The position numbers were made by a program, and so were the translations under genes. Shown here piece after piece: positions 1 through 64,000 of a DNA stretch of 64,000 nucleotides. Below the pieces are notes generated by a model. That model was not told where the DNA came from. It saw nothing but the letters and a program-made list of their open reading frames with translations, and made no database searches. Position 1 is the stretch's first letter, and every line of letters begins with the position of its first letter. Source of the DNA: Fluviicola sp. (GTDB taxonomy: Bacteria > Bacteroidota > Bacteroidia > Flavobacteriales_D > Crocinitomicaceae); the NCBI RefSeq assembly GCF_039596395.1, contig NZ_JBCNJT010000001.1:496001-560000 (forward strand), in the 5' to 3' direction.

Positions 1-2
1 AA

Positions 3-221
3 GCTGCCCGTGATCACTTAATGATGAGTGTGAAATGGAAAGGTGAACGATTGGGAGTTGTTGAAATGAAACGCCATTATACGAATTACTTCAAAGGAAT
101 TGCCCATTTCAAGGAATACCGTACCAAGTTGGTGACTTCGTTTGATTTGCAGGAAATACTGGATACGCTTTCGTACCTGGAAGAAAACGCGGAAGAGTTT
201 ATTTTTTCGAACCCGGTTTGA
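3..221 (+). CDS. tRNA-dihydrouridine synthase, C-terminal end (5' truncated by window)
   Basis: The frame is open from the first bases of the window and stops at 219-221, so only the last 72 or so residues are present. The visible part has the typical Dus/NifR3 C-terminal helical segment: a HL-MSVKWKGER-LGV-EMKRHY-TNYFKG series followed by a KEYR-KLV run. In the family this domain helps bind tRNA, while the FMN-binding barrel lies upstream, outside the window. The enzyme reduces specific uridines in the tRNA D-loop with NAD(P)H. The internal ATG at 21 is not a real start, because the reading frame continues upstream of it. DusB-type is the likeliest subfamily, but the barrel is not visible. 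Confidence 0.8.
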   Translation, partial: AARDHLMMSVKWKGERLGVVEMKRHYTNYFKGIAHFKEYRTKLVTSFDLQEILDTLSYLEENAEEFIFSNPV

Positions 222-330
222 CTTCGATTCAGCCACGGCTGACTCAATCACTGATTCTATGAATTAAGATAAGACAGGAACAAATCGTTCCGCTCGGGAA
301 TCTGTTAAGGAGGCTGAGCGGAGTAGAATC

Positions 331-672
331 CTACTGTACTTTATACGTATACTTCACGCGCACATGTTCGAATGCTGCGTAACGTGTTCCGGCTGTAAAC
401 TTCAGTTTTTTAGCAGCATTTTCAGCTTTCATGCGGGAAGGTGTAGATTTAATGGTCGATTGCTCACCAATGATCTTGGTTCCTGTTACCACTCCTTCGC
501 GATTCACCGCTAATTCAACTACAACTACTCCTTCAGCGGCAGAAGAAAGCGTGAAATTTTCTGTTGTGGTCAGTAGTTTCCGACCTGAGTCAACCAATGT
601 TCCGGTAAGTACCTGAGAGTCAGCCTGGGAATAGCTTAAGCATAAAATTGCGAGTAGAATCAGTTTTTTCAT
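331..672 (-). CDS. Small exported protein with a TonB C-terminal-like domain
   Basis: 113 residues. An N-terminal signal peptide (MKKLILLAILCLSYSQADSQ) is followed by a single domain of about 85 residues. The pattern 'GVVVVELAVNREGVVTGTKII' and a final 'VRVKYTYKV' strand resemble the TonB/energy-transducer C-terminal fold found in many stand-alone Bacteroidota proteins. There is no membrane anchor or proline-rich linker, so it is not a complete TonB. It probably sits in the periplasm; its partner is unknown. It is 9 bp downstream of recG on the same strand and could be read through from it. The family call rests on the strand pattern only. Confidence 0.6.
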   Translation of the reverse strand: MKKLILLAILCLSYSQADSQVLTGTLVDSGRKLLTTTENFTLSSAAEGVVVVELAVNREGVVTGTKIIGEQSTIKSTPSRMKAENAAKKLKFTAGTRYAAFEHVRVKYTYKVQ

Positions 673-681
673 TGTTCAAGT

Positions 682-2781
682 TTACGAAATTTCTGCCCAA
701 TTTGGCTTGTCTTGGAGTCTTTTTATTGCCTCCAAACGCAAGAAAACATGTTCCTGTTTTTCCAAACGCGGGTCGTCTTGTAAAAGCTCTCTTGCTTTCT
801 CCCGGGCCAGTGCAACAAGCGGGCCATCTTTCGCCAAATCGGCAATTTTCAAGTCCAGCTGGCCACTTTGCTGCGTTCCCATGATATCTCCGGGCCCACG
901 CAATTCCAAATCGACTTCCGAAATTTCAAATCCGTCATTGGTACGAACCATGGTGTGAATGCGCTTTTTGGTATCGGCAGATAATTTATTCCCGGTCATC
1001 AGCAAACAGTATGACTGTTCGGCGCCACGGCCAACACGGCCACGCAGCTGGTGTAACTGCGACAATCCGAAACGTTCTGAGCTTTCGATCACCATCACGG
1101 AAGCATTCGGTACGTTCACCCCGACTTCAATTACGGTAGTAGCAATCATAATTTGTGTTTTCCCTTCCACAAACTGCTGCATTTCGTAGTCTTTGACTTC
1201 GGGTTTCATTTTCCCGTGAACAATACTCACACGGTAATCAGGAAGCGGGAAAGCCCGGCTAATGGCTTCGTAACCATCCATCAGGTTGTTGTAATCCAGC
1301 GTTTCGGATTCCTGGATGAGCGGATAGACGATGTAGATCTGCCTTCCAAGTGCAATTTCCCTGCGGATAAACCCGAAAACCAACGACCGGTCTTTTTCAA
1401 AATGGTGTTTGGTAGTGATGGGTTTTCTTCCCGGAGGAAGTTCGTCAATGACAGAAACATCCAAATCGCCATAATAAGTCATTGCCAGTGTTCTCGGGAT
1501 CGGAGTTGCCGTCATGACCAGAATATGCGGTGGCGAAGTATTTTTCTTCCACAGACGTGAACGTTGTTCCACACCGAAGCGGTGCTGCTCATCAATTACG
1601 ACCAATCCTAAATTCTTGAATTGCACGATGTCTTCCAGCAAAGCATGCGTTCCGACCAAAATATGGATCTCGCCATTCAGTAATTGCTCGTGAATGATTT
1701 TACGGGCAGATTTTTTGGTAGAACCGGTCAGCAAGGCAATTTTTACCGGCGTTCCTTCCAGTAATTCGCTCAGGCCGGTAAAATGCTGATTTGCCAGGAT
1801 TTCTGTTGGCGCCATCAAAGCTCCCTGTAATCCCGAGCCGATTCCCATAAGGATCGTCAGCAAAGCAACGACGGTTTTCCCGCTTCCCACATCGCCCTGC
1901 AGCAACCGGTTCATCTGGAATCCGGATCCGATATCCCTGCGAATTTCGCGGAGCACTTTCTTCTGGGCATTCGTCAGTGGGAAAGGCAGGTTGTTTTCGT
2001 AGAAATCATGGAACAATTGCCCGACTTCCGAAACGACCTGTCCGCTATTTTTTTGCAGGTTGATCGATTTCCGCAGCAATAATTCGATCTGGAGGTTCAG
2101 CAGCTCTTCAAATTTGAAACGCATGCGTGCTTTTTGTGCCAGGGCAACGTCTGCAGGCATGTGAATAGCGCGAATAGCTGCTGCGAATGGTGGAAGTTTT
2201 AATTCCTGTACCAGTTTCGGTGGAATGGTTTCTTCAAAGTAGACTTTTGAAGCTAGTTTCAGTAGTCCTTCCGTTAATTTTTGAATGCCTTTTGAATGCA
2301 ATCCGGAGGCCGTTAGTTTTTCCGTGGAAGAATAAACGGGCTGCCAACCCATGCCGGCCTCATTCCCGGTTGCAGGACTAAGTTCCGGATGGGAAATGTT
2401 CCAGGTGTTTACGTAAGGTTTCGCTTTCCCGAAAACAATGTAAGTTGTATTTAACTTCAGGTTCGGAAGGATGTATTTGTATCCTTGAAACCAAAGCAGG
2501 TCGATGATTCCCGTATTGTCCTGGAACTTGACCGTTAAGCGCTTTTGTCTTCCTGTTCCGGTTTCGGAAACAGAGATAATCTGTCCTTTCAATTGGACAT
2601 ATCCGTCAATTTGCGGAATGTCTTTGATCTTATGAAACTGGGAGCGGTCAATGTAACGAAACGGAAAGTGATAAAGCAGGTCGTGATAAGTTGCTATTCC
2701 CAATTCTTCCCTCAGTAATTTGGCTCTTTGCGGACCAACTCCTTTGAGGAATTCGATGTGAGTTTGCAACCATTGATTCAT
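682..2781 (-). CDS. recG: ATP-dependent DNA helicase RecG
   Basis: 699 residues, full length for RecG. Order: N-terminal wedge/OB-fold region (about 1-240), helicase domain 1 with Walker A GDVGSGKT at 296-303, the DEQH box (397-400) and TATPIPRT (424-431), then helicase domain 2 with the RGRVGRG motif and a C-terminal region containing the 'GPGDIMGTQQSG' segment typical of RecG. It remodels stalled replication forks and branch-migrates Holliday junctions in the cytoplasm. The start ATG at 2781 gives the usual N-terminus with a 'FLKGVGP' motif. It is transcribed away from the dsbD genes and followed closely by the TonB-C-like gene. Confidence 0.97.
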   Translation of the reverse strand: MNQWLQTHIEFLKGVGPQRAKLLREELGIATYHDLLYHFPFRYIDRSQFHKIKDIPQIDGYVQLKGQIISVSETGTGRQKRLTVKFQDNTGIIDLLWFQGYKYILPNLKLNTTYIVFGKAKPYVNTWNISHPELSPATGNEAGMGWQPVYSSTEKLTASGLHSKGIQKLTEGLLKLASKVYFEETIPPKLVQELKLPPFAAAIRAIHMPADVALAQKARMRFKFEELLNLQIELLLRKSINLQKNSGQVVSEVGQLFHDFYENNLPFPLTNAQKKVLREIRRDIGSGFQMNRLLQGDVGSGKTVVALLTILMGIGSGLQGALMAPTEILANQHFTGLSELLEGTPVKIALLTGSTKKSARKIIHEQLLNGEIHILVGTHALLEDIVQFKNLGLVVIDEQHRFGVEQRSRLWKKNTSPPHILVMTATPIPRTLAMTYYGDLDVSVIDELPPGRKPITTKHHFEKDRSLVFGFIRREIALGRQIYIVYPLIQESETLDYNNLMDGYEAISRAFPLPDYRVSIVHGKMKPEVKDYEMQQFVEGKTQIMIATTVIEVGVNVPNASVMVIESSERFGLSQLHQLRGRVGRGAEQSYCLLMTGNKLSADTKKRIHTMVRTNDGFEISEVDLELRGPGDIMGTQQSGQLDLKIADLAKDGPLVALAREKARELLQDDPRLEKQEHVFLRLEAIKRLQDKPNWAEIS

Positions 2782-3034
2782 GATGCGAATTTAGATATTA
2801 AGACTGTAGGATTTTAGGATGTTAAGGATTTTAAGACTAAAATTCTTTTCAGGAAACAGGAAAACCTATAAATGATAAATGGAGTCCAGACAGGCGTCCG
2901 AACTCCATTCACTAATCAACCTAACCTAACCACCTAAATCATTACGAAGTTAATTCTATTTTGTGATTCGGTAAAATATTTTTAGTTAAAATTATCTTAA
3001 TACAGCCTTTTTATGGATGAACGGTAATATTGAG

Positions 3035-5131
3035 CTATTTTTTGTGCGCTTTTAGTCCTTTTTCCAACCATTTTTGGAATACCGGCGCACTTCCGTGATC
3101 CTGGTAAGTAGCTCCTCCTACCGGAATATCTTTTCCATCCGGGGTTTGAAGTACATAATAAGGTTGTGAAGCGGTTTGATATTCTTCGATTTGTTTCGCC
3201 GTCCATTTATTACCGATCGTAGTGACCGAGAAATCCTGTCCGTTTACTTTGATCGTTTTCTGTTCGTTTTTCGGTAATTCCGTTCGTTCGTCTACGTACA
3301 GTGAAACGATCACCACATCATCCCGCAAGTGTTCGATTACTCCGGGCTGACCCCAGACGGAATTCTCCATTTTACGGCAATTCACACATCCCCAGCCTGT
3401 GAAATCGATGAAAAGCGGTTTGTTTACTTTTTTAGCATAAGCCAAAGCTTTGTCGTAATCCTTGAATGCCATCAATCCTTGCGGCCCTTTGTGCATGCCT
3501 TCTACAATCTCTATTTGCTCACCGGAACCGGATTGTGAAACAGAAATAGTATTTCCGCCGCCGCCGCTGATTCCGCCCGGAACTTCTGCATAGAAATCAG
3601 GAGGAAGGTAAGCGTTTACCAGGTTCAAAGGTGCTCCCCATAATCCCGGAATCAGGTACATGGTAAATGCAATACTCGCAGTTGCCATCATGCTTCGTCC
3701 AACGGATAGTTTCTCAACCGGGCTGTCGTGTGGCAGGCGCACTTTTCCGAGCAGGTATAAAGACAACATGGCGAAAATTCCGACCCAGATTGCGACAAAT
3801 ACCTCGCGGTGCAATAAATGCCATTGCATGGTGGTGTCTGCCGCTCCTAAGAACTTGAATGCAAAAGCAATTTCCAGGAAACCTAAGAATACTTTTACCA
3901 CATTCAACCAACCACCTGAATTCGGCATGGAATTCAACCAGGAAGGGAAGATAGCGAAAAGCATGAAAGGCAATGCCAAAGCCAGTCCGAATGCAAACAT
4001 CCCGATCAGCAATGCCAAATCACCACCGGAAGTGGAGATGCTTACCAATAAGTCTCCCAAAATGGGACCTGTACAGGAGAATGATGCCAGTGAAAGCACC
4101 AATGCCATGAAGAAGATTCCTACAACACCGCCTTTGTCTGCTTTCTCGTCGGCTTTATTTACCCATTTGGACGGTAACTGGATCTCGAAAGCGCCTAAGA
4201 AGGACAGACCGAATACGATCAGCATTCCAAAGAAGAACAGGTTGAAATAAACGTTTGTCGATAATTCATTTAAAAGACTGGATAAACGCGTAACGATCAC
4301 AACTCCAGCCAATAATACGTGGATCAATATAATGGATCCGCCATAAATGAATGCGTTTCGAACTCCGAGTGCTCTTGTTTTACTTCTTTTCGTAAAGAAA
4401 CTAACGGTCATCGGGATCATCGGGAATACGCAAGGCATGATCAATGCGATAAATCCGCTGAAAAACGCAGCAAAGAACACGCCCCACAAGGATTTCTTTG
4501 TTTTTTCCTTACCGGCAACAGGTGCTTTATTGTCAGCCGTTTGCTTTACAGTACTTCCGGACTCATCGTCTTTTTTCACATTATCAGTTGGTGCAACCGC
4601 CGGTGTTTGTGCCATGTCGTCACCTTCCTGTGTTTCTTCGATTTGTGCAGCATCCGCACAACCTTTTACTTTAACGGTAAATTTCGAATCATAAGGAGGC
4701 AAACAATGATCTGCGTCACATGGTTGAAACAGGTATGCGCCGTTCAGGGTAAAGTCTTTCGCAGAAAGAATTTTGATTTTTTGTTTCAGGATGATTTTGC
4801 CTTCGTGGTAGGTCAAATCTTCGTCTGCGATATCATCGTGTTTTTGAATGGGCGTGGGTTCTTTGACTGCTCCAACAACCTGATAATTCGGAGATTTGGC
4901 CAGCCGGAATTCAGTTGCGATCCCAAAAGTTCCTTTCGGAAGTACTAATGCATTGATGTGCCAGTGAGAAGCAATATTTACTTCTGCTACAATGGTTGCT
5001 TCACATGCTTTCCCATATTCAACGGAGAATTTCCATTTGGCCATGTCCTGAGCCAACTCTATTTGGGCATTTGCTTTATTGAAAAGGCTTAAACCAACTA
5101 AAAGGATTAAACTTTTAACTAGATATTTCAT
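3035..5131 (-). CDS. dsbD: Thiol:disulfide interchange protein DsbD (cytochrome c biogenesis type, thioredoxin-fused)
   Basis: 698 residues with all three DsbD modules. A signal peptide (1-22) leads to the periplasmic alpha domain with C138 and C143 (FQPCDADHC). A linker rich in charged residues and threonine (about 160-210) follows. Next is the transmembrane electron carrier with MPCVFP (C234) and FSCTGP (C353), and then a C-terminal thioredoxin-like gamma domain with the CVNC motif (C582/C585). Electrons pass from cytoplasmic thioredoxin through the membrane pair to periplasmic reductants. A second, stand-alone alpha-like domain is encoded 15 bp upstream in the same operon, suggesting that the two work together. 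Confidence 0.95.
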   Translation of the reverse strand: MKYLVKSLILLVGLSLFNKANAQIELAQDMAKWKFSVEYGKACEATIVAEVNIASHWHINALVLPKGTFGIATEFRLAKSPNYQVVGAVKEPTPIQKHDDIADEDLTYHEGKIILKQKIKILSAKDFTLNGAYLFQPCDADHCLPPYDSKFTVKVKGCADAAQIEETQEGDDMAQTPAVAPTDNVKKDDESGSTVKQTADNKAPVAGKEKTKKSLWGVFFAAFFSGFIALIMPCVFPMIPMTVSFFTKRSKTRALGVRNAFIYGGSIILIHVLLAGVVIVTRLSSLLNELSTNVYFNLFFFGMLIVFGLSFLGAFEIQLPSKWVNKADEKADKGGVVGIFFMALVLSLASFSCTGPILGDLLVSISTSGGDLALLIGMFAFGLALALPFMLFAIFPSWLNSMPNSGGWLNVVKVFLGFLEIAFAFKFLGAADTTMQWHLLHREVFVAIWVGIFAMLSLYLLGKVRLPHDSPVEKLSVGRSMMATASIAFTMYLIPGLWGAPLNLVNAYLPPDFYAEVPGGISGGGGNTISVSQSGSGEQIEIVEGMHKGPQGLMAFKDYDKALAYAKKVNKPLFIDFTGWGCVNCRKMENSVWGQPGVIEHLRDDVVIVSLYVDERTELPKNEQKTIKVNGQDFSVTTIGNKWTAKQIEEYQTASQPYYVLQTPDGKDIPVGGATYQDHGSAPVFQKWLEKGLKAHKK

Positions 5132-5146
5132 AAAGATCTTGAGATA

Positions 5147-5599
5147 TTAAGGAATTGTTATGGAAAAATCGATATCAACAGGAGGAAGGCACATGACTTC
5201 GTTACAGACCATAAACGTCACATAACCTTTGATTACCTCTCCGGACTTTGCTTTGGCTACTTTGCGGGTGAAAGTAACTTCCGATTTGAAGAAATCAAGT
5301 GCAGCTTCAAAGTTTTCATCGTACTCGTGAATGGCTTTGGGTTCTTTGACTTCTCCTTCGAATTTGATATTCGGATTTTCTGTAAATGTAAAGCTGGTCG
5401 GCACCGGGCCGATGGTATTATTGATGTGCTGGCTGTATAGGTGCCAGCCTTCAGAAATAATCGCTTTCAGTTGGATTTCTTTCGTGCTCGTATTGTAGGA
5501 GAAGTCCCATTTCACCCTGTCCTGAGCAAAAAGGCTGGTTCCAATCCATAAAAAAGCGCATAAAAAAAGCAGTTTACGCATGGGCTTTAGTTTATTCAT
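5147..5599 (-). CDS. Secreted DsbD alpha-domain-like (DsbDα/protein-disulfide reductase N-terminal) protein
   Basis: 150 residues: a signal peptide and one DsbD-alpha-like immunoglobulin fold. The cysteine pair C132/C137 (VCNEVMCLPP) matches the C-x4-C pair in the alpha domain of the DsbD encoded next in the operon. It is therefore probably a periplasmic electron acceptor or relay for that DsbD. An alternative start at 5581 (residue 7) would place the basic signal-peptide start at MRKLLF and is equally likely. The stop is 15 bp before the dsbD start, so the two genes are almost certainly co-transcribed, with this one first. Confidence 0.85.
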   Translation of the reverse strand: MNKLKPMRKLLFLCAFLWIGTSLFAQDRVKWDFSYNTSTKEIQLKAIISEGWHLYSQHINNTIGPVPTSFTFTENPNIKFEGEVKEPKAIHEYDENFEAALDFFKSEVTFTRKVAKAKSGEVIKGYVTFMVCNEVMCLPPVDIDFSITIP

Positions 5600-5658
5600 C
5601 CAAAGCTACGAAACGAAAACTGCCTGGCAATAATGAGTTTACTGACTTTCTTGAAAAG

Positions 5659-5928
5659 CTAAAACTTTAATTCTACGATGTGATCTATTGGAATCCACAT
5701 ACCGCCTTTGAGGCAGATGTATTTTTGTCCGGTGGCCCAAATGGTTGTGTTGACCCTTTTAAGTCCTTCATCGTCGTGAAAAATGATGCCAACCTTGTGG
5801 TGGTATCCGTTTCCCAACCTGGTTGCTTCTTCCAACTTTGCCCGAATATCTTCTTGTTGTTCGAATTCAACCTGATGTTTAAAAGACAGATCTTTCACGA
5901 TCTCTTTTTCGACTGTAACTGGTTCCAT
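5659..5928 (-). CDS. Conserved-looking hypothetical protein, 89 aa
   Basis: A small cytosolic protein with no signal peptide or membrane segment. The first half is acidic and helical (EKEIVKDLSFKHQVEFEQQEDI); the second half looks like a small beta barrel ending in 'WIPIDHIVELKF'. Such C-termini occur in small Bacteroidota proteins whose genes sit beside core genes. I do not recognise a named family. It lies between the dsbD pair and tilS on the same strand, about 60 bp from the neighbour on one side and 90 bp on the other. Confidence 0.6.
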   Translation of the reverse strand: MEPVTVEKEIVKDLSFKHQVEFEQQEDIRAKLEEATRLGNGYHHKVGIIFHDDEGLKRVNTTIWATGQKYICLKGGMWIPIDHIVELKF

Positions 5929-6019
5929 TATGTGGGTATTTAAGAGTGTACAAACCGAAATTTAATAAAAAATTAATTGCAAAATCACATTTCGTGAAAA
6001 AAAAGTAATGACAATCGGG

Positions 6020-7255
6020 TTATGCCCTGGATAGCTTGATTATCAGTGGTGTATCGGTAGTGGCCAGGTGGTTTTTCGAAACGGAAATGCCCGGAACCCA
6101 GATGATTTCTTTACCGCTTTTGAAGACCGGGTAGGATTTTCTCCACTGTTCGGGAATGCCTTTGTCTTTCAAAAGTTTAAACACTTTGGATTGACCGTTT
6201 ACACCCAGGCGGCGGATGGTGTCGGAAGGATCTGCGAAGCTTTGTGAAAGGGGCGTTTTAAGGGTTGCCGGATCCAGGTAGACTTCCCAGTGATTGAAAG
6301 TTCCGGGTAAGAATTCAACTTCTTCAATCTTGAATTCCCACTGGTTAATTTCGCTGAAATCGGAATTCCAGGAAAACCCGTCTTTGGTTCTAAATAATGG
6401 TGTTTGGTCGATTTTTGAACTTAGTTCGGCGTCTTTTAATCCTTGGATACGTGCCAGCACCCAAAAAGGCCATTCAAAGTAATTGCAGCAAACGAGTTGT
6501 TGTTCGATTGTCAATTCAACCCATTCCCGGAAGGTGATTTGTGCGGTTTTTTGCCACTGTTCCAGCCGGGGTTGCAGTTCTTCCCGGAGTTGCTGCTGCG
6601 TGTTGCGGAAAGCAGACTGGATCACGGAAACCGACGATTTCAGTTCCGGGTTGGATTCCAGTAATTGCGGGATCAGGATATTCCGGAATTGGTTGCGTTT
6701 GTAAGTGTTTTCGTCGTTGCTGGCATCTTCGCGCCAGTGAATCTTGTTTTGGATCGCGAAGTTTTTGAGTTCTTCTTTGGAAAGGCTTAAAAAAGGACGG
6801 ATAATCCCGTTTCGTTCGGTATGCATTCCTCCCAATCCGAAAATACCGGAGCCGCGCATGAGTTGCAGGAAGAAGGTTTCTACCTGGTCGTCGGCGTGAT
6901 GGGCAAGCAGTACCCGGTTGGCGGGAGATTGCTGAATAAAACTTTGGAACCATTCGTGCCGGAATTTACGTGCTGCTTCCTGGAGGTTGATCCCTTTTCC
7001 TTTTGTTGCTTCTTTCGGACAGCGGATTACTTCGATGCCGAGCCGGTGTTTTTTGGCCAGTTCACGAACGAATGCTTCGTCTTTTTCGCTTTCTTCTCCG
7101 CGCAGCTGGTAATTCACGTGCAGGATCGTGGGTTCGAGTCCCGTCCAGACCGCAACTTCGAGCAGAACGGTGGAGTCGAGTCCGCCGGAGCAGGCCACAA
7201 AGAGCTTCAATCCTTGAAGATTAAGCTTTGAAACCGCTTCTGTTACCACTGACAT
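6020..7255 (-). CDS. tilS: tRNA(Ile)-lysidine synthase TilS
   Basis: 411 residues. The PP-loop ATP pyrophosphatase motif SGGLDST is at 23-29, followed by 'HVNYQLRGEESEKDE', 'LAHHADDQVETFFLQLMRGSG' and 'IIRPFLSLSKEEL', all characteristic of TilS. The C-terminal part (about 230-411) is the tRNA-recognition region. The enzyme converts cytidine 34 of the AUA-reading tRNA-Ile into lysidine, and it is essential in most bacteria. Its start overlaps the end of pabB by 13 bp, so the two are translated from one message. Confidence 0.96.
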   Translation of the reverse strand: MSVVTEAVSKLNLQGLKLFVACSGGLDSTVLLEVAVWTGLEPTILHVNYQLRGEESEKDEAFVRELAKKHRLGIEVIRCPKEATKGKGINLQEAARKFRHEWFQSFIQQSPANRVLLAHHADDQVETFFLQLMRGSGIFGLGGMHTERNGIIRPFLSLSKEELKNFAIQNKIHWREDASNDENTYKRNQFRNILIPQLLESNPELKSSVSVIQSAFRNTQQQLREELQPRLEQWQKTAQITFREWVELTIEQQLVCCNYFEWPFWVLARIQGLKDAELSSKIDQTPLFRTKDGFSWNSDFSEINQWEFKIEEVEFLPGTFNHWEVYLDPATLKTPLSQSFADPSDTIRRLGVNGQSKVFKLLKDKGIPEQWRKSYPVFKSGKEIIWVPGISVSKNHLATTDTPLIIKLSRA

Positions 7256-8427
7256 GTGCCGAAAAGTGAGAGGATTTTATCGACTTTGACCTTGCATTCC
7301 TCGTATTCTGCTTCTGCATCCGAAAGCATGGTGATGGCGCCACCAACCCCGCAGGAAAGTTTCCGGGTTTTCGGATCGTAGAACAAAGTACGGATGAGTA
7401 CATTCAGATCGAAGTCTGAGTTTGGGTAAATGACACCGAATGAACCGGAATAGAATTCCCGGGAGAAGCCTTCGTATTTTTCGCTCAGTTCTACGGCCGA
7501 CTTCTTAGGGGCGCCTGTCATGGATCCCATAGGGAATGTTGCCTTCAGGATTTCTGAAAACGTAGCGTTTTCTCTGAGTTCACAGGAAATAGTCGAAATC
7601 ATTTGGTGAACGGTGGGGAAGGTGTAAATCCCGCACAATTCGTCTACGTGTACGCTTCCTTTTGCTGCAACCCGGGAAAGGTCGTTCCGTACCAAATCAA
7701 CGATCATGATGTTCTCGGCGCGTTCTTTCCGGCTTGTTTGCAGGTTTTCCCGGTTTTCCCGGTCTTCGGAATCGGATAAACCCCTGGGAGCCGTTCCCTT
7801 AATGGGCTGTGAAATCAGCCGGTTTCCCTTCTTTTGAATAAAACGTTCGGGGCTTGCTGAAGCCAGCATCCAATCGGATGTTTCTACCAAACCTGCAAAA
7901 GGTGTCGGATTTACTTCCCACATGCGTTGAAAGAAAGGCTGAATGGTTTCTAGTTCCATTTCCTTAGATTCGATCAGCTGACAGAAGTTCAATTCGTAGA
8001 TGTCTCCCAATTGAATATGCTCCTTCAGCTTAGCAATACGCTCTAAGTAGGTCGCCTGATCTATTTTTGCCGACCACTGAACGGAAGGTGGTTTTTGCTG
8101 ATTTTTGAAGAGTTCTTCGGCTAGTTTCTGATATTTGTCGTTGTTTTTTCCTTCCAGCAAATAAGCTTGCGTGCTTTCGTATAAATAGGTGCTTTCGGGA
8201 ACCCAAACGCGCAATAGCGGCAATTGATTCGGAGTATGGGGAACGGAAAGAATATCGAGGCCCAGTTGGTAATTCATCACGGTAAACAGGGTGCGGCCTT
8301 CGTGTTGATGAAGAAATGCATCCAGCGCAGTCCAATCCAGGTTGTTATCCAGTACAAATTCAGATTCACAGCCAATCCCCACGAGGAAAGAGTTTTGTTG
8401 GTACCTGAAAAGTGCACGTTCGATCAT
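7243..8427 (-). CDS. pabB: Aminodeoxychorismate synthase component I (PabB-like chorismate-binding enzyme)
   Basis: 394 residues, shorter than E. coli PabB because the N-terminal region is reduced. The chorismate-utilising domain is complete: QPIKGTAPRG at about 207-216, DLVRNDLSR at 244-252, GSMTGAPK at 301-308 and a 'GVGGAITMLSDAEAE' end. The lysine in PIKGT is the residue that marks aminodeoxychorismate synthase rather than anthranilate synthase (PIAGT). It supplies 4-amino-4-deoxychorismate for folate with a glutaminase that is not in this window. It overlaps tilS by 13 bp. Confidence 0.9.
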   Translation of the reverse strand: MIERALFRYQQNSFLVGIGCESEFVLDNNLDWTALDAFLHQHEGRTLFTVMNYQLGLDILSVPHTPNQLPLLRVWVPESTYLYESTQAYLLEGKNNDKYQKLAEELFKNQQKPPSVQWSAKIDQATYLERIAKLKEHIQLGDIYELNFCQLIESKEMELETIQPFFQRMWEVNPTPFAGLVETSDWMLASASPERFIQKKGNRLISQPIKGTAPRGLSDSEDRENRENLQTSRKERAENIMIVDLVRNDLSRVAAKGSVHVDELCGIYTFPTVHQMISTISCELRENATFSEILKATFPMGSMTGAPKKSAVELSEKYEGFSREFYSGSFGVIYPNSDFDLNVLIRTLFYDPKTRKLSCGVGGAITMLSDAEAEYEECKVKVDKILSLFGTCQW

Positions 8428-8440
8428 GTGGCAAAATTAC

Positions 8441-8595
8441 AAATTACGAATTACGAATGCCGAATTATTGGATGTTTATGTAGCCATTTGCTGGTGTTAC
8501 TTATTGATTCTGGAGAATTTATGATTTAGGTCTATTTTCACATCTTTTAATAGCGAATCATCCATTCGTAATTCGACATTCGGAATTCGTAATTA
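8441..8595. repeat. MITE-like element: near-perfect 27-bp inverted repeats around a ~100-bp core
   Basis: The left arm (8441-8467) and the right arm (8569-8595) are inverted copies built from AATTACGAAT-type units, with about two mismatches over 27 positions. The element fills the whole divergent promoter region between pabB and the acyltransferase gene, and its right end is only about 5 bp from the acyltransferase ATG. It has no coding capacity. It could be a non-autonomous transposable element or a large intergenic palindrome. I see no clear target-site duplication. Confidence 0.6.
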
Positions 8596-8599
8596 TGAA

Positions 8600-9943
8600 A
8601 TGATTAATTTCGTTCAAAACCCACTCATGTTATACCGAATTTTAAAGGCAATTATTTCATTTGGAATCAGGCATTACTACCGTGAAATCAAAGTGGTCAA
8701 TAAAGCATTGCTGGATAAAGAGAACGGCCCTTTAATCATTATTGCCAATCACCCGAATACGCTGATGGACGCCTGGATGGTTGGATTTGCCAACAGGAGA
8801 CGCGTTCATTTCATGGCTAAGGCTACTTTTTTCAATTCTCCTTTCAAGCGCAAGTTGCTGGGTGCATTGGGAATGATCCCGATTAACCGGAAGTCGGACG
8901 GGGCTGTTTCGGGGGTGAACAATAAGGATTCTTTTGAAGCTTGTTACCAATTGCTGGAGAAAGGGGAAATTTTGGTTGTTTTCCCGGAAGGAACCAGCTT
9001 TTTGGAACGTAAACTTCGTGAAATCAAAACAGGAACTGCACGCATTGCGCTGGAAGTGGAACGCAGGAACCAGGGGAAACTGGGATTGAAAGTGGTCCCG
9101 ATCGGGTTGAATTACGTTTCTGCGGATTCTTACAGGGGAAAGGTATTGGTACAGGTCGGAAGGGCGATTGAGCTCGAAGATTTGTGGAGGGAATATGAAA
9201 CGAACCAGGCGCATGCGGCCAAATTACTTACGGAACGTTTTCGGGTGGAATTGTCGCGCGTTTTTGTCAATATGGACGATTCTGCCCGTGAAGACCTGAT
9301 TGAACAGCTGGCCGATTTATTTGTAACAAAATATACCAAACAGGCGGATGTAGCGGGAGAAATGAATTTCATGAAATCGGTGCAGGCGCGTTTGGAAGAA
9401 TACAGTTTGACGAGTCCCTGGAAGCTGGATGAGATCCAGAGGGAAACGAGTAACGTGTTTGCTTCGCTGCAATTTTTGGGAATTAAACCGGATTTCCTGG
9501 ACCGTCCTTACCGCCCGATGCTGTTCCTGCGGCAATTTATCCAGAGTTGGTTATTTGTGATAATTACGGTTCCTGTTTTCCTGGCCGGGTTTATTCATCA
9601 TGTCATTCCGTATTGGTTTATCGGTTGGATGGTGCCGAAAATGAGTAAAGAAGTGGAATACCATGCGCCGCTGTCGATTTTACTCGCATTGGTCTTATAT
9701 CCGCTGAATTACCTGGGATTCGGCTTGCTGGCGCATTTTTGTTTTGATTTCACGTGGCTGGAAACTTTGCTTTACCTGGCGGTACTTCCGTTGTTCGGAA
9801 CCTTTGCGCATTATTACATGCGGTATATGTCGCACCTGAACTCCAAGCAGCGTTTCGGCCGGTTTGCGCGCAGGAGGAGTGCAATTCTTCAAAGTTTGCG
9901 AGAACAGCGCGAGCAGTTGAAAGACTTGATTTTTAGAGATTAA
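8600..9943 (+). CDS. PlsC/LPLAT-family membrane acyltransferase
   Basis: 447 residues. The acyltransferase signature is present: NHPNTLMD (50-57), the 'RKSD' block near 97-100 and FPEGTS (128-133). The His-Asp spacing is the H-x5-D variant seen in Bacteroidota members rather than H-x4-D. Residues about 310-415 hold two or three membrane helices, and the C-terminus is Arg-rich and cytosolic. It probably transfers acyl chains to glycerol-3-phosphate or a lysophospholipid at the inner membrane; the acceptor cannot be read from the sequence. The gene is divergent from pabB, with the inverted-repeat element filling the intergenic space. Confidence 0.85.
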   Translation: MINFVQNPLMLYRILKAIISFGIRHYYREIKVVNKALLDKENGPLIIIANHPNTLMDAWMVGFANRRRVHFMAKATFFNSPFKRKLLGALGMIPINRKSDGAVSGVNNKDSFEACYQLLEKGEILVVFPEGTSFLERKLREIKTGTARIALEVERRNQGKLGLKVVPIGLNYVSADSYRGKVLVQVGRAIELEDLWREYETNQAHAAKLLTERFRVELSRVFVNMDDSAREDLIEQLADLFVTKYTKQADVAGEMNFMKSVQARLEEYSLTSPWKLDEIQRETSNVFASLQFLGIKPDFLDRPYRPMLFLRQFIQSWLFVIITVPVFLAGFIHHVIPYWFIGWMVPKMSKEVEYHAPLSILLALVLYPLNYLGFGLLAHFCFDFTWLETLLYLAVLPLFGTFAHYYMRYMSHLNSKQRFGRFARRRSAILQSLREQREQLKDLIFRD

Positions 9944-10008
9944 GGGATTGTTAAAGCCGTGTAAAAGGAATCAAAATGATTTTTTTTGGTTTTTTTTCGG
10001 GAAAATCC

Positions 10009-10038
10009 TTTGATAGAACGATGCATTTATTAATTTTG
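10009..10038 (+). promoter_or_regulatory. Bacteroidota-type promoter for tRNA-Ser
   Basis: TTTG at 10009-10012 and TAATTTTG at 10031-10038 are separated by 18 bp. This fits the Bacteroidota primary sigma consensus (-33 TTTG, -7 TAnnTTTG). The predicted start is about 40 bp before the tRNA. Confidence 0.75.
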
Positions 10039-10083
10039 CGCCTGTCTTAGGGATGCCTGAGGCGCGTTCTTTGCAAGAATTTT

Positions 10084-10170
10084 GGAGGGATGGGTGAGTG
10101 GCTGAAACCACCAGTTTGCTAAACTGACGTACTGGCAACGGTACCGCGAGTTCGAATCTCGCTCTCTCCG
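10084..10170 (+). tRNA. tRNA-Ser (anticodon GCT)
   Basis: An 87-nt cloverleaf. The acceptor GGAGGGA pairs with TCTCTCC, with discriminator G. The anticodon arm CAGTT-TGCTAAA-CTG gives GCT. There is a long variable arm and a T-loop GTTCGAATC. No CCA is encoded. It reads the AGC/AGU serine codons. Confidence 0.95.
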
Positions 10171-10190
10171 CAAAATTTTCTCTGAAGGGC

Positions 10191-10220
10191 TTGCAGAAGT
10201 GAAATAAGTAACTATCTTTG
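10191..10220 (+). promoter_or_regulatory. Promoter for tRNA-Pro
   Basis: TTG at 10191-10193 and an exact TAnnTTTG (TATCTTTG) at 10213-10220, 19 bp apart. It lies about 65 bp before the tRNA-Pro gene. Confidence 0.6.
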
Positions 10221-10286
10221 CACCCTCAAAACGGAGAAATCACTACTTCAAGAACGATTGAAGTAATTTGAAATAAAAGCCTAGTT

Positions 10287-10361
10287 CGGGGCGTAGCGTA
10301 GTCCGGTCATCGCGCCTGGTTTGGGACCAGGAGGTCGCAGGTTCGAATCCTGCCGCCCCGA
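10287..10361 (+). tRNA. tRNA-Pro (anticodon TGG)
   Basis: A cloverleaf with acceptor CGGGGCG/CGCCCCG and discriminator A. The anticodon stem-loop CCTGG-TTTGGGA-CCAGG gives TGG, and the T-loop is GTTCGAATC. No CCA is encoded. Confidence 0.95.
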
Positions 10362-10367
10362 CACAAG

Positions 10368-10398
10368 AAAAGGGGATGAGCAATCATCCCCTTTTTTG
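10368..10398 (+). terminator. Rho-independent terminator after tRNA-Pro
   Basis: The hairpin AAAAGGGGATGA/TCATCCCCTTTT has a 4-nt loop and is followed by a T run. Confidence 0.85.
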
Positions 10399-10488
10399 TT
10401 TTAGAACTTTAGGTATCGGCCCCGTACTCAGTCCCTACGTTACAGTCGGGAAGCAACTGCCAAAAGCGACTGAGATAAAAAAATATTA

Positions 10489-10562
10489 GGTCCCATAGCT
10501 CAGCTGGATAGAGCAACTGCCTTCTAAGCAGTAGGTCTTTGGTTCGAATCCAAATGGGATCA
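10489..10562 (+). tRNA. tRNA-Arg (anticodon TCT)
   Basis: 74 nt. The acceptor GGTCCCA pairs with TGGGATC, with discriminator A. The D-arm GCTC/GAGC, anticodon arm ACTGC-CTTCTAA-GCAGT (TCT) and T-arm with GTTCGAATC are all intact. A broken copy of this tRNA lies about 280 bp downstream, beyond the GIY-YIG gene. Confidence 0.95.
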
Positions 10563-10564
10563 CG

Positions 10565-10592
10565 AAAAAGTAGCACTAGTGCTACTTTTTTT
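10565..10592 (+). terminator. Terminator after tRNA-Arg
   Basis: The perfect palindrome AAAAAGTAGCACTAGTGCTA with a T tract lies directly after the tRNA and ends 15 bp before the GIY-YIG start codon. Confidence 0.85.
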
Positions 10593-10607
10593 GTTTATAT
10601 TCGTTTT

Positions 10608-10853
10608 ATGCCCTACTATTCATATGTACTCCGTTCGCTTAAGAACGGAATTATTTATAAAGGTTCAACAGAGAATATCGAACAACGTTTGCAATCACAT
10701 AATTCAGGATTGGTGAATTTCACCTCTAAACATATGCCTTGGGAATTAATTTTGTTTGAGGAGTTCAATACGCGTTCCGAAGCAATGAAACGAGAGAAAT
10801 GGTATAAAAGCGGTGTTGGACGAGAGTGGATTAAGGATCAATTGGTCCTGTAG
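10608..10853 (+). CDS. GIY-YIG family endonuclease, small (81 aa)
   Basis: 81 residues from the ATG at 10608, which is preferred over an in-frame start further upstream that would lie inside tRNA-Arg. The domain is complete but minimal: YSYVL...GIIYKGSTENIEQRLQSH, a HN-SG loop, 'FEEFNTRSEAMKREKWYK' and a C-terminal 'GREWIKDQLVL'. GIY is degenerate as 'YVL/IYKGS', as in the UvrC-like group common in Bacteroidota. The last codons (Leu-Val-Leu-stop) are the first bases of the broken tRNA-Arg copy, so the gene ends inside a tRNA remnant. This layout resembles a tRNA-targeting mobile nuclease, but its activity is unproven. Confidence 0.85.
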   Translation: MPYYSYVLRSLKNGIIYKGSTENIEQRLQSHNSGLVNFTSKHMPWELILFEEFNTRSEAMKREKWYKSGVGREWIKDQLVL

Positions 10854-10916
10854 CTCTGCTGGATGAAGCAATCCGCCGCGGCGGATAGGTCTTTGGTTCG
10901 AATCCAAATGGGGTCA
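10844..10916 (+). pseudogene. Degenerate copy of tRNA-Arg
   Basis: The 5' end (GGTCCTGTAGCTC), the D-loop (GCTGGAT) and the whole 3' part (AGGTCTTTGGTTCGAATCCAAATGGG-type) match tRNA-Arg(TCT) at 10489-10562. The anticodon arm has been replaced by a GC-rich palindrome (CCGCCGCGGCGG) with a 6-nt loop, and the D-stem is mispaired. It is unlikely to be a working tRNA. Confidence 0.85.
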
Positions 10917-10923
10917 CAAAAAG

Positions 10924-10956
10924 AAAAAGCGAACTACTACCGTAATTCGCTTTTTC
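10924..10956 (+). terminator. Hairpin terminator (repeat family, copy 1)
   Basis: AAAAAGCGAA and TTCGCTTTTT pair across a 13-nt loop. Related sequences occur at 18452-18488 and 21473-21504. Confidence 0.7.
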
Positions 10957-10958
10957 TT

Positions 10959-11100
10959 TTTGCCCTCAATACCCACTCTTACACTCGCTCTGTTTTTCAG
11001 GCTATCCTTCGGCTTTTCTGTCTTGTGAGACAGAGCCTCAGTCTTCACAAGCTATGCTTGCTCTTCTTTCAGGGAAGAGTGTGAGTTTTGAGTGTGGGAT
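10959..11100. repeat. Intergenic repeat, copy A (related to 19524-19640)
   Basis: About 120-140 bp, starting with a pyrimidine-rich CTTTTTG-CCCTCAATAC and containing GTCT-(T)GTGAGACAG, AGTCTTCACAA and CTTGCTCTTCTTTCAG blocks. These recur in the same order in copy B, 8.5 kb away. Both copies lie directly after a terminator hairpin. There is no coding potential. The rest of the 10.9-11.3 kb gap shows no gene. Confidence 0.7.
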
Positions 11101-11303
11101 TCATGTTCGAAGTTTCGATTGAACTTCCTCCTTTGAAGGAGGACCAAGGAGGATGGCGAAGCAAAATCTTCCTAAACCTTTGATTTTAGTGTGCTTTCCT
11201 ATCTAATCCAAAGTCGTTCGAATCTACTTGGGTTTTTCTCTGATATAATATCAGTTCATAATTTATTGCTAGTATTGAAAAGCATATAATAACATCGTTA
11301 AAA

Positions 11304-11807
11304 ATGAAGCTAAATTCAATATACTCTTTCTGTGCATTAATTGTGCTACTTTATTCATGTGTAAACAACTATCAGGAAAAAACAAAAACTAAACCTATGA
11401 TGAAAAATCATTTGTATGAAGAGAGTGGATCGCTTGATGAAACATTGAGCGTCAAACCTCATGCAATTAGTAAACTCAAGAAATTACTAGAAAAAGAAAA
11501 ATTCGGACCGGAAGAAAAGACTGATCAACTGCCTTTAGGATATGTTGGCTTTTTGCCAGAAGAAGATAGGCCTTTGGCAAACAAAATTATGAACGAATCA
11601 ATTGCTCGATTAATTTCCGTCCTGGAGAAAAATAAAAAGGTTACTGCCCGTATGGTTTTAAACGAATTTGAGAATGGTTTAAATTCTTTTGAAGATTTGG
11701 CTTTCGATACGGAAGACAGAGAAAGAGTATGTTGGTACTTTGAGGATATTATGGATATCATTGGTCTCGAAAGCACAAATGAGTTACTAAATAACTGGAT
11801 GTATTAA
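11304..11807 (+). CDS. Lipoprotein, DUF4844-like
   Basis: 167 residues. A lipobox (LLYSCVNN) makes Cys19 the likely acylated residue. The mature part is charged and helical, with 'LPLGYVGFLPEEDRPLANKIMNES' and a C-terminal 'YFEDIMDIIGLES..LLNNWMY'. This looks like the DUF4844 family from memory; the assignment is tentative and the function of that family is unknown. The base composition is AT-rich compared with the housekeeping genes. The next gene starts within a few bases of this stop, so they form a pair. Confidence 0.65.
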   Translation: MKLNSIYSFCALIVLLYSCVNNYQEKTKTKPMMKNHLYEESGSLDETLSVKPHAISKLKKLLEKEKFGPEEKTDQLPLGYVGFLPEEDRPLANKIMNESIARLISVLEKNKKVTARMVLNEFENGLNSFEDLAFDTEDRERVCWYFEDIMDIIGLESTNELLNNWMY

Positions 11808-11823
11808 TATGCATAGAAAGAAA

Positions 11824-12186
11824 ATGAGCAACAATGATATTATAGATTCCTCTCAATTTCCAAATCGTATTCCGAGAAATCTTACAATTAAGATGCTTCT
11901 GATTAGTCTTGTTTTAACGATTGCTTTTTTCTTTTTCGCCTTGTTTTGGTACAAGCTCGGTTTTGAGTATAATTCAATAATCACATACTTAGATTTATGC
12001 TTTATTCTTGCAATGGTAGCAAGTATTATAGGAACTGTAACTGGAGTGAAATTTTTAAAGCATGACAAGAAAAAAGCAATTGTTGGTTTGGTTGGGAATT
12101 TAATTATTCTTTCGATCCATGGTGCGTTTTTGTTTTATTCAACAACGACTGAATATTCCATTATATCTATGATGGCTCTTTATTAA
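11824..12186 (+). CDS. Small integral membrane protein, hypothetical
   Basis: About 120 residues from ATG 11824, chosen because a purine-rich GAAAGAAA precedes it; an upstream ATG at 11809 is possible. There is a hydrophilic N-terminus of about 25 residues, then three hydrophobic stretches (LLISLVLTIAFFFFALFW, YLDLCFILAMVASIIGTVTG, IVGLVGNLIILSIHGAFLF). I recognise no family. It directly follows the lipoprotein gene and probably shares its message. It is AT-rich. Confidence 0.6.
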   Translation: MSNNDIIDSSQFPNRIPRNLTIKMLLISLVLTIAFFFFALFWYKLGFEYNSIITYLDLCFILAMVASIIGTVTGVKFLKHDKKKAIVGLVGNLIILSIHGAFLFYSTTTEYSIISMMALY

Positions 12187-12212
12187 TTGATAAATTGAAA
12201 GCGGCACTAAAA

Positions 12213-12263
12213 TCTTCTCAGATTCTCCACCAAATGGTTCGAGCTATCTCTTATTAGGATCAC
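12213..12263. repeat. 51-bp direct repeat, left copy (flanks the UBL/DUF4132/E1 operon)
   Basis: It matches 16144-16194 in the same orientation at about 42 of 51 positions (TCTTCTCA, CTCCACCAA, GTTCGA, CTATCTCT, ATTA and ATCAC blocks). It contains GTTCGA and ends in ATCAC followed by a terminator hairpin, as the tRNA-Arg 3' end does, so it may be a decayed tRNA end. Confidence 0.75.
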
Positions 12264-12273
12264 TCATTTGCGA

Positions 12274-12306
12274 AAGCCTTATTCCTTGCGGGATAAGGTT
12301 TTTTAT
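12274..12306. terminator. Hairpin terminator downstream of the E1-like gene
   Basis: AAGCCTTATTCC and GGGATAAGG-TTTTTT form a stem of about 9 bp with a T run on the plus strand and an A run that can serve the minus-strand operon. The rest of 12187-12426 shows no gene. Confidence 0.6.
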
Positions 12307-12426
12307 TTATCAGAACCCAATGAGATGATTTCTTTATTTCCTCAAAAAAATTCCTGGTACTTACGGGCTAATTCGAAGGTTCGAACTTTTCCACTTACGG
12401 TCTATTGTGTTGCGATGTGCGAAATC

Positions 12427-13137
12427 TTATGAATTTACACGTTTAATCCGAAAAAGTTTAAACGCAGAATGTTGTGTATCGACGCAAAGTATCTTTCCAT
12501 CTAATTCGCTGATTTGACCAATAACGATCTTTATTGCTTCACATGCTTGAAGGCTCCCGAGAATACCACAAGTCGTATTAACAATTCCTGCAATGGAACA
12601 ATTCTCAGTTTCTTGCAATTGTTCCATTGAAAACAAATCTCCCAGTTCAATATTATTCCGATGGTGCAGGACTGTTAAATATCCTTGCCAATCACGAACT
12701 GCTGCATACACTAATGGTTTATTTTGAATCTTACAAAATCGATCTGTCAATAAACGGGTTTTAGCATTGTCAGAACAGTCGCAGATAATGGTGTACTGTT
12801 TGAAAAGCTCTTCAGCGTTAATATCATCAAGAAAAAAAGGGAATGTTGAAATTTCTGATTGCGGGTTTAATTCCGATAATCGTTGTTTCAAGACTTGAAC
12901 CTTTAATTCACCGACTTCGTTTGAACGATACATGAATTGGCGATGCAGATTTGATTCCGATATCTTATCTCCATCCACAATTCCGATTTTTCCGACACCA
13001 GCAGTGGCAAGATATGTGGCAACGGGAGTTCCAAGTCCGCCTGCACCGATGACTAATACTTTTGCAGATTCAAGTGCTTCTTGTCCAGACTTTCCGATTT
13101 CAGGAACAATTTGTTGGGGAGTATATCTGGATCTCAC
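12427..13137 (-). CDS. ThiF/MoeB/HesA-family E1-like adenylyltransferase
   Basis: 236 residues, GTG start overlapping the end of the DUF4132 gene by 4 bp (GTGA). Visible motifs: RYTPQQ at 4-9 (the usual RYxRQ, lacking its second Arg), the ATP loop GAGGLG at 31-36, NLHRQF with R66, CDCSDN at 119-124 and ENCSIAG with C180, which aligns with the acceptor cysteine of ThiF. It ends soon after 'IGQISELDG', and I see no CxxC zinc pairs, which full-length MoeB/ThiF proteins usually have. In the family this enzyme adenylates the C-terminal glycine of a ubiquitin-like or sulfur-carrier protein. No thi or moa gene is nearby, but a Gly-Gly-ending protein is encoded two genes upstream and is its probable substrate. 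Confidence 0.9.
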   Translation of the reverse strand: MRSRYTPQQIVPEIGKSGQEALESAKVLVIGAGGLGTPVATYLATAGVGKIGIVDGDKISESNLHRQFMYRSNEVGELKVQVLKQRLSELNPQSEISTFPFFLDDINAEELFKQYTIICDCSDNAKTRLLTDRFCKIQNKPLVYAAVRDWQGYLTVLHHRNNIELGDLFSMEQLQETENCSIAGIVNTTCGILGSLQACEAIKIVIGQISELDGKILCVDTQHSAFKLFRIKRVNS

Positions 13138-15656
13138 TTCCTGTTAATTTGGGATGTAATTGTACTGTCGGTTATTTTGTTGTCTTCAGCCAATAAAAAT
13201 GCCTTTGATAAAATAATGGAGAGTCCGTTATCACCTTCAAAAGGAAGAAATACACCTTCTGCATGATTTTTCTGACTCCTGTCCGGAACAATACAAAGGT
13301 ATTGATCGTTGGGTTCCATCAAAATATTGGTACTTCCGATGTGTATTTTATAGGTTCTCATAGTTCCTTTCACAACAAGAAATTTATCCCGGATCTCAGC
13401 AACTTTAGAAATTTTTAGGCGTGGTAACAGTCCGGTGAGAATCTCTTTTCTGTTTTTGGCAATTTCCGAAAGTTCACCAAAAGCATATCCTTGCCAGTAA
13501 TCCCGATAAGCGGGAACTCCTCCCGAATCCTGCCATGTAGGATCATTTCCAACACTTGCTACACCAACGAATAAGTCAACATCCCGGAAAACTTCAGAAA
13601 ACACAAGAGGAGGGACATCGATCAGATCAACTGTTTCATTGGTTTCCAGGTTCACAAAACGAATTTGATCTGTTGTGATATAATTCCAAATTCCAGTGTC
13701 ATTCCAGCCGTCATCAACATTTAGTTCATTGACCCAGTACTCTGCCCGAAGTTTGTATTCGGGTAAAATAACAGATGCCAAATCATTGTTGATCCCATTA
13801 TCAAAAGCTCCCAGCAAGGAATACTTCCAGCCTCTGGTTTTTGCCAATACATTGAATTGATGTTGTTTCAAAACATGAGCTGCCATCCTATTGCTGTAGG
13901 ATTTTGTATTCAATTCCGCATCGGTTAACAGATAGACTTCCCGGAATGCTTGTTTAATGGGTTGGCTGATTTTTTCTGCAATAAGGAATTCTCTCCATGC
14001 CTGGATTTCTGCAATTGTTTGTAAAGCAGGGTGCCAGAGAGAGACATGCGTGTAATCAGAAGGAGTTACTTCGATGCTTAGATTAGTCACCCATTTTCCG
14101 CTTAGAAAGATTGCTGATTGAATGGTATTGTCGGTACAAAAGTTCCAGATAATTCTTTTGGAGAGGAATGACATAAGCCCGTTATCCAGATAGTTACTTT
14201 GAAATTCATTCATGGTCATTAACCTTCCCGATTTCAACATACGATCTATTCTATCTCTTTGTGCCGACGTGGTTTGGTCTACCTGTTTTTGGGTATCCCG
14301 CATTTTCTTCAGCCTGGCTGCAAATCTGTCCTTAACAATAGCTGGAATTGATTTCTGGGGAGAACCATCCGGTTTAAACCAGCTTGCTTCAGATTTACCC
14401 GGAGCGGTAATTTTAATAATGCATTTGTAATCATCGAATTGGAATTCTCTTTGTCCATCCAGAAACCGGAATGATTCGACTGCCATATCTTCGATCATAT
14501 GGGTAGAAACACCTTGTTCTATAGCCGCTTTTTCAATGTATTGTTCAATAACTTTTTGAGTACTAGTCTGTTTTATTCTGAGTTTTAACCTGGAAAGATG
14601 ACCAATTCCATCTAACCCTTTTGATTGATACAATGTAAACAAACACGCGTTACCTATTGCGGCTGCAACAGGTCCGAATCCGGGAACTTTTCGATATGCC
14701 CGTTCAGCCATTGCTGCAACATTTCGAAGTGTTACCTGATCATGAAAATGTGAAGCCATCCAAACAAATCCTTTCATTGCTTCTGCATTTACAGAACTAA
14801 CGTATAGAAAATCGTAAGGAGATCTGATCTCTTCCTTGAGGTCTACCAAGAAAATCAACCATTCATTAAATACCTTCTTAAACTTATCCGTTCCCAGTTC
14901 TTTCAGTAATTCATTGGTCTCTTTCAGGTATTTAGCTGTTGGTTTTCCTGCTGTTGCTTTTTGGGCTTTTGAGATTAATTTATACCATGTTTGTTTTTCC
15001 TGCTGAGGTAGCGCTTCAATCATCTCGTTTGCGAAATATTGAAACGGATCTTTCCCTAAGAACAAAACTGCTTTTTCTTCTTCTGCTCCGATATGTAGTA
15101 ATGTATCTATCTTTTCCAGGACTTTAAGCCTCGCTTTGCTTTCATATTCGCTGGTGATCAATGCTAATGTTTCCCTGAAATCAGCCAATACACTTCTCAT
15201 ATCGTCATCAAGCGGTTTACTCTTATATATTTTTACTAATTGACCAATCGCCAGGCCCACCGGCCACTCCATTATATTGAAAGTACCCCAACGTTTATAG
15301 TTAATAAAATGTTGGAATAATTGTTCTGCATCGGTCGCGTCGAGGTTTATGTTCACTTTCAATAGTTGCTGTACAAAACCAAAGCAAACGTAGGTTAATG
15401 CATCCTTACGCTCCATTTCGTGCCGGTACGCATCGATTTTTTCAATACAGTACAACAGAAGTGCTACTCTCTCTTTATCATCCCAGGTTGCTACTTCATT
15501 TTTGTAGACTGAGTTTTCACTCAGCTTTACGTCATAATACCATGAGTTTGTTTTTGCGTCCTCAATTTGTGCCCGTGTAATGATATCATCGAACTTCGAA
15601 GGACTGGAAGCTGAACCCTTTGAAAAGCTTTGTTTGATTTTATTAAATAGTCCCAT
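13134..15656 (-). CDS. DUF4132-domain protein (840 aa)
   Basis: A large, soluble-looking protein without signal peptide or membrane helices. The first 450 residues are mostly helical. A DUF4132-type core follows at about 460-615 (SGRLMTMNEFQSNYL, 'QPIKQAFREVYLLTDAE', 'YSNRMAAHVLKQHQF', 'RGWKYSLLGAFD'). A second conserved block is at about 680-840 (FRDVDLFVGVASVGNDPTW, 'KGTMRTYKIHIGSTNILM', 'FLPFEGDNGLSIILSKAFLL'). DUF4132 proteins were historically linked to MolR; their biochemical role is not known to me. Its start is 2 bp after the Gly-Gly protein stop, and its end overlaps the E1 start, so the three are translated together. That argues that it is the target, ligase-like partner or effector of the modification pair. 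Confidence 0.9.
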   Translation of the reverse strand: MGLFNKIKQSFSKGSASSPSKFDDIITRAQIEDAKTNSWYYDVKLSENSVYKNEVATWDDKERVALLLYCIEKIDAYRHEMERKDALTYVCFGFVQQLLKVNINLDATDAEQLFQHFINYKRWGTFNIMEWPVGLAIGQLVKIYKSKPLDDDMRSVLADFRETLALITSEYESKARLKVLEKIDTLLHIGAEEEKAVLFLGKDPFQYFANEMIEALPQQEKQTWYKLISKAQKATAGKPTAKYLKETNELLKELGTDKFKKVFNEWLIFLVDLKEEIRSPYDFLYVSSVNAEAMKGFVWMASHFHDQVTLRNVAAMAERAYRKVPGFGPVAAAIGNACLFTLYQSKGLDGIGHLSRLKLRIKQTSTQKVIEQYIEKAAIEQGVSTHMIEDMAVESFRFLDGQREFQFDDYKCIIKITAPGKSEASWFKPDGSPQKSIPAIVKDRFAARLKKMRDTQKQVDQTTSAQRDRIDRMLKSGRLMTMNEFQSNYLDNGLMSFLSKRIIWNFCTDNTIQSAIFLSGKWVTNLSIEVTPSDYTHVSLWHPALQTIAEIQAWREFLIAEKISQPIKQAFREVYLLTDAELNTKSYSNRMAAHVLKQHQFNVLAKTRGWKYSLLGAFDNGINNDLASVILPEYKLRAEYWVNELNVDDGWNDTGIWNYITTDQIRFVNLETNETVDLIDVPPLVFSEVFRDVDLFVGVASVGNDPTWQDSGGVPAYRDYWQGYAFGELSEIAKNRKEILTGLLPRLKISKVAEIRDKFLVVKGTMRTYKIHIGSTNILMEPNDQYLCIVPDRSQKNHAEGVFLPFEGDNGLSIILSKAFLLAEDNKITDSTITSQINRK

Positions 15657-15658
15657 AA

Positions 15659-16060
15659 TTATCCGCCGACTAGTGGAGTTAGTTTTATAAAACTGATCGT
15701 TGTTGAAGGTTGTAACTCGATCAACTGTTCCAATGATTCTGCCTGAAAATTATCAATAAGCATGAAGAAACCGTTCTTCTGAAACGCATCTAAGGCTGTG
15801 TATACTTGCTGCTCTGCATCAATACGTCGTTTGTTATGTTTCAGTTTATACCCATTTAAGGTTTTTTCGGCTTCCGTTGGTTCGATCAGTCCCCTGAAGT
15901 AATCCGGCATCTTTTGATTATACGCCTCAACCTCTGTTGTTACTCTCTTTTCAATGATCTCTTTTACTGTAACGGTTTGTGTTTGAAACTCCAACAGGAC
16001 CTGATGTAAGACCTGCCCCGCAAATGTTTCATCTTTGATTGTGATGGTCATAAATTCCAT
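15659..16060 (-). CDS. Ubiquitin-like (beta-grasp-like) protein with a C-terminal Gly-Gly
   Basis: 133 residues; an internal start at 16051 (residue 4) is equally possible. The N-terminus gives an apparent beta hairpin (TITIKDETF / HQVLLEFQTQTV) followed by a helix (TVKEIIEKRVTTEVEAYN). A charged insert with 'RGLIEPTEAEKTLNGYK' comes next. The last third has 'FFMLID', 'LEQLIELQP' and 'TISFIKLTPLVGG', a hydrophobic strand ending exactly in Gly-Gly. That is the pattern of a beta-grasp protein ready for E1 adenylation without proteolytic trimming. The fold assignment is by pattern, not by search. It is the first gene of the operon. A weak promoter-like TATTTTTA lies just upstream. Confidence 0.75.
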   Translation of the reverse strand: MEFMTITIKDETFAGQVLHQVLLEFQTQTVTVKEIIEKRVTTEVEAYNQKMPDYFRGLIEPTEAEKTLNGYKLKHNKRRIDAEQQVYTALDAFQKNGFFMLIDNFQAESLEQLIELQPSTTISFIKLTPLVGG

Positions 16061-16143
16061 AGTTTGTGAACGCTTAAAAATAACAACACCATTTGGATTT
16101 CTGAAATCACCTGATTTTAAATTTATCCGATTAACCTAAAAGT

Positions 16144-16194
16144 TCTTCTCAAATCCTCCACCAACCAGTTCGAACTATCTCTCATTAAAATCAC
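16144..16194. repeat. 51-bp direct repeat, right copy
   Basis: This copy lies about 85 bp upstream of the Gly-Gly protein start and is the partner of 12213-12263. Like that copy it ends in ATCAC and runs into a terminator hairpin. Confidence 0.75.
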
Positions 16195-16195
16195 G

Positions 16196-16231
16196 AAAAA
16201 AGGGAAGCGTCAATTGACAGCTCCCCTTTTT
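16196..16231. terminator. Hairpin terminator after the right repeat
   Basis: AAAAAGGGAAGC and GCTCCCCTTTT pair around GTCAATTGAC, itself a small palindrome. It lies downstream of the minus-strand DUF1328 gene and upstream of the operon, so it probably separates the two. Confidence 0.7.
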
Positions 16232-16308
16232 AATTTCCCTCTCTTTCCTATTAATTACGAGAATTTCTTCAATATAAAATTGAATCTGAAAGTTGTATCC
16301 GGGTTCTT

Positions 16309-16479
16309 CTATTTCTTATTGATTGCAGTAAACCCGATGATTCCAGTGATTACTACGAGAGCAATGAAAATAAAGAATATAACTTTTGCTATGGAAGCCG
16401 CTGCTTCTGCTACCCCTCCAAATCCGAATATCGCAGCTACCAGTGCGATAACGAGAAATACTGCTGTCCATTTTAACAT
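16309..16479 (-). CDS. DUF1328/YtjA-family small membrane protein (56 aa)
   Basis: 56 residues from the ATG at 16479 to TAG at 16309. The sequence [20 protein letters not shown] starts the first helix, then [12 protein letters not shown], then a second helix ([18 protein letters not shown]). Both the pattern and the length are those of DUF1328, a two-helix inner-membrane family often linked to stress conditions; its function is not known. The gene is below usual ORF length cut-offs and easily missed. A longer plus-strand frame over it is a shadow. Confidence 0.9.
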
Positions 16480-17205
16480 GACTTCTAATTTTTAGTGAAT
16501 AATTTTTTATCTATATCTTCTAAACAAGAAACAACATTCAGAATCATTAACCTAATATTTTAATGTTGTTTAACAGACTTGAAATCCTGACAATTTCAAT
16601 GAAGTTCCGCGTGTAATTGTTAATATCTTGGTTATTACAGAGTAGTATAGCTAAATAGATTAAAAAGTCTTCGACAGAATTCATTTGATGCTACTATTCC
16701 TGCTCTTCTTATAGTTGCGTGTGAGGATTGAGTGTCGGGAAAGAAGTGCTAAATTTGAATAATCCTAATTCTAATATAAATTGGCGGTTTAATGTGCAAT
16801 ACACCTTGAGAATCCCAATCAGTTGTAGCTAAACTTGTCCAACAATTATTTTAATTGAAGAAAGAATGATAGTGAATAATCCTGAATACAATAACTTTTC
16901 TTAAACCTGCAACTTTTGCAAATTTCTATAAGTATGTCCAGAGCCGGAACTGTGAGTGGGAAAATGGTAAGAAATGACCGGTCATTGACCAGTGGGTAGC
17001 GAGAACAAAATAAAATTAGTATTCATAAGGAATTAGTTGTACCTTTAACCATTCAATAGAAGATTGTTATCTCAATCAGACTGTAAAGTCATTTTTACAT
17101 TCCAATTAATTCAACATTTTTCCGAAAAAAGGCCTGTGCGAAGTACGTGCGGCTGAGAATCATTATATAGTTAAAGTTCCATAAATGAAGGAACACCAAA
17201 AGAAC
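16480..17205. other. Intergenic region, no gene recognised
   Basis: About 725 bp of AT-rich DNA between the divergent DUF1328 and cold-shock genes. I see no open frame with family features, no tRNA and no strong hairpin. It presumably holds both promoters, and the cold-shock 5' leader may be long. Confidence 0.5.
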
Positions 17206-17397
17206 ATGAATAAAGGAACAGTAAAATTCTTTAACGATGCAAAAGGCTTCGGATTTATTAAAGGAGAAAACGAACAGGACATTTTTGTACATGCTACAGG
17301 CTTAAACGAAGATATCAGAGAAAATGACCGTGTCACTTACGATACGGAAAATGGAAGAAACGGATTAAATGCCGTAAATGTTTCGGTATTAAACTAA
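17206..17397 (+). CDS. Cold-shock protein (CspA family)
   Basis: 63 residues from ATG 17206, whose product begins MNKGTVKFF as in the family; an upstream in-frame ATG at 17185 would add seven non-conserved residues. RNP-1 (KGFGFI) and RNP-2 (DIFVH) are both present, so the single OB-fold should bind single-stranded RNA/DNA. The typical role is RNA chaperone at low temperature or during growth. It is a single gene followed by its own terminator. Confidence 0.95.
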   Translation: MNKGTVKFFNDAKGFGFIKGENEQDIFVHATGLNEDIRENDRVTYDTENGRNGLNAVNVSVLN

Positions 17398-17417
17398 TAA
17401 TACCTGAATCTACCGGA

Positions 17418-17444
17418 GGCTGTTTGTTTAAACAGCCTTTTTTT
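17418..17444 (+). terminator. Terminator of the cold-shock gene
   Basis: GGCTGTTT and AAACAGCC pair across GTTT and are followed by seven T residues. Confidence 0.9.
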
Positions 17445-17478
17445 ATGCTCATTTTTTTCTTATGAGGTTAAGAAAGAG

Positions 17479-18090
17479 TTACAATTTCCTAACCAATCTG
17501 AATGTAAGATTGATTCTCGGGAGTTTAACCGCTGCCGACTTGGCGATCCGGTGTTCCCACCCGGTTTGAAGATCGCCTTTCATTAACAGCAAAGAGCCAT
17601 GGGCAAGCGGTAAGGAGTATTTTAGCTTGTGATCTGTAACGGAACGGAAATCGAAATTTCGTTGCTGACCGAGGCTCAAAGAAGCAATTACGGGCCTGTC
17701 GCCCAGTTCGCTTTCCTTGTCACGGTGCCAGGCTACCGAATCATTGCCATCTCGGTAGAGATTCAGCAAAACAGAATTAAAGGTATGCCCGCTCGCTTTC
17801 TCAATCCGTTCACGCAGGCTGGAAAGTTCAGCGGTCCATGGGAGCACTTCGATTGTTCGCCCGGCGAGCTGGTAATTGCTTTGGCTATCTCCGAACCACG
17901 CGATCAATCGTGGTGTTGGAACTACCTTGTCCAGGATCTTTAATTCGGTCTGTTTCCAGGCAACTGTTTCAATAAAGTGTTTGAGCAAAAAGTCAGCTTC
18001 CTGCCTATCCAGGAATGCAGGCGTATACTCCAGCAGTTCTTGCGGGAAACTATACCCTTCCAGGTTGCCGAAAAGATCGAGCTGATTCAT
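17479..18090 (-). CDS. alkB: AlkB-like 2-oxoglutarate/Fe(II) dioxygenase
   Basis: 203 residues from the ATG at 18090 (MNQLDLFG), the usual start; an upstream in-frame start adds an unrelated stretch. The iron ligands are H122 and D124 in WHRDKE and H180 in WEHRI. The 2-oxoglutarate-binding arginines are in PRINLTFR at 191-198. 'TPRLIAWFG' and 'FNSVLLNLYRDGNDSVAWH' are typical of the AlkB/ALKBH2-3 group. It removes methyl groups from N1-methyladenine and N3-methylcytosine in DNA or RNA by oxidation. It converges on the cold-shock gene. Confidence 0.93.
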   Translation of the reverse strand: MNQLDLFGNLEGYSFPQELLEYTPAFLDRQEADFLLKHFIETVAWKQTELKILDKVVPTPRLIAWFGDSQSNYQLAGRTIEVLPWTAELSSLRERIEKASGHTFNSVLLNLYRDGNDSVAWHRDKESELGDRPVIASLSLGQQRNFDFRSVTDHKLKYSLPLAHGSLLLMKGDLQTGWEHRIAKSAAVKLPRINLTFRLVRKL

Positions 18091-18650
18091 ACTAACACTA
18101 AATAATTTACAATGACCCAAAGAAATCACCAGGCAAAAAACAGGGCAATTTAGATTATGATGTGATCTTAAATAATCAAATCCCAGATACAAAGTATGCT
18201 CGCAAATAGTTTACGATTTCAATCTTTATTTACGTACATTATGACTATGGATTTCTGTGTCACACATTAATATAACTAAATTATACTGAAAAACATTCGT
18301 TTTAACACCTGATTATTTACGACTATTGAAAGTATTGCCTGCCCGATCACGAATCCAAAAGATAAATACCTGATTTAGGAAATCCCTGAAGCATATTTTT
18401 CCAGGAAATAAACCTACTCAAATCTTTCAGTAAATAGGTTGAAATATCTGACAAATTACGGGAGTAGCTCGCTTTTTCTTTTTGCCCTAAAACTTGCTAA
18501 AGAAAATCCATTATATTCGTCAATAAACAGTTAGTGACTCTTAAATGAGAAACCCGACAAATAATGACGTTTGAAGGATCTGTTATTTTTTGGCAATAAC
18601 ACCGCAATTCAGTTTAATAACCTCTTTAACAAGAACTTAAATTAAGAAAC
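18091..18650. other. Intergenic region with a decayed terminator repeat
   Basis: 560 bp between divergent genes with no supported gene. At 18452-18488 it carries AATTACGGGAGTAGCTCGC followed by CTTTTTCTTTTTGCCCT. That matches the arms of the terminator at 21473-21504 and the sequence following copy 1 at 10941-10966, but here the left arm is missing. Confidence 0.55.
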
Positions 18651-19472
18651 ATGAGTATTTTAAAATTAAAAGACGGAACAGAAATTTTTTACAAGGATCA
18701 GGGAGAAGGTCCTGTATTAATGTTTCACCACGGGTGGCCATTATCCTCGGATGATTGGGATGCCCAGGTCATTTTCTTCTTGCAGAGGGGCTTTCGGGTA
18801 ATCGCTCACGACCGAAGAGGACACGGACGCTCCAGTCAAAATATTTACAACCATACAATTGATCAATATGCCTCGGATGCGGCAGAACTAGTGGCGTTTT
18901 TAGACTTGAAAGACGTGGTTCACATCGGGCATTCGACAGGCGGCGGTGAAGTGATTCGTTATGTGAGCAAGTATGCCAACGGGAGAGCAAAAAAAGCAGT
19001 TTTAATCAGCGCTATACCGCCTGTAATGGTACAAAGTGAAAACAACCCGGATGGTGTGCCGATCTCTGTTTTTGATAATATCAGAGAGCAGACCATGAAT
19101 AACAGAAATCAATTTTATTATGATCTGACTTACCCTTTTTATGGCTATAACAGGGAGGGAGCAATCGTGAAAGATGGTGTGCAGCGAAATTGGTGGCGCC
19201 AGGGAATGATGGGAGGAATTGTTGCTCATTACGATGGGATCAAAGCTTTTTCCGAAACAGACCTAAGCGAAGATTTAAAAGCGGCTGACATTCCGGTTCT
19301 GGTGCTTCACGGCGAAGATGATCAAATTGTGCCGATTGAAAATTCCGCAATAAAATCAGCAAAACTTCTGAAACATGCAAAACTGATTACTTATCCGGGA
19401 TTTCCGCATGGAATGCCAACTACAGAGCATGAGACTATCAACAAGGATATACTGGAGTTTGTAAGATCCTAA
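18651..19472 (+). CDS. Alpha/beta hydrolase, non-heme chloroperoxidase/arylesterase type
   Basis: 273 residues, full length for the cofactor-free haloperoxidase group. The oxyanion segment HHGWPLSSDDW (26-36), 'HDRRGHGRSS', nucleophile GHSTGG (S95), acid 'HGEDDQIVP' (D223/D224) and His253 in GFPHGM are all present. Members are esterases that can also perhydrolyse acetate, which gives the chloroperoxidase name; the natural substrate is unknown. There is no signal peptide. The gene stands alone, with a terminator about 20 bp after the stop. Confidence 0.92.
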   Translation: MSILKLKDGTEIFYKDQGEGPVLMFHHGWPLSSDDWDAQVIFFLQRGFRVIAHDRRGHGRSSQNIYNHTIDQYASDAAELVAFLDLKDVVHIGHSTGGGEVIRYVSKYANGRAKKAVLISAIPPVMVQSENNPDGVPISVFDNIREQTMNNRNQFYYDLTYPFYGYNREGAIVKDGVQRNWWRQGMMGGIVAHYDGIKAFSETDLSEDLKAADIPVLVLHGEDDQIVPIENSAIKSAKLLKHAKLITYPGFPHGMPTTEHETINKDILEFVRS

Positions 19473-19490
19473 TTCTCTTAGTAGAATCAA

Positions 19491-19530
19491 AAAAGAGCAT
19501 TTGACACAAGTTGAATGCTCTTTTCTTTTT
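19491..19530 (+). terminator. Terminator of the hydrolase gene
   Basis: AAAAGAGCATT and AATGCTCTTTT pair around a 12-nt loop and are followed by CTTTTT. Confidence 0.85.
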
Positions 19531-19640
19531 CCCTCAATACTACTCACCCGCACGCTGAGCTTTCCTCCGGCTTTCTGTCTGTGAGACAGCCTAGTCTTCA
19601 CAAACTGCGCTTGCTCTTCTTTCAGAGTGAGAGTGGGTCC
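19524..19640. repeat. Intergenic repeat, copy B (related to 10959-11100)
   Basis: It shares TTCTTTTT-CCCTCAATAC, the CTTTCTGTCT-GTGAGACAG hairpin, AGTCTTCACAA and GCTTGCTCTTCTTTCAG with copy A, in the same order and with small indels. It again sits immediately after a terminator. Confidence 0.7.
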
Positions 19641-19757
19641 CGATAGTTAACGGGAGAGCATGAGGAAATTATGGGGTCTATACAAGATAATGCGCTTTTT
19701 TGCGTTGTGGTGAAATAACCGGGTTATCTTAAGTATTAAACCTACTAATATTCATGT

Positions 19758-21467
19758 ATGAAACTCAACCAAATTCACACGATCTCCTTATTCCTGTTTC
19801 TGTTATTGCCAGGCACTTTTTTTGCCCAAAGAGAAGCCTGTAACTGGCAATTCGGCAATCATGCGGGTATGAGATTCAATGACGGATCCAAACCTGCGAG
19901 TATTACGAGTGCTGTCAGCACGCTGGAAGGTACTTCCTGCATCTCTGATGAGAACGGAAACTTACTTTTCTATACAGATGGTGTAACTGTTTGGAACAGA
20001 AATAACCAACCCATGCCCAACGGTTTTGGGTTGATGGGACTAGCTTCTTCCACCCATTCGGCTCTTATTATCCGCAAACCGGGATCCCATAACTTATACT
20101 ATATTTTCACAGCAGATGGCAATGCCAATGCCCTGAATCATCATATGGAAAACGGCTACCGCTATTCAATCGTGGATATGAACCTGGATAATGGTTTGGG
20201 AGATTTGACCGATGCAAAAAATGTGCTCCTGTATGCTCCCTCTACCGAAAAACTGGCAGCTGTGAAGCAGGCCGATGGTGTAAATGTCTGGTTAATGACA
20301 CATGAGTGGAACAGTTCAAAATTCGTCGCATACAGTCTTACCTGCGATGGGCTTGACCCAAATCCCGTTATTTCGGATGTCGGTGAGTCACACGCGTATA
20401 GTACCGGCGGTTATTACAATGCAATCGGACAGATGAAATTTTCCACGGACGGGAATCGTCTGGCCCTCGCACTGTTAGGGAATCTGCGCGTTCAGGTTTT
20501 TGACTTTAATCCGTCAACGGGAATCGTTTCCAATCCCATCAACATTCTTGCTTATTGGCCGGATGGCTACCTGCAACCGAATGGAGGTGCTTTTGATTTC
20601 GAAAATATCTATGGAGTGGAATTTTCCCCGAACGGACGGGTGTTGTACCTGACAAAGATAGATGCGGGTTATTTGTTTCAATACGATCTTTCTGCAGGTG
20701 ACTCACCAGGAATATCAGCAACGGGGCAGTATTATTCAATGGGGCCCTGGTGTGAAGCGGATCAAGTGGGCTGGTCTTGTCCGGGTTCTACCGGCGCTTT
20801 GCAACTTGGACCTGACGGTAAAATTTATGGTGCAATGAACCCTTTTAATGGCCTGAATGTAATTGCTGACCCGGATGTTTTCGGAATCGGTTGCAAGTAT
20901 GAAAAATCACCAAAACTCACCAATTCATGCAATTATGGACTTCCTTCCTTTATGGCAAGTTATTTCCGTCATGACGTTATCCGGGAAAAAAAGGAAGAAT
21001 GCCTGAAAATGAGTTTTACAAGTACTTATTCACAAACAGCAACGGCTATTTCCTGGGATTTCGGAGATCCGAATTCCGTTTCGAATACTTCAAACGATCC
21101 GGATCCGGAACATATCTATTCTGACTCGGGAACTTATACCGTTTCGTTAACGCTTACAAATGCATCAGGTTGTACAGATGTTGTTCGTAAAGTCATTCAT
21201 GTAGCTGTTTGCGATCCTGTGATTCCGAATATTTTCACCCCTGATGGTGATGGGATCAACGATCTGTTTACAATCGGGGATATCAGCTTTTTTCCTAAAA
21301 ATGAACTTGTGATTGTAAATCGTTGGGGTAATGAAGTTTTTTCTGCAAAAAACTATTCCAATGAAACAGCTTTTGACGGTGGGGATTGCGTCGACGGCGT
21401 TTATTTCTATAAGCTGATTTTGCCCAATGGAAGGTTATTCAGCGGTTTTGTGACTATTGTAAGGTGA
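19758..21467 (+). CDS. Secreted T9SS type B sorting-domain protein with PKD domain
   Basis: 569 residues. A signal peptide (about 1-24) is followed by a roughly 380-residue region with propeller-like strands (for example 'LSCISDENGNLLFYTDGVTVWNR' type). A PKD domain ('WDFGDPNSVSNTSNDPDPEHIY' type) is at about 420-482, and a C-terminal gliding-motility sorting domain at about 485-569 with IPNIFTPDGDGINDLF, 'IVNRWGNEVF' and a 'DGVYFYKLIL' end. The domain directs export by the type IX system and attachment or release at the surface. The substrate or ligand of the large N-terminal region is unknown. It ends at its own terminator. Confidence 0.93.
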   Translation: MKLNQIHTISLFLFLLLPGTFFAQREACNWQFGNHAGMRFNDGSKPASITSAVSTLEGTSCISDENGNLLFYTDGVTVWNRNNQPMPNGFGLMGLASSTHSALIIRKPGSHNLYYIFTADGNANALNHHMENGYRYSIVDMNLDNGLGDLTDAKNVLLYAPSTEKLAAVKQADGVNVWLMTHEWNSSKFVAYSLTCDGLDPNPVISDVGESHAYSTGGYYNAIGQMKFSTDGNRLALALLGNLRVQVFDFNPSTGIVSNPINILAYWPDGYLQPNGGAFDFENIYGVEFSPNGRVLYLTKIDAGYLFQYDLSAGDSPGISATGQYYSMGPWCEADQVGWSCPGSTGALQLGPDGKIYGAMNPFNGLNVIADPDVFGIGCKYEKSPKLTNSCNYGLPSFMASYFRHDVIREKKEECLKMSFTSTYSQTATAISWDFGDPNSVSNTSNDPDPEHIYSDSGTYTVSLTLTNASGCTDVVRKVIHVAVCDPVIPNIFTPDGDGINDLFTIGDISFFPKNELVIVNRWGNEVFSAKNYSNETAFDGGDCVDGVYFYKLILPNGRLFSGFVTIVR

Positions 21468-21472
21468 TCTGA

Positions 21473-21504
21473 AAAAAGCGAATTACGGGAGTAATTCGCT
21501 TTTT
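21473..21504. terminator. Terminator (repeat family, copy 3)
   Basis: AAAAAGCGAATTAC and GTAATTCGCTTTTT form a 14-bp stem with a GGGA loop. It can act for both the T9SS gene and the convergent minus-strand gene at 21537. Confidence 0.85.
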
Positions 21505-21536
21505 CAATAATCAGTTCTCTGTATTTGCCCATTCAT

Positions 21537-22814
21537 TTACGAAGCAGGAGCCCACGGTCCGACTGTAAGTGTTACATTCTGGCCTGATCCTACTGAATAG
21601 TTGGTTTTGGATGGAACGTTATCACCGGCTGGCCAGCTTCCTACGTTCGGGTTTTCGTCCAGGCTGAAGCCATAGGCCATTCCGAGGGTTTGGGCAGAGT
21701 TGGGGCCCATGATGGTTGTGCTGTTGTTTTGTGCGCAATGGAAAAACTTGGCGTATGCGTCATACAAGCTGGATTTCTGGTTGTAGGCATTCGCATGATC
21801 GGTGTACCAGTTTTGGATGTTCGTCCATGCATCGGAGGTGTAATTATCGGTAATTGTTCCGCTTTTGGCTACAACTCCATCCAGTAAAACTCCGCGTGAA
21901 ATGGCCTGGAAAATAGCCGCTTCTATCTGGTTGAAAGCGTCGTATTCAGCCTGGCTTTCACCGGTTTTCATGCCGCGTACGGCCTGCATGAATCCCTGGT
22001 TGCCTGCAAAATCAGTTGCAGGAATGGTTACTTTTAAAGCACCGGGACCTGTAAGGGTGAATTGTGTTCCGTCACTGGTACCTGAATAAGTACCTACGGT
22101 GGCTGCATTCAGGTACAGGCTGAGTTGGTTTCCGCTGGTGAAAAAGTCGTTGACGGTCTCGGTCCAGTAACCGTTCAGTCCTGTAGCGGTTGGATTAATC
22201 GCCAGCCAGTCTTTGGGTGATACAATGGCTGAAAATTGCCCCGTAATGGAATCAGGGTAGCCGGCACCTGTGGGACTTGTATACAGTAATTGGGTAAAGG
22301 AGCTTCCAAGCGGGTCTGAAGCGGTAAAGGTATTAAACGCTTCCCCGATCTCAAGCCGCGAATTGGCCGTAACTGCTCCGTAAACCAGTGAATCATTGGT
22401 TACCGTAAAGGAGAGATTCAGTCCGAAGGAATCCACGGCGGATACATCGTACTGCGCATTCGGACCGAATTCAAAAATATCGTAAGGGCCCGGAGGACAA
22501 ACTCCCGGAGCAGCATTGAACGGATAGGCCGTGTAACCAACTGTTGATGAAAGCGCCGGCGGGGTAGTGGTGTTTTCTGTTACTAAGAACACCAGGCGAT
22601 TGTTCCCCAGGTTGGTTACGTTTGGTACACTGACTGTCAGTCCATCGTTGATATTGACGTAATTTCCTGCGGTTGCTGTAAAGCCCCCATTTGTATCCAG
22701 GTACAGGTATTTCCCGGGTTGCTGGATGAAACCGGCCACCCAAACGGTATATTTGGAAGTATCGAGGCCGGTGCTGTTTTTAAGAGTAATTGTGTTAAGT
22801 GTAGTTCCTGACAT
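21537..22814 (-). CDS. Thaumatin-like/beta-1,3-glucanase (GH64-like) domain protein, tentative
   Basis: 425 residues and no signal peptide. Residues about 1-90 form a beta-rich module; 'GPYDIFEFGPNAQYDVSAVDSFGLNLSF' at about 108-137 and 'IVSPKDWLAI' near 220 recall the N-terminal half of GH64 beta-1,3-glucanases, where a thaumatin-like fold is seen. Catalytic acids cannot be confirmed by eye. The C-terminal half (about 290-400) is richer in Tyr, Asn and Asp and could be the second lobe. Its 5' leader is a near copy of the leader of the PixA-like gene 150 bp upstream, so the two are probably regulated together. Confidence 0.45.
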   Translation of the reverse strand: MSGTTLNTITLKNSTGLDTSKYTVWVAGFIQQPGKYLYLDTNGGFTATAGNYVNINDGLTVSVPNVTNLGNNRLVFLVTENTTTPPALSSTVGYTAYPFNAAPGVCPPGPYDIFEFGPNAQYDVSAVDSFGLNLSFTVTNDSLVYGAVTANSRLEIGEAFNTFTASDPLGSSFTQLLYTSPTGAGYPDSITGQFSAIVSPKDWLAINPTATGLNGYWTETVNDFFTSGNQLSLYLNAATVGTYSGTSDGTQFTLTGPGALKVTIPATDFAGNQGFMQAVRGMKTGESQAEYDAFNQIEAAIFQAISRGVLLDGVVAKSGTITDNYTSDAWTNIQNWYTDHANAYNQKSSLYDAYAKFFHCAQNNSTTIMGPNSAQTLGMAYGFSLDENPNVGSWPAGDNVPSKTNYSVGSGQNVTLTVGPWAPAS

Positions 22815-22830
22815 GGTATCTCATTTTTAT

Positions 22831-22895
22831 TCCTACTCGTATGGCTTTTCGGTATACGCCTCCTGTTGAACGGACTGAACAGGAACAGTTCTTTT
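22831..22895 (-). promoter_or_regulatory. Duplicated 5' leader element, copy 1
   Basis: 65 bp that starts 17 bp upstream of the 21537-22814 gene's ATG. On the minus strand it contains CCTGTTCAGTCCG-TTCAACAGG, an inverted repeat, followed by GAGGCG and AAAAGCC. The same sequence lies at the same distance upstream of the next gene, at 23532-23597. Confidence 0.8.
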
Positions 22896-22965
22896 AAGTG
22901 GTTTTCAGGATAAAAACCGGCCCTGATAAAAACGAGGACCGGTTCTGTAAGTTGTTTCCGGTCAA

Positions 22966-23514
22966 TTAGTTATTAACGTTAATGAACGGATCCCAAAGAT
23001 AGTAGCCAATGGCATTTCCTGTCTGTGTGTCCAACAGTGCAAAAGACATGTTGTATTGTGTGGTCCCTGTTCCGTTTACCTGGAACAGCCATTGTGCACA
23101 AATGAACGTGTTGGCGCTTCCTGCATTCGGATATCCCTGAGGAATCGTGTTGGCAAATTGCGGCTGGCTTCCAGAACCTCCTGATTGCAGGCAGTAGTTT
23201 GTCCAGATTGCCGTATTCGGTCCTAAACTTTTTACGTTTGCATTGTCCAGTTGGGTGTTATAAAGCACCGGATAGTAATTTTGACCTGCACCAGGCGCTG
23301 AAATCGTGAAGACGATCTCATCCCCGACATTTGCGGAAATCGTTAATTCCGATTCTCCCTGGTCGTTGACAACAGCACTTCCCTGTGCCATCATTTCTAC
23401 ATAAACATCGGAAGAACTGTAGCTTCCCAAGCTAATCGGAGAATTCCATGAACCTCCTGGTTTAGCTGCTAGTGAGATTGCGTCGACTGTAATTGCGACA
23501 AAAATTTGTGCCAT
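22966..23514 (-). CDS. PixA/AidA-type inclusion-body family protein
   Basis: 182 residues. The N-terminus MAQIFVAITVDAIS, the internal 'GESELTISANVGDEIVFTISAP' and the C-terminal 'YNMSFALLDTQTGNAIGYYLWDPFI' match my memory of the PixA/AidA inclusion-body family (short proteins of about 170-200 residues ending in a WDP motif). Members form crystalline inclusions or are quorum-regulated, and their role is unclear. There is no signal peptide. Its leader is duplicated before the adjacent gene. Confidence 0.7.
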   Translation of the reverse strand: MAQIFVAITVDAISLAAKPGGSWNSPISLGSYSSSDVYVEMMAQGSAVVNDQGESELTISANVGDEIVFTISAPGAGQNYYPVLYNTQLDNANVKSLGPNTAIWTNYCLQSGGSGSQPQFANTIPQGYPNAGSANTFICAQWLFQVNGTGTTQYNMSFALLDTQTGNAIGYYLWDPFINVNN

Positions 23515-23531
23515 AATGGGTAGTTTAAATG

Positions 23532-23597
23532 TCCCTACTCATAAGGCTTTTCGGGTTCCGCCTCCTGTTGAATTGACTGAACAGGAACAGTCCTTTT
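23532..23597 (-). promoter_or_regulatory. Duplicated 5' leader element, copy 2
   Basis: Partner of 22831-22895, starting 18 bp upstream of the PixA-like ATG. About 57 of 65 positions match, including the CCTGTTCA...TTCAACAGG inverted repeat and the AAAAGCC block. Confidence 0.8.
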
Positions 23598-23775
23598 TTT
23601 GAGTGGTGCAGTTCCACTGTTTGAAGGTTGCAACGCTTTGTGAACAAGACAAAGTAACGGTAAGCTGAAGGGAATTCTTTACACAGAAATACCGGTTTTT
23701 AAAACCAGATATTTTTATCTGGTTTCGGTCAGGAGGTGTCAATATTTTGATAACTTAGTCACAAAAATACATGTT

Positions 23776-24279
23776 ATGAACCCACTCCACGATTCTACTG
23801 AACACTTCCGTATTGGTATTCCTGAAGCAGATAAGCGCATTTACCGCTGGCAAAACGACAACTTTATCCTTGTTTCAAAAACATTTGAAGGCCCGGTTCC
23901 ATCCGGTTACCAGGCATTGCCGCTTGATTCATTCAGCCTCTCGGTAGAAGACTTGCTTCACTTGACAGAACGGATAAAAACGTACAATCTGAACGAATCC
24001 GGAAAAGATAACTTCCCGATAACCGGATTTTCCTGTCGCCTGGGAATAAAGGACTATGCGAATAAACTGGGAGAACCTGAGCCCTTACCTTGTTTGATGA
24101 TGGAACCGATTATCGGTTTTGAGCGCAATGAAGATCCCCACAACCCGATAGCGTCAAACCCCGGAGAACTGCTGGAATGCATTCCGGAGGATATTGGCGG
24201 TAAGATATTCGATTATTCCGCCATTTATGATTTCAGTTATCCTTGTCCTCCCACTTGTCCGAAAAAGACAAACAAGTAA
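23776..24279 (+). CDS. Hypothetical protein, 167 aa
   Basis: A soluble acidic protein with no signal peptide. It contains 'HFRIGIPEADKRIYRWQNDNFILVSKTFEGPVPSGYQALPLDSFSLSVEDLLHLTERI' in the first half and a Pro/Cys-rich tail (SYPCPPTCPKKTNK). I recognise no family. It is divergent from the PixA-like gene and 15 bp upstream of the membrane protein gene of the sensor cluster, so it may share that message. Confidence 0.6.
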   Translation: MNPLHDSTEHFRIGIPEADKRIYRWQNDNFILVSKTFEGPVPSGYQALPLDSFSLSVEDLLHLTERIKTYNLNESGKDNFPITGFSCRLGIKDYANKLGEPEPLPCLMMEPIIGFERNEDPHNPIASNPGELLECIPEDIGGKIFDYSAIYDFSYPCPPTCPKKTNK

Positions 24280-24294
24280 CCGCTTTCGGATGGA

Positions 24295-24939
24295 ATGGAG
24301 CTAAAAGCGTTTCTGTTTAATTATGGTCCCTGGATTATTATTGCCCCGTTTTTGCTGTCAGTTGTCCGTTACAAGCGGTTAAGCAAGGCCCTGAAAATAA
24401 TGACGTGGTATTTGGTGTTGTCTGTGGTCACACAGGCGGTATCTTTATTGCTGTGGAAAGAAAGCATCAATAACCTGCCGTTGCTGCACGTATTTACGGT
24501 TCTTGAATTTTGCCTGCTGTTTGCCTGGTATGCTGTTCAAAGCAAATCGTTCCTTCCCAGGATCTGGCTTTTCGGGATGCCGGTTTTATTCCTGTTATTT
24601 GCGCTTTTGGATGCTTTTGTACTGGAAAGCCTGCATAGCTTTAATATTTACACGCGTTCCCTGGAAGCTTTCATTTTCATCGGATGTTCCGTGCATTGGT
24701 TTATCCGTTCAATTACCCTTGAAAGCAAAGTGGTTACGGGAGAGCAACAGGCTTTGAACTATATGAATGCAGGGTTCTTTATTTATTTCTCCGGTTCCCT
24801 GATTTTGTTTGCTTTCAGTAATTATATCAACCATTTGGGACGCTCTTTGCTCATGAATATCTGGACGCTGCATAGCCTTTTATTGATTGTACTTTACCTT
24901 TTTATACTTACCGGATTTTGGAAAACCAACAGGAAATAG
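24295..24939 (+). CDS. Integral membrane protein linked to a two-component system
   Basis: 214 residues with about six or seven hydrophobic helices (for example IIIAPFLLSVV, VLSVVTQAVSLLLW, VFTVLEFCLLFAWYA, FIYFSGSLILFAFS and LHSLLLIVLYLFILTGFW). There is no enzymatic motif. Its gene overlaps the histidine kinase that follows, if the TTG start is used. It may be the sensing or accessory membrane component of that kinase, which itself has only one helix. The function is inference. Confidence 0.7.
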   Translation: MELKAFLFNYGPWIIIAPFLLSVVRYKRLSKALKIMTWYLVLSVVTQAVSLLLWKESINNLPLLHVFTVLEFCLLFAWYAVQSKSFLPRIWLFGMPVLFLLFALLDAFVLESLHSFNIYTRSLEAFIFIGCSVHWFIRSITLESKVVTGEQQALNYMNAGFFIYFSGSLILFAFSNYINHLGRSLLMNIWTLHSLLLIVLYLFILTGFWKTNRK

Positions 24940-25715
24940 ATTTTTATTACGGTATTATTATTACCATGGCTGCATTTTTCCTGATAGCCTGCGGAGCCAT
25001 TTTGTTTTTTATCCGTTATCAGAAAAATCTTCTGAAGAAACAGGAAGAGTTGTTCCGGCTGGAAGCTGAACACCGGAAAGAATTATTGAGCAGTAATATC
25101 CAATCGGCAGAGGAAGAACGGTTGCGGATTGCCCGGGACGTGCATGATGAACTGGGCGGAATTTTCTCCACGCTTTCGCTCTCCATTCAACAGTTGAACC
25201 CGGAAACCGAAAAAAACAAAGACACTTTGCAACAAAGCAAACAGCTGATCCAAACAGGTATAAACAGTGTACGCCGTATTTCACATGCCATTATTCCTTT
25301 TGAACTGGAACTACTGGGGCTGAACCAAACCCTGACCAATTATACGGAATCGGTTTCAACGGCATCCGGAATGGACATCCGGTTTGAATTTGACCATGTA
25401 CCGGAAGAAATAAGTCCGGTTGTTTCACTGGCTACTTACCGGATCATCCAGGAATTGCTGAATAACACGGTAAAGTATGCCCGGGCCGGTTCCGTTACGA
25501 TAGGTTGCAACGGATCAGGAAATCACCTGCAGGTACATTATGCCGACAATGGAGCAGGAGTGGACCTAAGCGACAAACAACTAAAAAGAGGAATTGGCAT
25601 CAAGAACATCGAAAGCCGTGTACTTGCCCTTGACGGAACGGTGGATTTCAGTTCTTCTCCCGGCCAGGGATTCCGGTGCACATTCCGTTTACCTTTCAAT
25701 CCAACGCACGAATGA
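24918..25715 (+). CDS. Sensor histidine kinase, NarL/LiaS type (HisKA_3)
   Basis: 265 residues from a TTG at 24918; an ATG at 24966 would remove 16 residues but leave most of the single N-terminal transmembrane helix (about 11-34). The dimerisation box has RIARDVHDELGG with H76 as the phosphorylated histidine. The HATPase domain has N-box ELLNNTVKYA at about 180-190 and a G-rich 'RGIGIKNIESRV'. It overlaps the downstream response regulator by 4 bp (ATGA). It belongs to an operon with the membrane protein before it and the LuxR-type regulator after it. Confidence 0.9.
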   Translation: MENQQEIDFYYGIIITMAAFFLIACGAILFFIRYQKNLLKKQEELFRLEAEHRKELLSSNIQSAEEERLRIARDVHDELGGIFSTLSLSIQQLNPETEKNKDTLQQSKQLIQTGINSVRRISHAIIPFELELLGLNQTLTNYTESVSTASGMDIRFEFDHVPEEISPVVSLATYRIIQELLNNTVKYARAGSVTIGCNGSGNHLQVHYADNGAGVDLSDKQLKRGIGIKNIESRVLALDGTVDFSSSPGQGFRCTFRLPFNPTHE

Positions 25716-26362
25716 TCAATATTGCCATAGCCGAAGACCAGGTACTTTTCCGCAAAGGAATCATATCCCTGCTGAACACCATTCCGGATTTGAAGGTTGT
25801 ACTGGAATGCAGCAACGGAGAAGAATTACTTCAACAGCTGGATACTTGTCCTGAAAATATTCACGTGGCCCTGATCGACATCAATATGCCCGTTTTAAAC
25901 GGATTGGAAACGATGAAAATCATGCGGGAAAAGCACCCGGCTACCCGGAATATTATTTTGACCATCCACGAAGAAGAAAAATACATCCAGGCCATGGTGG
26001 AAGCCGGGGCCAATGCTTACCTGGCCAAGAACGCCGATTTCGATGAGGTGGAAAAAGCAATCCGGGCGGTAGTGGCAAACGATTACTATTTCAACGAGCA
26101 AACCATCAAAGCCATGCACCGGTTTATGCACGGGAAGAAACAAAAGGTGGTGCTTGGAGAAATGGACATCACCCGACGGGAACGAGAAGTGCTCGAACTC
26201 ATTTGCCAGGAAAATACAAGCCAGGAAATCGCGCAGAAATTATTTATCAGCGAAAGCACCGTGAATGGCCACCGGAATAATTTATTGCTTAAGATTGGTT
26301 GTAAAAACACTGCAGGGCTGGTATTGTTTGCGATCCGGCACCAGATTTACAAGCTTCATTGA
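25712..26362 (+). CDS. Response regulator, NarL/FixJ family
   Basis: 216 residues from the ATG at 25712, which overlaps the kinase stop as ATGA. The receiver has the acidic pair E8/D9, phospho-acceptor D56 (LIDINMP) and the conserved lysine in YLAKNADF. A LuxR-type helix-turn-helix follows at about 150-212 (ITRREREVLELI, 'TSQEIAQKLFISESTVNGHRNNLL'). It is the cognate partner of the kinase encoded directly upstream. Target genes are not evident. Confidence 0.94.
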   Translation: MINIAIAEDQVLFRKGIISLLNTIPDLKVVLECSNGEELLQQLDTCPENIHVALIDINMPVLNGLETMKIMREKHPATRNIILTIHEEEKYIQAMVEAGANAYLAKNADFDEVEKAIRAVVANDYYFNEQTIKAMHRFMHGKKQKVVLGEMDITRREREVLELICQENTSQEIAQKLFISESTVNGHRNNLLLKIGCKNTAGLVLFAIRHQIYKLH

Positions 26363-26429
26363 ATGCTATGGAGAAAACTGCTAATTTAGCAGTAGTAACT
26401 GCTTGACAGAACTATTTAAAATACTGCCT

Positions 26430-27611
26430 ATGAAATTAGTGACATCCCTTTTATTCCTTTTTCTTTTCAGTTACTACCTGGGTGCCTGCAGTGTCTATAA
26501 GATTACGGTCAATAACAAGACGTTTGTTGGAAACAATGAAGATTATTGGGATCCGAATACCAGGATGTGGTTTGAAAAAGGACAACATGGAAGTTTCGGG
26601 AATATGTATGTGGGATTTGATAATTTTTATCCGCAGGGAGGTATGAACGAAAAAGGGTTGGTATTTGACGGATTTTCTGTTGATACAAGAACCATGAAAC
26701 CAAATCCTTCAAAATTATCTCCCGACGACAACCTGTTAAAGCATATTATGCAAACTTGCCGGACTGTTGATGAAGTTTATATGGTAGTCGGGAAATACGA
26801 TCTGACAACGATGCTTAGTTCGGGTATGTGGATTTTTATAGATCCTTCCGGGAATTACCTGGTAGTTGAGGGAGATGCATTGACCATGGGAAAAGAAAGC
26901 AATTATCTTTTATCCAATTTTTGTCCATCCAAAACGCCAAATCTGAACCTGGTGGATATTCCTTTTTACCAGAACGGCAGAAAAATGATGGAAGCCGGAG
27001 TAGATACCACTTTGTCTTATCTCTCCTCTTTAAGCGCTATTTTGCATCAGAGTTTCCCTTATGATTTAGGAGGAACACAATACACGACTATCTATGATCT
27101 GGACCAAAGAGTGATTCATCTCTATTATTATCACGATTATTCAAAAAGCGTTACGATCAACCTGGTGGAAGAATTGAATAAACCGGATGCAATGGTGATT
27201 ATTCCGGACCTGTTTCCTGAAAATCTTTCCGGCCAAAAAAACTTCCGGCAAGTGGATCAGGCAAGGACCTTTCTCAAAGATCTGGCTAATCCGTCTTTTT
27301 CAAAGGACTATTCCCGGATTAAGGCAGAAATTGACTTCCAGGACCTTTCATTCCTGTTGCGTTTATTTGATCGGGATATCAATGATATAGGTTACAGATT
27401 GCTAAACGAAACCGATAAAACACCTGCCATCAATATCTTCAAATTGAATGTGGAATATTTTCCGGATTCCTGGAACGCTTATGATAGTTTGGGAGATGGT
27501 TATTTTGCAGCAGGTAATAAGGACCTGGCGATCATGAACTACAGAAAATCATTGGAGTTAAACCCCAATAACCAGAACGCGATCAACCAACTTGAGAAGT
27601 TGACGAAATAG
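26430..27611 (+). CDS. Secreted Ntn-hydrolase (C45/choloylglycine-like) with C-terminal TPR
   Basis: 393 residues from ATG 26430. A hydrophobic signal segment (1-19) ends exactly before Cys20 (GAC-SVYKIT). Cleavage there would expose Cys as the N-terminal nucleophile, followed by the family-like 'KTFVGNNEDYWDP'. 'NEKGLVFDGFSVD' is a second typical element. The last 60 residues look like TPR repeats (YDSLGDGYFAAGNKDLAIMNYRKSLELNP). The alternative reading of Cys20 is a lipobox, since the segment before it also looks like a lipoprotein signal. An amide substrate is expected but not identifiable. Confidence 0.75.
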   Translation: MKLVTSLLFLFLFSYYLGACSVYKITVNNKTFVGNNEDYWDPNTRMWFEKGQHGSFGNMYVGFDNFYPQGGMNEKGLVFDGFSVDTRTMKPNPSKLSPDDNLLKHIMQTCRTVDEVYMVVGKYDLTTMLSSGMWIFIDPSGNYLVVEGDALTMGKESNYLLSNFCPSKTPNLNLVDIPFYQNGRKMMEAGVDTTLSYLSSLSAILHQSFPYDLGGTQYTTIYDLDQRVIHLYYYHDYSKSVTINLVEELNKPDAMVIIPDLFPENLSGQKNFRQVDQARTFLKDLANPSFSKDYSRIKAEIDFQDLSFLLRLFDRDINDIGYRLLNETDKTPAINIFKLNVEYFPDSWNAYDSLGDGYFAAGNKDLAIMNYRKSLELNPNNQNAINQLEKLTK

Positions 27612-27626
27612 ATACCTGCCTTAACT

Positions 27627-28208
27627 ATGACAGAAGATTTAATAAAAGCTTTTCGATCGCTGGCAGCACTCAGCCAAAGCGATGCAGATCTTATTACTCA
27701 GCTTTTCAAAGAAAAGACGATCAAAAAAGGAGCGTACTTTTTGACGGAAGGACAGATCTGTAAGCACGCAGGCTTTATTGTACAGGGTTTGATGCGGTAT
27801 TACATCAACCACGAAGGAGAAGACAGAACGTATGCGTTTGCATCTGAAAATAATTTCGTTTGCAACTACGAAAGTTTCATACCGAAAACACCTTCCTTAA
27901 AAAACATCCAGGCACTGGAAGATTGCCGGATCCTGCAAATTTCCTACGATGATCTTCAATTGTTCTATAAACAGGTAGAGCAAGGCGAGTATCTTGGAAG
28001 AGTCATCATTGAACAGGTGTTTATTCAGACGCTGCAAGACCTGAGTTCGTTTTATACCGATTCGCCTGAATACCGGTACGAAAAATTTATCAGGAACCAT
28101 CCGGATTTGCAGCAGCGGATCTCCCAATACCACATTGCATCATATGTAGGTGTGAAACCACAATCTCTTAGCCGTATCCGCAAAAGAATTTCCACGTCCC
28201 ATGATTAA
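27627..28208 (+). CDS. Crp/Fnr-family transcriptional regulator
   Basis: 193 residues: a cyclic-nucleotide-binding-type beta barrel (about 25-115, with 'KGAYFLTEGQICKHAGFIVQGLMRYY') and a short C-terminal helical domain with 'ISQYHIASYVGVKPQSLSRIRKRI', a helix-turn-helix in the position of the Crp recognition helix. The canonical cAMP-binding residues are not obvious, as in most Bacteroidota members. It is followed by the DUF4267-like and cupin genes and may regulate them. Confidence 0.9.
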   Translation: MTEDLIKAFRSLAALSQSDADLITQLFKEKTIKKGAYFLTEGQICKHAGFIVQGLMRYYINHEGEDRTYAFASENNFVCNYESFIPKTPSLKNIQALEDCRILQISYDDLQLFYKQVEQGEYLGRVIIEQVFIQTLQDLSSFYTDSPEYRYEKFIRNHPDLQQRISQYHIASYVGVKPQSLSRIRKRISTSHD

Positions 28209-28275
28209 TTAACCCAGGTGCATATTTTTTGGATGTGGAGTGTGGAATTTTGTTTCCTATCTAAAAACAAAAAAT

Positions 28276-28668
28276 ATGACACGAAAAATTGCAATCTCGT
28301 TCGCAGTCCTGGTAGGTTTGGGAATGATTTTCTTAGGAGCAAGATTTCTCCTTTCGCCGGAAGCAGCCGAGGCAGGCTTCGGTATCCGGTTTAATGACCG
28401 GGGCGACTATTCCTTCCATTACACCAAAGGTATCCGTGATATTTTCTCCGGTGTTGTTTTATGCCTGCTGATACTCACAAAACAAATCAAAGCATTAGGA
28501 ATAACGCTGCTGGTTGGAACTATTATCCCGGTTATTGATGTGCTGATTGTGTGGAGCAAGGATTACACCGGGATTGCAGAGGCAATGCCACATATCTCTG
28601 CTATTATTATTTGCCTGGTAAGCGGCATTCTTTTACTGATTTCAAAACCTTCCAATCAATCATTATGA
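28276..28668 (+). CDS. DUF4267-like small membrane protein
   Basis: 130 residues from ATG 28276. There are four hydrophobic helices (IAISFAVLVGLGMIFLGARFLL, GIRDIFSGVVLCLLIL, LGITLLVGTIIPVIDVLIV and HISAIIICLVSGILLLI) and a 'GFGIRF...GDYSFHYTKGIRD' loop that fits DUF4267. The function of that family is unknown. It overlaps the following cupin gene by 4 bp (ATGA). Confidence 0.75.
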   Translation: MTRKIAISFAVLVGLGMIFLGARFLLSPEAAEAGFGIRFNDRGDYSFHYTKGIRDIFSGVVLCLLILTKQIKALGITLLVGTIIPVIDVLIVWSKDYTGIAEAMPHISAIIICLVSGILLLISKPSNQSL

Positions 28669-29177
28669 AAACAAAAGCATTTATCCGGTTGGTGAGTTCT
28701 GCAAAAAACGTTCGTGAAAGCGTCATGGAACTTAATGTATTTCCGGGAGAAAAAACACCCTGGCATTATCACACGGAGTTTTCCGAAACGTTTGAAGTGC
28801 TGGAAGGAACATTGGAAGCAGGAGTGGGAAAAGAAATATACCAATTGAAAGCAGGAGATGCGGCCACGGTATCTCCCCATGAACGTCACTATTACCACAA
28901 TGTTTCAAAAGAAGTCTGTGTGATCAGGGTAATCATCAAGCCGGGCAACCAAAATTTTGAAAAAGCGCTTTTTATTTTGAAAGGGCTGTTCAACGATGGA
29001 TTGGCAAGTAAGGCAGGAACTCCTAAAAAGTTTTCAGACCTGGCGGTATTCGTTTACCTGAGTAATTCAAGGATGCTGGGGTTTCAAAAAATAGCTGAGC
29101 CTGTATTCCGTTTTGTTGCACGAAGAGCTATCAAAAAAGGATATTTGGACGCTTTGATACGAACCTATTACCTGTAA
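28665..29177 (+). CDS. Cupin-domain protein
   Basis: 170 residues from ATG 28665, overlapping the previous stop. The cupin motifs PGEKTPWHYHTEFSETFEVLEG and 'DAATVSPHERHYYHN' hold the candidate metal ligands (His pair, Glu, His) at about 35-85. The second half (100-170) is helical and basic and has no family I recognise. A small-molecule-binding or isomerase role is possible. It is followed by a terminator. Confidence 0.8.
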   Translation: MKTKAFIRLVSSAKNVRESVMELNVFPGEKTPWHYHTEFSETFEVLEGTLEAGVGKEIYQLKAGDAATVSPHERHYYHNVSKEVCVIRVIIKPGNQNFEKALFILKGLFNDGLASKAGTPKKFSDLAVFVYLSNSRMLGFQKIAEPVFRFVARRAIKKGYLDALIRTYYL

Positions 29178-29254
29178 GAATCCAAACGGTAATTCGATGA
29201 GGATTAGGGCAGACCGGTAGGAATACCTTGTTAAATTTTAAGATCTCTTTTCAC

Positions 29255-29279
29255 AAAGCCCCTTTTTATTGGGGGTTTT
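29255..29279 (+). terminator. Terminator after the cupin gene
   Basis: AAAGCCCC and GGGGGTTTT form a stem across TTTTTATT. Confidence 0.7.
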
Positions 29280-29345
29280 GCGTTTAATATGCTTAATTTT
29301 GGGATGCTCTGATCAAAATACTACCTGTCATTAAATCACTTTAAC

Positions 29346-31265
29346 ATGAAAATCTCCCAATTAATCGGACTTTTGGCCTTGTGTCTTTTATCTTTTGCTG
29401 CAAAAGGGCATGAAATTGACGATTTGCTCCGGAAGGTATCGAAAGTTTCCGGTGAAAGGGAGAAAATAGAACTGTGGGAAAAGATCATTAACCTGAGTAT
29501 CTGGCAAAAGTCCGAAACGGAAACCAAAAATTACATTTACCAGCTGCACCTTTACAGCAAGCAGCATAAAAACAACTACGGGGTGGCAATTGCTGATCTT
29601 TCCTATGCCAAGTATTATGAAAAGCAGCAGGATATGGATAAGGCCAAAGAACATGCCCGTTTGGCTTATGATTATTTTTATTCGAAAGGCGATCAGCTTG
29701 GAATGTGCAAGGCCAAACGTCAGCAAGGATTTAACGCGTTTAAAACCAGCAATAATGAATTGGCCACTAAACTGGCTTACGAAGCATTGGACCTGAGTAT
29801 TCTGATCAAAGACCGGAAGCAGGAGGGGCTGTGTTTGTCGCAGTTGGGAATGCTTATTTTTGGTTCGCAGCCCAAGGAGGGAATCCGGATTGAGCAACAG
29901 GGATTTGACCTGCTGCAAAAAATAGGAGCAAAAAGAGAAGCTTCCATTACGGCAATCACCCTTACAACCCTTTATTTGAACAGCGGTGAAAACGCGACTG
30001 CGCAAAAGTACATCGATACGTTTTTTGTGCTCCAGCAGGGATTGAATGATCTGGGATTACTCGCCCAGGGAACGATTGATGCTGCTTTATGTGCCCAGTC
30101 ACTTGGAAAAGCTGACCGGGCAGAGCAACTCCTGGAAGAAAGCGGCCGTTATTTCGCGCAAGTAAAAAGTGATGTGGTGCAGGCGCAATTCTACCGGATG
30201 AAAAGTGTTTTTTACCGGGAGAGCAACCGGTTCCCGGAAGCAATTGAAGCTGCAAAGAAAGGACTGGCGCTGATTGAAAGCAAGCAGGGACTGGACAATG
30301 AAAAAGGAATGCTGCAGTACACGCTTTTTGTTTCCTACAAAGCATTGAAACAATACGAGCAGGCTATTGCGGCTTACGAGCAGGCCGTTAATTCGGAATT
30401 TGTCTTGTATGATGAACAGACGCAGTACGGAATTGCCAACCTGAAGGAAAAATACGAAACGGAAAAAAAGGAACAGGAAAACCAGGAACTGAAACAGGTC
30501 AACGAGATCAATCAATTAAAGCTTACGACGAATCGGTATCTGATCTTTGGGATTGTACTGCTGGCAGTGTTGTTTGCGGTTGTATTTATCCTGATTATCC
30601 GGAACAACCGCATCAAAGCACGTGAAAAGAACATTCAGCTGCAGCAGAAACTGTTGGTTTCGCAAATGAATCCGCATTTCATCTTCAATTCCCTGAACTC
30701 GATCCAGAATTATATTTACAAACAGGATTCCATCAACGCTGCCACTTACCTGAGCCGGTTTTCTGAGTTGATGCGTATGATCCTGGCATTTTCGCGCAAA
30801 GATCAAGTGACGCTGGCAGAAGAAAAACAATTGCTGGAGCGTTATCTGGAAATCCAGAAAGTCCGTTTTGGTGACCAACTGGAATGGGAAATTACATCCG
30901 ATGATGGACTGGATGATGAAAATGTGATGATTCCACCGATGCTGTCGCAGCCGTTTATTGAGAACTCCCTGGAACACGGGCTGTTCAAAAGCGGGGAAAC
31001 CGGGAAGATCTCCATCCGGTTTGCAAAGGAAAAAGACTACCTGCTGTTTGAAATCGAAGATAACGGCGTTGGCTTGAATAATGCGGTGAAGGACAACGGA
31101 AACCATGAATCTTTGGCAACAACGATTACCCGCGAACGGATTGCAGGGATCCGTACACTCAGCGGAACGAACACGACTTTTGAAGTGATTAATTTAAGTG
31201 ACCTGGACAAAGAGAAACACGGAGTAAAAGTGGTCTTCCGGATTCCTTACGAAACGCAATTCTAG
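29346..31265 (+). CDS. TPR-containing sensor histidine kinase, LytS/YehU type
   Basis: 639 residues: a signal-like N-terminus, TPR-type helical repeats in the periplasm (about 60-370), a coiled-coil stretch (EKKEQENQELKQVNEINQLK), one membrane helix (about 398-420), and the His_kinase domain with QMNPHFIFNSLNSIQ (H444) and an ATPase domain with 'NSLEHGLF' and 'IEDNGVGL'. The LytS group signals to LytTR response regulators; one such regulator is encoded 4.4 kb downstream at 35620, though not adjacent. The TPRs suggest sensing by protein-protein contact. Confidence 0.9.
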   Translation: MKISQLIGLLALCLLSFAAKGHEIDDLLRKVSKVSGEREKIELWEKIINLSIWQKSETETKNYIYQLHLYSKQHKNNYGVAIADLSYAKYYEKQQDMDKAKEHARLAYDYFYSKGDQLGMCKAKRQQGFNAFKTSNNELATKLAYEALDLSILIKDRKQEGLCLSQLGMLIFGSQPKEGIRIEQQGFDLLQKIGAKREASITAITLTTLYLNSGENATAQKYIDTFFVLQQGLNDLGLLAQGTIDAALCAQSLGKADRAEQLLEESGRYFAQVKSDVVQAQFYRMKSVFYRESNRFPEAIEAAKKGLALIESKQGLDNEKGMLQYTLFVSYKALKQYEQAIAAYEQAVNSEFVLYDEQTQYGIANLKEKYETEKKEQENQELKQVNEINQLKLTTNRYLIFGIVLLAVLFAVVFILIIRNNRIKAREKNIQLQQKLLVSQMNPHFIFNSLNSIQNYIYKQDSINAATYLSRFSELMRMILAFSRKDQVTLAEEKQLLERYLEIQKVRFGDQLEWEITSDDGLDDENVMIPPMLSQPFIENSLEHGLFKSGETGKISIRFAKEKDYLLFEIEDNGVGLNNAVKDNGNHESLATTITRERIAGIRTLSGTNTTFEVINLSDLDKEKHGVKVVFRIPYETQF

Positions 31266-31268
31266 CAA

Positions 31269-31320
31269 AATGAGAATCCAAAGCAGAGCAGCCGTGGCTG
31301 CGCTTCGGATTCAATGAGAA
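31269..31320. repeat. REP-like hairpin element, copy 1
   Basis: AATGAGAA borders on both sides enclose a stem of AATCC/GGATT, AAGC/GCTT and CAGCC/GGCTG with a GT apex. It lies just after the histidine-kinase stop. A second copy is at 35439-35490. Confidence 0.7.
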
Positions 31321-31456
31321 TAAGCCCCGATAGCCATCGGAGAGAGTAATTACTTCGTTAAAGTTTCGCGGTGTCGTGCAGTTGCTGGGAATGTTAAATT
31401 GCCTGTGTAGAAACTTTTTGGTTATATTTAAGCATTAACACACAATTTTCTACTTT

Positions 31457-32731
31457 ATGAAAATCCTATTATCTACGTTATTCCTGTTCGGGTTTTATGC
31501 CTGTGCGCAGGTTTGTAATCCAAACGGAAACATTATCATTTTTTCAAACTACGATGGTGGATCGCTGAACATCGATGTGGATGTGAACATTCCCAATCTG
31601 AAGATCGGGGTTGTTTCCTATGAAGCTGTTGAGGTGACTTTTACCGGGGCTTATGTAAACAACATTACCGGGATCGAATACGCCGGATTTAACAACGGGG
31701 GAAATACCACTTGCGGAGGAAATATCGCAACAACGACTTTTACCGGTATGCCGGGCGGAGTAACTCCCAACATCGAGTTTGTACCACCTGTTACCTACAG
31801 CGATCCCAATGGCTACATGTATATTGATTGCGGGTATTCCTGCGGAACAGGAAACCAGGGCGGTTGCAACACCGCGGCGCAGATCTATGCTTATTTCGAA
31901 AGTGTTTTTGCGGGGACTGTTTACTCCCACAAAACGCAATACGGCTGCTGGTCCGGAACACAAAGCCTTTCAGGCGGCGGGAATTGCTGTGCTGCACCAC
32001 CGGCACCATCCACACCACCGGTAGCGGATTTTTCGATCTCGGATAACATGATCTGTGTGGGTGATTGCGTGAATTTTACCGATCTGACAACCAATTCACC
32101 GACTTCCTGGCAGTGGGATTTTACTCCGAATCAACCGGCGACTTCCACGGACCAGAACCCATCAGGGATTTGCTATACCGCTCCGGGAGTTTACCAGGTT
32201 ACACTGATCGCGTCCAATACCGACGGAAGTGATACCATTACGCAGTCTATTACGGTAATTGGAGTGGATACTTCGATTTATGTCAACGGAACTACCCTTA
32301 CATCGGGGGCAACCATCGCCACGTATCAATGGATCGACTGTGCGACTAATTTGCCGGTTGCTGGAGCTACATCTTCCTACTTTAATCCTACCGTAAACGG
32401 ATCGTATGCGGTAATCGTTACGCAAAACGGGTGTACGGATACTTCCGCATGCGGAACTGTTAACTCACTGGGACTGGACCAGCTTTCGATAGCCGATTTC
32501 CTGACAATAGCTCCCAACCCGTCGAAAGGCATTTTCATAGTGGTTGATCAGCAAGGTAAGTTATCCGATCAATTGGTTACAGTGACGAACCTGTTGGGAG
32601 AAACCGTTTATTCAGCGCGCATTACTGACCAGAAGACTTCTATTGACCTGTCTTCCGCAAAAGACGGGATTTACCTGGTGAGTGTCGGAAGTGACCGCGG
32701 GCAACTGGTAACGAAGATTGTGAAAGAGTAA
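31457..32731 (+). CDS. Secreted T9SS type A protein with PKD-type domain
   Basis: 424 residues. The signal peptide ends near AQVCNP. An N-terminal region of about 170 residues has many Gly/Asn and Cys pairs (NNGGNTTCGG, 'CGTGNQGGCNTAAQIY'). A PKD-like domain follows (ADFSISDNMICVGDCVNF, 'WQWDF', about 190-270), then a Thr/Asn-rich segment and a C-terminal sorting domain (APNPSKGIF..., 'LLGETVYS', 'DGIYLVSV', 'VTKIVKE', about 345-424). It is exported by the type IX system and anchored or released. A terminator follows. Confidence 0.9.
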   Translation: MKILLSTLFLFGFYACAQVCNPNGNIIIFSNYDGGSLNIDVDVNIPNLKIGVVSYEAVEVTFTGAYVNNITGIEYAGFNNGGNTTCGGNIATTTFTGMPGGVTPNIEFVPPVTYSDPNGYMYIDCGYSCGTGNQGGCNTAAQIYAYFESVFAGTVYSHKTQYGCWSGTQSLSGGGNCCAAPPAPSTPPVADFSISDNMICVGDCVNFTDLTTNSPTSWQWDFTPNQPATSTDQNPSGICYTAPGVYQVTLIASNTDGSDTITQSITVIGVDTSIYVNGTTLTSGATIATYQWIDCATNLPVAGATSSYFNPTVNGSYAVIVTQNGCTDTSACGTVNSLGLDQLSIADFLTIAPNPSKGIFIVVDQQGKLSDQLVTVTNLLGETVYSARITDQKTSIDLSSAKDGIYLVSVGSDRGQLVTKIVKE

Positions 32732-32758
32732 TTGGCGTTATACAAACCACATTGTAAA

Positions 32759-32790
32759 CAAACACCCGCGGAATTCCGCGGGGTGTTTTC
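32759..32790. terminator. Bidirectional terminator between T9SS and R-body genes
   Basis: AACACCC-GCGGAATTCCGC-GGGTGTT is a long palindrome with a flanking T/A run. It serves the plus-strand T9SS gene and faces the end of the minus-strand RebB gene at 32840. Confidence 0.75.
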
Positions 32791-32839
32791 ACATTTAAAT
32801 AGTTGACTTACAAAGTGGTGTTTGTTTTGGGTGAAATTC

Positions 32840-33121
32840 TTATTTAGGCGGCAATTCGTCTGAAATTTTGCTTGTGGAAATGCTACCAGCTGCGGTATCA
32901 ATCGCATAAAGCAATGTAATTCCCTGCGTGGTTGCAGCCTGTGCAATGACGTTCATATTTTGTTGTGTTGTTACTGCGTTCTCAAAAAGAATCCCGGTGC
33001 TGTGAGCCATTGCTTGGTATATGCTGGATAAAGCCATAGCCGACGCATCTGTAATAACTTTCGAATTGGTTTGTGTAACCGAATCGGTAACCTGCGAATT
33101 TACTGCTGTATTATCTGCCAT
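32840..33121 (-). CDS. RebB-family R-body protein
   Basis: 93 residues. The central core VNSQVTDSVTQTNSKVI-DASAMALSSIYQAMAHSTGILFENAVTTQQNMN is the conserved RebB/R-body core, followed by 'AATTQGITLLYAIDT' and a short acidic tail. R bodies are coiled protein ribbons that unroll at low pH, first known from Caedibacter (Kappa particles). A similar-sized protein of related composition is encoded immediately upstream. There is no signal peptide. Function in this organism is inference. Confidence 0.88.
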   Translation of the reverse strand: MADNTAVNSQVTDSVTQTNSKVITDASAMALSSIYQAMAHSTGILFENAVTTQQNMNVIAQAATTQGITLLYAIDTAAGSISTSKISDELPPK

Positions 33122-33157
33122 AATGAAAAGTGATTTGATGAATAAATGAAATTAAGA

Positions 33158-33490
33158 TTATTTGCCGACCATTTTTAAAGCGTTTTCCACTTCAAGGGTT
33201 AATTGCTTGATTAAATCAATGTAGCCGGAAGAAGATTCTTTGATCGCTTTCAGTACAATGTCTATATTTTGAATGACTGCAGCGTCTTTGTCACTGTTTG
33301 GATTGATAATTTCAGCGACTGCTTTTGCGGTGGATGCCGTTAGAATCTGCTGCAATGCATGCTGATTGGCAACCATTTGCTGCATGAGTAAGTTTACATT
33401 GAGCGCAAATCCGGAAAGCAGGGTTTGGTGCAATACATCGGCGGTATTAGCGGGAAGTGAGTCGTGTGACTGTTCAGTGTTTGTTGTCAT
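33158..33490 (-). CDS. Small helical protein next to RebB, possible R-body companion
   Basis: 110 residues, almost all helix. 'ADVLHQTLLSGFALNVNLLMQQMVANQHALQQILTAST' resembles the N-terminal part of Reb proteins in composition, but I see no RebB signature. It ends with 'NALKMVGK'. Its stop is 36 bp before the rebB start, and both are on the minus strand, so they form an operon. A RebA/C/D-type accessory role is possible; this is guilt by position. Confidence 0.55.
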   Translation of the reverse strand: MTTNTEQSHDSLPANTADVLHQTLLSGFALNVNLLMQQMVANQHALQQILTASTAKAVAEIINPNSDKDAAVIQNIDIVLKAIKESSSGYIDLIKQLTLEVENALKMVGK

Positions 33491-33689
33491 AGCGGTACGT
33501 AATTGGAGCGCAAATTAATCAATGTTCGGGAACTGGCAATTTTTTTAACCGTTAAATACAAACACGAATTCCCTAAAGCTTCGTAATATAAATGAATCTC
33601 TATCCGCATTTTTCACCCATCATTCCGCCTTTTGGTTCCATGTGCTAAAAACATCTTTCGGAACTTTGTTCCGGTTTTAAAAGAATAAC

Positions 33690-34493
33690 ATGAATTATAC
33701 ATTAATAACAGGGGCCAGTGGCGGAATAGGGGAAGCTGCGGCAAAAGCATTTGCAGCTAAAAAACACAACCTGGTCCTGGTATCTAGAAGTGAGCAGAAA
33801 CTAAAAGACCTTTGCGAACAACTTTCCGGTAGTTACGGGATAAAAGCAGAATACATTGCGGCGGATCTGAGCCATGAAGAAGCGCCGGCAGCTATTTACA
33901 AAGCTTGTTTTGAACGGCATTTAACCGTCAATGTTTTGATCAACAACGCAGGAATCGGTTCGAGCGGAGATTTTACGGACAATGCACTTCAATCGGAATT
34001 GGATATCATCCGTATCAATTGCAGTTCGCTCACTGCTCTGACCCATTTGTTTTTAGCAGACATGAAAAAACGCCGGTCCGGAAGAATTGTCAACATCGGT
34101 TCCCTGATCTCATTTATTGCCAGTCCGTACATGAGCGTCTATGCGGCATCCAAACACTTCGTGAAGATTTTTACCTATTCGCTGGCGGAAGAAAGTAAAC
34201 TGTACGGGGTCGACGTATTGTTCTTTAGCCCGGGACTCACAGCTTCCAACTTCATGAACACACAGGCCAACGACAATGCCTGGGGAAAAGCACTGACCGA
34301 GGGAGCGAATACGCAAACACCTGAACAGGTGGCCGGGGAATTGATACAGGCATTCGACCGGAAAAAAGCGTTCCATGTTTCCGGGAGCAGCAACCGGAGA
34401 GCCGCATTCCTTGCCGGTTTATTTCCCTTACGCACCATTGCACGCGTGTTCGCACGGCGAAAACAAAAAGAAATGGGCTTGCTTCGCAGTTAA
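33690..34493 (+). CDS. Short-chain dehydrogenase/reductase
   Basis: 267 residues. The Rossmann motif TGASGGIG is at 7-14, NNAGIG at 85-90, catalytic Ser138 in NIGS and Y151/K155 in YAASK. This is a classical SDR with a short C-terminal extension ending in a basic segment. The substrate is unknown. An AraC-type regulator is encoded 25 bp downstream on the same strand. Confidence 0.92.
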   Translation: MNYTLITGASGGIGEAAAKAFAAKKHNLVLVSRSEQKLKDLCEQLSGSYGIKAEYIAADLSHEEAPAAIYKACFERHLTVNVLINNAGIGSSGDFTDNALQSELDIIRINCSSLTALTHLFLADMKKRRSGRIVNIGSLISFIASPYMSVYAASKHFVKIFTYSLAEESKLYGVDVLFFSPGLTASNFMNTQANDNAWGKALTEGANTQTPEQVAGELIQAFDRKKAFHVSGSSNRRAAFLAGLFPLRTIARVFARRKQKEMGLLRS

Positions 34494-34518
34494 TTATCCG
34501 TTACATTTAATCGTTGGA

Positions 34519-35433
34519 ATGAAATCGACAGTTCATCATATCGAAACGATCCGGGAACACCACCAGGTTTTGGGATATCCTGCCCTGAGGCATCCGCTAA
34601 TGAGTATACACCGCTTTGAAGATCTGCCATTATACGAGGAGCGGGGAAGAGTGAGCTTCACGCTGGGATTTTATACCATTACGCTCAAACGGAATTACGA
34701 CTGTAAAGCGATTTACGGGCAAACAAGTTATGATTTTGACGAAGGATTGATGGGATTTACTGCTCCAAGACAACTTTCCGTGCTCGATCCCGGGTTCACA
34801 CTTCCGCAGGAAGGCTGGATCATTTACCTGCATCCGGATTTTCTCAGAAACAGTTCACTGGCAGCAAAAATCAAATCGTTTGACTATTTTCACTATGCTG
34901 TAAACGAAGCACTGATCCTGTCGCAGGAAGAAGAGGAAGAAATCGAGCAGCTTTTCCGCAGTATTCAAACCGAATATCAACGGCCCATCGATACATTCAG
35001 CAGGGATATTCTGTTGTCAAAAATCGAGTTGTTGCTGACCATGAGCAACCGGTTCTATCACCGGCAGTTTATCACCCGGAAAACACCCCACAGCGAACTG
35101 CTGACCCGGTTCGAAGCGATTCTTGACGAATATTTTAACAGTGAAAATCAACCGGATGGTTTGCCTTCGGTGGGTTATTTTGCAGAAAAACTGAACCTTT
35201 CGGGTAAATACCTTTCCGACCTGCTGGTCAGCCTTACCGGACAGACAACTTTGCAGCACATACACCACAGGCTGATCGAAAAAGCAAAAGAGAAACTGGC
35301 GGCAGGTACGCTTACAGTCAATGAAATTGCTTACGAACTCGGATTTAACCATGCACAATCGTTCAGTAAGCTTTTCCGGGCAAAGACCAATCTTTCGCCG
35401 GTGGAATTCCGGAAATCATTTCACGAAAGCTGA
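34519..35433 (+). CDS. AraC-family transcriptional regulator
   Basis: 304 residues from ATG 34519; an in-frame start upstream would overlap the SDR gene. The N-terminal two-thirds is a cupin-like ligand-sensing domain (about 30-200) and the last 95 residues hold the two helix-turn-helix segments: 'GYFAEKLNLSGKYLSDLLVSLTGQT' and 'NEIAYELGFNHAQSFSKLFRAKTNLSPVEFRKS'. It is probably the regulator of the SDR encoded before it; the intergenic distance of 25 bp argues for co-transcription. Confidence 0.9.
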   Translation: MKSTVHHIETIREHHQVLGYPALRHPLMSIHRFEDLPLYEERGRVSFTLGFYTITLKRNYDCKAIYGQTSYDFDEGLMGFTAPRQLSVLDPGFTLPQEGWIIYLHPDFLRNSSLAAKIKSFDYFHYAVNEALILSQEEEEEIEQLFRSIQTEYQRPIDTFSRDILLSKIELLLTMSNRFYHRQFITRKTPHSELLTRFEAILDEYFNSENQPDGLPSVGYFAEKLNLSGKYLSDLLVSLTGQTTLQHIHHRLIEKAKEKLAAGTLTVNEIAYELGFNHAQSFSKLFRAKTNLSPVEFRKSFHES

Positions 35434-35438
35434 ATCAG

Positions 35439-35490
35439 AATGAGAACCCAAGCAGATTGGCCGCGGCTGATCGCTTCGGATTAAATGAGA
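35439..35490. repeat. REP-like hairpin element, copy 2
   Basis: AATGAGA borders again enclose AAGC/GCTT and GGCCGCGGC-type stems. It matches 31269-31320 in layout and lies just after the AraC gene stop. Confidence 0.65.
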
Positions 35491-35619
35491 TTCGATTTAT
35501 TCAGACGGATAGAGAACAGCAGGACAAATTAGATACAAATCAGGTGAAATGTCCGGATATATAATAATTTTTAGTTGTAAAAGCTGTATTATTGAGGCAT
35601 CAATGATCTTGTTTCATTC

Positions 35620-36321
35620 ATGAGGAGCTATACACTAATCGTAGTTGATGACAACCCGCTGGTTATCGGGCTGGTAGGGCAATTTTGTAAAAATCACAAG
35701 GACATCGTCTACCTGAAAGGTTTTCACGAACCTTTGGAAGCATTGGATTATCTCTCGAAGCATGCGGTTGACATCGTGATCCTGGATATTGAAATGCCGA
35801 ATCTAAACGGGTTGGAATTCGCCAAAATGATCCAACCGCCTACGAAGTTTATCTTTTCGACCTCTCATAAAAATTATGCCCTGGAAGGCTTTGAACTGTC
35901 GGCAACAGACTATTTATTGAAACCTTATTCTTTCGAGCGTTTCGAACTGGCGGTAAACAAAGCGATCAACCTGATCAACATGGAAGAGGCTTCTAAACCT
36001 GCTGCGGAAGCTGCAATCGTAGTGAAATCGAGTTACAGCAATGTGAAGTTGTTCCTGAAAGACATTCAGTACCTGGAAAGCGTGGAAGATTATGTGATCA
36101 TTCATCTGGACAACGAAGAACCTGTAAAAGTGAGAAGTACTTTGAAAGGCATTTCGGAAGAACTCCCGAAAGAAGAGTTTGTCCGCATCCACAGATCTTA
36201 CATCGTGCCGCTGTTTCGCGTAACGGAGTACCGGAAAACGAAAGTACTGGTCGGTGAAACCGAACTGCCGGTCAGTGTGTCATATAAAGACGATTTCCTG
36301 AACCTGATGAAAAATCGCTGA
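35620..36321 (+). CDS. LytTR-family response regulator
   Basis: 233 residues. The receiver domain has DD at 10-11, D56 in ILDIEMP, a 'FSTSHKNYAL' block and 'DYLLKPYSFERF' with the conserved lysine. The LytTR DNA-binding domain (about 132-230) has 'LKDIQYLESVEDYVIIHL' and 'EEFVRIHRSYIV'. It probably receives phosphate from a LytS-type kinase, the nearest being at 29346. It is a single gene. Confidence 0.93.
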   Translation: MRSYTLIVVDDNPLVIGLVGQFCKNHKDIVYLKGFHEPLEALDYLSKHAVDIVILDIEMPNLNGLEFAKMIQPPTKFIFSTSHKNYALEGFELSATDYLLKPYSFERFELAVNKAINLINMEEASKPAAEAAIVVKSSYSNVKLFLKDIQYLESVEDYVIIHLDNEEPVKVRSTLKGISEELPKEEFVRIHRSYIVPLFRVTEYRKTKVLVGETELPVSVSYKDDFLNLMKNR

Positions 36322-36603
36322 GCCAACCGCATTAAAAAGTTTTTTAGTGAATCAATTTTTGAAAACCACAACGTTTTAAACTGAGCATTTAGTTTATTTA
36401 TTTTTCGCTGTGTCCCTTGATATATCAGTAATTGAGCTACCTTCACGGACTAAAAAAAACAATTTATTGTTAAAATGTGCCTTCCGGCGAAAATCAATAA
36501 TCCGCGGGATCTTGGTTTCGTTTTCCTGAACCCGGCCAATGTTAAATGAGAAGGCCATTTTTGCTGGGTTTTCCTTAAGTTCTTGTCTTCAAAAATAAAT
36601 TAT

Positions 36604-39600
36604 ATGAGACAAAGTTATTTTCAAATGAGGAGTTTACCTAAGTTGTTAGGTATAACCGTCTTCATGGGAACATTGCTATCCAATTATTCGTGGTCCCAGC
36701 AATCGAAACAACATACCGACCAGAAACGGTATGCTGCGATCAAAGCAAAACCGGCCATCGAACAAAAAAAGAGTGATGAGGTGAGAGCGACAGCTTTCAA
36801 TGGAGTGGAAGACCTTGAAAAAAGGACGAAAAATGCCAAACACTTCCGGAATGCGAATGGTACATACACCGCTCAAATCGGTGGGAATTACCACTACAAG
36901 GACGCGAACGGCAAGTGGCAGGATATTGATTTGAATATCGGGCAAGGAGTAAGCGGAATGCCGGGATATGGATTCCAAAACGTAACAAATGATGTGAAAA
37001 GCTATTTCCCGCAGCATGCAGGAACAGAAGGTGTAATCATGCGGCTTGAGAATGGTTCTGAATTCACGTGGTGGAAAAATCCGCAATTCAGAATTGTGTC
37101 AAGCGGAAATGCAGTGAACCTAAAAAGACCTTCTGCCGTTCCGGGAACAGTATCCGGTGAAAAATTGTCCTATCCGGACTTATACCCAAATATTTCAGAA
37201 GAGTTTGTGGTATTGAACGGCGGGATAGAAAACAACTTGGTCCTGAATGCACTGACACCTGAATTGGCTGCTTTGTCTGCAGGCTCAACACTGGAGTTCA
37301 GCCAGTTTATTCCTTTGCAGAACGGCTGGCAGATTTTCAATGCCGAAGGGAAAGCAATGACGGGAGATTTCCGGACAACTGATTTCTCACTTCAATTAGG
37401 AAATGCCGACAGCAAAATCTATTTCGGCCGGGTAACGGTGTTTGACCGCGCTATTTCCAAACAGGAAGCAATGCTGATTCACGCGCCTGCAGATAAGTTG
37501 AGTGCGGAACAGAAAAAGCAGCTGGAGCAAAGTGTTTATACCATTACTTACCAGGTGCGTTTTGTGAACGGGGGAGTGGAAATCATTTCTGCGCTTCCGG
37601 CTTCCTGGCTACAGGCTTCCGGGCGTAGTTTCCCGGTTACAATCGACCCGACGGTTACGATTACCCCGGCAGGAGTTGAAAGTACGTTTTACGGGCCGAT
37701 GTCGCACTGGTATGGTTACCAGCGTCACGCAACCCTTTACCTGCAATCGGAGATCGGGATTTACGGAACCATTACAGATATCGAGTATAACAGTACGACC
37801 ACCGGAACTGCAGGAAGCAGACCTACGAAAGTGTACATGCAAAAGACCCCGAATACAACACTTTCTGCAGGAATCTGGAATTCCGCAACCTATACGGGTG
37901 GTTCGCAATTGTGCTTAGACCAGAATACCGACCAGGGGAATACAACAGGCTGGAAAATGCTTTCTCTGACCGCGCCTTTTATCTACGACCAGGATAATTT
38001 GATGATCATGGTACTGGACGCATGGGGAGGATCGGGATCTACCAAATACTACAACATTTCACCTACACCGGCAAACCGCCAGGCTTATAGCAGGGTAGAC
38101 GGAACTGATCCGGGAGACGGGGCAAGTCTTTCCATCGAGAACAGATTGTCCGAAATTCGCATCACCTACGTTCCTTCTGCTACTTGTACCGGTTTACCGG
38201 CTTCCGTAACGGCTTCGGCAGATGCATCTGCTATTTGTCCGACTGTTCCGATCAATTTATCACTGACCGGTATGTCTATCCAATCAGGAATCAGCGTACA
38301 GTGGGAATCATCTACAGACGGAGGAACAACCTGGAACCCGTTGGGAGCGCCTCAAAGCGGTTTGACTTATACGGTTACCGGCGGACAAACAGTGGAAACA
38401 CAGTACCGCGCGGTGGTAACCTGTGTGCCTACAAGTGATGAAGTGACTTCTTCGGTTGTGACTGTTACGATGTCGGCACCGGTTAGCTGCGGATGTACTC
38501 CGGCGGCTTCCAATTGCAGTCTGGACGATGAAATTCAAAATGTTACGTTTGCAGGAATCGATAATAACAGTACTTGTTCTACCGGAGGATACGGAGATTA
38601 CCGCGCGTCTGTCAGCCCGGCTTCCGTGGTATCCGGATTGAGTTACCCGATAACCGTTACAACAGGGGAAGGAGGAAATGAAGCTGTTGCCGTATGGATC
38701 GATTACAACCAGAACGGTGTTTATGAGCTATCCGAATATGCGTATATCGGGAATACAGCAGGAGGAACGGTGAATACTACTCTGAATATTCCGGGAGCAG
38801 CATTGGCCGGAACAACGAGTATGAGAGTTCGTTCATTCTACATTGCTTCCGGTGATCCGTTGTTGGTTTACGAGGATACCCCGAATTCAGCATGTGCTAC
38901 CATCAGTACCGGTTACGGAGAGACTGAAGATTACCTGGTAACGATCGCCGCAGGGGCCAACTGTTCCGGAGCACCGGATGCAGGTACAATCTCTGCCAGT
39001 GAAACGATTGTTTGTCTGAACGAACCAATTACATTGACGTCCGATGCATCGAATCCGGTTGTAGGAGTTGAATACCAGTGGCAGGCTTCTGTTGATGGCG
39101 GCGCAACCTGGACGGATTTAGGAACAGCTTCCGGAGTTTCAACTTATACGGTTCCTTCCCAATCCGAAGAAACCATGTACCATTTGATAGCAACCTGTAC
39201 CCTGACAGGCGATGCGGATACATCTGCAAGTGTTACCGTTGATCAGCAGGTTCCAACACAGTGTTACTGTATCAATGCTATTCCGTTCAACTGTACGGAC
39301 GGAGATTTGATCACGAATGTAACAATCGGAAGTATCAACAACAACTCCGCATGCGGAAGCACTTCAACCGGCTATTCCGACTATACGACATCCGTTGCTC
39401 CGGCAAATATCCAGGCTGGAACTACCGTTCCGGTTTCAGTTTCGGTTGGTCCTTCTGGTGGAGGCTGGATGTACGAATCCGTTGGCGTATGGATCGACTA
39501 CAACCAAAACGGATTGCTGGATTCCATTGAAGGCGAATACACGAATGTAGGGACAGGATTGAACCAGGCACTAACAGCGAATATTGCCATTCCGGCAACG

Positions 39601-40557
39601 GCACTTCCGGGGCCAACGCGTATGAGAGTAGTTGTAACTGCGAGTATTACCGGGTTACACGCTTATGTATGCGGACCTATCGACGAAGATGAGAATTACG
39701 GTGAAATGGAAGATTACACGCTGAATATCCTGTCTACGGTTGTTGTTGACAGTGTAGTGGTAGAAACACAGGGCGGAGTTCCTGCACAAATTACCACGCC
39801 TGCCGGAACTTTACAGCTGGAAGCAACGGTTTATCCGTTGACAGTCAACCAGGATGTGACCTGGAGTGTGATCCCGGTTACCGGTGGAGCTACGATTTCC
39901 GCAACAGGTTTAGTAACCGCACAGGCCAACGGAACCGTTTGGGCAAAAGCGGTATCCGATGAAGATCCGACGAAAGCAGATTCTATTCTGGTAACGATCA
40001 GCAACCAGACGGTAATCGGTGTAGACAGCGTGGTGGTAACAACAGTGGGCGGAGTTCCTGCTCAGATTACCACACCAGCCGGAACATTGCAGCTTCAGGC
40101 AGCGGTTTACCCTTTAACGGTGAGCCAAAACGTAACCTGGAGTTTGATTCCTGTTACAGGCAGCGCAACTATTTCTACAGGAGGATTAGTGACTGCATCC
40201 GGTAACGGAACCGTTTGGGCGAAAGCAGTATCTGTGGCCGACGCAACCAAAGCAGATTCGATTTTGATCACCATCACGAACCAGGATTTGGGTGTTGCAA
40301 CTTTAAACCTGTCAGACTTTGCACTTTATCCGAACCCGACAACTGATTTCGTAACCTTGAAATCGGCTGAAGAACACGGAGCGCTGAACTTGACAATCAT
40401 GGATGTAGCCGGAAAAGTAGTATTCTCGGATCAATTGACCGGCAATGCGCTTCATGCAGGCTACCAGGTGGAACTTGGAAGTTATTCGAACGGGATCTAC
40501 ATCTTGCGATTAACCGGAAGCGACACAAACATACAACGCCAGATTATCAAGAAATAA
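36604..40557 (+). CDS. Large secreted T9SS type A protein with GEVED and Ig-like repeats
   Basis: 1317 residues from ATG 36604 (an upstream TTG adds 7). A signal peptide ends near YSWSQQ. There follows a region of about 550 residues. Two copies of a roughly 230-residue unit come next, each an Ig-like or PKD-like part (PVSVQWESSTDGGTTWNPLG / VEYQWQASVDGGATWTDLG) and a GEVED-type part (YGDYRASVSP...VAVWIDYNQNGVYE... / YSDYTTSVAP...VGVWIDYNQNGLLD...). Two Ig-like (Big_2-type) repeats (VDSVVVxTxGGVPAQITTPAGTLQL), nearly identical to each other, lead to a C-terminal sorting domain (LNLSDFALYPNPTTDF... IIKK). It is exported to the cell surface. Its ligand is unknown. Confidence 0.9.
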   Translation: MRQSYFQMRSLPKLLGITVFMGTLLSNYSWSQQSKQHTDQKRYAAIKAKPAIEQKKSDEVRATAFNGVEDLEKRTKNAKHFRNANGTYTAQIGGNYHYKDANGKWQDIDLNIGQGVSGMPGYGFQNVTNDVKSYFPQHAGTEGVIMRLENGSEFTWWKNPQFRIVSSGNAVNLKRPSAVPGTVSGEKLSYPDLYPNISEEFVVLNGGIENNLVLNALTPELAALSAGSTLEFSQFIPLQNGWQIFNAEGKAMTGDFRTTDFSLQLGNADSKIYFGRVTVFDRAISKQEAMLIHAPADKLSAEQKKQLEQSVYTITYQVRFVNGGVEIISALPASWLQASGRSFPVTIDPTVTITPAGVESTFYGPMSHWYGYQRHATLYLQSEIGIYGTITDIEYNSTTTGTAGSRPTKVYMQKTPNTTLSAGIWNSATYTGGSQLCLDQNTDQGNTTGWKMLSLTAPFIYDQDNLMIMVLDAWGGSGSTKYYNISPTPANRQAYSRVDGTDPGDGASLSIENRLSEIRITYVPSATCTGLPASVTASADASAICPTVPINLSLTGMSIQSGISVQWESSTDGGTTWNPLGAPQSGLTYTVTGGQTVETQYRAVVTCVPTSDEVTSSVVTVTMSAPVSCGCTPAASNCSLDDEIQNVTFAGIDNNSTCSTGGYGDYRASVSPASVVSGLSYPITVTTGEGGNEAVAVWIDYNQNGVYELSEYAYIGNTAGGTVNTTLNIPGAALAGTTSMRVRSFYIASGDPLLVYEDTPNSACATISTGYGETEDYLVTIAAGANCSGAPDAGTISASETIVCLNEPITLTSDASNPVVGVEYQWQASVDGGATWTDLGTASGVSTYTVPSQSEETMYHLIATCTLTGDADTSASVTVDQQVPTQCYCINAIPFNCTDGDLITNVTIGSINNNSACGSTSTGYSDYTTSVAPANIQAGTTVPVSVSVGPSGGGWMYESVGVWIDYNQNGLLDSIEGEYTNVGTGLNQALTANIAIPATALPGPTRMRVVVTASITGLHAYVCGPIDEDENYGEMEDYTLNILSTVVVDSVVVETQGGVPAQITTPAGTLQLEATVYPLTVNQDVTWSVIPVTGGATISATGLVTAQANGTVWAKAVSDEDPTKADSILVTISNQTVIGVDSVVVTTVGGVPAQITTPAGTLQLQAAVYPLTVSQNVTWSLIPVTGSATISTGGLVTASGNGTVWAKAVSVADATKADSILITITNQDLGVATLNLSDFALYPNPTTDFVTLKSAEEHGALNLTIMDVAGKVVFSDQLTGNALHAGYQVELGSYSNGIYILRLTGSDTNIQRQIIKK
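39748..40278 (+). repeat. Tandem Ig-like repeats in the T9SS protein gene
   Basis: Two in-frame units of about 260 bp (39748-40008 and 40021-40278) encode VDSVVV-GGVPAQITTPAGTLQL...WAKAVS...ADSILVTI. They differ at scattered codons, so they are an old duplication rather than a recent one. Confidence 0.85.
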
Positions 40558-40572
40558 TCACGTTTTAGAAGG

Positions 40573-40610
40573 AAAGCCCCGATCCCGTATGTAAAGGGTC
40601 GGGGCTTTTT
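40573..40610. terminator. Terminator after the T9SS protein gene
   Basis: AAAGCCCCGA and TCGGGGCTTTTT pair around CCCGTATGTAAAGGG, with a T run. Confidence 0.85.
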
Positions 40611-40662
40611 GGTTTTTTGAGATGAATGGAAACGGAACCAAAATCTAAGAGGTTTATGAAAG

Positions 40663-41427
40663 CTATTTATGCTTTCGTTGTCTCACCACTTTACCATCTA
40701 CTTTCACGGTTTTGGTGAACATACCATTTTCTCTAACATCAATAATTTCTTTTCGTCCTTTTCGTTTTCGTTTAATTGTGTATGACTCATTGTGATTCAA
40801 TTTTAACTCGTATGTACAAATGCCGAACTTATTATATTTCAACCCTACGTACTGAAAGTTAATATCGTCTGAAAGAGTATAGTGTTTTAGCTCACCGTTT
40901 GGAAAGAACGAGGAAGTATTGTAGTACTTGCTTCTCAACGAATCTTCACGGAACAGTTTGTATTCAATCCATTCAACTTTCCCATTATTATAGGTGATTC
41001 TCCTCGAACCATTAAAAATGGAATCGTTAAGTTTCGGATAACGTAACCCGGTGTAAATGATTTCATTTTTTCTGAAATAATAGACTTTTCCTTCCGTAAG
41101 ACCACAGTTGTATTCACATAAAATCTGATAATACTGGTGCGACGAATCAGTAGGGTTCCATGATTTATCAAAATATTCACACCACAAACCATCCTTCTCG
41201 CGCACCATCCCAGTGGTATCAAACCCCGGATTCAGTAGGAGATCGTTTACGCCAATAGAAGGCTGTCCATTATCGCGGACATATCTCCATGAGTTTCTTG
41301 TGATGAGTTTTTCTTTTCTATAGAATCGTTCCTTATAATCAAAAGAAGTATCGATGTCTTTCAATTGCTGTTGACCGAACGCCCAGAAAATGAAGAGGTA
41401 AAAGATGAAGGTTGTAATGGATTTCAT
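40663..41427 (-). CDS. Exported hypothetical protein, MORN-like content
   Basis: 254 residues. The N-terminus is a signal peptide (MKSITTFIFYLFIFWAFGQQ). The rest is a repetitive series of Tyr/Gly-rich beta hairpins, such as GKVYYFRKNEIIYTGLRYP, 'GSRRITYNNGKVEWIEYKLF' and 'FFPNGELKHYT', similar to MORN-variant repeats in Bacteroidota antitoxin/YwqK-like proteins. I recognise no specific family. The C-terminal tail is basic. Expression is convergent with the T9SS gene. Confidence 0.65.
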   Translation of the reverse strand: MKSITTFIFYLFIFWAFGQQQLKDIDTSFDYKERFYRKEKLITRNSWRYVRDNGQPSIGVNDLLLNPGFDTTGMVREKDGLWCEYFDKSWNPTDSSHQYYQILCEYNCGLTEGKVYYFRKNEIIYTGLRYPKLNDSIFNGSRRITYNNGKVEWIEYKLFREDSLRSKYYNTSSFFPNGELKHYTLSDDINFQYVGLKYNKFGICTYELKLNHNESYTIKRKRKGRKEIIDVRENGMFTKTVKVDGKVVRQRKHK

Positions 41428-41612
41428 TATTTACAAATATCGAATAATTCAGGAAATCACCCAATGTTTTTTGAACTTAAAGGGAATCGAACCGCTGCCC
41501 GTCTCAATAAGTTCACCTGTCGGTTCTATTGTCGAGCGTATCGAAAACACTCGATCTGACAATGGGATATTGCGGCTTCGAACTGGAATTCCGCACTCTT
41601 CTCTCGCTCTGC

Positions 41613-41653
41613 AAAAAGAAAGCCCAGACATTTATCGTCCGGGCTTTCTTTTT
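41613..41653. terminator. Bidirectional terminator downstream of tRNA-Ala
   Basis: AAAAAGAAAGCCC and GGGCTTTCTTTTT pair with GACATTTATCGTC in the loop. It lies 2 bp from the 3' end of tRNA-Ala. A close relative is at 44181-44216. Confidence 0.85.
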
Positions 41654-41654
41654 G

Positions 41655-41728
41655 TGGAGAATATCGGACTCGAACCGATCACCTCAACACTGCCAGCGTT
41701 GCGCTCTAGCCAGATGAGCTAATCCCCC
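41655..41728 (-). tRNA. tRNA-Ala (anticodon GGC)
   Basis: 74 nt on the minus strand. The acceptor GGGGGAT pairs with ATTCTCC with G-U pairs; the anticodon arm CAACG-CTGGCAG-TGTTG gives GGC; the T-arm ATCGG-TTCGAGT-CCGAT is intact, with discriminator A and no encoded CCA. Confidence 0.92.
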
Positions 41729-42026
41729 AATGTTTGGTGATGCTAAATTAGCTTTTTACTTTGAATTGAAGCATCGAACACAAATTTAGCTCTTGAAATT
41801 TAATTGATTTCCCTCTTTGCAGAGAAGTATGAGTACTGTTCTTGAAGAAGGTAGGATAAAATCCAATCATCCCAAGAACCGATTTTATAAAGCCAAAACT
41901 TATAACGGTGCGATTCCATTTTACTCTGAATGGATTACTTCGGAAACTAAAACAGGCAGTTCGGAAAGATTTTTAGGTCACTTAGTTTTATTGTTCGATG
42001 TTTGGAAAAAACACAAATTTATAACA

Positions 42027-42611
42027 ATGAAAAAAGCATTATTTGTACTTTCAATAACGTCCCTTTTATTTATTTCTTGTTCTGAAACAGAAATAAAACA
42101 AGAGCCCAAAACGCCAACTCAAGAAGAATTGAAAACAATTGAGAATTCCTCATTGTACACCGAAATCCTTTTAATTGAACCTAAGATATTAGAACCAAGT
42201 AAAACCTCGTTTGTAGGTATTGAGGATTTGTATTCCTATTCTAAAACAATCAAAAAGGGTATGGGTTCAGATATTGATTCTATTAATAAAAAAGGAATGT
42301 CGTTAAAAGAACCTCTTAAAAAGCTAATCAACAATAACATGGCTTTCAATAGAAAACTGTGGGCAAAAGAACTAGGCGATGCACTTTGGGAAAACGATAT
42401 TGATGTTTCTATTTCTGGAAAGCATAATGAGGTGGTTACATTTACGGGAGGATTGTTTGCTAGCAATCGAAATATTAAAGATTTTGAGTTAAAGCTAATT
42501 GACAAAATGCGTGAATTAAGATTTAAGAGATCACAGTACAAATGGTTTGATGGTGCAGATGAAATGACTTATTATGACATTTCATCTAAAAAAGACGATG
42601 AGTTATTCTAA
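42027..42611 (+). CDS. Lipoprotein, hypothetical
   Basis: 194 residues from ATG 42027 with a clear lipobox (LLFISCSE). The open frame extends 70 residues upstream (to 41817), but that stretch has no recognisable signal and the lipobox start is preferred. The mature part is charged, Lys/Glu-rich and helical. I recognise no family. It is AT-rich compared with the T9SS gene before it, like the AAA ATPase after it, and both sit between tRNA-related repeats. Confidence 0.6.
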   Translation: MKKALFVLSITSLLFISCSETEIKQEPKTPTQEELKTIENSSLYTEILLIEPKILEPSKTSFVGIEDLYSYSKTIKKGMGSDIDSINKKGMSLKEPLKKLINNNMAFNRKLWAKELGDALWENDIDVSISGKHNEVVTFTGGLFASNRNIKDFELKLIDKMRELRFKRSQYKWFDGADEMTYYDISSKKDDELF

Positions 42612-42782
42612 CTCGCTCCTAATCCGCTGTTAAAACCTCATAAAACCAAAGAAATAATAGTCTAACAAACCGTTGCACAAATTTTTAGTCTCGAAGCATT
42701 AACGAGACGAGAAACTATGAAACTTCATTTTCATCAATTGAAGTTCATTGTAAAAACTGATAATGCCCCTTAAAAATAACAT

Positions 42783-43955
42783 ATGACTCAAGAACAACAG
42801 CAACTATTGCTGGGACAGGTTTTCTCTCCTATTTCGCCAATTCAAGAAAAAGATTTCTTTTTTGGAAGAATTAATCAACTTGAAAAAATTGCAGATGCCA
42901 TTAATGAAAATGGACAACATGCTATTTTATATGGTGAACGAGGTGTTGGAAAGACCTCCCTTGCTAATATAATGTCAAAATCTTACACAAATTTATATCC
43001 TGTTAAAATTACATGTGATAGACAAGATACATTTAAAAGTTTATGGGAAAGAGCATTTGAGAGCATTCAATTCTCTAAAACTACTACTGGTATTGGTTTC
43101 AACGCTGAACAAGTAACTTCAATTATTAACCTCAAAGGACAAATTTCAAGCATTCCAAACTTAAGAGCGAACCAATTAGTTAATATTATTAATTCATTTG
43201 GCAACTTTAAAACTTTATTCATTTTTGATGAGTTTGATAATATCAGTAATGAAAAAACTAGAGCTTCATTTGCTGATTTGATAAAATCACTTTCGGATAA
43301 TAATGTAAATACAACTGTAGTTTTGGTTGGAATCGCTGATAGTATTGAAAATTTAATAGGAAATCATCAATCTTTAGAAAGATGTCTAAAACAAGTTAAA
43401 ATGCCAAGAATGAAACCAGAGGAAGGTGAGCAAATTATTATCAATGGTCTTGAAAAGCTTGAAATTAAAATTGACAAAAAAATTACTGATAAAATTTTAG
43501 AGTTTTCCTCTGGATTTCCCCATTATATTCACCTATTATGTAAATATGGCGCAAAAGAATTAATAAAAAACAAAAAAGATAATTTTTCAGAGGCTTACTT
43601 GACAATTGCCATTAGAGAAGGTATTGAAAACACTTCGGAACAATTAAGAATTTCATTTAGAAAGGCGATACTGACATCCAATAGTAGCAATAAGTGGAGA
43701 GATTTAATTTATGCGTGTGCGAATTGCAATTTAGATGAATTTAATGCTTTTACCATAACTGATGTTGTGTGCCAATATAATCAAATGACAGGAAAATCTA
43801 TAAGAAACAATGATTTAAATTATAATTTAAATAAGTTGACAACTGATGATAGAGGTGAAATTTTGACCAAACTTGGAAAAGGTATGAGTACAAGGTATTC
43901 CTTTAAAAATCCCATGATGAGGGCGTTTGTAAAACTAAAAATACATTCAATCTAA
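42783..43955 (+). CDS. AAA+ ATPase (ORC/Cdc6-like or STAND-like)
   Basis: 390 residues. Walker A GERGVGKT at 51-58 and Walker B LFIFDE at 145-150 are intact, with 'FFGRINQLEKI' ahead of them. After the ATPase core, 'FSSGFPHYIHLLCKYGA' resembles the sensor-2 helix of Orc1/Cdc6-type ATPases. The C-terminal part (about 290-390) is helical with a winged-helix-like 'NDLNYNLNKLTTDDRGEILTKLGKG...YSFKNPMMRAF'. It is strongly AT-rich and uses many AAA/ATT codons, unlike its neighbours, suggesting transfer. The role is unknown; phage defence is one of several options, and there is no partner gene to support it. Confidence 0.8.
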   Translation: MTQEQQQLLLGQVFSPISPIQEKDFFFGRINQLEKIADAINENGQHAILYGERGVGKTSLANIMSKSYTNLYPVKITCDRQDTFKSLWERAFESIQFSKTTTGIGFNAEQVTSIINLKGQISSIPNLRANQLVNIINSFGNFKTLFIFDEFDNISNEKTRASFADLIKSLSDNNVNTTVVLVGIADSIENLIGNHQSLERCLKQVKMPRMKPEEGEQIIINGLEKLEIKIDKKITDKILEFSSGFPHYIHLLCKYGAKELIKNKKDNFSEAYLTIAIREGIENTSEQLRISFRKAILTSNSSNKWRDLIYACANCNLDEFNAFTITDVVCQYNQMTGKSIRNNDLNYNLNKLTTDDRGEILTKLGKGMSTRYSFKNPMMRAFVKLKIHSI

Positions 43956-44317
43956 AAAGAATAATGAGCTAATGAAATGGAGTTATAGCAAAATCGGATT
44001 TTCAACAACACTTTAATTTTTTAAGACTATATTAAGTACTGAATTGATTTAAGAGACCGAAAGTATATCTGCAAACCAAATGTTTTACCAAAAACAAAGC
44101 AAAATTGGCGGAAGAAACTTTTTTGGCTTGATCAGCAATCATTTCCGGTTCCATTTCCGGTCACTCTTCTCCACAAAAAGAAACAGCCCTGATGTTTATC
44201 GTCAGGGTTTTCTTTTATATTCCATTGGTATGAGCCAACCTTTTTACAAACAGACCGTTAAGTCTTCTGGAGAATAGAACAGCAAAGAACGATTGCTGTT
44301 TTTAGAACTACACTACG
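43956..44317. other. Intergenic region with tRNA-like remnant and terminator
   Basis: 362 bp without a supported gene. 44135-44180 resembles a decayed tRNA 3' part (CCGGTTCCATTTCCGG, then CTTCTCCA-CAAAAAG). It is followed by a hairpin at 44181-44216 (GCCCTGA/TCAGGG) closely related to the one beside tRNA-Ala at 41613-41653. Confidence 0.5.
44181..44216. terminator. Hairpin terminator related to the tRNA-Ala terminator
   Basis: AAACAGCCCTGA and TCAGGGTTTT pair around TGTTTATCG, the same loop as in 41613-41653 (TTTATCG). It is followed by a T run. Confidence 0.7.
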
Positions 44318-45958
44318 ATGAATCAAATAACCAAGCTTCTTTTTCCTGTCCTGCTGATTTTACTGTTTGATGGATCTTCTTTCGGACAAGCGGATTGTGA
44401 TTCCGTTACAGCCGGAATTGATCAAACGGTTTGCGCCGGTGCTGCCATTCAGTTGCAGGGCAGTTCTCCGGGCGCCACTAACATTGTTTCAAATTATTGG
44501 ACGGGAGGAAACGGCGTCTATGTGCCCGGTAACAATGTACCGAACCCGCTGTATTATCCTACAGCAGCTGAAATAGCGGCCGGCGAAGTCAATTTGCAGT
44601 ATCATCTTACATACAATGCTGCAACTCCTTCTGCAGATGCTTCTTTACTGGCGTATGATCACCTCAACGAAGATTCCATTTTTTACATCAGTCCGATTGA
44701 TGGAAGTGTGCAAGGTGTTCAAAGTAATTCAGGAAATGACCTGACTGCAATCGGCTATCAATCCAATACGAATTTACTGTATGGAATTTCCAATATCGTT
44801 GAGCCTCCCAACCTGTTTGAAATCGATGTCATAACCAATGCCGTAACATTATTGATCAGCAATTTAGGCTATTCTTTCTGGGCAGGCGATTTCGATAATT
44901 TAAATCAATTGTTTTACGTCATAGGTACTCCCTATGGAGCTGCACAGCAGCAAGGACTGTTTGTTTTTGATTTCAGTTCTGGAACGCCGGTCGGTACGTA
45001 TATTGGCCCGTTAAACCTGACAGGCGATAATAATATCGTGTTTTATAACGGAGGAGACGGTATCAACGGGCTGGCTTACGATCCAAACACGAATAGGTTA
45101 TACGGGGTTTCGTTTAGCGGACAATTGTACGACATTAATCCTGTAAGCGGGAATGCAACGCTCATTGGAGATTGTCAGCCGGGATTGCGGGGATTGGCTT
45201 ACGATTATACGACTAACAAATTGTGGGGATGTGATGAGTTCGCCAACCTCTATGAACTGGATGAAAATACCGGTACATTATTGAATACGGTGGATTGCCA
45301 GGGAGATTTTGTCGTGGTCACCTCGTTGACTTTTGCTCCCGGGCTGATCGGCGAGACAGTAACTTGTACGGATAGTTTACATATCGATATCATCGACTGT
45401 AATATGAACTGCAGCAGTCAGATGAGTATTTTGGGTGATTCGTGCACTCAGGAAGTTTTTTCTTTTTCGATCTTATCAGATTCTTCCATTGTTAGTGCGC
45501 TTTGGAATTTTGGAGATCCCGGCAGCGGAACGGACAACACCTCAAACGCCATCAACCCCGATCACACATTTTCATCGGCTGGAAGTTACACCGTTACGGC
45601 TATTGTGAATCTGAGTTGCGGGACCGATACCCTCACTGAAACCATAACGGTAGTCCCTTGTGAGACTCCCGAAACCCTGACATGTGAATTAGAAGTTCCA
45701 AACATATTTACGCCCAACGCCGACGGCATAAACGATCATTTTGCCCCGAATTCGAATTGTTTGTTTGACCAGTACGATTTTTTCATTGTTAACCGGTGGG
45801 GCGAACTGGTTTTCACAGCTTCCGGCCAAACTGACAAATGGGATGGCAAATATAACGGAACCAACTGTTCCGAGGGTGTTTATTTTTACGTGATAAACTA
45901 TCAATTTCCGGCACAGCAAACCCAAATGGTTCAGGGTATGGTGACACTTAGCAGATAG
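44318..45958 (+). CDS. Secreted T9SS type B sorting-domain protein with PKD domain
   Basis: 546 residues. A signal peptide ends near SFGQADC. An approximately 330-residue region contains propeller-like repeats ('NGLAYDPNTNRLYGVSFSGQLYDINPVSGNATLIG' and similar). A PKD domain ('LWNFGDPGSGTDNTSNAINPDHTF' type) is at about 385-445. The C-terminal gliding-motility domain (VPNIFTPNADGINDHF, 'IVNRWGELVF', 'EGVYFYVINY', 'VQGMVTLSR') is at about 460-546. It is exported through type IX secretion and is similar in plan to the protein at 19758. Confidence 0.92.
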   Translation: MNQITKLLFPVLLILLFDGSSFGQADCDSVTAGIDQTVCAGAAIQLQGSSPGATNIVSNYWTGGNGVYVPGNNVPNPLYYPTAAEIAAGEVNLQYHLTYNAATPSADASLLAYDHLNEDSIFYISPIDGSVQGVQSNSGNDLTAIGYQSNTNLLYGISNIVEPPNLFEIDVITNAVTLLISNLGYSFWAGDFDNLNQLFYVIGTPYGAAQQQGLFVFDFSSGTPVGTYIGPLNLTGDNNIVFYNGGDGINGLAYDPNTNRLYGVSFSGQLYDINPVSGNATLIGDCQPGLRGLAYDYTTNKLWGCDEFANLYELDENTGTLLNTVDCQGDFVVVTSLTFAPGLIGETVTCTDSLHIDIIDCNMNCSSQMSILGDSCTQEVFSFSILSDSSIVSALWNFGDPGSGTDNTSNAINPDHTFSSAGSYTVTAIVNLSCGTDTLTETITVVPCETPETLTCELEVPNIFTPNADGINDHFAPNSNCLFDQYDFFIVNRWGELVFTASGQTDKWDGKYNGTNCSEGVYFYVINYQFPAQQTQMVQGMVTLSR

Positions 45959-46020
45959 TACAACAATCTTCGATTCCCGAACCCGATTTTTTCTTAGTAT
46001 TGAAGTTGTAATAAATCGAA

Positions 46021-46674
46021 ATGATAAAAACAACCTTACAAATCGCGCTTTTGACCGCTGTGTTGTTCTCCTGCACCTCCGGAGATGAAACCCGGGAGAA
46101 TCAGCATAAATTGGAGATCGGGGATTATACCTTTTCGTTTCCGAAGGAATATAAATTGGTTAAGGAACAGGGAATGGATTCGGATGTAGGGAGAATTACC
46201 AACGGAAAAATCAGTTTTCATTTTGATTTCGGGTATTACTCCAATTCGTTGGATCAATCGCTTGATGAGTTCTTGTCTGAAGAAGTCTGGAAATGGAATG
46301 CTTTGGGTACGAATCATTTATTGTCGACGGGAAATATTACGGAGGCGACTAAAGATATGCGCTTAATCCGTTATCAGACTACGGATAGCGTTCATTACCG
46401 CTTGTTCTTTCTCCATAAATCGGATACGATTCACTATGATTTGGAGATTCCGGCGGACATGCGAAAGGTAAAAATTACAACCGATACCATTGATCAGATT
46501 TACTACAAATTTGTTCGCTCTGAAACCTATGCCGGTTTATACGCCAAAGATCTGAAAAGTTACAGCAAGTCGATTAATTCATACAAATCGTTATCGATAC
46601 TTGCAGACAAACTGAATTCCAGGGAAGTTGAGGAATGCTTTAAAATACTGCAAACCTGCAAGCCGAAAAAATGA
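46021..46674 (+). CDS. Lipoprotein, hypothetical
   Basis: 217 residues with a lipobox (VLFSCTS) at about residue 19. The mature part has strands such as 'HKLEIGDYTFSFPKEYKLVKEQG' and 'GKISFHFDFGYYSNSLDQSLDEFL', and a helical C-terminus with a Cys pair (EECFKILQTC). I recognise no family. It lies 66 bp upstream of the esterase gene and may be co-transcribed with it. Confidence 0.6.
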   Translation: MIKTTLQIALLTAVLFSCTSGDETRENQHKLEIGDYTFSFPKEYKLVKEQGMDSDVGRITNGKISFHFDFGYYSNSLDQSLDEFLSEEVWKWNALGTNHLLSTGNITEATKDMRLIRYQTTDSVHYRLFFLHKSDTIHYDLEIPADMRKVKITTDTIDQIYYKFVRSETYAGLYAKDLKSYSKSINSYKSLSILADKLNSREVEECFKILQTCKPKK

Positions 46675-46740
46675 ATGGATTAGTGGTAAAAACATTAAAT
46701 TTGAAAGAACAGCCAATCGGCTTCATCAAAATTGAAAAAC

Positions 46741-47616
46741 ATGAAAAACACCCTGATACTCTTATTCCTTGCTCTTGGCGCATTATCCTACGGTCAGAAA
46801 AACAAAGCAAAACAAGCTGAAACCAACACTGCAAAACCGTTTGTATTGGGAGTCATTGACGAAATTCAATCCAAAGAACTGGGGGAAAAGCGCATTGTGA
46901 ATATTTACCTGCCGCAAGGCTATAACCCGGCGGATTCCGTAAAATACCCGGTAATCTATTTGCTGGATGGTTCTGCGGATGAAGACTTTATCCACGTTGC
47001 CGGGCTGGTTCAGTTCTATAATTTCGAATGGGTTAACCAGGTCCCGAAATCCATTGTGGTGGGAATTGCATCGGTTGACAGGCAGCGCGATTTTACGTTC
47101 CCAAGCACGCATGAGGATCAGAAGAAAGGACGTTTTGTGAATACCGGGCATTCGGATAAGTTCATTGCGTTTATCGAAAAGGAATTGCAGCCCTTTATGG
47201 CAGCTAAATACAAGGCGAACACCGACAAAACGTTGATCGGCCAATCTCTGGGCGGCTTGCTGGCAACGGATATCCTGTTGAAGAAACCGGGAATGTTCAA
47301 TCGCTACATTATCATCAGCCCGAGTTTGTGGTGGGATTACGGTTCCCTGCTGGAGCTGAACTCTGCACTTTTGTCGGAAGGGTATAACAAACCGACAGAC
47401 ATTTACATCGGTGTGGGAAAAGAAGGATTGACACCAACTGACCCGGCACGTGTGATGGAAGTCGACGCGAACCTTTTGGCGGATAAACTGAAAGGAGCTA
47501 AAAATCCGAACGTGAAAGTACACTTCGATTACTTGCCGCTCGAAAATCACGCAACAATTATGCACCAGGCGGTAATGAACGCGTTCCATTTGTTGTATAC
47601 CGTTCCGAAGGAATAA
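46741..47616 (+). CDS. Secreted alpha/beta-hydrolase esterase (Fes/IroE-like PF00756)
   Basis: 291 residues from the ATG at 46741 (an in-frame TTG at 46732 gives the same signal). A signal peptide is followed by the esterase core: 'NIYLPQGYNPADSVKYPVIYLLDGSADEDF' and a nucleophile elbow GQSLGG, then 'ISPSLWWDYG' and a His in 'LPLENHATIMHQ'. Family members are enterobactin, trehalose and other esterases. A similar fold is in the 56182 gene, with a C-terminal extension there. Confidence 0.85.
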   Translation: MKNTLILLFLALGALSYGQKNKAKQAETNTAKPFVLGVIDEIQSKELGEKRIVNIYLPQGYNPADSVKYPVIYLLDGSADEDFIHVAGLVQFYNFEWVNQVPKSIVVGIASVDRQRDFTFPSTHEDQKKGRFVNTGHSDKFIAFIEKELQPFMAAKYKANTDKTLIGQSLGGLLATDILLKKPGMFNRYIIISPSLWWDYGSLLELNSALLSEGYNKPTDIYIGVGKEGLTPTDPARVMEVDANLLADKLKGAKNPNVKVHFDYLPLENHATIMHQAVMNAFHLLYTVPKE

Positions 47617-47782
47617 ACATTTCAGCAGTTTTATTATTTCACCTGTTAGTGATCTTTTGATATTCAACTACCAAAACTTCTATAACTACTCTCTGTGAAA
47701 ATGTAATGAGTTTTCATACATGATGTCTTAGTTTGGTACTGTCAGTTAATAAACTTTAGCTGACCTTACTAAATATGGATGT

Positions 47783-49237
47783 ATGAGAAAAAAGCTATTC
47801 CTGAGTTTTGTCCTTTTCAGCGCGTTGTTGCTGACAGGATGCTACACCACCCGGAAATCGAGAGGTGGAGGCCAGATCAAAGTCATTCCTGCACGTACTA
47901 TTGACACATCAGATATTTTATTGCTTCCCGGTTACAAGATCGAACCGGTTGCTGTGGATTTGACTTTTCCGGCGGCGGTTACTTTTGATGACGAAGGAAA
48001 GATGTACGTAACAGAAACGGGCTATTCCTACGGTGAAATCTGGAAAGAACCGAAACTGATCCGTTTGAATGCCGATGGCAGCAAAACAACCATTGCTTCA
48101 GGAGAAAAAAATGGCCCGTGGACAGGAGTTGTTTTTCACAAAGGATATTTCTACCTGGTAGAAGGCGGAGCATTGGGAGGCGGGAAAATACTCCGGATTT
48201 CTAAAGACGGGAAGATCAAAGTGCTCACGGAAAATCTGCCGAGTATGGGCGACCATCAAACCAACGGCCCGGCGATTAAAGACGGATACATCTATTTCGG
48301 CCAGGGAACTGCAACGAATTCAGGTGTCGTTGGCCCCGATAATGCCGATTTCGGCTGGTTGTGGCGTAAAAAGGATTTTCACGACATTCCCTGCAAGGAT
48401 ATTGTGCTGAATGGGATCAATTATCCGTCAGACAATGTACTCACGGACGATAAAGATGATACAACGCTTACCGGCCCTTATTCAGCCTTTGGCGAAGCAG
48501 TTGTTGCTGGGCAGGTAATCAAAGGCGCGGTTCCGTGTACCGGTTCCATTATGCGCATTCCGCTGGAAGGCGGGCAACCTGAACTGGTAGCCTGGGGATT
48601 GAGAAATCCGTACGGACTGGCCTTTTCGGAAGACGGTAAGTTGTTTATTACCGAAAACGGTTTTGACGATAGAGGAAGCCGCCCGGTTTGGGGCGCAGGT
48701 GATGTGCTTTGGGAAATAACCACCGGAATGTGGTATGGATGGCCGGATTTTTCAGAAGGAAAACCCATTCAGGACGATGAAGAGTTCAAACCACCGGGCA
48801 AAGGTAAAGTGAAGCCGGTACTTCAAAAATACCCGAACGATCCTCCCAAACCAACAGCGGTTTTGGGTGTGCATTCTTCCTCCAACGGATTTGATTTTTC
48901 GACCAGCAGCAAGTTTGGTTTTGTCGGTGAGGCTTTCATTGCGCAATTCGGTGATATGGCCCCGACAGTAGGTGATGTCCTGGCTCCGGTTGGATTCAAG
49001 ATCGTGCGGGTGGATGTCAAAACAGGCGTGATCCGTGACTTTGCTGTGAACGAAGGCAGAAAGAACGGTCCGGCTTCCTGGTTGGGCGAAGGAGGATTGG
49101 AACGGCCGCTTTCGGTTCAGTTCGATCCGACAGGCGAAGTACTCTATGTAGTTGATTTCGGGATCATGAGAATGACCGAACAAGGACCGCAGCCACAAAC
49201 AAACACAGGTGTAATCTGGAAAATCACGAAATTATGA
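47783..49237 (+). CDS. Sorbosone/glucose dehydrogenase-like (PQQ-type beta-propeller) lipoprotein
   Basis: 484 residues with a lipobox (LLLTGCYTT). The mature protein is a six-bladed propeller of the sorbosone/glucose dehydrogenase class ('GYKIEPVAVDLTFPAAVTFDDEGKMYVTETG', 'WGLRNPYGLAFSEDGKLFITENG', 'WGAGDVLWEI', 'LSVQFDPTGEVLYVVDFG'). The usual cofactor is pyrroloquinoline quinone, and no PQQ biosynthesis gene is seen here. It overlaps the cytochrome c gene by 4 bp (ATGA), which overlaps the TonB receptor by 4 bp. Confidence 0.88.
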   Translation: MRKKLFLSFVLFSALLLTGCYTTRKSRGGGQIKVIPARTIDTSDILLLPGYKIEPVAVDLTFPAAVTFDDEGKMYVTETGYSYGEIWKEPKLIRLNADGSKTTIASGEKNGPWTGVVFHKGYFYLVEGGALGGGKILRISKDGKIKVLTENLPSMGDHQTNGPAIKDGYIYFGQGTATNSGVVGPDNADFGWLWRKKDFHDIPCKDIVLNGINYPSDNVLTDDKDDTTLTGPYSAFGEAVVAGQVIKGAVPCTGSIMRIPLEGGQPELVAWGLRNPYGLAFSEDGKLFITENGFDDRGSRPVWGAGDVLWEITTGMWYGWPDFSEGKPIQDDEEFKPPGKGKVKPVLQKYPNDPPKPTAVLGVHSSSNGFDFSTSSKFGFVGEAFIAQFGDMAPTVGDVLAPVGFKIVRVDVKTGVIRDFAVNEGRKNGPASWLGEGGLERPLSVQFDPTGEVLYVVDFGIMRMTEQGPQPQTNTGVIWKITKL

Positions 49238-49590
49238 AACGGTTCTTAGTACTATTGATCATCGGGGGAATGGGAATTTTCCTGATGGATTATTGCGGTA
49301 TACGCAAATCTGAACCGGTTACCGGTAAAGTGTTTGTTCCTGCAAACGATCAAATCGCTCACGGCGAACAATTGTTCATGATGCATTGCCAAAAATGTCA
49401 TCCGGGAGGTGAAGGCGGTGTCGGTATTGCGATCAACCCGGTACCGGTACCTCAATTCGTGAAGCGTTTCCAGGTGCGGCACGGGCTGGGAGTGATGCCT
49501 TCGTTTAAAAAGGATGAAATTTCCAAAAGCGATCTGAAAGATATTTCAAAGTACATGAAGGCATGGAACCATTATAAAAAAGCAAAATGA
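49234..49590 (+). CDS. Cytochrome c, membrane-anchored (118 aa)
   Basis: An N-terminal hydrophobic segment (1-22) serves as signal or anchor. The heme-binding CQKCH is at about 51-55 (MHCQKCHPGG), and a methionine ligand candidate is in 'GVMPSFKKDEIS'. It ends with a short helical tail. It probably accepts electrons from the dehydrogenase encoded before it. Translationally coupled on both sides. Confidence 0.9.
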   Translation: MKRFLVLLIIGGMGIFLMDYCGIRKSEPVTGKVFVPANDQIAHGEQLFMMHCQKCHPGGEGGVGIAINPVPVPQFVKRFQVRHGLGVMPSFKKDEISKSDLKDISKYMKAWNHYKKAK

Positions 49591-51938
49591 GCTTTTTCCG
49601 TTATTTCCTGCCGATTTGGATCGTATTCCTGATCTTTCCGGCCTTTTCCCAGGAATTTTCCGGCACAGTCAAAAATGAAACGGGTGATCCTGTCCAGGCA
49701 AGAATCCGGGTATTGAATACCGAAACGGAAACCCGTTCAAATGCGGATGGAATGTTTGTCATTAGCGGACTATTACCGGGCGAGTACTTGCTTCATATTT
49801 CGTCACCAACTACCGGCTCGCTGGAATACCCGATCCGGTTTCCGGATACGGTGCAGCACGAAATTATCCTGAAAGACAAATCGGTTACCCTGGAAACAGT
49901 GACGGTTTCGGCTGTGAAACAGGAAACTTTGCAGCGAGATTTTCCGGGAAGTGTGACCATCCTTTCTGCAAGAGATGTTACCCGGTTGCGGCTTTGGAAT
50001 ACGACAGATTTTACAGCACTTGCTCCGAACCTTTTTACCGGGAACCCGGGAGATAACCGGACCGTCACTTCCATCCGGGGAATTACTTCAACCTCTTACG
50101 ATCCGGCGGTGGCAACATACATCGACGGAGTCAATCAATTCGGGCTGGATACTTACATTTCCGAATTGATAGATGTGGAACGAATCGAATTTTTGCGCGG
50201 CCCGCAGGGTACACTTTATGGGCGCGGTGCAATGGGCGGTGTAATCAGCATCATTACCAAAGAACCGTCGAATAAAACAAGAGGGTTTGCGGAAGCACAC
50301 CTGGGGAATTACGGCTGGCAGCGTTACAGTGCGGGAATCAGCACGCCGGTGGTCAAAAATAAACTCTATGCGGGAGTTTCCGCTGTTTACCAGTCACACA
50401 ATGGTTTTTTTACCAATGAGTACAATCATTCCTCTTTTGATGTGCAGCAAACGATTACAGCGAATTACAACCTGAAATACCAGCTTGGCAAACACTGGTC
50501 GTTACGGGCAAATTTCAAGCAAAACCATCACCGCAATAACGGAGCTTTTCCCCTTCATTCCAGCAAGGAAGAAGCTATGGAGCAGCCTTATCGGTTGAAC
50601 CAGGACGCGGTTGCAAAAATGATCGATAATACGCTCAACGGTTCGCTTTCTTTCCACTATTCCGGGAAGCAATTCCATTTTGTGTCACAATCTACTTTCC
50701 AGACAAACCAGCGTTATTACGACGGAGCTATTGACGGCGATTTTTCTCCGTTGGATGCCGTGTCGATCTACAATGATTACGGCGGAAAATGGAATCGTAC
50801 TACCGTTCCTGCACAGGAATTCCGGTTTAGTTCACCGGCCACAGCCAAGCGCTTGAAATGGGTTGCGGGAAGCTACTTGTTTTTCCAGGAAGGATTTGTG
50901 AAGCAAGCGGTGAAATATGGCGGGGATGCTTTGCTGATCGGTGCGCCCGATACCGATTTTTCGGTGATTAATACTTCTAAATTCCGGAGTGCGGGCGGGG
51001 CTTTATTCGGGCAGGTAACATGGGTTTTGATCGAAAAACTGGAGTTGACGGCCGGTTTGCGTTACGACCTGGAATACAAACGGCAATCAGTACTGAGCGA
51101 ATACCAAAAAGACCCGGATCCGGAGCCGCTTTTCGCGCTGCGTTCCGATACAACCGGAAAAGCTGATTTTACCGCTTTCTCCCCGAAAGCAGGGCTGCTT
51201 TATCATATCAACGAGACTTCAAGCGGGTATGCGACCTATAGCCGGGGATTCCGTCCGGGTGGATTGACCCAGTTGTCAAACGATCCTTCCCAGCCGCCGT
51301 TATATGCGTTTGACCCGGAATATAGTGATAACCTGGAAGTGGGATTTCGCAGCAGCTTGCTCAAAAACCAGTTATCGTTCCATGTAGCACTTTTTTATAC
51401 CATGGTACTGAACGCCCAGGTGCCAACATTGATTCTTCCCGAGGCTATCACAATCACCCGCAACGCCGGAAAATTGATCAGTAAAGGCGTAGAACTGGAA
51501 TTGGCTGCATTGCCGTTCAAACAAGTGGAAATCCGTGGTAATTTCGGGTATACCGATGCGAGATATCCTTCTTTAACACTTTCTCAAAACGACCAGGCTG
51601 TTGAATTGGATAATCACCGCCAGCTTTTTACTCCGCGTGTTACTTCATTGCTGGTACTTCAGTACACGCAGCCTCTGAAACATGCTTTTGTGGCAACTTT
51701 GCGCGGTGAATGGAAATATGTGGGGGATCACTTTTTCGACCTTGCGAATCAGATTTCGCAGGAAGCGTACAATTTGCTGAATGTAAGAGCGGGAATCGGG
51801 TACAGACAATTCGAATCGGCGATTTGGGTAAGGAACCTGGCAGATACCCGTTTCATCGATTATGCCTATGATTTCGGAGCGGTTCATTTGGGTGCGCCGA
51901 GAACATACGGTTTGTCCCTGATTTTTCATTTTGACTAG
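49587..51938 (+). CDS. TonB-dependent outer-membrane receptor
   Basis: 783 residues. A signal peptide is followed by a carboxypeptidase-like regulatory beta-sandwich (about 20-100), a plug domain ('VKQETLQRDFPGSVTILSARDV', 'NPGDNRTVTSIRG', 'DVERIEFLRGPQGTLYGRGAMGGVISI'), then a 22-strand-type barrel ending in 'YGLSLIFHFD'. The final residue is the usual aromatic/aspartate end of a barrel. The operon context with a PQQ-type dehydrogenase and a cytochrome c suggests that it imports PQQ or the sugar substrate; this is inference. Confidence 0.92.
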   Translation: MSFFRYFLPIWIVFLIFPAFSQEFSGTVKNETGDPVQARIRVLNTETETRSNADGMFVISGLLPGEYLLHISSPTTGSLEYPIRFPDTVQHEIILKDKSVTLETVTVSAVKQETLQRDFPGSVTILSARDVTRLRLWNTTDFTALAPNLFTGNPGDNRTVTSIRGITSTSYDPAVATYIDGVNQFGLDTYISELIDVERIEFLRGPQGTLYGRGAMGGVISIITKEPSNKTRGFAEAHLGNYGWQRYSAGISTPVVKNKLYAGVSAVYQSHNGFFTNEYNHSSFDVQQTITANYNLKYQLGKHWSLRANFKQNHHRNNGAFPLHSSKEEAMEQPYRLNQDAVAKMIDNTLNGSLSFHYSGKQFHFVSQSTFQTNQRYYDGAIDGDFSPLDAVSIYNDYGGKWNRTTVPAQEFRFSSPATAKRLKWVAGSYLFFQEGFVKQAVKYGGDALLIGAPDTDFSVINTSKFRSAGGALFGQVTWVLIEKLELTAGLRYDLEYKRQSVLSEYQKDPDPEPLFALRSDTTGKADFTAFSPKAGLLYHINETSSGYATYSRGFRPGGLTQLSNDPSQPPLYAFDPEYSDNLEVGFRSSLLKNQLSFHVALFYTMVLNAQVPTLILPEAITITRNAGKLISKGVELELAALPFKQVEIRGNFGYTDARYPSLTLSQNDQAVELDNHRQLFTPRVTSLLVLQYTQPLKHAFVATLRGEWKYVGDHFFDLANQISQEAYNLLNVRAGIGYRQFESAIWVRNLADTRFIDYAYDFGAVHLGAPRTYGLSLIFHFD

Positions 51939-51983
51939 TTCGGACAATTGATTTTCCGGGATTATTCGTACTATTGACCCGAT

Positions 51984-52415
51984 ATGGAAGTACAGGAACA
52001 AATCAGCGAATACATCGGAAGTCAGCCCGAACCCAAGCGCGGGGAAATGCAAACGCTGCACGAATTGATACTCGGTATTTCACCGGGCTGCAAGTTGTGG
52101 TTCACGGATGGCAGGAATGCGGAAGGTAAAGTGGTTTCCAATCCGAATATCGGTTACGGAGGTTACATCATTCACTATGCGGACGGAACAAGCCGTGAGT
52201 TTTACCGCGTTGGCTTAAGCGCAAACACAACCGGTATCTCTGTTTATATCCTGGGATTGGAAGACAAAACCTTTTTAGCCCGAACCTATGGTGAAACGCT
52301 GGGTAAGGCAAGTATTACCGGTTATTGTATCAAATTCAAAACGCTGAAAAACATCCATCCGGATGTCCTTGGAGCGGCCATCCGATACGGGTTGGAGCTT
52401 CCCACCGGAAACTAA
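51984..52415 (+). CDS. DUF1801-domain protein
   Basis: 143 residues, soluble. 'QISEYIGSQPEPKRGEMQTLHELILGISPGCKLWF' and 'GYGGYIIHYADGTSREFYRVGLSANTTGISVYILGLE' fit the DUF1801 (YdhG-like) fold. Function is unknown. It lies 45 bp after the TonB receptor and could be the last gene of that operon or start its own. Confidence 0.85.
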   Translation: MEVQEQISEYIGSQPEPKRGEMQTLHELILGISPGCKLWFTDGRNAEGKVVSNPNIGYGGYIIHYADGTSREFYRVGLSANTTGISVYILGLEDKTFLARTYGETLGKASITGYCIKFKTLKNIHPDVLGAAIRYGLELPTGN

Positions 52416-52472
52416 TTTTTTCTTTCCTGCCGGAATCCATTCAAATCGAATTTCTTGTACATTAGCAGCCGG

Positions 52473-54224
52473 ATGAACTATCAAAAACAACTGCCCATTT
52501 CTTACCTGCTCTTTACCAAACGAGGGCGTATAAACAGACGAACTTACTGGCTGATATCGATTTTTATCTGGACCATTTTCTATGTGCTGTTTAACGCATT
52601 GGAAAGAGGAATTTCCGAAAGTGCAACCTGGATTTTGTATCCTTTGCTTTATTGGGCGTTGTTTTGTACGGCCAATAAACGGTTACACGATGTAGGGATG
52701 TCGGGCTATTGGCTTTGGCTGATACTCATCCCGGTTTTCGGGCCTTTGTTTTTATTCCTGGTCCTGGGATTCAGGCGCGGAGTGAAAAAGGAGAATAAGT
52801 TCGGGCCAAGTCCGAATCTGGCTGCTGATTACTATAAGAATCCCGACGCGGAACCGATCAAACACCTGAAAACAGGCGAGAAGATCGTAAACGATGTTTC
52901 CCGGTTAAACCCGGTTTTGGTTTCCAAAGTGCTTGTTCCCGGTTCTGTGGAAGAAGTGCAGAAAATCGTCAGGGAAACGGAAGGACATCTTTCGGTGGGC
53001 GGAGGGCGCTTCAGTATGGGCGGACACACTGCCAGTTCCTATGGCGTTCACATCGATATGCGCGAAATGAACCGCGTAATTTCCTTTCCCCCGGAAGAAA
53101 AACGGATCAAAGTGGAAGCCGGCATTCGCTGGTGTGATATCCAAAAACACATCGATTCCCACGATCTGAGTGTAAAAGTGATGCAGTCTTATGCAAATTT
53201 TACGGTCGGCGGTTCTGTAAGTGTGAATTGTCACGGCCGGTATATCGGTTACGGGTCGGTAGTGATGTCGGTTCGTTCATTGGACATCGTTACGGCAGAC
53301 GGAGATCTGAAAACGGTTTCGCGGACGCAGCACCCGGAATTATTTGAGGCGGTTGTGGGCTGTTACAATGCCATTGCGGTTATTGTAGCTGTTGAACTCG
53401 AATTGGCGGAGAACGAACGGATGGAGCGCAAATGGAAACTGGTGAAAACGGATCAGTACCTCGATTTTTTCAAAAAGAAAGTGCGCGATAATAAGGATGT
53501 GATCCTGCATAACGGTGATTTATATCCGCCCGATTTTTCCAGAATTCGCGGGGTTTCCTGGGTGCGGACTACGAAAAAAACGACACAGAAAGCCCGTTTG
53601 ATCCCGCTTCGTGCACAATACCCGGTAGAGCGGTTTTTCATCAGTTCCTTCAGTAAGAGCAATTTTTCCAAGTGGAGACGGCAATTTGTGATCGATCCGA
53701 TTCTTTACAGCAGGAAAAAAGTGCATTGGCGCAATTACGAAGCAGGTTATGATGTGGCTGAACTGGAACCGGCTTCGCGGGAATATAGTTCGTATATCCT
53801 CCAGGAATATTTCGTTCCTGTGGAGCAATTTGAGGAGTTTTCTGCGAAAATGGCCGGAATTTTCCGCCGTTATAAAGTCAATGTGATCAATGTGTCGATC
53901 CGACATGCCGTACAAAACCGCGATTCGCTATTGAGCTGGAGTGAAGAAGAAGTCTTTGCATTCGTGATCTGGTACAAGCAAAGTACGAATGAAAAAGCAA
54001 AGAATACAGTAGGGATCTGGACCCGTGAACTGACGGATGCTGCGTTGAGTTGCGGAGGAACGTATTACCTGCCGTACCAGCTTCATGCTACCCCAGAACA
54101 ATTCCACAAAGCTTACCCGCACGCAAAGAAATTGTTCCGCCTGAAACAACAGATCGATCCGGCTAACAAGTTCCGGAATTCCCTCTGGGAAAAATACTAT
54201 AATCCACATGCCAATTATGAATAA
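52473..54224 (+). CDS. Fusion of a DUF805 membrane domain and an FAD-linked oxidase
   Basis: 583 residues from ATG 52473. Residues 1-105 hold three or so hydrophobic helices with 'RGRINRRTYWLIS' and 'NKRLHDVGMSGYWLWLILIPVFGPLFL', the typical DUF805 pattern. From about 125 on is a VAO/D-arabinono-lactone oxidase-type FAD domain: 'LVPGSVEEVQKIVRE', 'GGRFSMGGHTASSYGVHIDM', 'VEAGIRWCDIQKHI', 'ANFTVGGSVSVNCHGRY' and a C-terminal 'QQIDPANKFRNSLW'. The two are usually separate proteins, so a membrane-tethered oxidase results. The methyltransferase gene overlaps its end. Confidence 0.85.
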   Translation: MNYQKQLPISYLLFTKRGRINRRTYWLISIFIWTIFYVLFNALERGISESATWILYPLLYWALFCTANKRLHDVGMSGYWLWLILIPVFGPLFLFLVLGFRRGVKKENKFGPSPNLAADYYKNPDAEPIKHLKTGEKIVNDVSRLNPVLVSKVLVPGSVEEVQKIVRETEGHLSVGGGRFSMGGHTASSYGVHIDMREMNRVISFPPEEKRIKVEAGIRWCDIQKHIDSHDLSVKVMQSYANFTVGGSVSVNCHGRYIGYGSVVMSVRSLDIVTADGDLKTVSRTQHPELFEAVVGCYNAIAVIVAVELELAENERMERKWKLVKTDQYLDFFKKKVRDNKDVILHNGDLYPPDFSRIRGVSWVRTTKKTTQKARLIPLRAQYPVERFFISSFSKSNFSKWRRQFVIDPILYSRKKVHWRNYEAGYDVAELEPASREYSSYILQEYFVPVEQFEEFSAKMAGIFRRYKVNVINVSIRHAVQNRDSLLSWSEEEVFAFVIWYKQSTNEKAKNTVGIWTRELTDAALSCGGTYYLPYQLHATPEQFHKAYPHAKKLFRLKQQIDPANKFRNSLWEKYYNPHANYE

Positions 54225-55071
54225 TCCGACATCCGAATTCAAAGCCGTTTTCTCCGATACGCGATCCAGCGACCGGTTCTACCAGTTTTTGCAGGGAATT
54301 TTTCACCTTTACCCGGAGGACAAATTCCATCATTTGATTGCAGAAAAATCGCAACAGTTGGCAACGGACAAAGAGATTTATGAAGCCGTTCAAAAAGAAC
54401 TGAAAGGCATTACGCCCTTTCTTTCTGCGTTGACATATGCTTTGCCGGCGTTGAAGAAACAGAAAAGAGAAATGTCGAGCCAGGTACTTCAAATCCTGGA
54501 AGGTAAAACAGGAATAAACGGCTACCTGGAAATCGGTTCAACGGGCCGTTATATCAGTGAATTGAAAAAGCACATCCGGATCACGGGTCCGGTTTACCTG
54601 ATGAATGACATTGCTCCGAATAACGGGATTGCAGATATTATGGAACGCGGGAAGATCGGGAAGATCGGAACCTTTTTCCACCTGGACTACAAACCCATTC
54701 CGGCCCAAATTGCTGATAATAGCCTGGATGTGGTGACTTGTCACATCGGTTTGCACCATTGCCCGGTAGAATTGCTGCCGGCTTTCGTGGAGTCGATCAA
54801 ACGCGTGCTCAAACCCGGCGGATTGTTTATCATGCGCGATCACGATGTGAATACGGAAGAAATGCGTGTTTTTGCTTCGTTGGTACATACCGTTTTCAAC
54901 CTGGGCCTGCATGAAACCTGGGCAAAGAACGAAGCAGAATACCGCTCGTTCGGTTCGGTGGAAGAGTGGGTAAAACTGCTGGAAAATTCCGGGTTCGCGG
55001 ACCAGGGATTCCGCATTTTACAGGAGAATGATCCTTCACTGAATACCTTGCTGGCATTCGCTAAAAATTGA
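54208..55071 (+). CDS. Class I SAM-dependent methyltransferase
   Basis: 287 residues; an alternate ATG at 54217 is possible. The SAM-binding motif is 'GYLEIGSTGRYISELKK' (about 108-125), and 'DNSLDVVTCHIGLHHCPVELLPAFVESIKRVLKPGGLFIMRDHDV' fits motifs II-IV of the class I family. The N-terminal 80 residues are a helical extension. It overlaps the FAD-oxidase gene by 17 bp and precedes the 55076 gene by 4 bp, so the three genes are one operon. The substrate is unknown, but a lipid or quinone precursor is possible given the oxidase partner. Confidence 0.85.
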   Translation: MPIMNNPTSEFKAVFSDTRSSDRFYQFLQGIFHLYPEDKFHHLIAEKSQQLATDKEIYEAVQKELKGITPFLSALTYALPALKKQKREMSSQVLQILEGKTGINGYLEIGSTGRYISELKKHIRITGPVYLMNDIAPNNGIADIMERGKIGKIGTFFHLDYKPIPAQIADNSLDVVTCHIGLHHCPVELLPAFVESIKRVLKPGGLFIMRDHDVNTEEMRVFASLVHTVFNLGLHETWAKNEAEYRSFGSVEEWVKLLENSGFADQGFRILQENDPSLNTLLAFAKN

Positions 55072-55075
55072 TGGA

Positions 55076-56167
55076 ATGAGACGGTTGCTATTATTTACAT
55101 TCACTTCTTCTGCATTGGCTTTGCTGACTTTTTACCTGCAAAAACCGAATACATTTGTCGATGATGAAGGTGTATTGATCCCGGAAGAATGGACTGCAAA
55201 GAATGAAGATCCGCAAACACCGGCCAAATACCGGAGAAGGGTCGATCAGGCCATCTTAAGCATTCCGGAATGGTACCTGGTTTTCAGTCCGAAGGAACAA
55301 GCCGATTATTTTGAGCACACCACTGCTAGCACATTTCCGTACATGCGCCAGAATGCGCAGATCTGGGACATTCACAAGCTGGTGAAGACATACACGGATA
55401 CGAATCATACGCAATACAAATACAACGGGGAATACCAGCTGATGATCTACATCATTAATTCGAGTTGTTCTGCGGAATATGTCACGAAAGCCTGGTATGA
55501 ACGGGTTGTCGGAAGACTGACCGATACCAGAACGGTTGAAACGGATGAAGACCGCTTTACGGCTCAATACACGAAGGATTACGTGGCGTTTATCAACGAT
55601 AATTTCTGGTATGAATTCGATTTTAAAGACCGCCTGAAAAAACTGTGGACGGAAACCTCTTTTTTCGACAAACACTTTTTCCGGAAACTGGAACGCAAAT
55701 ACTTCCTCACTTCCGAACTCGTGGTGAAATGGGGGTACGGAAAACTGATCAAAATGGGGGCGGAAACCATGCACGGACCGGATGATACCTACACGATGGT
55801 CCTGGTAGATAAACTTGCACCGAAACTGAAAAAGAAATACGATGTCGTGGAAAGTTACCCGGATAAAAGTGCGCTTCTTCGCTTAAACAGGTATGCACGG
55901 TTCAACCCGGAAGCCGTTCAGCTGGCAGAAGATAAACTGACTTTCCGGGAGATTTCCGGGAATGATGCTGCGATTTTTGTCTCACTGAAAGTACCGCGAA
56001 ACAAATACTTCTCAACCAGTTACACCGAGAACATTTTCTATCAGCCGATTCCTTCCGAACCGAAGAAGAAACGCATTGTTCTGGCTGTTTTGGTGAAAGA
56101 CCTGAACCGGATGCTGTTGAAAGTCAAAGAAGAACACTACGAAGTGGAACACATTTTTGATTATTAA
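55076..56167 (+). CDS. Conserved-looking hypothetical exported or anchored protein, 363 aa
   Basis: The N-terminus (RRLLLFTFTSSALALLTFYL) is a signal or anchor. The mature part is rich in Tyr/Lys/Asp, with 'SIPEWYLVFSPKEQADYFEHTTASTFPYMRQNAQIWDIHKLV' and a helical, Arg/Lys-rich C-terminal half ending 'VKEEHYEVEHIFDY'. I recognise no family. As the last gene in the operon with the FAD-oxidase fusion and the methyltransferase, it is likely a partner in the same pathway. Confidence 0.65.
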   Translation: MRRLLLFTFTSSALALLTFYLQKPNTFVDDEGVLIPEEWTAKNEDPQTPAKYRRRVDQAILSIPEWYLVFSPKEQADYFEHTTASTFPYMRQNAQIWDIHKLVKTYTDTNHTQYKYNGEYQLMIYIINSSCSAEYVTKAWYERVVGRLTDTRTVETDEDRFTAQYTKDYVAFINDNFWYEFDFKDRLKKLWTETSFFDKHFFRKLERKYFLTSELVVKWGYGKLIKMGAETMHGPDDTYTMVLVDKLAPKLKKKYDVVESYPDKSALLRLNRYARFNPEAVQLAEDKLTFREISGNDAAIFVSLKVPRNKYFSTSYTENIFYQPIPSEPKKKRIVLAVLVKDLNRMLLKVKEEHYEVEHIFDY

Positions 56168-56181
56168 CGGTTGTTCCGGGT

Positions 56182-57573
56182 TTATTCTGCTTTCAGCTTC
56201 GTGTTTTCATCGAGGATCTTTAGATACTTATTCCAGCGTTTGTCTTTGTGCAGCGGTGAAAGTAAAGCGTTTTCCCTGAGTGAGCTGCTTCCGCGAAGTT
56301 GGTAATGGTTTGCAAGCAGATCGAGTTGTTTAAAGGCAGCCTCCGTGTTTCCACTTTGCGCAAAAGCTTCCAACGATTTGAGACGGGGAGCAAATGTCCC
56401 GCGAATAATGTTCATGTCAAAAGCACGGGAATATTCCTGTGCCGCCAGTTTGTAATCTTTCCGGTCCAGAGCAATTTGAGCGTTGTTACAAATATCCTGG
56501 AACCGGAGAAAAAGCTGTTTTTCTTTCAGCCATTGAATCATTCCCTCTTTTTCTTCTTTGGAAAATGCAGCGCCCGTTTCCACCATCGGGATCAGCAACC
56601 CACAGATATTCGAAGCCAGTTGGTACTCGTTTGACATTTCAGCCCGCCGTTGCATTCCTGAAACTTCACGAAATGAATAGGGCATTTCTGTCCGTTCGTT
56701 AGCGGCTGTTTTAGCTAATAGCTTCTTAACTGCTTCTTCCAATGCGGGACCTTGCAGGCCTTTCAATGTCGAAAAGTCATTTGAAATACTTTTCCAGTGT
56801 TGTACAAACAGCAAATAGCCGTCATTAAATGTTTTGGGGAAAGTTTCCATGTGGTTGGAGTGTTCGTATTTCCGGAAGTTCCAATCCAATGATCCGGAAT
56901 TCCGGGCCTTGATGGAAGAATCGATCTGCATCGTTGTACGCAGAAAATCCAGTTCCATCTGATCGGTATCGCCACCTGTTACATAGAAAAAGGTATTCAT
57001 TTCAGGATGTTTATCCAGGTATTCCGGGATCATTTTGGTCATTCCTTCCATGTTGGTATTCGGACTTGCTGCAATAATGGCCCCGAAAGGCGAATCCGGT
57101 TTGAAGGCTTCGTAAAGCAGGAAAGTTCCGCCCAGTGAATGACCGATTCCGAGTTTAAATCGGGTGGTGCGGTACGCTGAATCTATAAACTGGAACAATT
57201 CCTGTTCGAGGAAATCCGTCAGTTTGGTCGAATAAGTCGTTTTTTGATTTGCATCCGTTTTCGGTTCCGGAACAAATTCCCCGAAACGGTCCGTGGTATG
57301 AACTGCAACGATTACCAAACTGTTACACAGGTTTGTCTGGCTGTAATATTCCATCATTCCGGAAACCATTTTCAGGTAAGGTTCAAACTGTCCGTCGAAT
57401 AAATAGGCAACGGGGAACTTTCCTTCCTGGTCGAGCAGGTATTCTGCCGGAAGATAAACAGTGACTTTTCGTTCCGTACCGAAGACTTTGGATTTGAGCA
57501 GGTGCTCGATTTGCTCTTGTGCAAAAATGGAGTTAACGAATAAAAGGAACAGGAGGGAAAGAAGATGTTTCAT
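56182..57573 (-). CDS. Secreted esterase (PF00756-type) with C-terminal TPR-like extension
   Basis: 463 residues. A signal peptide (MKHLLSLLFLLFVNSIFAQ) is followed by the esterase core ('KVTVYLPAEYLLDQEGKFPVAYLFDGQFEPYL', nucleophile GHSLGG, 'AASPNTNMEG'). The remaining 180 residues or so are helical repeats ('CNNAQIALDRKDYKLAAQEYSRAFDMNI'). The core matches the 46741 esterase. The substrate is unknown. It converges on the 55076 gene. Confidence 0.85.
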   Translation of the reverse strand: MKHLLSLLFLLFVNSIFAQEQIEHLLKSKVFGTERKVTVYLPAEYLLDQEGKFPVAYLFDGQFEPYLKMVSGMMEYYSQTNLCNSLVIVAVHTTDRFGEFVPEPKTDANQKTTYSTKLTDFLEQELFQFIDSAYRTTRFKLGIGHSLGGTFLLYEAFKPDSPFGAIIAASPNTNMEGMTKMIPEYLDKHPEMNTFFYVTGGDTDQMELDFLRTTMQIDSSIKARNSGSLDWNFRKYEHSNHMETFPKTFNDGYLLFVQHWKSISNDFSTLKGLQGPALEEAVKKLLAKTAANERTEMPYSFREVSGMQRRAEMSNEYQLASNICGLLIPMVETGAAFSKEEKEGMIQWLKEKQLFLRFQDICNNAQIALDRKDYKLAAQEYSRAFDMNIIRGTFAPRLKSLEAFAQSGNTEAAFKQLDLLANHYQLRGSSSLRENALLSPLHKDKRWNKYLKILDENTKLKAE

Positions 57574-57662
57574 AGTACCTGGTTTTGGGTTAATAATTCA
57601 AAAAGTACTGTATGTGTCTATAATCCCGGTTGGTAAACACGTTACAATGCTTTTTTAGAAGA

Positions 57663-58487
57663 TTACCCGGTCACAACCGGTTTGAATTCGGAAGGTGCTT
57701 TCCCGAACTTTTTTCTGAAGGCGTGCGAAAAATGGGAAAAAGTTTCGAATCCAAGTTCCGCATAAATTTCGGAGGGCTTCAATTGTTTTTTTTCGATGAG
57801 GTAGCGTGCTTCCGAAAGGCGTTTTTCCAGTAACCATTGTCTGGGCGGCATCCCGAATGTCTTTTGGAAATCGCGTTTAAAGGATGCCAGACTTCTTCCG
57901 CTTAATTGCGCAAACCGTTCAACCGGGATGTTAAAATGGAAGTTGCTCAGCATGAATTTTTCCAGGTCTATCTTATGCTGCTCTGAAAAATCGAACAGGA
58001 AAGCGCGCAATGAAGGCATGGTATGCAGCAGCAACTTCACCACTTCTTTTATTTTGAGCATCCCCATTTCGGTACTCATGCTCTGGGAAGAATCGGACAC
58101 ATAAGGAAGGATGGATTGGAAATATCCTTTCAGGAATTCGGTGGAAGGGATTCTGACAGACAGTTCCCCCTCATACTTTTCCTGGATTTCCAATTGCTCT
58201 TCCAGGGCGATTTGCCGGAGGAATTCTTCCTGCAGGGAAATGACGATCGTTTGATAATGTTCACCCGGCAAAGGAAATTTACTAATCTGCCCCAGTTGGT
58301 TTTTACGGATGAGGAGCATTTCACCTTTTTTTAACCCGATCTTTTGGGTGGAAGTTTCCAGGACAAACTTTCCGGAAACCAGCAGTACCAAAGTACTGTG
58401 TTCCCAAAAACCGGCTTTCTCTTTGAGATAGCCGGTCAGGTAATTGTAAAAGATCACACCGGGGATTATTTCGGATGGATTTGTCAT
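57663..58487 (-). CDS. AraC-family regulator (paralogue of 61235)
   Basis: 274 residues. The N-terminal sensor part (1-175) is followed by an AraC DNA-binding domain with 'FNIPVERFAQLSGRSLASFKRDFQKTFGMPPRQWLLEKRL' and 'PSEIYAELGFETFSHFSHAFRKKFGKAPSEF'. It is closely similar to the regulator at 61235. It lies 31 bp downstream of the AKR gene on the same strand. The four genes of the AraC-AKR // ALDH-AraC cluster face outwards from one shared promoter region. Confidence 0.93.
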   Translation of the reverse strand: MTNPSEIIPGVIFYNYLTGYLKEKAGFWEHSTLVLLVSGKFVLETSTQKIGLKKGEMLLIRKNQLGQISKFPLPGEHYQTIVISLQEEFLRQIALEEQLEIQEKYEGELSVRIPSTEFLKGYFQSILPYVSDSSQSMSTEMGMLKIKEVVKLLLHTMPSLRAFLFDFSEQHKIDLEKFMLSNFHFNIPVERFAQLSGRSLASFKRDFQKTFGMPPRQWLLEKRLSEARYLIEKKQLKPSEIYAELGFETFSHFSHAFRKKFGKAPSEFKPVVTG

Positions 58488-58518
58488 GTCTGGAATTCGT
58501 TAAAGAATCAATTTCCGG

Positions 58519-59487
58519 TTATCGCTGCAGGTAAGTATCTCCCAGCAAATTGCCGTCCGCAAATTCGGTATTTAAAATACGCATTTCTTCCGGAGTAAAG
58601 GCCATATTCATGGCATCAATATTTTCCGACAGCCGGGAGCGTTTGTTCATACTGACCAAAGGCATGATGTGAGAACCCTGTGCATTCACCCAGGCAATGG
58701 CAAGTTGAGCAGGCGAAGCACCTTTTTCTTCTGCCATGTTCACCAGGACGTCTACTTTTTCCAGGTTTTGAACCAGGTTTTCTCCCTGGAACCGGGAAAA
58801 ATGATTGCGGTAATCATCCGGGGCAAGCGGGGCTTTTAATGTTCCTGTCAAGAGGCCTTCAGCAGTATTTGCGAAAGCAACCACTCCGATTCCCAATTCC
58901 TTAGCAGTTGGAAGCAATTCTTTTTCAATTTGCCGGTCGGCCAGTGAATAGCCGATTTCCAATGCCGTTACCGGATGAACGCTATGTGCTTTTTTCAGTT
59001 GGTCGGCGGTAATTTCGGAAACTCCCAAATGGCGTACTTTTCCTTCTTTGATCAAATCAGCTACGGTTCCTATCACGTCTTCCACCGGAACACTGTTGTC
59101 TAACCTGCAGGGCTGATACAGGTCAATGGTTTCTACTCCCAAACGAACCAATGAATAATTGATGAAGTTTTTAATGGAGTTTGGACGGATATCCAGTCCG
59201 AGCATGTGGCCGTTGTAGAAAATGGCCCCGAATTTAACACTGATGAACGCATCGTCACGTCTGCCTTTGATGGCTTTGCCAACAAGCAGTTCATTGTGTC
59301 CGCTGGCATAAAAGTCCCCGGTATTGATGAAGTTGATTCCGCTGTCGAAGGCTTGCTGAATGGTCGCAATACTTTCAGCTTCGTCGTTGTTTTTGCCGCC
59401 CCACACCGATGACATGCGCATGCATCCCAATCCTAATTTGGAGACCAAAGGGCCGTTTTTTCCCAGGGTTATTTTTTCAATTGTCAT
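58519..59487 (-). CDS. Aldo-keto reductase
   Basis: 322 residues. 'GLGCMRMSSVWGGKNNDEAESIATIQQAFDSGINFINTGDFYASGHNELLVGKAIKGRR' marks the family, with the catalytic Asp-Tyr-Lys-His set partly visible (D in NTGDFY, Y in GDFYASG, K in SVKFG, and a position before 'LDLYQPCRLD' that usually holds His). The product resembles the YajO/Tas type. It uses NADPH to reduce aldehydes; the substrate is unknown. It is divergent from the ALDH gene. Confidence 0.92.
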   Translation of the reverse strand: MTIEKITLGKNGPLVSKLGLGCMRMSSVWGGKNNDEAESIATIQQAFDSGINFINTGDFYASGHNELLVGKAIKGRRDDAFISVKFGAIFYNGHMLGLDIRPNSIKNFINYSLVRLGVETIDLYQPCRLDNSVPVEDVIGTVADLIKEGKVRHLGVSEITADQLKKAHSVHPVTALEIGYSLADRQIEKELLPTAKELGIGVVAFANTAEGLLTGTLKAPLAPDDYRNHFSRFQGENLVQNLEKVDVLVNMAEEKGASPAQLAIAWVNAQGSHIMPLVSMNKRSRLSENIDAMNMAFTPEEMRILNTEFADGNLLGDTYLQR

Positions 59488-59610
59488 ATTGAGCTGTTTA
59501 AATGAGAAAACAAAGTTGCCGGTTTAACAGAGGATTCAGTTGCTCTGAAAGCTCAATTTTATGTCTTCAGCGGCTCATATTTGAATCGGTAAAAGAAAGA
59601 ACCTGTTTTC

Positions 59611-59656
59611 TGACCGTTTCAACAAAGTAAACTTGACTGTTTCAACAAAGTAAACT
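59611..59656. promoter_or_regulatory. Two 23-bp tandem repeats in the AKR/ALDH divergent promoter
   Basis: The unit TGACYGTTTCAACAAAGTAA-ACT occurs twice, head to tail, at 59611-59633 and 59634-59656 with one mismatch. The 23-bp spacing is about two helical turns, and its position just upstream of the ALDH promoter fits a pair of activator half-sites, perhaps of one of the two AraC regulators. Confidence 0.75.
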
Positions 59657-59694
59657 GCGTGGAATTGCCGGAACTTTGTAAAAAAAACAGACAA

Positions 59695-61110
59695 ATGAAA
59701 AGAATAGACCAAATGTATGTGAACGGACAATTCGTTACGCCACACGGAACAGAGACCTTCGATTTAATCAGCCCGGTAACAAACGAAAAAACAGGAGAAG
59801 TAGTGCTGGGAGACGAAACAGACACCCGACTGGCCATTGCAGCAGCAAAAGAAGCTTTTAAAACATTCCGGAAAACAACTGTTGAAGAACGGATGGCGTA
59901 TTTGCAACAGTTGCACGACGCGGTAAGCAAACGTGAAGATGAATTGGTGAAAGTCATGGTGGAAGAATACGGTGGAACGCTTCAGTTTTGCAAAGCGAGT
60001 GTAAAAAATGCCATGGATTCATTTACCAATATGATTCAGGTATTACGGAATTTTGAATTTGAAAAACCGGTCGGGGAATCGCGTGTGCGCCTGGAGTCTC
60101 TGGGAGTTGTGGGAATCATTACACCCTGGAATGCCAGCAACAGCTTTATTTGCAACAAGTTTGCCACTGCCGTTGCCGCAGGTTGTACGGTCGTTGTGAA
60201 ACCCAGTGAAATGAGCGCTGCACAGACTCAATTATTGCTGGAATGTTTCCACGAAGCAGGCCTTCCGAAAGGTGTTTTCAACCTGGTAAACGGGTTGGGA
60301 GCAGTAGTAGGAGCAGAGCTTACCAGCCATCCGGATATTGCAAAGATTTCTTTTACAGGTTCTACTATAACAGGGAAATCGATTGCCAAAGGAGCGGTGG
60401 AAACCATGAAACGCGTGACACTGGAGCTCGGCGGTAAATCACCGAATATTATCCTGGACGATGCCGATTTGGAAAAAGCCATCCCGATGGCAGTTTTCGG
60501 GGCTTATATGAACAGCGGCCAGGCGTGTATTGCCCCGACACGTTTGCTGGTTCCGGAAAATAAACTGGAAGCAGTGAATGCATTGGCAAAGTTGGCGGTT
60601 CAGCAAGTTCAGGTCGGCGACCCGATGGATGCAAACACGCATGTGGGACCACTTGTGAGTGTCAGACAATTTGAACGCGTGCAGGATTACATTCAACTGG
60701 GCCAGGAAGAAGGAGCAGAATTGCTGGCCGGTGGAACAGGGAAGCCCGAAGGTTTGGAAAGCGGGAATTTTGTGAAGGCAACGATCTTTACCAACGTCCG
60801 CAACCATATGCGCATTGCACAAGAGGAAATTTTCGGGCCGGTTTTGTCCATCATTCCTTATAAAACGGAAGAAGAAGCGATTGCGATTGCGAATGATACC
60901 AGCTATGGTTTGGCAGCTTATATCAGCTCTGCAGATAGCGAACATGCTAACCGGGTAGCCGCTCAAATTGATGCAGGAAGAGTAATGATCAATGCATTCA
61001 AACACGATCCGCTGGCTCCTTTCGGAGGATTCAAACAATCCGGTATCGGAAGAGAGTACGGCGTTTACGGTTTGGAAACCTACCTGGAGCCCAAGACGAT
61101 TTTGGAATAA
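59695..61110 (+). CDS. Aldehyde dehydrogenase family protein
   Basis: 471 residues from ATG 59695 (an upstream GTG adds 12). The Rossmann fold has FTGSTITGKSIAKG (GxTxxG-like), the catalytic Glu lies in 'LELGGKSPNII' (about 250), the catalytic Cys in 'NSGQACIAPTRLL' (about 283), and 'QEEIFGPVLSI' and 'PFGGFKQSGIGREYG' are further family blocks. It oxidises an aldehyde to an acid with NAD(P)+. Together with the AKR, it could handle an aldehyde substrate shared by both directions. Confidence 0.94.
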   Translation: MKRIDQMYVNGQFVTPHGTETFDLISPVTNEKTGEVVLGDETDTRLAIAAAKEAFKTFRKTTVEERMAYLQQLHDAVSKREDELVKVMVEEYGGTLQFCKASVKNAMDSFTNMIQVLRNFEFEKPVGESRVRLESLGVVGIITPWNASNSFICNKFATAVAAGCTVVVKPSEMSAAQTQLLLECFHEAGLPKGVFNLVNGLGAVVGAELTSHPDIAKISFTGSTITGKSIAKGAVETMKRVTLELGGKSPNIILDDADLEKAIPMAVFGAYMNSGQACIAPTRLLVPENKLEAVNALAKLAVQQVQVGDPMDANTHVGPLVSVRQFERVQDYIQLGQEEGAELLAGGTGKPEGLESGNFVKATIFTNVRNHMRIAQEEIFGPVLSIIPYKTEEEAIAIANDTSYGLAAYISSADSEHANRVAAQIDAGRVMINAFKHDPLAPFGGFKQSGIGREYGVYGLETYLEPKTILE

Positions 61111-61129
61111 CTGAATGTATAATGTAAAA

Positions 61130-61207
61130 TGTAAAAAGGAAAAAGGAAAAAAGGAAAATGGAGGAATTGCTGATAGTTGTTTCATTTTTCCTTTTTTCCT
61201 TCTCCAT
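61130..61207. repeat. Purine-rich inverted repeat between ALDH and AraC
   Basis: GGAAAAAAGGAAAATGGAG and, some 35 bp later, CATTTTTCCTTTTTTCC with CTTCTCCATT form an inverted repeat. It lies directly after the ALDH stop and could be a weak terminator or a recombination relic. Confidence 0.5.
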
Positions 61208-61234
61208 TCTATCTTAAATTTGAATGAACGAATT

Positions 61235-62041
61235 ATGGATAAGACCAGTCACAGCCTTCCGATCAATTACTCCTGTCACCTGGCTGAGTTCCGGGAAGGG
61301 GAACAATTTGTGCAAACCCATGCTGTGGGAATTGTGCTTGAAGGTTCCATGGAATTGAACGACGGCGAAACCAAAGAAACGATCCGTGAAGGAGAAATTT
61401 ATGTGGTGCGAAAGAACCAATTACTCAAATTTGTCAAGTTTCCGCCTCCGAATGGAGAATTCCAGTCACTGAGCTTGCGTTTTGACGAGCAATTATTGCG
61501 GGATTTCAGCAATGAATACGGATATACCGCCGAAAAACAAGCATCCAGGCCGGTCTTTTATAAATTCCCGGAAAACAAATCGTTGAGCACGTTTATGCAT
61601 GCTTTGATCGATTACAAAGATTTGGATACAGATCAACATATGCTGAAGCTGAAACAAAAAGAAGCCTTGCTGATCCTGCTGAAGCTCGAGCCGGATTTGA
61701 AAAACAGTTTGTTTGATTTTTCGGAACCGCATAAAATTGATTTGGAAGAGTTCATGCAGAAAAACTACCATTTCAATGTGCAGTTGGACCGGTTTGCTTA
61801 CCTCACAGGAAGAAGTCTTTCCACCTTTCAGCGGGACTTTGCAAAGATCTTCCACGAAACACCCAGTCGGTGGTTGCTTCAAAAACGGTTGCAGGAAGCG
61901 TATTACCTGATCCGGGAGAAGGGGAAGAAATCATCCGAAATATATCTCGATCTGGGTTTCGAAGACCTGTCTCACTTTTCCTTTGTTTTCAAAAAACAAT
62001 ACGGGGTAACAGCAACGGAACTGGCCGGGCAGCGGGAATAA
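61235..62041 (+). CDS. AraC-family regulator (paralogue of 57663)
   Basis: 268 residues from ATG 61235; a longer frame upstream runs through the purine-rich repeat and is not likely. The N-terminal sensor (1-170) is followed by a DNA-binding domain with 'FNVQLDRFAYLTGRSLSTFQRDFAKIFHETPSRWLLQKRLQEAYYLI' and 'SSEIYLDLGFEDLSHFSFVFKKQYGVT'. It shares most of its C-terminal half with the 57663 regulator. It lies 124 bp after the ALDH gene on the same strand. Confidence 0.93.
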   Translation: MDKTSHSLPINYSCHLAEFREGEQFVQTHAVGIVLEGSMELNDGETKETIREGEIYVVRKNQLLKFVKFPPPNGEFQSLSLRFDEQLLRDFSNEYGYTAEKQASRPVFYKFPENKSLSTFMHALIDYKDLDTDQHMLKLKQKEALLILLKLEPDLKNSLFDFSEPHKIDLEEFMQKNYHFNVQLDRFAYLTGRSLSTFQRDFAKIFHETPSRWLLQKRLQEAYYLIREKGKKSSEIYLDLGFEDLSHFSFVFKKQYGVTATELAGQRE

Positions 62042-62045
62042 CGCT

Positions 62046-62636
62046 TTACTTCTTCAAAATCCCTTTTTCCACGCTGTCATTGATCAACGCTTCCGCAAAC
62101 GACCAAATGGTAGTGGAACCTTCTTTCATCACGCTCTTTTTAGCATATACTTTGTCATACGTAACGCCGAATTCGTTCCAGGTTCCGCCATTGTTGGAGG
62201 TATTTTGCAATAAGGGTTCCAGCCTGTCCATGGTCCGTGCAAATTTCGCTTCGTTGGTTTCCCCGGCTTCAAACTCTTCCCAGATGGCAATCAGTTCTTC
62301 GGCTTGTTGTTCTGGCAAGATCCCGAAAATGCGCTGAGCAGCCAACCGCTCTTCGTCTGTATTGGAATGGTTCTTTTGCGTGTCGTAAATGAAGGTATCC
62401 CCAGCATCAATCTCCACAATATCGTGAATGAGGACCATTTTCATCACTTTCAGCAAATCAACAGCTGCATTGGCATGTTCTGCCAGCACAATGGCCATCA
62501 TGGCTAAATGCCAGCTGTGTTCAGCATCGTTCTCCTGGCGGTCGCTGTTAAACAATTTCGTTTTGCGCTGGATGTACTTGATCTTGTCGATTTCTTTGAT
62601 GAACTGGATTTGCTTCAGTAAGTTTTCCGGTGACAT
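62046..62636 (-). CDS. HD-domain phosphohydrolase (YfbR/nucleotidase type)
   Basis: 196 residues. The HD motif is 'HDIVEIDAGDTF' (about 75-86), with a preceding His in 'AEHSWHLAMMAIVLAEHA'. The length and motifs are those of YfbR/YGK1-like 5'-nucleotidases (dephosphorylation of dNMPs). It ends 4 bp from the AraC stop and is convergent with it. Confidence 0.9.
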   Translation of the reverse strand: MSPENLLKQIQFIKEIDKIKYIQRKTKLFNSDRQENDAEHSWHLAMMAIVLAEHANAAVDLLKVMKMVLIHDIVEIDAGDTFIYDTQKNHSNTDEERLAAQRIFGILPEQQAEELIAIWEEFEAGETNEAKFARTMDRLEPLLQNTSNNGGTWNEFGVTYDKVYAKKSVMKEGSTTIWSFAEALINDSVEKGILKK

Positions 62637-62783
62637 TGCTTTGAGATTTGAATGCGGTGCAAAGATAGCTCAATGAAAGCAGTGGCGCTTCCGTTCAGGT
62701 CCTTTCTTTCCGAAGAAACGTTAAAAGAAACGGGATTATCCGCTTTTGACGAACAACCCCGTTTTAACTGTTTAAAGACTACT

Positions 62784-63341
62784 TTATCGTTTTACGCCGA
62801 AATCCCGCTTGCGGATCTTGCACATGCGGCCGTCTGAAATATGATGGAACACAATTCCTTCGATATTCATTTCCTTGTCGGATAACAGGGTTTTAAATGC
62901 TTCGAAGCTGAAATCTGTAATTTCAATGACTTCTTTACCGTGCGGAATCAATACATGGTGTTCCAGATTCTCCGGATTTCCCTGAACTTTCGGTCCGCAC
63001 AATTCATACGTGCCGTCTGCAATTTCCGTCAATCGGTCAAACGCTTCAAAGAAATAACGGTCTTCTTTTTTAGCCCGGTCGCAAGGCAACCAATGCGGAT
63101 GATGCCCAGACAATGCATCTGCTTCCTGGCAGGGAATGGCATTTTCCGGAACTGTTCGTCCCTTTTTTACATCGTACCGTTTGTGTAATACACCATTGAT
63201 GATGGCAACCGAAGTTCCGTCGAATTTACGGGTGGCAATTCCTTCACCATTAAAAACCCATGCATTTTCAGGATTGATCTCGTTGATAATCCGGCCTAAG
63301 TCGTTAGGGTCTTTTTTGAATAAAGTGCTAATCTTTTTCAT
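62784..63341 (-). CDS. RNA ligase family protein (DUF5565-like)
   Basis: 185 residues. The nucleotidyltransferase motif I is 'ATRKFDGTSVAI' with K39 as the adenylated lysine candidate, 'YELCGPKVQGNPE' (about 112-124) is motif III-like, 'EGIVFHH' (161-167) is motif IV and 'MCKIRKRDFG' (173-182) is motif V with two lysines. All motifs are present, so it should be an active, minimal ATP-dependent RNA ligase without a C-terminal domain. It would seal or repair RNA; the target is unknown, but tRNA repair is common in the fold. Confidence 0.85.
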   Translation of the reverse strand: MKKISTLFKKDPNDLGRIINEINPENAWVFNGEGIATRKFDGTSVAIINGVLHKRYDVKKGRTVPENAIPCQEADALSGHHPHWLPCDRAKKEDRYFFEAFDRLTEIADGTYELCGPKVQGNPENLEHHVLIPHGKEVIEITDFSFEAFKTLLSDKEMNIEGIVFHHISDGRMCKIRKRDFGVKR

Positions 63342-63558
63342 TTGTTTAAAATATTAGTTAGACAATTTTTCGAGTCCTGTCCACCGCACCAATATTTTAA
63401 ATACGAAGCAAATATATTTAAAAATTCCAACCGGAAACAGTCTGTGGAATTTTTGTTGTTTCCGGGTCACAGTGATTTACATACAACTTTCGGGGATTTG
63501 CAAACAAATAAAGGAGTATTCCTGCGGAACTTTGTACCATCAAATTAAATCACTCAAA

Positions 63559-64000
63559 ATGAAGAAAATAAATTTAGGAAGCGAAGGCTTGGTTGTACCC
63601 GTACTAGGTCTCGGATGTATGGGAATGACCGGTTTTGAAGAAGGAAATATGTATGGACCGGCAGATGAACAGGAAGCAATAGCCACCATTCACCGGTCAT
63701 TGGAATTGGGCGGTAATTTTTTGGATACGGCCGATCTGTATGGGCCACTGAAAAATGAGCAGCTTATCGCAAAGGCGATGGGGAATAACCGGGATAAGTA
63801 TATTCTGGCCACTAAGTTCGGCTGGGAAATCGATGATAACGACAAAGTGACCTGGGCCATCAACGGTAAAAAGGAATATGTGAAAAAGTCGGTGGAGCGT
63901 TCATTGAAGAATCTCAAGACCGATTACATTGATTTGTATTACATGCACCGCCTGGATAAAAACACACCGATCGAAGAAACCGTTGAAGCAATGAGTGAAT
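63559..64000 (+). CDS. Aldo-keto reductase, N-terminal part (3' truncated by window)
   Basis: The frame runs from ATG 63559 to the window end (about 147 residues). 'LGLGCMGMTGFEEGNMYGPADEQEAIATIHRSLELGGNFLDTADLYGPLKNEQLIAKAM' and 'LATKFGWE', 'SVERSLKNLKTDYIDLYYMHRLD' show the family, with catalytic Asp, Tyr and Lys and a His in YYMHR. It is of the IolS/YhdN-like type and distinct from the AKR at 58519. 'GGAACTTTGTA' just upstream at 63526 is also found before the ALDH gene. Confidence 0.92.
   Translation, partial: MKKINLGSEGLVVPVLGLGCMGMTGFEEGNMYGPADEQEAIATIHRSLELGGNFLDTADLYGPLKNEQLIAKAMGNNRDKYILATKFGWEIDDNDKVTWAINGKKEYVKKSVERSLKNLKTDYIDLYYMHRLDKNTPIEETVEAMSE

Follow-up and report, generated by a model that had tools for sequence, protein, structure and literature searches.

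The 64,000 nucleotides of DNA analysed here (the window; positions 496001-560000, forward strand, of contig C1 of genome G000) belong to the 4.6-Mb genome of a Fluviicola sp. and contain, according to ARAGORN, a row of tRNA-Ser, tRNA-Pro and tRNA-Arg(TCT) genes. Behind the last of these a small GIY-YIG nuclease gene is enclosed between the intact tRNA-Arg gene and a second, broken copy of the same tRNA. How did a nuclease gene come to lie there, and why is the tRNA present twice? A sequence-only reading of the locus had proposed a cassette whose insertion at a tRNA gene is accompanied by regeneration or duplication of this tRNA, in the manner of homing elements. The history of the locus and of its homologues was studied by comparison of genomes.

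Architecture of the tRNA-Arg locus

The remnants, linker, genes and terminators of the locus are all read on the plus strand. Most upstream lies a 5' half-copy of tRNA-Arg (10418-10461), a remnant recognized by its sequence and by upstream homologues in relatives, in which a decayed TCCC..GGGA hairpin (10432-10451) stands in place of the D-loop. It is joined by an AT-rich linker (10462-10488), similar to linkers that recur in relatives, to the intact and functional tRNA-Arg(TCT) at 10489-10563, which was found by ARAGORN and scored 70.2 bits with Rfam, and of which the 3' flank is not ancestral. Homologous 5' half-copies were observed upstream of tRNA-Arg in G001, G009, G007 and G011. At two further loci (L161 and L162) the intact tRNA-Arg and a GIY-YIG gene come after a tandem series of three such half-copies, which share a linker.

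As had been read from the sequence, the nuclease gene begins after the terminator of tRNA-Arg(TCT). This terminator hairpin (10565-10590; folding energy -10.9 kcal/mol, z -3.64) is followed by an ORF of 81 aa that extends from the ATG at 10608 to a TAG (10608-10853). Its final codons, TTG GTC CTG TAG, overlap the broken tRNA-Arg copy (10844-10917) by 10 nt, which are the first 10 nt of that copy, again in agreement with the earlier reading. The broken copy was identified by ARAGORN, by Rfam and by alignment: ARAGORN called it 'tRNA-???', its Rfam score was 32.1 bits vs 70.2 for the intact gene, and alignment of the intact and the broken copy with their flanks gave a score of 49.5, with 16.5 as the highest value among 500 shuffles. 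The broken copy retains the tRNA at both ends, and its anticodon arm, CTGCCTTCTAAGCAG, has been swapped for the perfect palindrome TCCGCCGCGGCGGA (10872-10885, without strand), which is the GC palindrome noticed before. Two features had been overlooked in the sequence-only reading, i.e. the upstream 5' half-copy and the fact that the palindrome is a dispersed repeat. Behind the broken copy lie the ancestral terminator and the first part of the flank to the right of the tRNA-Arg locus (10918-10961; fold z -8.46), which match the flanks in G002 and G008. A terminator with the conserved arms of this region, AAAAAGAAAAAGCG..CGCTTTTTCTTTTTG, recurs widely in the genomes of the genus, also behind tRNA genes. 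No group I intron or other intron family was detected by Rfam in 10000-11200 at E up to 1. The same genome has a second small GIY-YIG gene (L002, C3:52650-52880), 161 bp downstream of tRNA-Val and on the same strand; this gene is of a different subfamily and has no tRNA remnant beside it.

Filled and empty sites at tRNA-Arg and tRNA-fMet

The kinship table comprised 13 genomes of the same genus, in 12 of which the Ser-Pro-Arg cluster or its tRNA-Arg was recovered. Within this set the nuclease in its intact arrangement is common only to the window and G001 (89% protein identity); among named genomes the nearest relative of the nuclease locus is found in a Fluviicola MAG (L160). The alignment of related genomes in search of empty tRNA-Arg loci, as the sequence-only reading had advised, revealed such loci in G008 and G002. 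In these two genomes, which have no nuclease there, tRNA-Arg is directly followed by the sequence that in the window stands behind the broken copy (scores 81 and 70, shuffles not above 18), whereas the sequence behind the intact tRNA-Arg of the window has no counterpart in them (scores 13 and 12). The match to the ancestral flank was weaker in G007 (32 vs 18), marginal in G009 (18 vs 15) and absent in the other four genomes compared. This implies that the flank behind the broken copy is ancestral, so that it is the broken copy that stands where tRNA-Arg originally was, the insert being made up of the intact tRNA together with its terminator and nuclease gene. The intact tRNA-Arg(TCT) was either brought in with this insert or regenerated by it. 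Another GIY-YIG gene (L008, G005:C87), which is truncated and lies after the last bases of tRNA-Arg, represents a decayed, separated copy; what lies downstream of it is similar to the right flank that tRNA-Arg has in G007.

A related nuclease is present at tRNA-fMet in G001 (L074), and the corresponding site is empty in three relatives (G013, G012 and G006). The parts 119-303 and 770-884 (or 858, 875) of the filled locus align to the continuous empty site, at -103..81 and 57..171 in the case of G013. Besides the nuclease gene, the insert of 466 bp includes a 3' portion of the tRNA that bears a hairpin. The direct repeat of the locus measures 25 bp, of which 18 nt are the end of the tRNA and 7 nt belong to the flank. 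At locus L105 the repeat is made up of the tRNA 3' half and the terminator, the latter being identical on either side of the nuclease gene. Occupied genomes still have an intact tRNA, next to remnants with altered arms, and the presence of the nuclease is sporadic among close relatives. A conserved target that exists in an occupied and an empty form, as expected of a homing gene, is found at the tRNA-Arg as well as at the tRNA-fMet locus, and these alleles uphold the proposal of insertion at a tRNA gene with regeneration or duplication of the tRNA.

A single-domain nuclease under purifying selection

The protein belongs to the GIY-YIG superfamily (PF01541, Pfam 4.2e-16), its fold being evident from the sequence, and has both Tyr-containing motifs of this superfamily as well as the Arg and the Glu of the active site. 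Y6, Y17, G19, R27, H31 and E63 are invariant in an alignment of 18 homologues; the dead active site that was named beforehand as speaking against a nuclease cassette is not what was found. Comparison with the nuclease of G001 gave a dN of 0.066 vs a dS of 1.86, which indicates that the gene is under purifying selection. The Pfam domain spans residues 3-68 of the 81 aa, and neither a further domain nor a separate DNA-binding domain is present. The protein is of the UPF0213-like type, with a lone GIY-YIG domain of about 80-100 aa: with profile A1 the structures 1ywl/1zg2 were matched at E 2.6e-14 and 6.2e-13, and 1ywl, 1zg2 and SLX1 are the closest solved structures by sequence. Matches to the homing-nuclease families in NCBIfam and PHROG were weak and below cut-offs. 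A phage origin of the gene was considered and rejected, as phage records and viral contigs yielded no match to the nuclease; a phage or viral carrier was not found among them either.

Linkage to tRNA genes throughout the Bacteroidota

Homologues were collected from the same order, from 296 Bacteroidota genomes (198 positive) and from named genomes; the analysis covered 237 near-full-length genes at 202 loci. They were drawn by best match, so that the percentages given here describe the sampled homologues and not all GIY-YIG genes. An intact tRNA or tmRNA was present at no more than 1 kb from 193 of the 237 nuclease genes, in all cases on the same strand and never on the opposite one; by our estimate about 7% of the positions in the window lie within 1 kb of a tRNA. 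At least 10 tRNA isotypes are involved. A partial tRNA copy of the same isotype was found beside the nuclease in 118 of 185 cases (64%) vs 9 of 2405 isotype-swapped tests. Generic similarity among tRNAs as the source of the degenerate copies was rejected on the basis of this control. The duplicated tRNA thus matches the isotype, and the arrangement without tRNA duplication, which would have argued against the sequence-only reading, was not what the loci presented.

Which part of the tRNA is left behind depends on the position of the intact gene. With the intact tRNA upstream of the nuclease gene (the first class), the remnant is a 3' part; 65 of 84 such remnants reach the exact 3' end and 6 of 84 include the 5' end. 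With the intact tRNA downstream (the second class), it is a 5' part, which includes the 5' end in 20 of 24 cases and reaches the 3' end in none of the 24. The boundaries of the remnants are centred on the region from D-arm to anticodon. Together with the 25-bp repeat, the remnants that reach the exact 3' end provide the direct repeat of the 3' end and the restored tRNA that are typical of tRNA islands. The gap between the nuclease gene and a downstream tRNA measured at most 20 bp in 19 of 42 cases, which makes it probable that transcription reaches such a tRNA by way of the nuclease gene. Nuclease genes and half-tRNAs also form tandem arrays, in which the units follow each other at about 315-365 bp; in G344 the copies are identical. 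In these units the GIY-YIG gene is the sole ORF and there is no integrase; in some arrays of 5' remnants the repeated unit is devoid of the nuclease.

A separate subfamily of small GIY-YIG genes is located downstream of tmRNA, on the same strand (L017, L018, L022, L027, L028, L107 and L109); no tmRNA remnants were found with this subfamily. Other stable RNAs (5S, SRP, RNase P) were rejected as hosts, since Rfam searches of 20 loci returned only tRNA and tmRNA. Broken copies are called tRNA-??? or tRNA-Ser(act) by tRNA finders (window 10844-10917; L006 1737-1819), and in draft genomes the tRNA-nuclease loci are frequently where a contig breaks off. Because of these miscalls and contig ends, databases probably under-report and misreport the broken copies.

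Nuclease lineages follow the tRNA isotype

In a tree of 146 nucleases the isotype changed 39 times vs at least 96 times in 200 shuffles (mean 102), and the host family changed 70 times. As protein ends might be encoded by tRNA sequence, the proteins were also trimmed of these ends; 43 isotype changes were then counted vs a shuffled minimum of 90, and an artefact of tRNA-encoded ends was rejected. For each of 129 coded loci, which represent 22 families, the closest nuclease outside its own family was determined; in 90 cases it was of the same isotype, where 12 were expected. This number was recomputed without the loci that have no family code, and an artefact of counting the latter as another family was rejected as well. 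In a looser set of 107 cross-family pairs, including some loci without family code, 80 had no homologous flanking ORF and 27 shared one, a comparison limited to the short flanks available. About a quarter of the cross-family pairs thus share flanking genes, which suggests that part of the isotype pattern is due to vertical descent. Judged by these relationships, the nuclease goes with its tRNA more than with its neighbourhood or its host, with some vertical component. The isotype-tied lineages and the same-isotype partial copies give additional support to the cassette reading.

Hairpins in the displaced copies

The palindrome TCCGCCGCGGCGGA occurs 7 times in the genome of the window, 56 times in G001 and not at all in several other genomes. 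It is a dispersed repeat at the level of the genus, and a one-off mutation as its origin was rejected. Remnant segments that lie between two tRNA stretches carried terminal perfect stems of at least 6 in 59 of 115 cases vs 0.9% in shuffles. Hairpins replace an arm in Val (28|46), Met (37|48), Gly (25|34) and Asp (50|59) remnants, and are put in a loop without loss of tRNA bases in Arg (22|23) and Ser (35|36). The place of the hairpin varies with the isotype, its sequence with the genome. Covariation in the hairpin stems was set aside as evidence because the cores were preselected for pairing.

Hairpins of the kinds seen in the remnants also occur scattered over the genomes. Perfect TCC..GGA hairpins (TCCCGA-N-TCGGGA, TCCGCC-N-GGCGGA) were dispersed far above the reversed-pattern control, often in loops of other hairpins or terminators (L273, L274, L279, L280 and L242). 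Over the 296 genomes their number correlated with that of the tRNA-linked GIY-YIG genes at a rho of 0.55, vs -0.07 for the reversed-pattern control and with 0/1000 in a permutation within families, a correlation that is weak within most single families and to which hairpins in the nuclease loci themselves contribute. A partnership between hairpins and nuclease is a lead rather than demonstrated.

Discussion

Insertion at tRNA genes, a regenerated intact tRNA, matched half-copies, tandem amplification, isotype lineages and selection on the nuclease can all be read from the genome comparisons, and from these we infer the homing behaviour of the cassette. On balance we consider it probable that the locus is a minimal homing-like mobile element, of which the single-domain GIY-YIG nuclease would be the only protein, which is isotype specific and regenerates the tRNA it disrupts. 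The nuclease would nick or cut the matching tRNA gene, presumably in the region from D-arm to anticodon to which the remnant boundaries point. Recombination between tRNA halves would then install or amplify the unit, and as the unit carries a replacement half the essential tRNA would be regenerated. The hairpins that take the place of an arm in the displaced copy plausibly abolish the cut site or make it harder for recombination to remove the element; their role is the least certain step.

The loci could also be miniature integrative islands, small circles integrated at tRNA genes by a recombinase acting in trans, with the tRNA halves as att sites and the nuclease as cargo. With its restored tRNA, its cargo, the 3' part that is displaced and a direct repeat of 25 bp, the first class indeed has the geometry of a tRNA island, but no further ORF is present in the units of 315-365 bp, in the second class it is 5' parts that are duplicated, and an isotype-specific nuclease tree is needless for cargo, which makes this origin unlikely in our view. 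Strict placement on the same strand, the short gaps that probably cause the downstream tRNA to be read through the nuclease gene, and hairpin-forming inserts kept at isotype-specific places in the remnants could alternatively reflect a function at the RNA level, in which the nuclease or the tRNA-like flanks serve tRNA maturation, quality control or as decoys and co-transcription explains the fixed strand. Such a role is hard to reconcile with the sporadic occurrence among close relatives, the empty alleles and the tandem amplification, and a normal tRNA is kept in occupied and empty genomes alike; we give it little credence.

Passive linkage, where tRNA genes duplicate and decay on their own and a small nuclease gene happens to survive there, draws on the recombination-prone nature of tRNA loci and on the 5'-remnant arrays in which the repeated unit lacks the nuclease. 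The isotype-specific nuclease tree, the matched remnants in 64% of cases, the complete lack of opposite-strand placement and the existence of empty and filled alleles render it very improbable. The preferred reading is therefore still a homing-like element that regenerates its target.

The nearest known system is SegB. In phage T6 this GIY-YIG nuclease is needed in active form for tandem amplification of a tRNA-Tyr/segB unit, and microhomology exists between the 5' end of the tRNA and the 3' end of segB (PMC13096335); for T4, SegB has been catalogued among the free-standing homing enzymes, with a location in the tRNA region (PMC2988022). The Bacteroidota loci have in common with it a GIY-YIG gene beside tRNAs, tandem units of tRNA and nuclease, and the microhomology between nuclease 3' end and tRNA 5' end. 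They differ in that they reside in bacterial chromosomes, encode a single 81-aa domain, have one lineage per isotype and contain split half-copies of the host tRNA with hairpins in the remnants; a sequence relationship of the nuclease to phage entries was not found. Known homing enzymes have a DNA-binding domain, whereas the 81-aa nuclease has none. For this reason, and because cleavage by it is so far a prediction, it was not filed as a member of the SegB family.

Islands that integrate in tRNA genes resemble the element in the insertion at a tRNA gene, the restored tRNA and the displaced fragment with direct repeat at the far end. The element differs from them by an insert of only about 0.3-0.5 kb and by a mirror-image class that displaces 5' halves, and since its unit has no integrase it was not classified as a tRNA island. 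Single-domain GIY-YIG proteins of the UPF0213/YazA-YhbQ type and SLX1 are alike in the size of the lone catalytic domain; we know of no tie of these to tRNA genes. Group I introns with GIY-YIG nucleases in tRNA genes (PMC3984707) share the invasion of tRNA genes and nuclease-driven spread, but in the element the tRNA is restored at the DNA level beside the insert and no intron was found at the locus. REP hairpins with RAYT transposases are similar in being short dispersed hairpins whose number goes with a nuclease-type gene; the fold of the enzyme differs, and the partnership proposed here is a candidate.

The reports of tRNA-linked GIY-YIG genes that were met in the open-access literature concern phages and organelles, and a description of a tRNA-linked bacterial GIY-YIG element was not found in that literature (subscription papers and preprints were outside its scope). 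The element is provisionally regarded as undescribed so far. More tentatively, and with considerable doubt, it may represent a new class of mobile elements: nuclease-only cassettes that break an essential tRNA gene and supply the replacement half, i.e. natural cleave-and-rescue cassettes, with isotype-specific lineages across the phylum, that work with small hairpins which replace arms of the displaced tRNA and are dispersed over the genome, in analogy to REP hairpins and their transposase but with a GIY-YIG enzyme.

With 0.3-0.5 kb and an 81-aa enzyme this would be the smallest homing-like element known to us, and a natural selfish gene that breaks an essential tRNA gene while carrying its own rescue. 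It would be the parallel, in cells and throughout a phylum, to the SegB-tRNA amplification that was reported for phage in 2026. It may also explain an annotation puzzle, namely small GIY-YIG frames that run into tRNA sequence with broken or miscalled tRNAs adjoining, and it makes testable how isotype specificity could arise from a lone GIY-YIG domain.
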